A program made the translations under genes and the position numbers. The notes under the pieces were generated by a model. It was not told where the DNA came from. It ran no database searches and saw only the letters and a program-made list of their open reading frames with translations. From positions 1-33,148 of the forward strand of contig CAMDQF010000031.1 of NCBI GenBank assembly GCA_945905745.1: DNA of 33,148 nucleotides. Direction: 5' to 3'. The stretch comes from Litorilinea aerophila. GTDB taxonomy: Bacteria; Chloroflexota; Anaerolineae; Caldilineales; Caldilineaceae. Below are positions 1 to 33,148 of this stretch, piece by piece. Position 1 is the first letter of the stretch. Each line of letters begins with the position of its first letter.

Positions 1-54
1 TCGGCGGGTCTCGCCCAAACGATGACCAATGCCAAAACTTCTTCTTTTTCCCAC

Positions 55-83
55 TTGACACCCCTATTTTCCCGTGTTATAAT
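55..83 (+). promoter_or_regulatory. Sigma-70-type promoter giving a leaderless mRNA
   Basis: A consensus -35 TTGACA (55-60) is followed after exactly 17 bp by a consensus -10 TATAAT (78-83). Transcription would be expected to start about 7 bp later, at or one base before the ATG at 91. The DtxR-family gene is therefore likely read from a leaderless transcript, and no Shine-Dalgarno sequence precedes this ATG. Confidence 0.85.
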
Positions 84-100
84 TTTAGTCATGACTAAAA
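83..100. promoter_or_regulatory. Perfect 18-bp palindrome over the start codon, candidate DtxR-family operator
   Basis: TTTTAGTCATGACTAAAA is a perfect palindrome that begins at the last base of the -10 box and spans the predicted transcription start and the ATG at 91. DtxR-family repressors bind palindromes of about this length, so autorepression by the encoded regulator is the simplest reading. The TTAG-N6-CTAA core recurs at 812-825 in front of the binding-protein gene. Binding itself is inferred. Confidence 0.7.
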
Positions 101-792
101 ATTATGTACACGCAACCGAAAACCCCCTGACCTCGTCCCACGAGGACTACCTGAAGGCCATCTACTTGCTGGAAGCCAACGGCGAGTCGGTCAGCAACTC
201 TGCCTTGGCCCAACACATGGGCTTCGCTCCGGCCTCAGCCACCAATATGGTGAAGAAGCTGGCCGAACTGCACCTGGTCACCCATGAACCCTACCGGGGC
301 GTAGAGTTGACCGAGATGGGCCGCCAAGTAGCCCTGGAAGTCCTGCGCCATCATCGGCTGATCGAACTCTTCCTGCACCAGACCCTGGATATGTCCTGGG
401 ACCGCATCCACGACGAGGCCGACCGGCTGGAACACGTCATCAGCGAGGCGATGGAGGACGCGATGGCTGCGGTGCTGGGCAACCCGACGGTCGATCCCCA
501 CGGCGACCCCATCCCCAGCAAAGATGGTCATGTGGACAAGACGCCCGGTTACCCGCTTGCTGGCGCGGCCATCGGCGAACCGCTGCGCCTGGTTCGGGTG
601 CTGACCCAAGACCCGGACCGGCTCTGTTATCTGGGCAGCCTGGACCTCTATCCGGACGCGCAAATCGTTCTGCGCGAGCGCGCTCCCTTCCATGGACCCC
701 TGCTGGTCGAGGTCAACGGCAAGCCCCACGCCCTGGCCTATGAAATGGCCGAGTCTTTACAAGTCGTCGTTGAAGAGTTGACAGGTGTGTAA
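91..792 (+). CDS. DtxR/MntR-family metal-dependent transcriptional regulator
   Basis: This 233-residue protein has the DtxR-family layout. An N-terminal winged helix (about residues 12-75, with SSHEDYLKAIYLL and LTEMGRQVALEVLRHHRL) is followed by a helical dimerisation and metal-binding domain (DEADRLEHVISEAMED) and a C-terminal FeoA/SH3-like domain (about 155-230). Such proteins bind Mn, Fe or Zn and then repress uptake genes. The frame is open further upstream to an ATG at 22, but ATG 91 is chosen because a consensus promoter ends 7 bp before it and family homology starts just after it. It precedes a TroA-type ABC importer, its probable target. The metal cannot be fixed from sequence; Mn or Zn is most likely given the transporter's ligand set. 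Confidence 0.9.
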   Translation: MTKNYVHATENPLTSSHEDYLKAIYLLEANGESVSNSALAQHMGFAPASATNMVKKLAELHLVTHEPYRGVELTEMGRQVALEVLRHHRLIELFLHQTLDMSWDRIHDEADRLEHVISEAMEDAMAAVLGNPTVDPHGDPIPSKDGHVDKTPGYPLAGAAIGEPLRLVRVLTQDPDRLCYLGSLDLYPDAQIVLRERAPFHGPLLVEVNGKPHALAYEMAESLQVVVEELTGV

Positions 793-811
793 CTTTTTTT
801 GCACTTGATTT

Positions 812-825
812 TTAGCTGTGGCTAA
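812..825. promoter_or_regulatory. Candidate second DtxR-family operator
   Basis: TTAGCTGTGGCTAA has the same TTAG-N6-CTAA geometry as the perfect palindrome at 83-100 and lies between the regulator and the binding-protein gene. It suggests that the transporter operon has its own promoter under the same regulator. No convincing -35/-10 pair is visible here, so the promoter remains unassigned. Confidence 0.5.
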
Positions 826-830
826 TCAAT

Positions 831-847
831 TTTGCAGCCACTGCAAA
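831..847. promoter_or_regulatory. Perfect 7-bp inverted repeat upstream of the metal transporter
   Basis: TTTGCAG-CCA-CTGCAAA is a perfect inverted repeat 6 bp downstream of the candidate DtxR-type site and 74 bp before the ATG at 921. It may be the operator of a second regulator or a hairpin in the mRNA leader. No family is recognised. Confidence 0.4.
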
Positions 848-920
848 GGAAAACATCGAATGGCGATGGATTTGCCGCCATCTTGCGAATCAATTTCTAC
901 TGACCATTTTTTACTGACCA

Positions 921-1919
921 ATGAAAGCGAGAACCCGTATGTCCCACTCACCGTTCCCCATTTCTATCCCCCGGCAGCGGAGAGGGTCAGCGATCCTCCT
1001 CCTGCTCCTGTCCGTTCTTCTGCTTCTGGCGGCCTGCACGCAGCCCGGGGAGGTGGCCGTCGCCAGCAGCGGCGACGCCCCAATCCGCGTGGTGACGACT
1101 ATCGGAATGATCACCGACGTGGCCCGCAACGTGGGCGGCGAGCACGTGGAAGTCACCGGTCTGATGGGTGCGGGGGTAGATCCCCATCTTTACAAAGCCA
1201 CCGAAAGCGATGTGAACAGACTGCTCAATGCCCAGATCATCTTCTATAACGGTCTCTTTCTGGAGTCGCGCATGGAAGACGTCTTTGCGCAGATCGCCGA
1301 ATCCAAACCGGCGATTGCTGTGGGCGAGGCGGTGCCCGTTGCCGAGCGGCTGGCCAGCCCCCAATACGCAGAACACTTCGACCCCCACATTTGGATGGAT
1401 GTAAAAAACTGGCAGATGGTGGCAGAAAAGATTCGGGACGAACTGATCGCCTTTGATCCCGCCCACGAGGCGGATTACCGCTCCAACACCGCCGCCTACC
1501 TGGCCCAATTGCAGGAATTGGAGGCGTGGGTGCAGGAGCAGGTGAAAACCGTGCCGGAGCAGCAACGGCTGCTCGTCACCGCACACGACGCCTTCCACTA
1601 TTTTGCCAAAGGCTATGACTTCTCCGTCTACGCGCCCCAGGGCATCAGCACCGAGTCGGAAGCCGGCGTGGAGGACATCCGCCGCACCATTGATATTGTG
1701 GTGGAACAGAATATCCCCGCCATTTTCGTCGAGAGCAGTGTGCCGCCGGATGTGGTGGAGGCTATCGTGGAGGGGGCCAGGGCCAGGGGCCACGAAATCC
1801 GCATCGGCGGCTCTCTCTTTTCCGACGCAATGGGCGAGGATGGGACACCCGAAGGCACCTACATCGGAATGATCCGCCACAATGTGGGAACGATTACCAG
1901 CGCGCTGCGGGGTGAGTGA
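921..1919 (+). CDS. troA: TroA-like metal-binding lipoprotein of an ABC importer (cluster A-I / ZnuA family)
   Basis: This 332-residue solute-binding lipoprotein of an ABC-3 (Zn/Mn) importer begins with a hydrophobic signal and a lipobox, LLAAC, with Cys39 as the lipidation site. Four probable ligands are His89 (DPHLY), His156 (DPHIWMD), His222 (TAHDAFHYF) and Asp302 (SLFSDAMG). Spacings of 67, 66 and 80 residues match the His-His-His-Asp set of Treponema TroA, which binds Zn and Mn. The family's acidic His-rich loop is absent; only a short insert lies between the first two His. ATG 939 is an alternative start with a shorter cationic N-terminus. The ATPase gene follows after 3 bp. The gene name rests on ligand geometry, not proven specificity. 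Confidence 0.9.
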   Translation: MKARTRMSHSPFPISIPRQRRGSAILLLLLSVLLLLAACTQPGEVAVASSGDAPIRVVTTIGMITDVARNVGGEHVEVTGLMGAGVDPHLYKATESDVNRLLNAQIIFYNGLFLESRMEDVFAQIAESKPAIAVGEAVPVAERLASPQYAEHFDPHIWMDVKNWQMVAEKIRDELIAFDPAHEADYRSNTAAYLAQLQELEAWVQEQVKTVPEQQRLLVTAHDAFHYFAKGYDFSVYAPQGISTESEAGVEDIRRTIDIVVEQNIPAIFVESSVPPDVVEAIVEGARARGHEIRIGGSLFSDAMGEDGTPEGTYIGMIRHNVGTITSALRGE

Positions 1920-1922
1920 GCG

Positions 1923-2717
1923 ATGAAAAAGCAAACCAACGGCGCCCCGCCCATCCAAATCGAAGACTTGACCGTCGCCTACCGGGAGGAGCCTGTCCTT
2001 TGGGATGTGGACCTGGACGTACACGAAGGCACGCTGATGGCGATCGTCGGACCGAACGGAGCGGGCAAGAGTACCCTCATCAAAACAGTGCTGGGTCTGA
2101 TCCAGCCCGCGGCCGGGCAAGTGCGTATCTATGGCCGCCCCTACGCCGAACAACGCGCGCTGGTAGCTTATGTCCCCCAGCGGGGCAGCGTGGATTGGGA
2201 TTTCCCCACCAACGCGCTGGATGTAGTGACAATGGGACGCTACGGCCATCTGGGCTGGCTGAAGCGCCCCGGCGCAACCGAGCGGCGGCTGGCCCTGGAG
2301 GCGCTGACAAAAGTCGGGATGCAAGAGTACGCGAAACGGCAGATCAGCCAGCTTTCCGGCGGGCAGCAGCAACGGGTCTTCCTGGCCCGTGCCCTGGTGC
2401 AGGACGCCCAGACTTATCTGATGGATGAGCCTTTTCAGGGCGTGGATGCCACCACCGAAAAGGCGATTATCACCGTTTTGCGGGAGCTGCGGGCAGCAGG
2501 GCGTACGGTCGTCGTCGTCCATCACAACCTGGAAACCGTGCCCGAATACTTCGATCATGTGCTGCTGCTGAATGTGCGGGCTATCGCCGCCGGGCCAGTG
2601 GCTGACATTTTCACCCCGGCCAATCTGCGCCGGGCCTACGGCGGTCATATGGAACTGCTTCTGCCCAAGACCGAAGAAGCGAACCCAGCGCCGGTTCAGG
2701 AGACGGAAAATGGATAG
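1923..2717 (+). CDS. troB: Metal ABC transporter ATP-binding protein
   Basis: This 264-residue ATPase of the ABC-3 type energises uptake of the metal delivered by the upstream lipoprotein. Visible motifs in order are Walker A GPNGAGKST (about residues 43-51), the Q-loop in VPQRGSVDWDFP, the signature LSGGQQQR, Walker B TYLMDEPF and the switch His in VVVVHH. The start at 1923 lies 3 bp after the previous stop. Its 3' end overlaps the first permease gene by 8 bp, which indicates translational coupling. Name by analogy with troB/mntB/znuC. Confidence 0.92.
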   Translation: MKKQTNGAPPIQIEDLTVAYREEPVLWDVDLDVHEGTLMAIVGPNGAGKSTLIKTVLGLIQPAAGQVRIYGRPYAEQRALVAYVPQRGSVDWDFPTNALDVVTMGRYGHLGWLKRPGATERRLALEALTKVGMQEYAKRQISQLSGGQQQRVFLARALVQDAQTYLMDEPFQGVDATTEKAIITVLRELRAAGRTVVVVHHNLETVPEYFDHVLLLNVRAIAAGPVADIFTPANLRRAYGGHMELLLPKTEEANPAPVQETENG

Positions 2718-3915
2718 CCTCACCGATCTTCTTCTCCTGATCTTCACCGATTACACCCTGCGCACCGTCACCCTGGGCGCAATGATTCTTGGGCTGGTGA
2801 GCGGGCTGCTGGGCAGCTTTGCCGTCCTGCGCAAGCAAAGTCTGCTGGGGGACGCGATGAGCCACGCGGCCCTGCCCGGCGTCGTTATGGCCTTCATCCT
2901 CACCGGCTCCAAAGCGCCGCTGGTGTTGATGCTGGGCGCGCTGGTTGCGGGCTGGCTGGGCGCGCTGCTGGTACAACTGGTCATCGATCAGACCCGTATC
3001 CCCCAGGACAGCGCACTGGGCATCGTCCTGGCCGTCTTCTTTGGCCTCGGGCTGGTGCTGCTTACGTGGGTGCAGCGCCAGGGCAGCGCCAACCAGAGCG
3101 GTCTGGATACCTTTCTCTTTGGCCGGGCCGCCGCGCTGGTGATGAGCGATGTCTGGGCGATGGCGGGGGTGGGCGGCGCGGGTCTGCTGCTGGTGGGCCT
3201 CTTTTGGAAGGAATTCAAACTGCTCAGCTTTGACCCGAATTTCGCCGCCACTCTCGGCTTCCCGGTGGCATTGCTCAATGTGCTGCTGACAACGCTGATT
3301 GTCGTGGCTGTCGTCGTCGGCTTACAGACCGTCGGCGTTGTGTTGATGAGCGCAATGGTTGTGGCCCCCGCGGCCGCGGCCCGCCAGTGGACCGACCGGC
3401 TGGACCGGATGGTACTGCTGGCGGCCCTCTTCGGCGCATTGGCCGGGATGAGCGGCGCTCTCATCAGCAGTCTCGGCCAGGGGCTGCCCACAGGGCCGAT
3501 GGTGGTTCTCTGCGTCAGTCTGCTGGTCGCTTTTTCTCTGCTCTTTGCGCCCAACCGCGGGCTGGTGGGCGCGTGGCTGCGCCAGCGCCGCAACCGCCGC
3601 CAGCTACGCCGCAGCGCCGTGCTGGAAGCGCTCTACCGGCTGGCCCTCTCCCACGGCGATCCCGGCTACGCCCATCCGCTGGGCGCGTTGCGGACGGTCA
3701 TTCCCGGCGTGGATGTGCGCCACACCCTGGCCGCTCTGGAAGACGAAGGGCTGGCCCACAATGCAGGGGGCGATCGGTGGGCATTGACTGCCGCCGGTGT
3801 CGAGCAGGCCCGCCGGGAATTGGGCCGTTTTCAGCGCCACGGCCTGGATGATCTGCCTGCTCTCCCGTTTCCCATCGCTGCCAGTGCTGCCGCGCCGTCG
3901 GAGGGGATGAAATGA
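2710..3915 (+). CDS. troC: ABC-3 metal permease with a C-terminal winged-helix-like tail
   Basis: Residues 1-285 form an ABC-3 membrane domain with about eight hydrophobic segments (GAMILGLVSGLLGSFAVLRKQ, GDAMSHAALPGVV and the conserved cytoplasmic coupling region). About 115 further residues follow: a basic linker (RQRRNRRQLRRSA), a helical region, and an ending LTAAGVEQARRELGRF that resembles the wing and last helix of DtxR-type domains. Ordinary permeases of this family stop near 280-290 residues. ATG 2710 is chosen over the upstream extension to 2572 because it overlaps the ATPase stop and starts the family homology. It forms the transmembrane heterodimer with the next gene. A regulatory role of the tail is inference. 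Confidence 0.9.
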   Translation: MDSLTDLLLLIFTDYTLRTVTLGAMILGLVSGLLGSFAVLRKQSLLGDAMSHAALPGVVMAFILTGSKAPLVLMLGALVAGWLGALLVQLVIDQTRIPQDSALGIVLAVFFGLGLVLLTWVQRQGSANQSGLDTFLFGRAAALVMSDVWAMAGVGGAGLLLVGLFWKEFKLLSFDPNFAATLGFPVALLNVLLTTLIVVAVVVGLQTVGVVLMSAMVVAPAAAARQWTDRLDRMVLLAALFGALAGMSGALISSLGQGLPTGPMVVLCVSLLVAFSLLFAPNRGLVGAWLRQRRNRRQLRRSAVLEALYRLALSHGDPGYAHPLGALRTVIPGVDVRHTLAALEDEGLAHNAGGDRWALTAAGVEQARRELGRFQRHGLDDLPALPFPIAASAAAPSEGMK

Positions 3916-5015
3916 GTCCGCAACTAGAAATTCAACTGGTGGCGAGTATTGTGGCCGCCGCCTGCGCCTTGCCCGGCGTCTTTTTGATTTTGCGCCGGAT
4001 GGCGCTGATGAGCGACGCCATCAGCCACAGCATTCTGCTCGGCATTGCGGTCGGCTTTCTGTTGACCGGTCACACGGGCCACCCGCTGCTTATTGCCCTG
4101 GCCGCGGCCAGCGGTATCCTAACCGTCACACTGGTGGAAGCGCTGATCAACACCCGGCGGGTGAAGGAAGACGCGGCTATCGGGCTGGTCTTTCCCGTCC
4201 TTTTCAGCATCGGCGTCATCCTCATCAGCCGCTATGCGGGGGATGTGCATTTGGACGCGGACGCTGTGCTGCTGGGTGAACTGGCCTTCGCTCCCTTCAA
4301 CCGGATGACCGTCTTCGGCTTGCGTCTGCCCCAGGGCGTCTGGGTGATGGGGTCTATTCTGTTTGTCAATCTGCTCTTTGTCGCGCTATTCTATAAGGAG
4401 CTGAAGCTGGCAACCTTCGATGCCGCGTTGGCTGCGGCGCTGGGCTTTTCGCCCGCCCTGCTCCACTACGGGCTGATGTCCGTCGTCTCCATTACGGCAG
4501 TCGGCGCGTTCGATCACGTGGGGTCGATTCTGGTGGTGGCGCTGATGATTGCGCCTCCGGCTTCGGCCTATCTGCTCACCCACTCCCTGCCTCGGATGCT
4601 GGGGTTGAGCGTGCTTTTTGGTGTTGCTTCTGCCATTGGCGGCTACTGGCTGGCCCGCTTTTTGGACGCCAACATTGCCGGCGCGATGGCGTCGATGACC
4701 GGCGTCTTCTTTCTGCTCACGCTGCTCCTGGCCCCGGAGCAGGGGCTGCTGGCCCGAGCGCTTCAGCGCCAGCGCCGCCGCCGGCGTTTTGCGGTGGAGA
4801 TGCTGCTGGTCCATCTGAGCCGCCACGAAAACAAGCCGGAAGCGGGCACGGAAAATTCCCTGGCTCATCTGGTGGAAGAGCTGAAATGGCAGCCCGACTT
4901 CGCCCACTCCACCGTGCGCAGCGCCCAGGACGGAGCCTTCGTCGAGCGGCAGAACGGCCTGCTGCTGCTCACAGAAGAGGGGCGGCAGGTGGCAAGACAG
5001 GTGCTGGCGCGATAG
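3912..5015 (+). CDS. troD: Second ABC-3 metal permease with a C-terminal winged-helix-like tail
   Basis: This 367-residue partner permease overlaps the previous gene by 4 bp (ATGA). The ABC-3 membrane domain spans about residues 1-275 (FLILRRMALMSDAISHSILLGIAVG near the start). After a very basic linker (RQRRRRR), about residues 285-367 form a soluble region ending LLLTEEGRQVARQVLAR. The last part matches the local DtxR-family protein almost residue for residue (LTEMGRQVALEVL), so a winged-helix origin is credible. The upper half of the tail is weaker. The transported metal is probably Mn or Zn, from the TroA-type binding protein. Confidence 0.9.
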   Translation: MSPQLEIQLVASIVAAACALPGVFLILRRMALMSDAISHSILLGIAVGFLLTGHTGHPLLIALAAASGILTVTLVEALINTRRVKEDAAIGLVFPVLFSIGVILISRYAGDVHLDADAVLLGELAFAPFNRMTVFGLRLPQGVWVMGSILFVNLLFVALFYKELKLATFDAALAAALGFSPALLHYGLMSVVSITAVGAFDHVGSILVVALMIAPPASAYLLTHSLPRMLGLSVLFGVASAIGGYWLARFLDANIAGAMASMTGVFFLLTLLLAPEQGLLARALQRQRRRRRFAVEMLLVHLSRHENKPEAGTENSLAHLVEELKWQPDFAHSTVRSAQDGAFVERQNGLLLLTEEGRQVARQVLAR

Positions 5016-5053
5016 AATACGCAGCACACACCCTTTCAGAGAAATTCCCAACA

Positions 5054-7336
5054 ATGCCTGCATCCCCACCCACCTTCTCTCTCCCCATCACCGGTATGGA
5101 CTGCGCCGACTGCGCGCGCACAATCCAGACGGGCGTTTCCCGTCTGAGCGGGGTGGAAAGTTGTTCGGTCAACTTCACCGCGGCCAAAATCAGTGTGACC
5201 GGCGGCGTGGCTGAAGAAGCGGTCATCGCCCGGGTGCGGGAGCTGGGCTACGATATCGCCCAGCCCGGCGCGCCCGGCGTGGCTGTCGCCCCGCCCCCCG
5301 CCAACTTTCTGCGCTTTCTTCTGCAAAGCCAGGAGACCCGGCTGGCCCTGCTGGCCGGGCTTTTCATTCTGCCCGGCCTGATCTTCAACGAATTTCTGCC
5401 GATACTGGGCGTGGAACACTGGGCCTTTGACATCACTTCTCTGCTGGCGATGCTCCTGGCGGGCTACCCCATTGCCCGCAGCGGCTGGCGCGCCCTGCGC
5501 ATCAACCGCCAGATCACCATCAACGGGCTGATGACAATTGCTGCGGTGGGCGCGGTAGTCATCGGTGCCTACAGCGAAGCCGGGCTGGTGATGGTTCTCT
5601 TTGCCCTGGGTGAGGCCCTGGAAGGCTACACCGTCGAGCGTTCCCGCCACTCCATCCGCAGCCTGCTGGAAGTCGCCCCGGCAGAGGCGCTTGTGCTATA
5701 CCCCTGTATGGACTGCCAGGGACATCAGGGCAAGCTGCTGGACGACGGCACACCCTACGACGCCACTGGCCCCTGTCCCTGGTGCGGCAGCCACGAAGCG
5801 AGTGTGCCCATCGCGTCCCTGGCAATCGGCGATATTGTGCTGGTCAAGCCCGGCGCGGCTATCCCTGTGGATGGCCGGGTGCTGACCGGTGCGTCTACGG
5901 TCAACCAATCCCCCATCACCGGCGAGAGTGCGCCTGTGGACAAGCAGCCCGGCGACGAGCTTTTCGCGGGCAGCATCAACGGCCAGGCAGCGTTGGAGGT
6001 GGAAGTCACCCGCCTGGCCGCCGACAATACAATCAACCGGATGATCCGGCTGGTGGAGGATGCCCAGGCCCAGCGCGCCCCAGCCCAGCGCTTTGTGGAC
6101 CGCTTCGCCGCAGTCTATACGCCGCTGGTGGTGGTGCTGGCCGGCCTGACCGCGGCCCTGCCCCCCCTCTTTTGGGATGCGCCCTTCTGGAACACCGCCG
6201 ACGGCGGCCAGGGCTGGCTCTATCGGGGGCTGGCCCTGCTCGTCGTGGCCTGCCCCTGCGCGCTGGTCATCAGCACACCGGTCACAATCATCAGCGCCAT
6301 CAGCAACGCCGCCCGCAACGGCGTTCTCATCAAAGGCGGCGCATTTCTGGAAGCAATGGCGGGCATCCGGGCCATCGCCTTTGACAAGACCGGAACACTC
6401 ACCGCAGGCCGTCCCGCGGTCGTGACCGTCCGTTCGGTCAATTGCACGTCCCCCGACGAGGAACCCTGCGCCCCCTGCGCCGATCTGCTGGCCCTGGCCG
6501 CGGCTGTGGAACGGCGCAGCGAACACCCGTTGGCGAGGGCCGTCGTCAGCGCATCGGAACGGTTCGCCAATCCCTACCCGGCTGCCGAAGGGGTCACCGC
6601 GCTGGTGGGTGCGGGGGTCTCCGGCGCGGTGGCTGGGCGGTCTGTGCTGGTGGGCAGCCACGCCTATTTTGAGGCGAACGTCCCCCACGCGTTGGAGCAG
6701 TGCGCGCAGATCGACGCGGCTTCCGGTCTGGGCCAGACGCCGCTGCTGGTCAGCGCCGGGGAGGAGTATCAGGGCTACATTACTGTGGCCGATGCGGTGC
6801 GGGAGAGCAGCCGCCGGGTGTTGGGTGAACTGCGGGAGGCGGGTATCGAGCATACGGTAATGCTCACCGGCGACAACCCAGCCACGGCCCAACACATCGC
6901 CGGACAGGTGGGGGTGACCGATGTGCGGGCTGGTCTGCTGCCGGAGCAGAAGGCCGCCGCGCTCAAGGAACTGATGGCCCGTTTTGGCCCGACCGCGATG
7001 GTGGGTGACGGCATCAACGACGCGCCGGCCCTGGCCACGGCCACCGTCGGCATTGCAATGGGCGCAGCCGGGGGCGGCACGGCCCAGGCGATGGAGACGG
7101 CGGACATCGCGCTGATGGGCGACGATCTGAGCCGTTTGCCCTTCCTCGTCGGTCTGAGCCGGGCCGCGATGGGGACGGTGCGGGTGAATGTGGCCCTAAG
7201 CATCGGCATCAAAGTCGTCTTTCTGCTGCTGGTGCTGGCCGGGTGGGGGACGATGTGGATGGCCGTCCTGGCCGATGTGGGCACGTCCCTGCTGGTGACG
7301 CTGAACGGGATGCGGCTGCTGGGTTGGCGGGGGTAG
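5054..7336 (+). CDS. Zn/Cd/Pb-type P1B-ATPase with a CxxC...CxxC insert
   Basis: This 760-residue heavy-metal efflux ATPase has an N-terminal HMA domain with GMDCADC (Cys17, Cys20), the TM6 motif CPC (Cys400, Cys402), phosphorylation site DKTGT (Asp444), SEHPLA, and GDGINDAPAL. Lys720 (GIKVVF) and Asp741 (LADVGTS) near the C-terminus match the residues that define Zn2+/Cd2+/Pb2+ (P1B-2) pumps such as ZntA. Unusually, a roughly 40-residue segment with Cys218-x2-Cys221 and Cys241-x2-Cys244 interrupts the actuator region just before VPIASLAIGDIVLVKPG and looks like a zinc ribbon. ATG 5054 is the likely start because the open frame upstream is not homologous. It follows the importer genes by 38 bp on the same strand. 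Confidence 0.93.
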   Translation: MPASPPTFSLPITGMDCADCARTIQTGVSRLSGVESCSVNFTAAKISVTGGVAEEAVIARVRELGYDIAQPGAPGVAVAPPPANFLRFLLQSQETRLALLAGLFILPGLIFNEFLPILGVEHWAFDITSLLAMLLAGYPIARSGWRALRINRQITINGLMTIAAVGAVVIGAYSEAGLVMVLFALGEALEGYTVERSRHSIRSLLEVAPAEALVLYPCMDCQGHQGKLLDDGTPYDATGPCPWCGSHEASVPIASLAIGDIVLVKPGAAIPVDGRVLTGASTVNQSPITGESAPVDKQPGDELFAGSINGQAALEVEVTRLAADNTINRMIRLVEDAQAQRAPAQRFVDRFAAVYTPLVVVLAGLTAALPPLFWDAPFWNTADGGQGWLYRGLALLVVACPCALVISTPVTIISAISNAARNGVLIKGGAFLEAMAGIRAIAFDKTGTLTAGRPAVVTVRSVNCTSPDEEPCAPCADLLALAAAVERRSEHPLARAVVSASERFANPYPAAEGVTALVGAGVSGAVAGRSVLVGSHAYFEANVPHALEQCAQIDAASGLGQTPLLVSAGEEYQGYITVADAVRESSRRVLGELREAGIEHTVMLTGDNPATAQHIAGQVGVTDVRAGLLPEQKAAALKELMARFGPTAMVGDGINDAPALATATVGIAMGAAGGGTAQAMETADIALMGDDLSRLPFLVGLSRAAMGTVRVNVALSIGIKVVFLLLVLAGWGTMWMAVLADVGTSLLVTLNGMRLLGWRG

Positions 7337-7481
7337 GTTGGGTGAATGGCTCGCTCTCCACAGCGAACGCCCTGCCAACACCCCAGCCATTCGCCCAACA
7401 CACGGCGTATATTCGTCAATGTTGGGTTCTGGCGGGGCGACACTCCTTGTGGACAATCACACCTGCCCGCCAGAACCCAAC
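7337..7481. repeat. Double-hairpin dispersed repeat, copy 1
   Basis: Directly after the ATPase stop, GTTGGGTGAATGGC (7337-7350) pairs with GCCATTCGCCCAAC (7386-7399), and GTTGGGTTCTGGCGGG (7421-7436) pairs perfectly with its complement at 7466-7481. A 53-bp core (7395-7447) is identical to 8200-8252, on the far side of the nucleotidyltransferase module. The hairpins may also act as a terminator for the metal operon, although no T-run follows. Confidence 0.8.
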
Positions 7482-7499
7482 CTACACACTTACGCCAGA

Positions 7500-7945
7500 C
7501 TATTGTAGCTGTTCGGCGTCGAGGATATCTTGCGGACGACCAGAGGCGAGTTTTGCGGTAATGAGGTCCTGGCGGGAAATGAAGGAGACGGGAAGCCCGT
7601 CAAAATCGATTTGCAGGCGTCGTTGCCAGGCTTCTTCGAATGCTACTCCGGGGATTCCCATCAGAATATCCACCCGCACGGGCGGAACGCCCATCTGGTA
7701 GAAGTAGCCTTCTTCGGCAAAGTCGGCTTCTGTCAAATCGGAGAGGGGAGCGCCAAAGGCCCGCAACGCAGCGTAGCGTATACGGCGATCGCGTTCGACG
7801 CGTCTGTGCTGATCCACAAGTCCAGGTCTTTGGTAAAGCGGGGTTCGGCGTACTGGACAACCGCATAGCCGCCGATCACCAGATACCTAACGCTGTTGGC
7901 GTTGAAAAGTCTCAACAGATCGGTGAAGTCGGAGTTGACGAACAT
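7500..7945 (-). pseudogene. Nucleotidyltransferase-fold protein (AbiEii/DUF6036-like), frameshifted
   Basis: The gene is read from 7945 leftwards. The first part carries the nucleotidyltransferase signature GGYAVVQYAEPRFTKDLDLW (GG followed by DxD). The reading then shifts frame near 7775 and continues as AALRAFGAPLSDLTEADFAEEGYFYQMG to the stop at 7500. The cause is visible: the plus strand has GCGTAGCGTA at 7771-7780, and removing one 5-bp copy restores a continuous product of about 146 residues. Family members often act in toxin-antitoxin or abortive-infection pairs, here with the small upstream gene. It may be inactive, or switchable by repeat slippage. Confidence 0.75.
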
Positions 7946-8096
7946 CGAGACCTTTCACCCTTGCGTAGTGGACGACCAGCTCCCAGGCCGCGTTGAAACG
8001 CACCGTCGGTGGCTGGGCCTGCCAAAAACGGCGATCAAAGGAGCGGTCCAACTCGCTGATTTTTCCTTTTCGTTCCACAAAATCTGTGCGCTGCAT
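7887..8096 (-). CDS. Small conserved protein paired with the nucleotidyltransferase gene
   Basis: This 69-residue protein is rich in charged and aromatic residues (GKISELDRSFDRRFWQAQ, AAWELVVHYARVKGLDVRQLRLHRSV). Similar short proteins are commonly found directly upstream of DUF6036-like nucleotidyltransferases, from general familiarity, so it is probably the partner in a two-gene module. Its 3' end overlaps the start of that gene by 59 bp. A TATAAT box ends 6 nt before the ATG, implying a leaderless mRNA. It contains no cysteine, signal peptide or membrane segment, and its biochemical role is unknown. Confidence 0.65.
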   Translation of the reverse strand: MQRTDFVERKGKISELDRSFDRRFWQAQPPTVRFNAAWELVVHYARVKGLDVRQLRLHRSVETFQRQQR

Positions 8097-8102
8097 AGAA
8101 GA

Positions 8103-8132
8103 ATTATACTACCGTTACAGCGGTTTCGACAA
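8103..8132 (-). promoter_or_regulatory. Promoter for the small protein/nucleotidyltransferase pair
   Basis: On the minus strand TTGTCG (8127-8132) and TATAAT (8103-8108) are separated by 18 bp. Only 6 nt separate the -10 box from the ATG at 8096, so the transcript should be leaderless or nearly so. Confidence 0.6.
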
Positions 8133-8140
8133 AGCGATTG

Positions 8141-8252
8141 GTTGGGTGAATGGCCCGGGCGAGACATCGCGCACACGACCAACGCCGCCGGCCATTCATC
8201 CAACACACGGCGTATATTCGTCAATGTTGGGTTCTGGCGGGGCGACACTCCT
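8141..8252. repeat. Double-hairpin dispersed repeat, copy 2 (lacks the last arm)
   Basis: This is the direct-orientation partner of 7337-7481. GTTGGGTGAATGGC (8141-8154) pairs with GCCATTCATCCAAC (8191-8204). The 53-bp core at 8200-8252 is identical to copy 1, but the second hairpin lacks its right arm because the sequence changes after 8252. The stem differs from copy 1 by changes that keep pairing possible, and the loop between the arms is unrelated in sequence. Confidence 0.8.
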
Positions 8253-8289
8253 GTGTGAAGTAACAACTACTCAGGCCACGAGTCCAGTG

Positions 8290-8436
8290 AGCGCCGATTG
8301 AGTAGCCGTCAGAATCCTGCGGATTCTGCGTCTTCGAGGCGTATCGAAATCAAGCGAACGGGTCTACCCATTCTGATGGGTCACCCGCTTGGTTTCGATA
8401 CGGCTGGAAACAGCCCCAGCCTACTCAACCGGCGCT
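8290..8436. repeat. Multi-branched palindromic element (MITE-like repeat or structured RNA)
   Basis: A 16-bp closing stem (8290-8305 with 8421-8436, one mismatch) encloses three hairpins. They are CAGAATCC-TGC-GGATTCTG (8310-8328); a long stem 8340-8356/8386-8402 capped by ACCCAT-TCTG-ATGGGT (8366-8381); and GGCTG-GAAA-CAGCC (8402-8415), which has a GNRA tetraloop. It lies in an otherwise empty gap between 8253 and the promoter at 8444. The GTTTCGATACG and CTACTCAACC parts resemble palindromic intergenic repeats frequent in high-GC bacteria, so a mobile repeat is as likely as a functional RNA. Confidence 0.7.
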
Positions 8437-8441
8437 AGTCC

Positions 8442-8449
8442 TGTACAAT
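8442..8449 (+). promoter_or_regulatory. Putative -10 box upstream of the membrane protein gene
   Basis: TGTACAAT lies 6 bp after the palindromic element and about 41 bp before the GTG at 8491. No -35 match is visible at the expected distance, so the assignment is weak. Confidence 0.35.
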
Positions 8450-8490
8450 CATCCAAACAAAGTCCATTTTCCTGATACGGAGATTTTCCT

Positions 8491-9696
8491 GTGACACGCA
8501 ATCAAACGATCTGGGCCGTTTTGCTGGGTTTGCTGATCATCGCCAACGCCTGGCAGCCTATGGCCGATCACCCCGGCACGGACAACCTCTACGTCAGCCA
8601 GGCCGACGCCTTTTTGCAGGGCCGTCTGGACATCGCCGAATACGGATGGGACGCATCGGTGGTGGACAGTAAATTCTATGTGGCCTTCCCGCCCGTGCCA
8701 GCACTGCTGATTGCGCCGGTCGTGGCGCTTCTGGGGCCAGTCGCCACCGACACAACTGGGATTGCCCTGCTTCTTTTCATTCTGACACTGGCGGTCGTCT
8801 GGCAGATCCTGTCCCAACTGGGGGTTCCCGCCGATCAGCGCTTCTGGTCGCTACTGGCTTTCGGGATGGGCACACCGCTTTGGCACGCGGTGCAGGCGTC
8901 CAGCGGTGTCTGGTTCTTTGCCCATATCGTGGCGGCCTTCTTTCTCGTTCTGTCAATCCACGAAGCACTGGGGCGGGGACGCGGCTGGCTGACTGGCCTA
9001 TTCCTGGCCGGGGCGATGCTCAGTCGTCAGTTCACTCTCTTTGCGGGGATATTTCTGATCGTCGCGCTGTGGCAGAACGAAGCGCAGGCGAAAGGGGGAC
9101 GCTCCCGCTGGCTCAACTTGGCCGGCTTTTTGCTTCCGCTGGTCCTGGCTGGGGGCGGCTATCTCTGGCTGAATTACGCCCGTTTTGGCGATCCCCTGGA
9201 CACGGGCTACGCGGCTATGCGTCTGGGCGGAATTCTGCGCGACCGGGTGGCAGCCCACGGAGAGTTTAGCCCGGCCTATTTCTTATTCAATCTGAGTTAT
9301 CTGCTCTTTCAGGGCTTTCACATCAACTTCACTGCACCAGATCTGCTGGGCGGCATGGAAATGGATCCGTACGGCACGTCGATTCTGGCAGCCAGTCCAT
9401 TTGTGATCGCGGCCTTCTTCGCTGTACGGGATCGCCTGGTGTGGGCTGCATGGGTCAGCATTTTTCTGATGGCCTTTGCCACACTCTTCTACTACAACAA
9501 CGGCTGGATGCAGGTCAACGGCCAACGTTTCACCCTCGACTTCTGGCCGCTGCTGCTGGTTCCGCTGGCGCTGGGGCTGCGCCAGCAATTCGCTGCCAGA
9601 CAGAGCCGTCTCTGGCAGGGCGTGATTCTCTACGCCGTCTTCTTGAATGTGATCGCTCTGCTCCTGTTGCAGCCATTGAACGCTCTTTTGCACTAA
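8491..9696 (+). CDS. Multi-pass membrane protein, possibly a GT-C glycosyltransferase-like protein
   Basis: The protein has 401 residues and about ten hydrophobic segments. The first segment is followed by an acidic extracytoplasmic loop (QPMADHPGTDNLYVSQADAFLQG), as in the large lipid-linked GT-C glycosyltransferase superfamily, where an Asp in the first loop is catalytic. Further features are FAFGMGTPLWHAVQASSGVWF-type aromatic loops and GAMLSRQFTLFAG. The GTG start is supported by GGAG at 8479-8482 with 8-nt spacing. It stands alone, with repeats upstream and a remnant gene 41 bp downstream. The family call is by general topology only and the substrate is unknown. Confidence 0.75.
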   Translation: MTRNQTIWAVLLGLLIIANAWQPMADHPGTDNLYVSQADAFLQGRLDIAEYGWDASVVDSKFYVAFPPVPALLIAPVVALLGPVATDTTGIALLLFILTLAVVWQILSQLGVPADQRFWSLLAFGMGTPLWHAVQASSGVWFFAHIVAAFFLVLSIHEALGRGRGWLTGLFLAGAMLSRQFTLFAGIFLIVALWQNEAQAKGGRSRWLNLAGFLLPLVLAGGGYLWLNYARFGDPLDTGYAAMRLGGILRDRVAAHGEFSPAYFLFNLSYLLFQGFHINFTAPDLLGGMEMDPYGTSILAASPFVIAAFFAVRDRLVWAAWVSIFLMAFATLFYYNNGWMQVNGQRFTLDFWPLLLVPLALGLRQQFAARQSRLWQGVILYAVFLNVIALLLLQPLNALLH

Positions 9697-9737
9697 CCGC
9701 TGCCGCTCCAACGCTTCCCCACACCGGAGAACTGACA

Positions 9738-9995
9738 ATGCCCTCTCTCCCCGACCCCTACAGATGGAACGACTCGCTGGCTGGCGACTTCCTGTGGACC
9801 AAAACCAACTTCGGCGAGGCCGTGCCGGATGTGATGACAGATGTGGGTGTAGTTCTCTCCCACGCCGCGATTGTGGCGCGGGAATTGGGCATTCCCGCGG
9901 TGGTGGGGACGGGGGATGGCGACATACGGCTGCAAACCGGTGAGAAAGTACGCGTGGATGGACTAGCGGGAACGGTAACGAAAATCCCCCATTAA
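9738..9995 (+). pseudogene. PEP-utilising enzyme remnant: N- and C-terminal ends joined by an internal deletion
   Basis: The 85-residue reading frame starts like PEP synthase/PPDK-type or rifampicin-phosphotransferase-type proteins (RWNDSLAGDFLWTKTNFGEAVPDVMT). It then jumps to the C-terminal phosphohistidine swivelling domain (VLSHAAIVARELGIPAVVGTGDGDIRLQTGEKVRVDG). The hundreds of residues normally between these parts, including the ATP-grasp region, are missing. The catalytic His in LSHAAIVARE is kept. GGAGA at 9726 precedes the ATG at good spacing, so it may still be translated. I infer an in-frame deletion of a full-length gene; a small stand-alone swivelling protein is the alternative. 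Confidence 0.7.
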
Positions 9996-10016
9996 ACACG
10001 CGATTCCCCCGTAGCT

Positions 10017-10160
10017 GTGACCCATTCCGTCCCATCCCATTCCCAACGGGTCAACGCCATCAGCACCGCCACGGGACCCGCCCCGTCAGCAGCCCAGGAA
10101 TGGGTCACGGCGGACACGCGATGGGCGACCCATTCCTGGACCGATCGCGCGTTGACAGTC
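10017..10160. repeat. Left flanking repeat with mutually exclusive hairpins
   Basis: GTGACCCATTCC (10017-10028) is complementary to GGAATGGGTCAC (10097-10108). The overlapping CCAGGAATGGGT (10094-10105) is also complementary to ACCCATTCCTGG (10128-10139). The middle arm can therefore pair left or right, but not both. GTCAACGC (10050-10057) and GCGTTGAC (10149-10156) can form an enclosing stem. The same arrangement is preserved in the copy beginning at 11112. Confidence 0.75.
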
Positions 10161-10504
10161 CGATTGGTCCGATGTGTCTATCCGGGCAGGTCATCAGACG
10201 GGACGGCATGGGTCGCCCCTACCGAATCACATACACGATTTCCATATGACCAACCGATTGGTCCGATGTGTCTATCCGGGCAGGTCATCAGACGGGACGG
10301 AATGGGTCGCCCCTACCGAATCACATACACGATTTCTACATGACCAACCGATTGGTCCGATGTATCTATCCGGGCAGGTCATCAGACGGGACGGCATGGG
10401 TCGCCCCTACCGAATCACATACACGATTTCCACATGACCAACCGATTGGTCCGATGTATCTATCCGGGCCGGCCATCAGACGGGACGGCATGGGTCGCCC
10501 CTAC
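10161..10504. repeat. 94-bp tandem repeat array (three full copies and a partial fourth)
   Basis: CGATTGGTCCGATGT recurs at 10161, 10255, 10349 and 10443, giving an exact period of 94 bp. The fourth copy ends at about 10504, against the stop codon of the transposase gene. Three unit junctions contain the perfect hairpin GACCAA-CCGA-TTGGTC (10248-10263, 10342-10357, 10436-10451). The units differ by only a few bases, so the expansion is recent. The frame is open through the units, but the repeated peptide has no protein-like features. Confidence 0.9.
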
Positions 10505-10995
10505 GAAAGATTCTCTCGATCCGCGGCCCAATTCCGGGGATTGTCCTGAATGTACTGACGAATCGCTGCCAGTTCCCGATCATTGCGAATGATACGGTCG
10601 TGGAAGCTTCTCTGCCAGACAGACGCGTCCGGCGATTTACGTATTTGATTGATACGCCGGGCGGTGACCGCTTTGTACGCACCAACGATGGCGCTGACCG
10701 AACCACTGGCTGGCCCGCTGGTCTGTGCATCTGTTTGGGGTACGGGGCTGTTCCCCAGATGGTGCAGAATCCACAGAATTGCGTGGATGTGGTTGGGCAT
10801 GACCACCCATTCGTCCAGTGTCACAAACTCTGAATGGAGGGGAATCCGTTCCCAATAGGTCTCGGCCACCCGTTTCAACACCGGATCGTCAAAGATACAT
10901 AGGCGGTCGTGGGTGACAAATGTGACGAAGTAGGCGCCCGCTGTACGGTAATCGTATGTGGGATGGCGGAGTCTTCCTCTTTCCGGTCTACTCAT
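10501..10995 (-). CDS. REP-associated tyrosine transposase (RAYT, Y1/IS200-like)
   Basis: This 164-residue HUH single-strand transposase has the metal-binding HxH in VVMPNHIHAI, an N-terminal YDYRTAGAYFVTFVTHDR strand typical of the family, and a C-terminal helix with the candidate nucleophile Tyr in AIRQYIQDNPRNW. RAYTs process hairpin-containing REP sequences, which fits the hairpin-rich repeats on both sides. AAAGGAG lies 5 nt before ATG 10995, so that codon is preferred over the in-frame GTG at 11001, which nearly touches the Shine-Dalgarno. The gene looks intact; activity is not demonstrable from sequence. Confidence 0.88.
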   Translation of the reverse strand: MSRPERGRLRHPTYDYRTAGAYFVTFVTHDRLCIFDDPVLKRVAETYWERIPLHSEFVTLDEWVVMPNHIHAILWILHHLGNSPVPQTDAQTSGPASGSVSAIVGAYKAVTARRINQIRKSPDASVWQRSFHDRIIRNDRELAAIRQYIQDNPRNWAADRENLS

Positions 10996-11111
10996 TGACA
11001 CTCCTTTGCAATGAACAGGACACTTTTACAACCGTAAGCTATTGGGTAGAATATAGACGGTTTTCAAATTGACGTCAAGACGAAAACGAGGCAGCAGAAC
11101 TTTGCCGTAGG

Positions 11112-11371
11112 TGTGACCCATTCCGTCCCTTCACATTCCCTACGGGTCAACGCCATCAGCACCGCCACGGGACCCGCCCCGTCAGCAGCCCAGGAATGGG
11201 TCACGGCGGACACGCGATGGGCGACCCATTCCTGGACCGATCGCGCGTTGACAGTCCGATTGGTCCGATGTATCTATCCGAGCAGGTCATCAGACGGGAC
11301 GGCATGGGTCGCCCCTACCGAATCACATACACGATTTCCACATGACCAACCGATTGGTCCGATGTGTCTAT
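11112..11371. repeat. Right flanking repeat of the RAYT element
   Basis: This is a direct copy of 10017-10276, including the alternative hairpins, one 94-bp unit and the GACCAA-CCGA-TTGGTC junction hairpin (11344-11359). It breaks off at 11371 within the start of the next unit (after GATGTGTCTAT). The 110 bp between the transposase start and this repeat contain only its Shine-Dalgarno and AT-rich sequence. Confidence 0.85.
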
Positions 11372-11458
11372 GGAACGGCGATCAAATAAGTTGGTAAGCT
11401 GTGTGAACGTTTTGAGTGAATTTATTCTGAAGTTCATCAAGTTATTTAGTCGCCAATC

Positions 11459-11502
11459 CTATCGGGGTGGACCATCAGACAAGACGGAATGTGCCGCCCC
11501 TA
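11459..11502. repeat. Diverged partial 94-bp unit
   Basis: TATCGGGGTGGACCATCAGA and the following bases to CGCCCCTAC align with the middle of the 94-bp unit with several substitutions. It resumes almost exactly where the copy ending at 11371 stops. The intervening 87 bp (11372-11458) are AT-richer and unlike the repeat, as if inserted into it. The following 27 bp hold the Shine-Dalgarno of the next gene. Confidence 0.6.
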
Positions 11503-11529
11503 CTTTCCACCCATTCAGGAGAATACCCA

Positions 11530-12348
11530 ATGCCCAGACCCATCGACGCAATTATTTTTGATCTGGACGGCACTGTCTATCTGGGCGAGGATGCGCTGCC
11601 CGGCGCGGTGGAGGCGATTGCCGAGTTGCGGCGGCGGGGCAAGCGTACCCTATTTGTCAGCAACAAACCCCTCTCCCCACGCGCTGTCTATGCGGCCAAA
11701 CTGACCCGGCTGGGGATTCCCACCAACGAAAGGGAGGTCATCACATCGGCCTACGTCCTGGGCCGCCACCTGGCCAGCAGCGCGCCTCATCTGCGCCTCT
11801 ACGTGATCGGCGAAGAGAGCCTACGCGCCGAACTGCGCGGTTTCGGGTTGACGGTTGTGGACGAACTGATGGGCCAGAACCATCAGGAAGTCATCAACCC
11901 AACGGGCATTGATGCGGTCGTCGTCGCGCTGGACCGCACGCTGGACTACCGCAAGCTCAACACCGCGTATCAGGCGTTGAAAGCGGGGGCACATTTCTTT
12001 GCGACGAATCCGGACAGCACCTGCCCTATGCCCGGCGGCGACATCCCCGATGCCGGGGCAACAATTGCAGCGCTGGAACATCTGACCGGGCGACGGGTCG
12101 ACCTTCTGGCGGGCAAACCGTCGCCGTTGACGGTACAGGTAGCAGTGGCCGAGCTGGGCGTGGAGCCGTCCCGCTGCCTGATGGTGGGGGACCGGCTGGA
12201 TACGGATATCCGGATGGGCCGGGAGGCGGGAATGATGACGGCGGTGGTATTGAGTGGGGTGAGCAGTCGGGCCGACGCGGAGAGAATGACCGAGCCACCA
12301 GACTGGATCATTGACAATTTGGAGGGCTTACTAGCGCTGGAAATGTAA
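11530..12348 (+). CDS. HAD-superfamily hydrolase, NagD/phosphoglycolate phosphatase-like (IIA subfamily)
   Basis: This 272-residue cytosolic sugar-phosphate or nucleotide phosphatase shows HAD motif I DLDGTVYLG (nucleophile and acid Asp about residues 11 and 13), motif II in LFVSNKP, a C2a cap domain (about 85-190, with ATNPDSTCPMPGG), motif III Lys in LAGKPSP, and motif IV MVGDRLDTDI. AGGAG at 11517-11521 supports ATG 11530 rather than the longer open frame from 11467, whose start lies in repeat DNA. The substrate is uncertain; 2-phosphoglycolate, p-nitrophenyl-type or NMP substrates are known in this subfamily. It converges with the prenyl synthase gene, 87 bp away, and no strong terminator is visible between them. 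Confidence 0.9.
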   Translation: MPRPIDAIIFDLDGTVYLGEDALPGAVEAIAELRRRGKRTLFVSNKPLSPRAVYAAKLTRLGIPTNEREVITSAYVLGRHLASSAPHLRLYVIGEESLRAELRGFGLTVVDELMGQNHQEVINPTGIDAVVVALDRTLDYRKLNTAYQALKAGAHFFATNPDSTCPMPGGDIPDAGATIAALEHLTGRRVDLLAGKPSPLTVQVAVAELGVEPSRCLMVGDRLDTDIRMGREAGMMTAVVLSGVSSRADAERMTEPPDWIIDNLEGLLALEM

Positions 12349-12435
12349 GATTTCTGCCCTGATGTGTGACAAAAACAGCACGATTGCGAATGGGCGCCCT
12401 GATCCAAATGTTCAATCGGATAGAGGGTGCTCTTT

Positions 12436-13473
12436 CTATGCCCGGCGCAGCAGAAGATCGTCAGCCAGAGCGCGCAGTGGCGACGTAACCGCCTGGTCAC
12501 CCAGCGCCTCGGCCAGCGCGGATAGCCCGGCTTCGTGGTGGCTGTGCATCTGCTCCTCGGCAAAAGCCTGGGCATCGGAGGCCGCCAGCAGCGCGTAGAC
12601 ATCCGACAAATCAGACTCGTCCAGTGGTTGGGCAAGATGGTCGATTAGCTGGGGACCGACGGTTGGATGATTCAGGGCATAGAGCAGAGGCAGGCTCTTT
12701 TTGCGCCGCAAAATATCGTTGCCAGCGGCTTTGCCCGTCACCCCAGGATCGCCCCAAATCCCCAAAATGTCATCCTGAATCTGAAAAGCCAGGCCGAGAT
12801 GATGGCCAAAGCCATACAGTGCGTCGTCGGCCACTGGCGTGGCACCCCCAATCAACGCCCCAAGCGAAAGTGAAGTCGCCACCAGGGAGGCTGTCTTGCC
12901 TTCGATCATGCGCAGATAGTCCGCCACCTGCACGTGTGACTGAGTCTCGAACCACATATCCAGATGTTGACCTTCGGTGAGTGCTGCGCAACAGGCCGTA
13001 AAGCGACCCAGAGCCGCCACCACACGATCATCCGCCACACCAGCCTGCTTGCTGCGCAACAGACTGGCAAAGGCAAGGGTAAACATCCCGTCCCCCACAT
13101 TGATGGCCTGGGGCACACCGTAAATGGTCCAGAGGGTGGGCCGATGCCGACGGGTTTCGTCCCCATCTTCAATGTCGTCGTGGATGAGGGAAAAGTTGTG
13201 CAAAATCTCCACCGCGGCTGCGGCGGGCAGGGCCAAAGCCGGATCGCCACCGACGGCCTCACACGCCATCAGACAGAGCAGCGGGCGGATACGCTTACCT
13301 GTGCCAAACGCGCCCGGCTGAAACGACTCATCCACCCAGCCCATGTGGTAGTGCATCATCTGGTAATGGCGCCGGGCTGCATTGGATGGTGCGGAAAGCA
13401 CGACCCGCATCTCCGCCTCCAGACGGGGCAGCCACTTCTGGCCGAAAACATCCAATCCATTCTCTTCAGACAT
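12436..13473 (-). CDS. Polyprenyl diphosphate synthase, probably geranylgeranyl type
   Basis: This 345-residue trans-prenyltransferase condenses IPP with allylic diphosphates. The first aspartate-rich motif is DDIED (residues 99-103) in [21 protein letters not shown], and the second is [20 protein letters not shown] matches the KKS-type motif near the C-terminus. Phe94, five residues before the first Asp, is the position at which a bulky residue limits chains to C20 in type I GGPP synthases, so GGPP is the likely product. GGGGAG lies 5 nt before the ATG. The start overlaps the IPP isomerase stop by 8 bp, indicating a two-gene operon that supplies isoprenoid lipid or carotenoid precursors. Confidence 0.92.
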
Positions 13474-14521
13474 TGGCTTCTCCCCTGGCTACCAGGACTC
13501 CGGGCCTCCGCAACCCATTCAGATCCGCCGCGCCGGAAGCAAACATGGCAATCCGCAGTTCTGCTTCCAAAATTTCAATCTCGTCTACCACTGCTTGCCG
13601 AGATTCCATCACCCGTTTCAAAAATGGGCCAGCCAGCCCCACCAAATCAGCGCCCATAGCCACGGCTTTGGCGATCTCTTGACCTGTGCGGATACCACCG
13701 CTGGCAATTAGCGGCAGACCGGGAGCCAACTCATCTCGCACAGAGGCCACCTGGCACAGAGATTCCGCCGTGGGGATGCCCCATTCACGAAAGGCCCCAG
13801 CCAGACGCCGCAGCCGCTCGGTTGGAGCGCGGTGCTTCTCCACCTCGCTCCAGGATGTGCCCCCCGCGCCGGCCACATCAATCGCACTTACGCCCGCATC
13901 GATCAGCCGTCGCGCCAGCCCAGCGCTAATGCCCCAGCCCACTTCTTTGGCGATCACTGGTGTCTGCAAACGGCGACAGACTTCCTCGATTCGGCTCAAC
14001 ACACCCTTCCAGTTGGTGTCCCCTTCCGGCTGCAACACCTCTTGCAGAGGGTTCAGATGGAGAATCAGCGCGTCGGCTTCCACCATCTCCACAGCCCGAC
14101 GGCACTCGTCCACCCCGTAGCCATAATTGAGCTGTACAGCGCCCAGATTGGCAAAGATCAGCGCATCGGGCGCATAGCGACGCACCGCAAAAGAGGCCGC
14201 GTCGCCTGGGTCTTCCAGGGCGGCCCGTTGGCTGCCCACCCCTAGAGCCACCCGTCGCTCCTGCACAGCCTCGGCCAGCCGCTGGTTGATCAGTCCGGCC
14301 CGCGCAGTCCCACCGGTCATCGAGCTGACGAGAATCGGCGCGGCCAGATGCCTGCCAAAGAGGGTGCTGCCCGTGTCAACTTCGTTCAAGTCCAATTCAG
14401 GCAGGGCCTGATGGACGAAACGATAATGCTCGAATCCATTGGTCAATTGGTGAAAATCCACATCCTCTTCCAGATTAATACGGATGTGATCAGCTTTGCG
14501 GTCACTGTGGGACAATGGCAT
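13466..14521 (-). CDS. fni: Type 2 isopentenyl-diphosphate delta-isomerase (FMN-dependent)
   Basis: This 351-residue TIM-barrel flavoenzyme interconverts IPP and DMAPP using reduced FMN. Family signatures in order are RKADHIRI near the N-terminus, [19 protein letters not shown], the glutamine/glutamate loop [15 protein letters not shown] (about 155-170), [19 protein letters not shown], and the FMN-phosphate loop SGGIRTG. The length is typical. ATG 14521 sits only about 2 nt after a GGGGGAG Shine-Dalgarno, while the in-frame TTG at 14515 has better spacing, so the true start may be two codons later. It is the first gene of the operon with the prenyl synthase, transcribed from the promoter at 14649-14677. 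Confidence 0.93.
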
Positions 14522-14648
14522 CTCCCCCTAATCATCTTTACCCAATTCCGACAGAGGATAACACGGGTTTGGTTCAAATCGCGTAACTTTCGCTCAATTC
14601 GTGTGTTAATGCTTTGAGAACAGACAGACACACGGGCATTCGTTCTGC

Positions 14649-14677
14649 ATTGTATAGTTGGCCTGTGGAATTTTCAA
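14649..14677 (-). promoter_or_regulatory. Promoter of the isoprenoid operon
   Basis: On the minus strand TTGAAA (14672-14677) and TACAAT (14649-14654) are exactly 17 bp apart, giving a 5' leader of about 120 nt before fni. It is back to back with the acpP promoter, with 47 bp between the two -35 boxes. Confidence 0.65.
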
Positions 14678-14724
14678 TATCCGCAGGGCGTTTGTGAATG
14701 GCGGAACTTTTCGCCCCTTTCGGT

Positions 14725-14753
14725 TTGACAGGCTACAGACCAATCGCTACAAT
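14725..14753 (+). promoter_or_regulatory. Promoter of acpP
   Basis: TTGACA (14725-14730) and TACAAT (14748-14753) are exactly 17 bp apart. Transcription should start near 14760, leaving a leader of roughly 147 nt before the ATG at 14907. I see no known riboswitch or clear hairpin in that leader. Confidence 0.8.
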
Positions 14754-14906
14754 GGAATCCGCTTTTCGTCCAGTCACTCGTTCTGTTCCGACACGAACAG
14801 CGGACAGCAAACCAAGATTCGCTGGTGCCGGCCTACGAACAGAGCGCATACATACAACCGTAGAGTACACAATCCGTTTTTTCATTTTTGTAAAGGGGAA
14901 CATCTA

Positions 14907-15140
14907 ATGGCAAAGAGCACTTTTGAACGTGTGCGTGATATTGTCGCCGAACAGCTCGGCATTGATGAGATTGATGACATCACCATGGAATCCAGCATTA
15001 CAGAAGACCTGGGTGCCGACAGCCTGGACCTGGTAGAACTGATTATGGCGTTCGAAGAGGAGTTCGGCGGCGAGATTACCGACGAGCAGTCCAAGAAGAT
15101 GGCTACAATTGGGGATGTTGTCAAGCATCTCGACGCCTAA
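14907..15140 (+). CDS. acpP: Acyl carrier protein
   Basis: This 77-residue acidic helical-bundle protein carries growing acyl chains in fatty acid synthesis. The phosphopantetheine attachment motif [10 protein letters not shown] is present (Ser about residue 37), and the flanking helices are conserved ([33 protein letters not shown]). ATG 14907 follows AAGGGGA at 14893-14898; the longer open frame from 14658 crosses the promoter and is not coding. It is transcribed alone, with its own promoter and terminator, and is not next to fab genes. Confidence 0.96.
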
Positions 15141-15222
15141 GACCCCTGGATTGGTCGATGCTTCCCCGGCACAACTCAGTCGGCGGATGAATATCCACCG
15201 TATACACCAACTGTCCAAAAGG

Positions 15223-15252
15223 GCGAACTGTGATGCAGTTCGCTCTTTTTTT
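15223..15252 (+). terminator. Rho-independent terminator after acpP
   Basis: GCGAACTG (15223-15230), loop TGATG, CAGTTCGC (15236-15243), then an uninterrupted T-run after one C (15244-15252). The stem is perfect. It ends 12 bp before the mobA start codon. Confidence 0.9.
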
Positions 15253-15264
15253 GGAATATTGCCG

Positions 15265-15891
15265 ATGCCATTACCGACGCTCCTACTCAATGCAGGGGGA
15301 GCCAGCCGACGAATGGGCCAGCCCAAAGCCCTGCTTCCCATGCCGGGCAGCGCCACCCCGCTCATTCGCCACATTGCGACCCAATTGCTCCCCTTGGCCG
15401 CGGATTTGCTGGTGATCGCCAATGACCCGGCCATCCTAGAGGCGCTGCATCCCCTGCCAGCCCGCTGGTTAACCGACGCCTATCCTGACAGCGGACCGCT
15501 GGGCGGGCTGATTACCGGGCTGCGAACCTGTGAAGGGTGGTGTATCTGCGTAGCCTGCGATCTGCCCTTTGTCCAGCCTAGGCTTTTTCGCTACCTGCTC
15601 AGCCAGACCAGCCAAGATTGGGATGCAATTGTGCCGAGGATCGGAGAACGCCTGCAACCCTTGCACGCGCTCTATCACCCACGATGTCTGCCGGAAATGG
15701 AAGCAGCCTTGCCGCATGGCAAGCGACGTATGGATAGCTTCTTACCTCAGGTCCGCACGCGTTTCGTACTCAATGAAGAGATGCGGCCTTATGACCCGGA
15801 ACTGCGTTCTTTTATCAATGTGAATACACCAGAAGAGTGGGACGCAATCTCAGGCCAGGCGCACCGTCCACCAGACGGAACCTCTGGCTAG
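15265..15891 (+). CDS. mobA: Molybdenum cofactor guanylyltransferase (MobA-like)
   Basis: This 208-residue nucleotidyltransferase transfers GMP from GTP to molybdopterin to make the bis-MGD cofactor. The N-terminal signature NAGGASRRMGQPKALLP is the GTP-binding loop, followed by the Lys of the same motif, DAYPDSGPLGGLITGL, and the metal-binding VACDLPFVQP. The C-terminus FINVNTPEEWDAI is the usual MobA ending. ATG 15265 begins the family homology, while the frame upstream runs through the acpP terminator. No Shine-Dalgarno is obvious. CTP-type relatives such as MocA are the main alternative. No other molybdenum cofactor gene is in the window. Confidence 0.88.
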   Translation: MPLPTLLLNAGGASRRMGQPKALLPMPGSATPLIRHIATQLLPLAADLLVIANDPAILEALHPLPARWLTDAYPDSGPLGGLITGLRTCEGWCICVACDLPFVQPRLFRYLLSQTSQDWDAIVPRIGERLQPLHALYHPRCLPEMEAALPHGKRRMDSFLPQVRTRFVLNEEMRPYDPELRSFINVNTPEEWDAISGQAHRPPDGTSG

Positions 15892-15915
15892 GCCAAGGCG
15901 TTATCACCAGTTGTT

Positions 15916-16623
15916 ATGACCATCCGTACTTCCACAGAATCCAATTCGATGATCCATCGCCTTTTTGCACTCACCTTCACAGCCATTTTGCTCACCAGCA
16001 TTCTGGGCATGTTCACCTTCTTCTGGCTGGCCTGGCAGATCGACCGTGCCGGTCTGGGCGATCCGCCCCAGCAGACCGATGCGATTGTGATCCTGGGGGC
16101 GCTGGTGCGGGCTGACGGCGAGCCAGGCCGAGACCTCTACAGCCGCACGCGCTGGGCGGTGAATCTCTTCCACGAGCGGGTAGCCCTGGGCGAGAGTCCT
16201 GTTCTGATCACAACCGGCGGCTACACAGCTGACCATCTGAGTGCGGCTGCAGTAGCCCAACGCAAAGCCATCGAATGGGGCGTGCCCGCCGGGCGCATCT
16301 TTCTGGCAGATGGCGGGCAGAACACCGGCGAGGATGCCCAGGCCGCTGCCGCAATAATGGCTGTCCACGGCTGGCGCAGCGCCACCCTCGTCAGCCATCC
16401 CCTCCATCTCTACCGCAGCCATTGGCATTTTGAGCGGGCTGGTATCCCAGAAATCTATACCTACGCCGCGGGCAACCGGGAGCGACTGTCTGGCCCAGCC
16501 CGCGTCTATCTGAGCAGCCGGGAGGCTTTCGGCGTCGTCTGGGCCGCCGCGGACGGATGGGAGCGTTTCGAGCCACTGGGCCGCTTTCTGGAAGCGCTGG
16601 TCTATGGCAGGCGGAGGTTGTAG
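15916..16623 (+). CDS. YdcF/ElyC-family (DUF218) membrane-anchored protein
   Basis: This 235-residue protein has one N-terminal transmembrane helix (about residues 13-38) and a DUF218 domain: TDAIVILGALVRADGEPGRDLYSRTRWAVNLF, TTGGY, AAVAQRKAIEWGVPAGRIFLADGGQNTGEDAQ, and VSHPLHLYRSHWHFERAGI. The conserved acidic and His residues typical of SanA/ElyC/YdcF proteins are present. These proteins are linked to envelope integrity, but their reaction is not established. ATG 15949 is a possible shorter start just before the membrane helix. It starts 24 bp after mobA and may be cotranscribed. Confidence 0.85.
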   Translation: MTIRTSTESNSMIHRLFALTFTAILLTSILGMFTFFWLAWQIDRAGLGDPPQQTDAIVILGALVRADGEPGRDLYSRTRWAVNLFHERVALGESPVLITTGGYTADHLSAAAVAQRKAIEWGVPAGRIFLADGGQNTGEDAQAAAAIMAVHGWRSATLVSHPLHLYRSHWHFERAGIPEIYTYAAGNRERLSGPARVYLSSREAFGVVWAAADGWERFEPLGRFLEALVYGRRRL

Positions 16624-16628
16624 AGATT

Positions 16629-16712
16629 GGGGACTGGGGAACAGGGACTGGGGACTGGGAAGCAGTTATCAGTCACCAGTCCCCAATCCCCAATCTCCAA
16701 TCCCCATTCCCC
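16629..16712. repeat. Heptanucleotide tandem repeat (STRR-like) forming a palindrome
   Basis: Twelve consecutive 7-bp units can be read in register. They begin with GGGGACT, GGGGAAC, AGGGACT and GGGGACT, and change after two central units to their complements AGTCCCC, AATCCCC, AATCTCC, AATCCCC and ATTCCCC. The array lies 5 bp after the YdcF-family stop and directly before a -10 box. Short tandemly repeated heptamers of this composition are known from cyanobacterial genomes. Confidence 0.8.
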
Positions 16713-16720
16713 ACCCCCTG

Positions 16721-16729
16721 TGGTACAAT
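16721..16729 (+). promoter_or_regulatory. Extended -10 promoter of the radical SAM gene (upstream copy)
   Basis: TGGTACAAT is an extended -10 (TGnTAnnnT). Only 6 nt separate it from the ATG at 16736, implying a leaderless transcript. The downstream copy has TGATACAAT at 21521-21529, in the same position relative to the intact gene. No -35 box is recognisable in either. Confidence 0.65.
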
Positions 16730-16735
16730 GGGTGC

Positions 16736-17141
16736 ATGGCAAAACGACAAAATAACCGAACCCAACGAAGTTCCCAGCGTGATCCCAAAAAGGGCCGGGT
16801 TGACCCGCGCCCGACACTAAACGAAGAAGGCGCAATCATCAAAGATTGGGGCGGCAAGCTGCCCATCGCCCTCTCCTTCCCCAATACCTACTATGTGGGG
16901 ATGAGCAGCCTGGCTTTCCAGATTCTCTACAGCCGCTTCAACGCGGAGGAGGATGTGGTCTGCGAGCGCATCTTCTGGGAAAAGGGCGGCGAGGCCGCGG
17001 GCAAGCAGTTGCTTTCCCTGGAAAACGAGCGCCCCGCCGAGGAGTTTGACCTCTGGGCCTTTACCATCTCCTACGAGATGGACTATTTCAATGTCGTGGA
17101 GATGCCACGCCAGGCCAATCTGCCCCCCTGGCCGCGGACCG
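16736..17141 (+). pseudogene. Truncated 5' copy of the TIGR03960-type radical SAM gene
   Basis: The first 128 or so codons match the intact gene at 21536, ending at NVVEMPRQANLPP. A one-base shorter C-run then shifts the frame, and homology stops at 17141. The iron-sulfur motif and everything after the N-terminal B12-binding part are missing. Of eight substitutions against the intact copy, seven are synonymous (the exception is Pro for Leu in VVEM-x-RQ). The copies therefore seem to have diverged as functional alleles before this one was cut. The start codon and promoter are intact. Confidence 0.9.
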
Positions 17142-18323
17142 GCGGCGGCGATCCTCGGTCTGGCGCAGTGGGCCAGCGGCGGCCTGGAGGCGGCCTATCG
17201 CGCGCTGGCCGATGCTATGGCTGGTTTTCAGAAGGCCGGCAACCTGCATTTCGCCCTGAGTGTCACCTCTGGCCTGGCGGATATTCGGACGGTGCAAGGT
17301 CGTCTGTACGAGTCCATCCAGTACCATACACAGGCCCTGCAGCTTGCGCTGGCGCAGGGCGAACCCCTGATCCGCGGTACGGCGAACCTCTATCTGGGGT
17401 TGAGCGAGTTATATCACGAGCAGGGTCAGATACCAGTCGCCCTGCAGCATCTGTTACGCACCGAGGAGCTGGGCGAGCAAGCTGCATTACCCGATTGGCG
17501 TTATCGCCTGTGCCGTGTCCAGGCGCGCTTTAAGGAGAGCCAGGGCGACTGGGCCGGCGCGCTCGCCCTGCTCGATACGGCAAAGGGCCACTATACCAGG
17601 GGACGCATACCAGATGTGCGTCCCCTGGCAGCCTTGCAGGCGCGCCTGTGGTTGGCCCAGGGGCGCTTGCGCGACGCCCTGCGCTGGGTGCAGGAAGCGG
17701 GCTTGGCAGTTGACGATGAACTGAGCTTTCTGCGCGAGTGCGAGCATATTACGCTGGCGCGGGTGCTGATCGCCAACCAAGCCCTGCCCGAGGCCCTGCG
17801 ACTTTTGGTTCGCCTCCTGCAGGCCGCAGAAGAGGGGGAGCGGATGGGGAGCGTCATCGAAATCCTTGTGCTGCTGGCCCTTGCCCACGCCGCGCAGGGC
17901 GACATGCCGTCTGCCCTCGTCGCGCTGGAACGTGCATTGAGATTAGCTGAGCCGGAAGGCTACATCTGCATCTTTGTGGACGAAGGCCCATCTATGGCGG
18001 CATTGATGAGCGAGGCAGAAAAACAAGGTATCACCCCGAATTATGTTCGTCAGTTACGTGCAGCCTTTGGGCAGGCCGAAGACAAAACACCCGTCGCGCA
18101 GGATTTTCTCGCAGCGCGGGCTGTTGCTATCGAGCCACTGAGCGAACGTAAACGTGAGGTACTCAAGCTGCTCGCGACCGAATTGAACGGCCCGGAAATT
18201 GCCCACGAACTGACGGTCTCCCTGAACACCATGCGTACCCACACCAAAAACATTTACGAAAAGCTGGGCGTGAACAACCGTCGGGCAGCCGTGCGCCGTG
18301 CCGCGGAACTCGATTTGTTGTAA
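17142..18323 (+). pseudogene. LuxR/MalT-type transcriptional regulator, N-terminally truncated
   Basis: The frame is open from the repeat junction at 17142 to the TAA at 18323. It encodes a run of TPR/MalT-like helical repeats (AYRALADAMAGFQKAGNLHFALS, YHTQALQLALAQGEPLIRGTANLYLG) and a C-terminal LuxR helix-turn-helix (PLSERKREVLKLLATELNGPEIAHELTVSLNTMRTHTKNIYEKLGVNNRRAAVRRA). Members of this family are usually 800-950 residues with an N-terminal STAND ATPase; here about 390 residues remain and the ATPase is lost. The frame does not match that of the radical SAM fragment upstream, so a fusion product is unlikely. An internal start could still give a DNA-binding fragment. Confidence 0.85.
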
Positions 18324-18357
18324 CAAACACCCAATCACCAACCCTAACCATGCTTAC

Positions 18358-18402
18358 AGCCCTGGCTGGTAGCTCAACATGGCTGCCAGCCAGGGCTTTT
18401 TT
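18358..18402 (+). terminator. Rho-independent terminator after the LuxR fragment
   Basis: AGCCCTGGCTGG (18358-18369) pairs perfectly with CCAGCCAGGGCT (18386-18397), followed by six T residues (18397-18402). The loop of 16 nt contains the extra complementarity AGC/GCT. Confidence 0.9.
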
Positions 18403-18698
18403 ACTTCCTTCAGCGCATTCCGCGATTCACAAATCACCACATCTATTGATCTCCCTCGCCACATCCGGCCCCAGAAATCACCACAACAATCACCATAAGT
18501 AGTGATGACACCTCACCACATGGATTGGTATGCTATGCCCGGCACGAAACGAAGGCAACAATAATACGAGGACAGTAAGTTTTTCGGTAGCATAAATGAC
18601 TCTGTGACAGACCCTATGACTCTATGGTCGATCACATTCGGTACAAGGTACTGTCGAATCAATGAAACTCATCAAGCTCGTTCAGAAAGAGGCGTAAA
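18403..18698 (+). promoter_or_regulatory. Intergenic region with repeated ATCACCA motifs, probable control region of the DUF4386 operon
   Basis: No gene is visible here. AATCACCA occurs near 18432, 18475 and 18488, and CTCACCAC near 18514. The third copy is part of ATCACCATAAGTAGTGAT, an imperfect palindrome. These could be operator sites for the LuxR-type regulator whose gene fragment lies upstream, but no MalT box is clear. I find no convincing -35/-10 pair. AGAGG at about 18685 serves the next gene. Confidence 0.35.
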
Positions 18699-19403
18699 AT
18701 GAATTCAATCCTAAAAACTGCAAGAATTACCGGGATATTGATCCTGATTATGGCTGTCATCGCACCCTTCGGCATGTTGTATGTTCCCTCCACGCTGATT
18801 GTGCCCGGCGATGCGACAACCACAGCCACGAATGTGATGGCTTCTGAATCGCTCTTCCGCCTTGCCATTGTGAGCGATTCAGTCGTCTTTTTGATTGAAA
18901 TCGCGCTGTGCGCACTGCTCTACGTGCTACTCAAACCGGTCAGCAAGACCCTTGCCCTGGTTGCTACGTTTGCCCGGCTGGCCATGACCATTCTGCAGGG
19001 CATCAACCTGCTCAATCATTTTTTCGCGCTGCTGCTTTTGAGCGGTGCTGGCTACTTGACCGTATTCGCACCAGACCAGTTACACGCGCTCGTTCTGCTT
19101 TTTCTTAATGCGCATGAATCTGTGGTGCTGATTTGGGGATTGGCGTTTGCTCTTCATCTCCTTGTCTCCGGGTATTTGGTCTACAAGTCGGGCTATCTGC
19201 CCAAGTGGGTGGGCGACTTGTTGATCATTGCTGCTTTGTGCTATTTCATCCAGAGTTTTGGGAATATCCTTTTCCCCCAATACAAAGAGCTATTTGCCAC
19301 GATTGGTCTTCTTTCGATCGTTGAAATTGCCTTACCCTTGTGGCTTTTGATCAAGGGTGTAGACACCGCAGAGTGGGCAAAACGTACCCTTGCCTCTGCC
19401 TGA
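18699..19403 (+). CDS. DUF4386-family membrane protein
   Basis: This 234-residue protein has about six hydrophobic helices (ITGILILIMAVIAPFGMLYVP, VVFLIEIALCALLYVLLKPV, GLAFALHLLVSGYLVYKSGYLPKWVG, LLIIAALCYFIQSFGNILFP). The YLVYKSGYLPKWVG stretch is characteristic of DUF4386, whose function is unknown. AGAGG is placed about 10 nt before the ATG. In related genomes it often sits beside MalT-like LuxR genes, as here; this is recalled rather than checked. It begins a three-gene same-strand set with the SDR and MDR genes, and its base composition is less GC-rich than the flanking regions. Confidence 0.85.
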   Translation: MNSILKTARITGILILIMAVIAPFGMLYVPSTLIVPGDATTTATNVMASESLFRLAIVSDSVVFLIEIALCALLYVLLKPVSKTLALVATFARLAMTILQGINLLNHFFALLLLSGAGYLTVFAPDQLHALVLLFLNAHESVVLIWGLAFALHLLVSGYLVYKSGYLPKWVGDLLIIAALCYFIQSFGNILFPQYKELFATIGLLSIVEIALPLWLLIKGVDTAEWAKRTLASA

Positions 19404-19455
19404 TCGGCACTTTACAGAAACTCATTCAACGATTCGAGCCAGTAGCGGAGAAACT

Positions 19456-20313
19456 ATGTCAAACATGCAAGGGAAGGTCTGCCTGATCACAGGCGGAACC
19501 AATGGGATCGGGAGGATCGCAGCGCAAGAACTCGCCCGCATGGGCACAACTGTCGTAATTGTCGGGCGCAGTGCCGAGAAAACCGCTCAAGTTGTCGCGC
19601 AAATCCGCGCGGCAACCGGAAACCAAAACGTGGACGCTCTGTTGGCGGATTTGTCGTCACAGCAAGAGATCAGGCGGCTGGCGGGCGAATTCAAAAGCAG
19701 GTATGCGCGGCTTGATATTCTGCTCAATAACGCGGGTGCCGTGTTTATGCAGCGTCAAGTCAGTGTGGATGGCATCGAAATGACTTTTGCAGTCAATCAC
19801 CTTGCCTATTTCCTGCTGACCAATCTGCTTCTGGACACGATCAAAGCCAGTGCGCCAGCCCGAATTATCAACGTTTCGTCAAATGCCCATTCACGCGCCA
19901 AGATTGAGTTCGACAACCTGCAGGGCGAGCGATCCTTTTCGCCCGCTGCCTATGGAAATTCCAAATTGGCGAACATTCTGTTCACCATCGAACTGGCCCG
20001 CCGCTTGGAAGGAACCGGCGTCACGGTGAATAGCTTGCATCCCGGATTTGTGAACACGGGGTTCGGCAAAAACAACAGCGGATTCCTTTTCAAAATCCTC
20101 GCAGCCGTTGTACCGCTCATCGCGCGTTCACCCGAAAAGGGAGCAGAAACGTCGATTTACCTCGCCTCGTCACCCGCTGTTCAGAACGTTACGGGAAAGT
20201 ATTTCGTGGATTCGCAAGTGGCACAAGCCGCGCCACAAGCCGCAGATACCACCGTCGCCAGAAAACTGTGGGACATAAGTGCCGCAATGGTTCAACTGAC
20301 CGATGGTCAATAG
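19456..20313 (+). CDS. Short-chain dehydrogenase/reductase (retinol dehydrogenase-like)
   Basis: This 285-residue classical SDR has the nucleotide-binding motif GGTNGIG (about residues 13-19), DLSS after the second strand, NNAG, the catalytic Ser in INVSSNAH, and YxxxK in AAYGNSKLANILF, followed by HPGFVNTGFG. The motif set and the SKLAN sequence are typical of retinol dehydrogenase/WWOX-like oxidoreductases that use NADP(H). The substrate is unknown. GGAG 5 nt before ATG 19456 decides the start against the open frame from 19390. It lies 52 bp after the DUF4386 gene and 143 bp before the MDR gene, which suggests a shared transcript. Confidence 0.92.
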   Translation: MSNMQGKVCLITGGTNGIGRIAAQELARMGTTVVIVGRSAEKTAQVVAQIRAATGNQNVDALLADLSSQQEIRRLAGEFKSRYARLDILLNNAGAVFMQRQVSVDGIEMTFAVNHLAYFLLTNLLLDTIKASAPARIINVSSNAHSRAKIEFDNLQGERSFSPAAYGNSKLANILFTIELARRLEGTGVTVNSLHPGFVNTGFGKNNSGFLFKILAAVVPLIARSPEKGAETSIYLASSPAVQNVTGKYFVDSQVAQAAPQAADTTVARKLWDISAAMVQLTDGQ

Positions 20314-20456
20314 ACCGCAACTGGTGGCGCAACCAATTGACGTGCCGGAGACTTAATCAGTGGTCCGCCGTCTGTCGCCCGCGGTCTATCGAGTATTTTG
20401 ATGCCATCCACACAATCGATCCCGCCATCTTTTTTTGAAATCACAAGGATACGCAA

Positions 20457-21437
20457 ATGAAAGCAATTGTATGCACAAAATACGGGCCACCGGATGTTCT
20501 TCAACTCAAAGTGGTGGAAAAACCCATGCCCACAGATGACGAGGTACTGATACAAGTTCATGCGGTGGGCGTAAACGCGGCTGACCACCATCTACTGAGT
20601 GGGATGATTCCCCGCATGATGGGTTTTGGGGTTCTCAAACCAAACGACAAGATACTCGGCGCTGACGTTGCCGGGCGGGTGGCAGCGGTTGGCAGAAACG
20701 TCAAGCAGTTTCAGCAGGGTGATGAGGTATTCGGGGACATCTCCGGCTCCGGGTGGGGCGGTTTTGCCGAGTATGTCTGTGTTCGTGAAAATGTTTTGGT
20801 GTCGAAACCGGCCAATCTAACCTTCGAGCAAGCCGCGGCGGTACCCATGGCGGCCGTCACCGCCCTGCAAGGGCTGCGCGACAAAGGGCGGATTAAGCCA
20901 GGGCAAAAAGTCTTGATCAATGGCGCGTCTGGTGGTGTGGGTACCTTTGCGGTACAGATTGCCAAAGCCTTCGGGGCGGAGGTCACGGCGGTGTGCAGCA
21001 CAAGAAACCTGGAGATGGTGCGTGCGCTTGGGGCGGATCACATTATTGACTACACGCAAACAGATTTCACCCAAAATGGGCAGAGCTATGATCTGATTCT
21101 TGCGGCCAACGGATTTCATTCGCTTGCAGATTACAAGCGTGCATTAAGTCCCCAGGGCATCTATGTCATGACCGGCGGCTCTGGGGCGCAAATGTTCCAG
21201 GCAATACTTTTCGGGCCATTGGTATCAATGACCGGGAGCAAGAAAATGGGCAACCTGTTGGCCAGACCAAACCAAAAAGATTTGACTTTTCTGAAAGAGC
21301 TTCTGGAAGCTGGCAAAGTCGTCCCTGTGATCGATCGACGCTACCCGTTACCTGAAGTTGCCGATGCCCTGCGCTACCTTGGCGAAGGCCACGCCAAGGG
21401 AAAAGTTGTCATCACTGTTGGAGCAGAAATTGCCTGA
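20457..21437 (+). CDS. Medium-chain dehydrogenase/reductase, quinone oxidoreductase-like
   Basis: This 326-residue MDR protein has a GroES-like N-terminal domain (MKAIVCTKYGPPDVLQL, VHAVGVNAADHHLLSG, LGADVAGRVAAVG) and a Rossmann domain with NGASGGVGTFAVQIAK (about 150-165), where the AxxGxG-type loop binds NADPH. The cysteine and histidine ligands of zinc alcohol dehydrogenases are absent, so it belongs with the zinc-free QOR/enoyl reductase-like group. AAGGA lies about 9 nt before the ATG. It is the last intact gene of the inserted block; the second direct repeat starts 81 bp after its stop. The natural substrate is unknown. Confidence 0.92.
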   Translation: MKAIVCTKYGPPDVLQLKVVEKPMPTDDEVLIQVHAVGVNAADHHLLSGMIPRMMGFGVLKPNDKILGADVAGRVAAVGRNVKQFQQGDEVFGDISGSGWGGFAEYVCVRENVLVSKPANLTFEQAAAVPMAAVTALQGLRDKGRIKPGQKVLINGASGGVGTFAVQIAKAFGAEVTAVCSTRNLEMVRALGADHIIDYTQTDFTQNGQSYDLILAANGFHSLADYKRALSPQGIYVMTGGSGAQMFQAILFGPLVSMTGSKKMGNLLARPNQKDLTFLKELLEAGKVVPVIDRRYPLPEVADALRYLGEGHAKGKVVITVGAEIA

Positions 21438-21535
21438 CAAGATAAGCGGATGGCAATGTGAAAACCTACGCCCAAAAGCAGATTTGTTGATAAGAGCGTC
21501 CCATCTCACATCTCCTTTTGTGATACAATGGGTGC

Positions 21536-23437
<1,902 letters not shown>

Positions 23438-23451
23438 GCGAGGAGATGGCA

Positions 23452-23760
23452 ATGAGCCTAGAACAGCTACAGTCCAGCGCCGCATTATTGGAAAGACTTC
23501 GGAAGGTAAAGCCCGTTGTATTTTCCGATTTTAGCGTCAAAGAGTTCGAGTTATTTGGCTCGTTCGCCAGGGACAGCGTAACGGAAGAGAGCGACATCGA
23601 TCTTTTGGTCACGTTTGGTGATGACGCAACCCTATTTGATCTGGTGCGGTTGAAGTTGTTTCTGGAGGAGTATTTGGATCGGGCTGTTGATCTGGTTCCC
23701 AAAGAAAGCTTGCGTGTGGAACTAAAGGAAAGTGTATTGAGAGAGGCGATTGTCGTATGA
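23452..23760 (+). CDS. mntA: MNT-domain nucleotidyltransferase antitoxin
   Basis: This 102-residue minimal nucleotidyltransferase carries GSFARDSVTEESDIDLLV, the GS-x10-DxD signature, with further Asp in DRAVDLV. In the HEPN/MNT (HepT/MntA) toxin-antitoxin system this enzyme AMPylates the HEPN RNase and blocks it. AGGAG at 23441-23445 sets the start: ATG 23452 is 6 nt away, while ATG 23446 directly touches it. The stop overlaps the ATG of the HEPN gene (ATGA at 23757), so the pair was translationally coupled. The toxin gene is broken while this gene is intact. The symbol denotes the TA antitoxin, not the manganese transporter gene. Confidence 0.88.
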   Translation: MSLEQLQSSAALLERLRKVKPVVFSDFSVKEFELFGSFARDSVTEESDIDLLVTFGDDATLFDLVRLKLFLEEYLDRAVDLVPKESLRVELKESVLREAIVV

Positions 23761-24251
23761 GAGACTACCGCCTCTTTTTGCAGGATATTCTCAGCGCAAT
23801 GGATAGTATTCAAGAGTTTGTTGCCGGAATGACTGTCAACGACTTTATCTGAGATGATAAGACATCCAGCGCGGTGATTCGCAAGTTGGAAATCATCGGC
23901 GAGGCAGTCAAACAGATTCCGTCAACGGTTCGTGAACAATAAGTACCCGAGCAAAAGTTTTCCGGTAATTTGATTCTCTTTTCTGTCCTTCAAAAACCAG
24001 AATTACCCGTATGAACGTGCGAAGTGGCATCGGTTCCGCATTTTTGAATACCAGATCACTTTTGCTCAGGTGTTTACCCAGCGGTGGCGTGGAAAGAAAT
24101 GGCGGGTATGCGGAATGTGCTGATTCATTTTTACTTCGGTGTAAATCTGAAATTGGTCTGGAAAACGATTCAGGAAGATATCCCTTTGGCCCGGCAGCAA
24201 ATCGTGGGAGTTTTGAACGATCTCTCACAAGAGTCTGGTTTCGATGTTTGA
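23757..24251 (+). pseudogene. hepT: HEPN-domain (DUF86/HepT) toxin, disrupted by a MITE and a stop codon
   Basis: The frame begins MRDYRLFLQDILSAMDSIQEF, meets TGA at codon 32 (23850-23852), then continues as DDKTSSAVIRKLEIIGEAVKQIPSTVREQ. At 23940 a stop appears where an inserted element starts. Removing 135 bp (the element plus one TA) joins the codons exactly into [39 protein letters not shown]. This restores the Rx4H catalytic motif of HEPN RNases (RNVLIH). The remainder ends at 24251, overlapping the methylase start. Two independent lesions indicate that the toxin is dead; the nonsense codon would need recoding to be read through. Confidence 0.92.
23942..24074. mobile_element. 133-bp MITE with 16-bp terminal inverted repeats and TA target duplication
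   Basis: The ends AGTACCCGAGCAAAAG (23942-23957) and, on the opposite strand, AACACCTGAGCAAAAG (24059-24074) agree at 13 of 16 positions. TA flanks both sides (23940-23941, 24075-24076), and excision with one TA restores the interrupted HEPN frame. TA targets are typical of IS630/Tc1-mariner transposases, so the element was probably mobilised by one encoded elsewhere. It has no coding capacity. Confidence 0.88.
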
Positions 24252-25101
24252 TGAGTTGAACCGGGTGGTGAACGTCGCGTCCGTCCCTTTCCGCAGCCCT
24301 TTTCGCTATCCCGGCGGCAAGACGTGGCTGGTGCCGCGCATTCGTCAGTGGCTACTCTCCCAACCGATGAAGCCAGCGTTGTTGATCGAACCCTTTGCCG
24401 GTGGCGCGATTGTTGGGCTGACAGCCGCCTTCGAGTCCCTGGCCGAGCGCGTGCTTCTGGTCGAACGTGACCCGTGTGTTGCCGCAGTCTGGAAGACAAT
24501 TCTGGGAGAGGACGGGGAATGGCTGGCCAATCGGATCGCCGAATTCAAGTTAACTGCCAATTCGGTCGATACAGTCTTGGCGAAGGAAACCGACACAACC
24601 CGTGACTTGGCCTTCCAGACAATCCTGCGCAACCGCATCAACCGGGGCGGGATTTTGGCGGACGGTGCGGGTCGTGTGAAGCTGGGCGAGAATGGCAAAG
24701 GGCTGACTTCGCGCTGGTATCCGGAGACGCTGCGCAGACGGATTCTGGAAATCGTCCAGATACGCGAGCGGCTGACATTTACCGAAGGCGACGGCATTCA
24801 GACGATGCGCGAGAACGCAGCGCATAACGACACTGTTTTCTTTATCGATCCGCCGTATACAGCTGCGGGGAAACGGGCGGGCAGCCGTCTTTACGCCTAC
24901 TCCGAACTGGACCACACGGAACTCTTTGCGGTTGCCTCTACACTGCGCGGCGACTTTCTAATGACCTACGACAACACGCCGGAAATCGAAGCAATGGCCC
25001 GCCAGTACAAGTTTGATGCGGAATCTGTGGCGATGAAAAACACCCACCACACCCAAATGACCGAACTGCTGATCGGCCCAAACTTAGCCTGCCTACGCTA
25101 G
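24244..25101 (+). CDS. DNA adenine N6-methyltransferase, D12 class (Dam-like)
   Basis: This 285-residue alpha-class methylase has motif X PFRYPGGKTWL (about residues 19-29), motif I in LIEPFAGGAIVGLTAA, and catalytic motif IV DPPYTAAGKRAG. The intervening region (about 60-180) is the target-recognition part. It would transfer a methyl group from AdoMet to adenine in a specific DNA site. No restriction endonuclease gene is adjacent, so it is an orphan or a phage-type methylase. The ATG overlaps the end of the broken HEPN gene by 8 bp, so the MNT-HEPN-methylase order was probably one operon. The recognition sequence cannot be predicted. Confidence 0.9.
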   Translation: MFDELNRVVNVASVPFRSPFRYPGGKTWLVPRIRQWLLSQPMKPALLIEPFAGGAIVGLTAAFESLAERVLLVERDPCVAAVWKTILGEDGEWLANRIAEFKLTANSVDTVLAKETDTTRDLAFQTILRNRINRGGILADGAGRVKLGENGKGLTSRWYPETLRRRILEIVQIRERLTFTEGDGIQTMRENAAHNDTVFFIDPPYTAAGKRAGSRLYAYSELDHTELFAVASTLRGDFLMTYDNTPEIEAMARQYKFDAESVAMKNTHHTQMTELLIGPNLACLR

Positions 25102-25111
25102 AAATCACCCA

Positions 25112-25924
25112 ATGCACCCAATCACCCACCCCAACGGCGTCATCAGCTACGCCTTTGACAATCTGACCGCCTTCCCCGTGTCCGCGCATATCAGCACCCG
25201 CCACGGCGGCGTCTCCCCTGCACCCTGGAGCTCCCTGAACTTCAGCGTGAGCCGGGGCGATGAGCCGGAACGGGTGACGGCCAACTTTGCCCGTTTCTGT
25301 GCGGCTGTGGGGGTGGAGCCATCCCAACCTGTGCGCACCCATCAGGTCCACGGCACGGCAGTAGCGAAGGTGGATGGGGACGACGCAGGCAGCCGACAGA
25401 GCGCCACGGATGCGCTGATCACCGACGCGCTGGGGCTGCCCCTCTTCCTCGTCTTTGCCGACTGCACGCCGATTCTGCTCTATGACCGCCGCCAGCACAG
25501 CCTGGGTGTCTGTCACGCGGGCTGGCGGGGAACGGTCAACGGCGCGGCCGCGGCTACCCTCTGGGCCATGCAGGCGGCCTATGACAGCGACCCGGCAGAT
25601 GTGTGGGTGGGCATCGGACCCAGCATCGGCCCCGCCAGCTACGAAGTCGGCGAGGAAGTCTTTCAGATGGTCCAGGCCAAACTGCCCGGCCCGGATCGCT
25701 TTTTCAGCTTTCCCAACGGCCCCGACGCCAACCCCTATTTTGACCTGTGGCAGGCCAACGCCAGCCAACTGATCGAAGCGGGCGTGCCCAGCGAACAGAT
25801 CGAAATCGCCGGGATCGACACAGCCCAGCAGACCGCCGACTTCTTCAGCCACCGGGCCGAGAGGGGCGCATGTGGACTGTTTGGAATGCTGGCCTGGCTC
25901 ACCCCCGAAGAAAGTGAACAGTGA
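25112..25924 (+). CDS. pgeF: Peptidoglycan editing factor / multicopper polyphenol oxidase-like (YfiH family)
   Basis: This 270-residue CNF1-like-fold protein has the conserved His-Cys-His site: His in RTHQVHGTAV, Cys in VFADCTPILL and His in GVCHAGWRGTVNG, with GIGPSIGPASYEVG and the C-terminal FFSHRAERGACG. Family members have been described as laccases and, in E. coli YfiH, as an enzyme that removes incorrectly incorporated L-Ser from UDP-MurNAc peptides. Adenosine/nucleoside activity is known for relatives (LACC1/FAMIN). The N-terminal ISTRHGGVSPAPWSSLNFS is typical. It begins 10 bp after the methylase stop; no clear Shine-Dalgarno is present. Confidence 0.92.
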   Translation: MHPITHPNGVISYAFDNLTAFPVSAHISTRHGGVSPAPWSSLNFSVSRGDEPERVTANFARFCAAVGVEPSQPVRTHQVHGTAVAKVDGDDAGSRQSATDALITDALGLPLFLVFADCTPILLYDRRQHSLGVCHAGWRGTVNGAAAATLWAMQAAYDSDPADVWVGIGPSIGPASYEVGEEVFQMVQAKLPGPDRFFSFPNGPDANPYFDLWQANASQLIEAGVPSEQIEIAGIDTAQQTADFFSHRAERGACGLFGMLAWLTPEESEQ

Positions 25925-25990
25925 GCAGTAATCAGTGACCAGTGAACAGTTGGAAGCACCCGTCATCACTGATTACTGCTCACCGTTCAC
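25921..25990. repeat. Heptanucleotide repeat with a perfect 18-bp inverted repeat
   Basis: GTGAGCAGTAATCAGTGA (25921-25938) is the exact complement of 25966-25983, with a 27-nt spacer. The sequence reads in 7-bp steps (CAGTAAT, CAGTGAC, CAGTGAA, CAGTTGG, then ACTGATT, ACTGCTC, ACCGTTC, ACTGCGA), the same construction as 16629-16712 but with different units. It begins inside the pgeF stop codon and may act as a transcription barrier, though no T-run follows. Confidence 0.8.
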
Positions 25991-26008
25991 TGCGAACTCC
26001 CCCGCGTG

Positions 26009-26017
26009 TGGTAAAAT
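26009..26017 (+). promoter_or_regulatory. Extended -10 promoter
   Basis: TGGTAAAAT fits TGnTAnnnT, and the surrounding GTGTGGTAAAATGG closely resembles the radical SAM promoter (GTGGTACAATGG at 16720). It lies 45 bp before the ATG at 26063 and directly after a heptamer array, as at 16721. No -35 box is seen. Confidence 0.5.
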
Positions 26018-26062
26018 GGCGTGTAGTCTCGTCGCTGATCGTCAGGACATCCGCCATCCACA

Positions 26063-26869
26063 ATGACCGAACCGTCTCTGCTGGAACGCCTTTTACAAAG
26101 TCTGGGTCTGGGCAACTTTCCGTCGCTCCAGCGGATCGCCGATTCCATGGACCCCATCGCGTGGACGCTTGTGCTGCTGCTGGTGGGCGCCGTGCTGATG
26201 GCCGTCTACTTTTCTCTGAGCACCCGCTACGCCTTCACCCGACTGGAATCGACAGAGGCTACGCCGGAGATTCTTCTTTTTCGGCTGAAACAGGACCCAA
26301 CCCATCTGACGCCCCAATCCATTCTCAACCGGCTGGGCGGCGAGGCCACATTGGAACTGCTGGAATTCGGCGACAAAATGATGACGGCCAGTTGGCGCTT
26401 TCAATGGAGCGCGATCCGCGAGGAGTTGCTGCGTCTGCTCAGCCGCCAGAACGCCTTCGGACCGATCCACGTCCTGGCCCGCTACTACCAATCCACCGAT
26501 ACGACGGAGCAGGATTCCCTGCGCATCCGGCGCACAGTGCTGATCCACAAACTGGGCCAGCGCCGCTACCTGGAACCAGCCGCCGATGGATCGCCGGCCC
26601 AGTTGCGGCTGCACCGCCACCCCGCCGAGCAGATCGGCGAACTGGGCTTCGACGGCCCTACCATCTGGCTGGACGAAGGCCAGGAGATTCGGGAGGCAGA
26701 CGGGCCACTGGTGGAGATGGATGTGGTGGATTTTACGACTGTGGAGGACGCGACTGTGCGGCTGCGCATTCAACGCACAGCCACCGCGGGCGGCGGTTTT
26801 GTCCTGCGCCTGGAAAAACGGCGCAAGCATTGGATTGTCACCAACGAATCGATCGAGTGGACTCTGTAG
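26063..26869 (+). CDS. Membrane-anchored protein of unknown function
   Basis: I do not recognise a family for this 268-residue protein. Residues 1-30 are amphipathic, followed by one transmembrane helix (WTLVLLLVGAVLMAVYFSLS, about 33-53). The soluble part of about 215 residues is probably cytoplasmic because many Arg residues follow the helix. It has a helical first half (ILNRLGGEATLELLEFGDKMM, IREELLRLLSRQ) and a beta-rich second half ending VLRLEKRRKHWIVTNESIEWTL. No catalytic motif or cysteine is visible. The next gene, encoding a membrane sensor, starts 15 bp downstream, so the two probably form an operon and may work together. Confidence 0.75.
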   Translation: MTEPSLLERLLQSLGLGNFPSLQRIADSMDPIAWTLVLLLVGAVLMAVYFSLSTRYAFTRLESTEATPEILLFRLKQDPTHLTPQSILNRLGGEATLELLEFGDKMMTASWRFQWSAIREELLRLLSRQNAFGPIHVLARYYQSTDTTEQDSLRIRRTVLIHKLGQRRYLEPAADGSPAQLRLHRHPAEQIGELGFDGPTIWLDEGQEIREADGPLVEMDVVDFTTVEDATVRLRIQRTATAGGGFVLRLEKRRKHWIVTNESIEWTL

Positions 26870-26884
26870 AAAATAGCCCAACGC

Positions 26885-28939
26885 ATGGAACCATTTCCTT
26901 TCTCTCTACAGGCCCTTCTCACCTTTGCGAATGTCCTGGTCTCATCCACAGTTGTCATTCTGGCCTTCTCTCTGCTGGCCTACACGCTGACCTATAACTT
27001 CCGCAACCCGGTAGCCCGACGTTTTGCCTTTCTGCTGGGATTGGTAATGATCGTCTACGCCGCGGATGTGGCCCTGACCCGTGTCATCTCCCTCGGCTCG
27101 GCGGGGCGCTGGCTGCGTTTTCAATGGCTGGGGATCGCCCTGCTGCCCTACGCCTATCACACCTTTTCCAACGCGGTCTTGCGCACGACCAACTATCGCA
27201 CACGTCTGCGCCGCTGGGTCAGTCTGGTCAGCGGGGTACTCTCCGGGATCAGCGCCTTCTTCGCTCTCTTCACCAATCTACTGGTCAGCCAGGTCAACTA
27301 CGAGCCGCCCATCAGCTTTCTGGAGGCAGGGCCGCTCTTCTGGCCCTTTGCCACCTTTTTCGCAGTTGTGACACTGCTCTCGCTACAGAACATCCGGCTG
27401 GCCCGTCAGCGCTGTCTGACCCCAGAGAGCCGCCAGCGGCTGACCTACCTGCTTCTGGGCTTTATGGCCCCTGGCATCGGCACATTCCCCTATCTGATCG
27501 CGCTGGGACGCCACACCGTCGGGGTCGACTTTGCCACGCCCATCTTTGGCCTGTCGATTGTCGGCAACGGTTTTGTGGCGACGATGCTGGTGGTGATGGC
27601 CTACACCGTCGCCTATTTTGGTGTGTTGACGCCGGACCGGGTGGTGCGCTACCGGCTGCTGCGTTTCTTCACCCGTGGCCCGATTGTGGCAATTTTGGTG
27701 ATTCTGGCCGTGCAGACCCTGCCCACTGTGGAGCGCATTCTGGGATTGCCCAGGGATATTGTGCTTTTCAGCGTCATCACTGGGGTAATTATTACCAGCC
27801 AACTCATTCTGAGCGTGACCAAATCCCTGGTGGATCGGGCCATCTACCGGGAGGATCGGGAGGAGATTGTCTGGCTGCGGGAGTTGGACCGGCGGCTGCT
27901 GACGACGACCGACCTGCGCCAGTTTTTGGAAAATCATCTGACCAGCCTGTGCGAACTGCTGCGGGTTCCTGCGGGTTTTGCCGCGGCCACCGTCGGCCCG
28001 GAGCTGATTCTGGAGGCAGTCGTCGGGCCAGCCGGGACGCGAGAAGCGATTCTGGAAGTACACGATTGGAGCGACACCCTCAACAGCGCGGTGCGCACCC
28101 GGATGCCCAACGGCGTGGCGCGCAAGACCGTTGCGCCAAGGGAGGCGAATACGCCCACCATCCAACATTTCCGCCCTATCTATCACGCGGGCTATTGGGT
28201 CTGGCCGCTGGTGGAGAGCGGGGAGGAGAGTGGGCGGGAGACGGTGCTGGGTATTTTGGGGGTGCAGGCGCGCAGCCAGGCCGCGCTCTTTACCAGCGAA
28301 GAGCAGGACGCGCTGGACGAGATGATCGACCGCATCGGTCTGGCGTTGATGGACCGCAAACTGCAAAAACAAGTATTTGTGGCCCTGCGCCGCATCATCC
28401 CCGGCATCGACCGCATCCAGCAGATTCGGGGGGCTGTGCCCTATGCCCCGGCAGACACGGACGAACGGCCCGAAGAGGTGATGGAACCCAGCCCGGTCTA
28501 CAACCCGGAATTTGAGAGCTGGGTCAAAGACGCGCTGACCCACTATTGGGGCGGGCCGAAACTGAGCCACAGCCCCCTCGTCCAACTGCGGGTGGTCAAC
28601 CAGGCCATCGAAGAGGCCGACGACAACCCGACCAAAGCCCTGCGGCTGGTGTTGGGCCGGGCCATCGAAAATCTGCGGCCCGAAGGCAAGCAGGATTTGA
28701 GCACGCCGGAATGGCTGCTCTACAACATTCTGGAGATGCGTTTTATCCAGGGGCGCAAAGTGCGGGAGATTGCCGAGCGGCTGGCCATGAGCGAGAGCGA
28801 TCTCTACCGCAAACAGCGGGTCGCCATCGGCCAGGTGGCCCGGGTGCTGACGGAAATGGAGCAGATCGACTGGGAGGCGCTGATCAGCCCGCCGCCCAAC
28901 AGCGAAGCGAAGCCGGAGAGCGGCGAACGGCTTACCTAA
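26885..28939 (+). CDS. Membrane sensor with 7TM region, GAF-like domain and C-terminal helix-turn-helix
   Basis: The first 245 or so of 684 residues contain seven hydrophobic segments arranged like the 7TM input region of histidine kinases; two or more follow (AILVILAVQTLP, IVLFSVITGVIITSQLIL). About residues 335-500 form a GAF-like domain (LDRRLLTTTDLRQFLENHLTSLCELLRV, LGILGVQARSQAALFTSEEQDALDEMIDRIGLAL). Instead of a kinase, the C-terminus has a helical region and a sigma-70-region-4-like HTH (MRFIQGRKVREIAERLAMSESDLYRKQRVAIGQVARVL, about 617-655). This suggests a one-component, membrane-tethered regulator. The ligand and targets are unknown. It follows the unknown membrane-anchored gene by 15 bp. 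Confidence 0.75.
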   Translation: MEPFPFSLQALLTFANVLVSSTVVILAFSLLAYTLTYNFRNPVARRFAFLLGLVMIVYAADVALTRVISLGSAGRWLRFQWLGIALLPYAYHTFSNAVLRTTNYRTRLRRWVSLVSGVLSGISAFFALFTNLLVSQVNYEPPISFLEAGPLFWPFATFFAVVTLLSLQNIRLARQRCLTPESRQRLTYLLLGFMAPGIGTFPYLIALGRHTVGVDFATPIFGLSIVGNGFVATMLVVMAYTVAYFGVLTPDRVVRYRLLRFFTRGPIVAILVILAVQTLPTVERILGLPRDIVLFSVITGVIITSQLILSVTKSLVDRAIYREDREEIVWLRELDRRLLTTTDLRQFLENHLTSLCELLRVPAGFAAATVGPELILEAVVGPAGTREAILEVHDWSDTLNSAVRTRMPNGVARKTVAPREANTPTIQHFRPIYHAGYWVWPLVESGEESGRETVLGILGVQARSQAALFTSEEQDALDEMIDRIGLALMDRKLQKQVFVALRRIIPGIDRIQQIRGAVPYAPADTDERPEEVMEPSPVYNPEFESWVKDALTHYWGGPKLSHSPLVQLRVVNQAIEEADDNPTKALRLVLGRAIENLRPEGKQDLSTPEWLLYNILEMRFIQGRKVREIAERLAMSESDLYRKQRVAIGQVARVLTEMEQIDWEALISPPPNSEAKPESGERLT

Positions 28940-28951
28940 AACGGGGAAATA

Positions 28952-29077
28952 GAACGCGGACGACGCGGATTGGGCTGATTCAAGCGGATAAGAAAAGAAC
29001 AGAATGACAGAATTCACGGATTTGAACGCTTTTGCTTTTATCCGCGTACATCCGCTCGATCCGCGTCATCCGCGTTC
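28952..29077. repeat. Inverted repeat between the sensor gene and ftsK
   Basis: GAACGCGGACGACGCGGAT (28952-28970) is complementary to 29059-29077 at 18 of 19 positions. The inner parts also pair loosely (GCGGATAA with TTATCCGC). Repeated GCGGAT words on both arms resemble dispersed GCGGAT-type intergenic repeats. The frame from 29004 to ftsK is open through it but is not coding. It may terminate transcription of the sensor gene. Confidence 0.7.
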
Positions 29078-29114
29078 CATTCTTCATAACCACTCTTTTC
29101 AGGAAAGTCATTCT

Positions 29115-31349
29115 ATGGCGAAGTCCCGTCGCCCGCGACACAACGACCGACCGACCACCGACCTGACCGCGCTCTTGGCTGAGTTGCGCGCCAATTTCAG
29201 CAAAGAGGGTCTGGGATTGGTCTTCTTTTTGCTGGGCGGCTACTTTGGCTTCACCGCGCTGGCAGCCGCCGACCGCGTCTCCTGGATCGAGCAGATGCTG
29301 GGCAGCACGACTTTCCCGGCGATTGTCGGGCTGATTCTGTTGGGCGCGGTGCTGATGCTGGGCGAGCGGGCTGGCTATTGGAATCCCCAGGCGATTGTGG
29401 GCGGTGAGCTGCTGCTGCTCGGTCTGGCCGCTTTTGCCTTTGCCCAGACCCACAGTGAGGTCGATTGGACACCCCCGGTGGACGGGAGCGGCGGCGGAGT
29501 CGTCGGCTGGGGCATTGGCAGTCTGCTCGTCTCCCTGCTGGGACGCTGGCCCGGGGGATTGGTGGCCCTGCTGCTGGTCGGCGGCGGTCTCTATCTGCTC
29601 ATCCGCCACACACCGCTGATCTACGCGGTCGGCTACGCCCAGCGCTGGATCGCCCCGCTGGGCCTGCTCGCCTATTTTGGCCTGCGCCAGCCCACGGCTC
29701 CCCACCAGACCACCGAAGAGAGTCTGCCGCAACTGCCCAAGAATCCGGCCCGTAGCCGACCAGCACTTCCTGATCCAGCCGCCGTGCAGCCGACCCTCCC
29801 GCCCATGCCGGAAGCGCCTGGGGCGGAAAAGCCCAAACGCTCGGCCATCCCCAAACGGCCCACCCCGACCGCGGCCCACAACAAACTCCAGCCCGTGCGC
29901 TCCACAGGCAACCTGCCGCCCACCGATTTCCTGACCGAAGATTCGGGCCAGTACGGCAGCCGAGACACGGCGGAGGTGGGCAAGCTCATCGAAGAGACCC
30001 TGGCCGACTTCGACATTCCCGTGCAGGTGGTGAATGTGGAGAGCGGGCCGACTGTGACCCAATTCGGCGTCAAGCCCCTCTACATTGTACGGGGCGGCCA
30101 ACAGCGCAAAGTGCGGGTCAGCCGCATCGTCAACCTGGCCGACGACCTGGCCCTGGCCCTGGCCGCGCCCGCGGTGCGCATCGAAGCCCCTGTGCCCGGC
30201 TATCCCTACGTGGGCATCGAAGTCCCCAACACAGATAAAGTGGACGTGGGGATGCGGGGCATTCTGGAGAGCCAGCTAATGCAGAGCAAAGGCGGTCTGC
30301 TCCCCCTGGCCCTGGGCCGGGATACCGCGGGCGCGCCGGTCATCAGCGACCTGACCCGTGCCCCCCATCTGCTCATCGCCGGTTCCACCGGTTCGGGCAA
30401 ATCGGTCTGCATCAACGCCCTTATCGTCAGCCTGCTCATGCACCACGGCCCGGAGAGCCTACGCTTTGTGATGGTGGACCCCAAAATGGTGGAGCTGCCC
30501 GGCTACAACGGCATCCCCCATCTGATCGGCAATGTCATCACCGAAGTGGACCAGGTGACCGGCGCGCTGGCCTGGCTGCTCCTGCAGATGGACGACCGCT
30601 ACCAGAGCTTCCGGGAGCTAAAAGTCCGCAACATCGCCGCCTACAACGAATTGGCGGCCAAGCAGAAAGATCTGCCCCCCCTGCCCTATCTGGTGCTGGT
30701 GGTGGACGAGCTGGCCGATCTGATGATGACCGCTCCGGAGGAGATCGAGCGCCAACTGGTGCGGCTGGCCCAGATGTCCCGGGCCGTGGGTATTCACCTG
30801 ATTCTGGCAACCCAGCGTCCGTCGGTGGATGTGGTAACAGGTCTGATCAAAGCCAACTTTCCCACCCGCATCGCCTTTGCCGTGACCAGCCAGATCGACA
30901 GCCGGGTGGTGCTGGACACCCCCGGCGCGGAGCGGCTGCTGGGCCGGGGGGATATGCTCTTTATGCGCCCGGACTCGGCCAAGCTGGCCCGGGTCCAGGG
31001 CTGTTGGGTCTCGGATGGGGAGATTCAAAAGGTGGTGCAGTTCTGGAAGCAGCGGGACGCGGAGGAGAACCCGGATGGGCCGAAGGTGAAGGTAGCGCCC
31101 TGGCTGGGGCTGATGGCCCGCATGGAGGACGAGGACGAACTGCTGCTGGATGCCATCGACGCCATCCGGGGCCAGGAGAGCTGCAACACCAGCTTTCTCC
31201 AGCGCAAACTGGCTATCGGCTATCCCAAAGCGGCCCGGCTGATGGAGCAGTTGGAAGCCAAAGGCGTCGTCGGCCCGGATCTGGGCGGCGGACGCGGGCG
31301 GGAGGTGTTACTGAAGGGGGAGGAGGAGGAAGAAAATGGTGAATTGTGA
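29115..31349 (+). CDS. ftsK: FtsK/SpoIIIE-family DNA translocase
   Basis: This 744-residue septal DNA pump moves chromosome dimers and terminus regions during division. Four or five N-terminal membrane helices (residues about 33-190) are followed by a Pro-rich linker (about 195-290), the alpha domain (TAEVGKLIEETLADFDIPVQVVNVESGPTVTQF-like stretch), the RecA-like motor with Walker A GSTGSGKS (423-430) and Walker B ending LVVDELADLMM (Asp531). The gamma winged helix (SFLQRKLAIGYPKAARLMEQLEAKGVVG) follows at the C-terminus and normally reads KOPS/SRS sites. Length fits the short SpoIIIE-like forms. ATG 29115 follows AGGAAAG; the upstream open frame is repeat DNA. The C-terminus marks it as a chromosome translocase, not an ESX-type ATPase. 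Confidence 0.93.
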   Translation: MAKSRRPRHNDRPTTDLTALLAELRANFSKEGLGLVFFLLGGYFGFTALAAADRVSWIEQMLGSTTFPAIVGLILLGAVLMLGERAGYWNPQAIVGGELLLLGLAAFAFAQTHSEVDWTPPVDGSGGGVVGWGIGSLLVSLLGRWPGGLVALLLVGGGLYLLIRHTPLIYAVGYAQRWIAPLGLLAYFGLRQPTAPHQTTEESLPQLPKNPARSRPALPDPAAVQPTLPPMPEAPGAEKPKRSAIPKRPTPTAAHNKLQPVRSTGNLPPTDFLTEDSGQYGSRDTAEVGKLIEETLADFDIPVQVVNVESGPTVTQFGVKPLYIVRGGQQRKVRVSRIVNLADDLALALAAPAVRIEAPVPGYPYVGIEVPNTDKVDVGMRGILESQLMQSKGGLLPLALGRDTAGAPVISDLTRAPHLLIAGSTGSGKSVCINALIVSLLMHHGPESLRFVMVDPKMVELPGYNGIPHLIGNVITEVDQVTGALAWLLLQMDDRYQSFRELKVRNIAAYNELAAKQKDLPPLPYLVLVVDELADLMMTAPEEIERQLVRLAQMSRAVGIHLILATQRPSVDVVTGLIKANFPTRIAFAVTSQIDSRVVLDTPGAERLLGRGDMLFMRPDSAKLARVQGCWVSDGEIQKVVQFWKQRDAEENPDGPKVKVAPWLGLMARMEDEDELLLDAIDAIRGQESCNTSFLQRKLAIGYPKAARLMEQLEAKGVVGPDLGGGRGREVLLKGEEEEENGEL

Positions 31350-31933
31350 ATGGTGAATTGCGCAGATTCGCACTGTCTGAGACTGTAGGAAAGGAGAAGC
31401 GGACATTGTTAATATCACGTGTGGCCCAAGAGTGGCTGGATCAAGGCCGGGAAGAAGGACTAGAACGAGGATTGCAGCAAGGCAAGCGTCAACTCTTGCT
31501 CGATCTGATCACCTATCGCTTTGGCTCGCTAGACCCTGCCCTGCGCGCCGCGCTGGACGCCTGCAACCGGGAGCAGCTTTCTGCGGTCAGCCACATTGTG
31601 CTGGATGCCAGCAGCGCGACAGTGGCGCAGATTCGCACTGTCTTGGAGACTGTAGGAAAGGAGAAAAGGACAATGTTGATTTCACCAGCGGCCCAGGAGT
31701 GGCTGGAGCAAGGCCGGGAAGAAGGGGTGGAACGAGGACTGGAACAGGGCAAGCGTCAACTTCTGGTCGATCTGATCACCTATCGCTTTGGCGCGCCGGA
31801 CACGGCCCTGCGCGCCGCGCTGGACGCGTGCAACCGGGAGCAGCTTTCTGCGGTCAGTCATATTGTGCTGGATGCCAGCAGCGCCGCGGAAATGCTGCGC
31901 AACATTCGGCGGATGGCGCTGGCAGATGTGTGA
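31346..31933 (+). pseudogene. Tandemly duplicated C-terminal fragments of an Rpn/DUF4351-type protein
   Basis: The frame of 195 residues consists of two similar halves. Each runs ETVGKEKRT-x-LIS, AQEWL-x-QGREEG, ERGL-x-QGKRQLL, DLITYRFG, ALRAALDACNREQLSAVSHIVLDASSA. This is the tail normally following the PD-(D/E)XK nuclease domain of recombination-promoting (Rpn/YhgA-like) transposase-related proteins. The nuclease domain is missing. The GTG start overlaps the ftsK stop by 4 bp and has no independent Shine-Dalgarno. It is most likely a decayed mobile gene, though an expressed small protein is possible. Confidence 0.75.
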
Positions 31934-32015
31934 ATAGAACAGCGACCTGACAGTGGAGCAGGTTCGCACTGTGTTGGAGACTGTAGGAAAGGAGAAAAGA
32001 ACAATGTTGATATCC
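31360..32015. repeat. 265-bp tandem duplication with a third partial copy
   Basis: GCGCAGATTCGCACTGT begins at 31360 and again at 31625. A third, truncated start (CAGGTTCGCACTGTGTTGGA and following, 31959-32015) ends at ATGTTGATATCC. Unit 1 lacks two bases present in units 2 and 3 (CTGTCTGAGAC against CTGTCTTGGAGAC). Just upstream, GGTGAATTGTGAATGGTGAATTG-type short repeats overlap the ftsK stop. Confidence 0.8.
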
Positions 32016-32121
32016 CCTACATTCGTTGTATATTCTTTCTACAAAGGAGAGAGACTTTCTTTCTCAATCTATCAGGACCCTTCTATCCCAGTTGTTTTCA
32101 ACCACAAAGGAGTTTTCCCTC

Positions 32122-32403
32122 ATGGCAGACCGAGTTCTTTCCACCCTTACCGCCCGTGAAACCATCCAACGTATGCAGCAGATCATCAACGGCCCGCTGT
32201 TGGAGCAGATTCAGCAGTTGGCAAATCTGGGCCAGACTCTTTCTGATCCCAATGTATGGGACGGCAACCTGGCCACCCGCTTCCGAGGGGACTGGCCGCA
32301 ACAGCAGCAGCAGTTGCGCCAGGCCCAGGAGACTCTGGAGCAACTGCGGGCACAGAGCCAGCAGATCAACCAGAACATTATGAGCGCGGGTGGGAACGCG
32401 TAG
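32122..32403 (+). CDS. Small WXG100-like helical protein
   Basis: This 93-residue, Gln-rich protein is predicted to be a two-helix hairpin: a first helix (RETIQRMQQIINGPLLEQIQQLANLGQTL), a turn with V-W-D-G (WxG motif), then a second helix (QQQQQLRQAQETLEQLRAQSQQINQNIM). Length, central WxG and the absence of cysteine and signal sequence match ESAT-6/WXG100 proteins exported by type VII systems or used as phage/pyocin-like spacers. No EccC-type ATPase or other secretion gene is near; the upstream FtsK is the division type. AAAGGAG at 32106-32112 supports this ATG over the open frame from 32026. The family call is by motif and shape only. Confidence 0.6.
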   Translation: MADRVLSTLTARETIQRMQQIINGPLLEQIQQLANLGQTLSDPNVWDGNLATRFRGDWPQQQQQLRQAQETLEQLRAQSQQINQNIMSAGGNA

Positions 32404-32431
32404 AACCAGAAAACGATATGCATTCGTCACA

Positions 32432-32450
32432 GCGCACAGCGCCTGTGCGC
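32432..32450. other. Short perfect hairpin after the WXG100-like gene
   Basis: GCGCACAG-CGC-CTGTGCGC is a perfect 8-bp stem with a 3-nt loop, 29 bp after the stop, with no T-run. A second hairpin, GGGACG (32502-32507) with CGTCCC (32517-32522), lies just downstream of the LRR gene's stop on the minus strand and could mark its transcript end. Confidence 0.45.
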
Positions 32451-32532
32451 AAGATACAGACGCTGTGCGTCCCGTACAGCCCCTCTATGCTGGGAATCGA
32501 AGGGACGCCCCTCACTCGTCCCACAACTCCTT

Positions 32533-33012
32533 TCACCGAACAATCCGCAGATTCTTCAAATGGGCCAGGGGCGTCACGTCCCCCACCTGCGTATTCATCA
32601 GGTCCAGGGTTTGCAGGCTGGTCAACCCCGCCAGGGGCGTCACATCCCCCACCTGCGTATTCATCAGGTCCAGGTATTGCAGGCTCGTCAACCCCGTCAG
32701 GGGCGTCATATCCCCCACCTGCGTAGAACTCAGGTGCAGGTATTGCAGGCTCGTCAACCCCGCCAGGGGCGTCACATCCCCCACCTGCGTAGAACGCAGG
32801 TTCAGATATTGCAGGCTGGTCAACCCGGCCAAGGGCGTCACATCCCCCACCTGTGTAGTACTCAGATCCAGTTCTTGCAGGCTCGTCAACCCCGCCAAAG
32901 GCGTCACATCCCCCACCTGCGTATCCCTCAGGTCCAGGGATTGCAGCTTCGTCAACCCCGCCAGGGGCGTCACATCCCCCACCTGCGTAGAACTCAAGTA
33001 CGTTAGTGTCAC
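32533..33012 (-). pseudogene. Leucine-rich-repeat protein, internalin-type, N-terminally truncated
   Basis: The 159-residue frame contains seven 22-residue units of the form TQVGDVTPLAGLTSLQYLDLMN, a bacterial LRR with strictly periodic Leu and Asp-Val-Thr-Pro turns, ending LKNLRIVR and a stop. Each unit is 66 bp and the units are nearly identical, so it expanded recently. The only start is a GTG at 33012 without a Shine-Dalgarno, and a stop codon lies in frame shortly upstream. No signal peptide, other N-terminal domain or anchor is present. It looks like the 3' end of a larger gene, such as an LRR-Roc/COR or LRR-TIR protein, though that identity is open. Confidence 0.7.
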
Positions 33013-33148
33013 GAAGTATTCGCCACGGGCAGCCGGTGGTGTTTAGCGTGTTCCCGCTGCAGGACGAGGAAGAAAAGGGTCAGGCAACTGTTTTCGTTAG
33101 GGAAAGCACCGATTTCATCCGACTTAGTGCGAAATTCCCGAAAGAAGC
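33006..33148 (+). CDS. Possible 5' end of a gene running off the window
   Basis: From about 33006 a plus-strand frame is open to the window edge and reads protein-like sequence: GQPVVFSVFPLQDEEEKG, then QATVFVRESTDFIRLSAKFPKE. The opposite strand has several stops in this stretch. A TAG at 32988 limits the frame upstream, and no ATG or Shine-Dalgarno is visible; GTG 33006, 33036 or 33048 could serve. It may instead be a gene fragment left when the LRR gene was truncated here. Confidence 0.35.
   Translation, partial: MSRSIRHGQPVVFSVFPLQDEEEKGQATVFVRESTDFIRLSAKFPKE

Follow-up and report, generated by a model that had tools for sequence, protein, structure and literature searches.

A putative zinc knuckle inserted into the actuator domain of P1B-type metal ATPases from Chloroflexota

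Dephosphorylation of every P-type ATPase is driven by its actuator domain, and the locus studied here raises the question of whether a heavy-metal pump can carry a metal site of its own within that domain and, if so, what such a site would do. The window (the whole stretch of DNA analysed, 33,148 nucleotides of contig CAMDQF010000031.1 from Litorilinea aerophila) encodes a P1B-2-type ATPase in which a zinc-ribbon-like insert had been proposed from the sequence alone. The features concerned are listed in Table 1. The window also holds tandem repeats at 10160-10504 (94-bp unit, 3.7 copies, 96% matches), 31360-31884 (267 bp, 2 copies) and 32564-32996 (66 bp, 6.6 copies).

Table 1. Features of the pump gene and its upstream neighbours in the window.
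Feature	Position	Strand	Details
DtxR/MntR-type regulator with FeoA domain	22..792	+	
ABC metal-importer genes: ZnuA-like binding protein, ATPase, two ABC-3 permeases	921..5015	+	
P1B-2-type heavy-metal ATPase gene	5054..7336	+	760 aa plus stop, start ATG 5054
N-terminal HMA domain, about residues 7-70, GMDCADC	5072..5263	+	domain match; strands/helices in predicted model
First A-domain strand, residues 211-217, ahead of insert	5684..5704	+	DSSP of model
Actuator-domain insert, about residues 217-248: Cys218, Cys221, His224, Cys241, Cys244, Glu248	5702..5797	+	
Second A-domain strand, residues 246-252, past insert	5789..5809	+	DSSP of model
N-domain Cys cluster C464, C472, C475	6443..6478	+	alignment
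C550, fourth conserved N-domain Cys	6701..6703	+	alignment

The translation is that of a complete P1B-type ATPase with HMA, actuator (A), P and N domains. The DKTGT, TGES, HP and GDGxND motifs are all present and were kept in the alignment of relatives. Residues E175, C400/C402, K720 and D741 align with Glu202, Cys392/Cys394, Lys693 and Asp714 of SsZntA; the P1B-2 selectivity marks (CPC in M4, Lys in M6, Asp in M8 and the counterpart of SsZntA Glu202) were thus all found. The protein scored above the cut-offs of NCBIfam models TIGR01525 and TIGR01512 (Cd family) and below that of TIGR01511 (Cu), and the cut-offs of the narrow NCBIfam ZntA equivalog models were not reached. The AlphaFold2 model of the full pump (pLDDT 85.6) has eight membrane helices and matches P1B structures. 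Its HMA, A, P and N domains are as in the P1B-2 Zn2+-ATPase SsZntA (PDB 4umv/4umw), and its overall fold is as in the CadA-type cadmium-translocating ATPase (PDB 7qbz; VIA-align Z 28.9, 592 residues), the rmsd of 13.0 against the latter arising because domain placement differs. The pump most probably extrudes Zn2+/Cd2+/Pb2+-type ions, although even the cargo metal is placed in doubt by relatives that lie in iron (DtxR/FeoB) or manganese-type operons.

The insert comprises about 30 residues and splits the beta hairpin that strands 1 and 2 form in the actuator domain, between ...EALVLYP and VPIASLAIGDIVLVKPG. In the translation from the ATG, the four cysteines fall where the original prediction had placed them, ahead of the latter segment, with codons at 5705-5707 (Cys218), 5714-5716 (Cys221), 5774-5776 (Cys241) and 5783-5785 (Cys244). 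The prediction had also held that ZntA/CadA pumps lack the insert and that an N-terminal HMA domain is present besides it. Both points were borne out: the HMA domain carries its GMDCADC motif, and phmmer alignments of the pump to SsZntA (4umv) and CadA (7qbz) stop at query 212/214 and restart at 249. The A-domain hairpin of SsZntA is without the insert, unlike that of the window pump, and the insert is likewise absent from CadA 7qbz. Outgroup pumps have a short turn at this site, for example ALVRRGETEITLPV in Methanosarcina (L070).

Among 48 distinct inserts, C-x-D-C-x2-[H/C]-x-G was followed, after a linker, by C-P-[F/W/I/M]-C, usually with G next to it, and by E at +4 in 43 of the 48; in its strict form the motif reads C-x-D-C-x2-[H/C]-x-G-(n)-G-P-C-P-[F/W]-C-G, with E at +4. 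The linker between the knuckles varied from 13 to 45 residues, with long expansions in L061, L064 and L065, and the knuckles themselves were constant. Position 224 is His in 45 inserts and Cys in the remaining three; such an exchange is expected of a metal ligand and makes His224 a probable additional one. At one locus (L111) Arg replaces the first Cys, and C221, H224, C241 and C244 are retained; the predicted site may on this evidence be Cys4, Cys3His or one with a spare ligand.

In the full AlphaFold2 model, the knuckles lie between strands 211-217 and 246-252, C218-x2-C221 coming after the first strand and C241-x2-C244 ahead of the second. Given the hairpin topology, the two strands would pair and the knuckles would lie side by side at the paired-strand ends, an arrangement in which the four cysteines could share a metal. 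The Cys/His knuckle geometry proposed here is drawn from the topology of this metal-free model. When a 53-residue hairpin with the insert was folded alone by using AlphaFold2, the mean pLDDT was 90.7, with 92-96 at the knuckles and 93-96 in the core. As in CPxCG zinc ribbons and rubredoxin knuckles, two Cys knuckles would be placed at paired-strand ends, with the CPxCG knuckle second; the insert differs from these in an extra conserved His/Cys three residues past the second Cys. CPxCG knuckles usually bind zinc tightly, in a structural role. Foldseek and VIA-align searches with the insert alone, a query of only 53 residues, matched no solved structure, and the zinc-ribbon families of Pfam all stayed below their cut-offs. 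In profile searches against PDB and Pfam, zinc ribbons and the rubredoxin domain of PknG came up at chance level only; one insert member matched the PknG rubredoxin family weakly (E 0.0023 in 25 scans). Sequence, conservation and the confident structure prediction together support a metal-binding site in the actuator domain of this Zn-type pump, as originally proposed; the motif proved stricter than had been described. The open-access literature yielded no description of an actuator-domain zinc ribbon or metal site in such pumps, nor of the insert as a characterised feature of the subfamily. The conservation of His224, a co-occurring N-domain Cys cluster, the occurrence in dozens of Chloroflexota genomes and the patchiness within the clade go beyond the original prediction.

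The insert profile matched 8 of 400 genomes in a phylum-wide sample, all of one class, and 59 of 396 sampled genomes from the same class as the window genome, where several families were represented. When 84,980 species genomes were scanned with peptide patterns from the pump, inserts turned up only in Chloroflexota, in records with no phylum named and in two KSB1 records; the scan favours close relatives of the window pump, so that absence from other phyla is not proven. The insert had a dN/dS ratio of 0.23, the A-domain stretch after it one of 0.24 and the remaining protein one of 0.18. Chance or artefact as the source of the insert was ruled out by its presence in 59 of the 396 class genomes and by its dN/dS of 0.23. 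A search for a second copy in the window's genome returned nothing better than E 0.06. As for spread by plasmids, the best plasmid matches, judged by identity, were general P1B pumps with at most about 42%.

The tree of the pumps was computed with the trait columns left out, and every row with the insert fell into one 51-row set (SH-aLRT 95), together with seven rows that lack the full insert. Parsimony required six changes, and the insert-bearing rows as a single clade without losses were rejected by the AU test (p-AU 9e-7). The simplest reading is one gain followed by about five losses or decays, the direction of change not being fixed; the patchiness within the clade is thus best read as repeated loss. 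One origin with several losses fits an insert that is an accessory feature of the pump. The HMA domain was kept with its cysteines in every row, while the insert was apparently lost several times. Both KSB1 rows were nested inside the Chloroflexota set, which suggests transfer.

The N-domain carries further conserved cysteines. Of the 31 rows with the insert, 28 to 31 had C464, C472, C475 and C550, against 2 or 3 of the 19 other rows, three of which (L048, L055 and L057) lie within the insert clade; most of the clade thus shares the cluster. The segment C464-C475 occupies a loop that is shorter and without Cys in SsZntA, and the cluster may be a further candidate metal site. In a wider set the insert occurred without the cluster (L015, L126) and the cluster without the insert (L022, L023, L038), which rules out that the insert strictly depends on the cluster.

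The pump gene begins 38 bp past an ABC metal-importer operon that has the DtxR/MntR-type regulator at its head. A related importer is convergent with the pump gene at L048 and L109-L112; L109 also encodes a second P1B-ATPase, without the insert (356-2602, - strand), in a cluster with the importer and the insert-bearing pump. At L040-L043, L052, L061 and L065, and at the truncated loci L096 and L102, the genes ahead of the pump are those of a DtxR-FeoA regulator and of a FeoB split into a G-domain protein and a separate membrane protein, and a VIT1 protein is additionally encoded at L061 and L065. The separate FeoB G-domain proteins of L040 (3272-4264), L061 (3595-4452) and relatives start with CxxCxxHN (for example CETCPVHNAA), which resembles the first knuckle of the pump insert, CxDCxxH. 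Most insert-bearing loci have no adjoining Feo genes, and no FeoB was seen in the window's own assembly. An ArsR-like gene precedes the pump at L058 and a MerR-like gene at L115, as judged by eye from the sequence. Our guess, which fits all of these contexts, is that the pump clears unwanted Zn or Cd brought in by iron/manganese importers.

The position of the insert in the pump cycle was considered by using an alignment to a SERCA fragment, in which the insert takes the place of the turn that lies between Arg131 and Arg139. In SERCA, the contact partners of Arg134 and Arg139 are residues 426, 427 and 435 of the N-domain (PMC7733806), and the approach of Arg139 to Asp426 correlates with activity (PMC7583845). 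By analogy, the insert would sit on a hairpin tip that touches the N-domain; because the distance between A and N domains is large in AfCopA in E1 (PMC9433437), we infer this contact for P1B pumps from SERCA only. The metal-binding domains of ATP7B and LpCopA have been placed beside the A-domain and proposed as sensors of autoinhibition (PMC11970713), so the knuckle may alternatively contact the HMA domain. Like the metal-binding domains of the LpCopA type (PMC11970713), the insert would be an extra and perhaps regulatory cytosolic module; those domains are terminal and on linkers, whereas the insert lies inside the actuator domain.

The best explanation, to which we give an even chance, is that the insert is a zinc knuckle with a structural role, which stiffens a contact between domains and tunes actuator movement. 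A compact knuckle, with ligands among Cys218, Cys221, His224, Cys241 and Cys244, would cap the lengthened beta1-beta2 hairpin and hold one metal, most likely Zn2+, constitutively. Its rigid surface would touch a neighbouring domain, either the N-domain or a docked HMA domain, and this contact would set the ease of actuator rotation, so that the knuckle would tune the pump off the cargo path. The conserved C-x-D-C...G-P-C-P-x-C with its H/C exchange, the constant knuckles and the dN/dS of 0.23 against 0.24 were counted in favour, as were the pLDDT of the insert folded alone, the flanking strands, the alignment to the SERCA turn with its N-domain contacts and the seat of P1B metal-binding domains beside the A-domain; the patchy loss fits an accessory role. 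The metal-free model behind the ligand geometry, the lack of a solved match for the 53-residue insert, the lack of a Pfam zinc-ribbon match at cut-off, and an A-N contact drawn from SERCA despite the large A-N distance in E1 AfCopA were counted against. A decoration of a tolerant loop, neutral or almost so, would account for the repeated loss or decay and for the long linkers of L061, L064 and L065, but it is the least probable reading, as the knuckle residues are invariant across distant rows and the dN/dS is 0.23.

Where a knuckle has a CPxCG turn and four or five ligands, its Zn is usually held too firmly for sensing; an HMA domain with its cysteines is already present in every row, and these cysteines stay while the insert was apparently lost several times. 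These points weigh against a regulatory sensor, the role raised in the original prediction, which would bind cytoplasmic Zn reversibly and release or impose a brake on actuator movement. The seat of the knuckle on the actuator domain, the autoinhibition sensing proposed for terminal metal-binding domains of P1B pumps (PMC11970713) and the fit of an optional regulator to the patchy loss speak for such a sensor, which we regard as rather unlikely. A rubredoxin-like iron site or redox-sensitive knuckle that couples the pump to iron status draws on the relatives that come immediately after DtxR-FeoA and split FeoB genes and on the single weak PknG match, but is improbable in view of the majority of insert-bearing loci, which have no adjoining Feo genes, the ArsR-like and MerR-like neighbours that fit Zn/Cd export and the window assembly in which no FeoB was seen. 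The additional thiol and imidazole ligands on a cytosolic domain might also serve as a metal relay or chaperone dock that passes cargo from the cytosol or the HMA domain to the membrane entry site. Such a role is very doubtful: by the SERCA analogy, the tip of the hairpin lies distally in the A-domain and points towards the N-domain, not the membrane entry, and a compact ribbon keeps its metal inside.

With a structural knuckle as the preferred reading, it is conceivable, though we think it somewhat improbable, that these pumps form a P1B-ATPase lineage with an actuator metal site and an N-domain Cys cluster, in which metal occupancy of the headpiece, and not only that of the terminal HMA domain, controls the cycle. 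The zinc/cadmium-annotated exporters found in iron- or manganese-type operons of some genomes are a warning that the physiological role may differ from the annotation. If true, a separable natural metal site in the actuator domain would offer a handle on how actuator rotation can be tuned, and nature offers close relatives with and without the insert.
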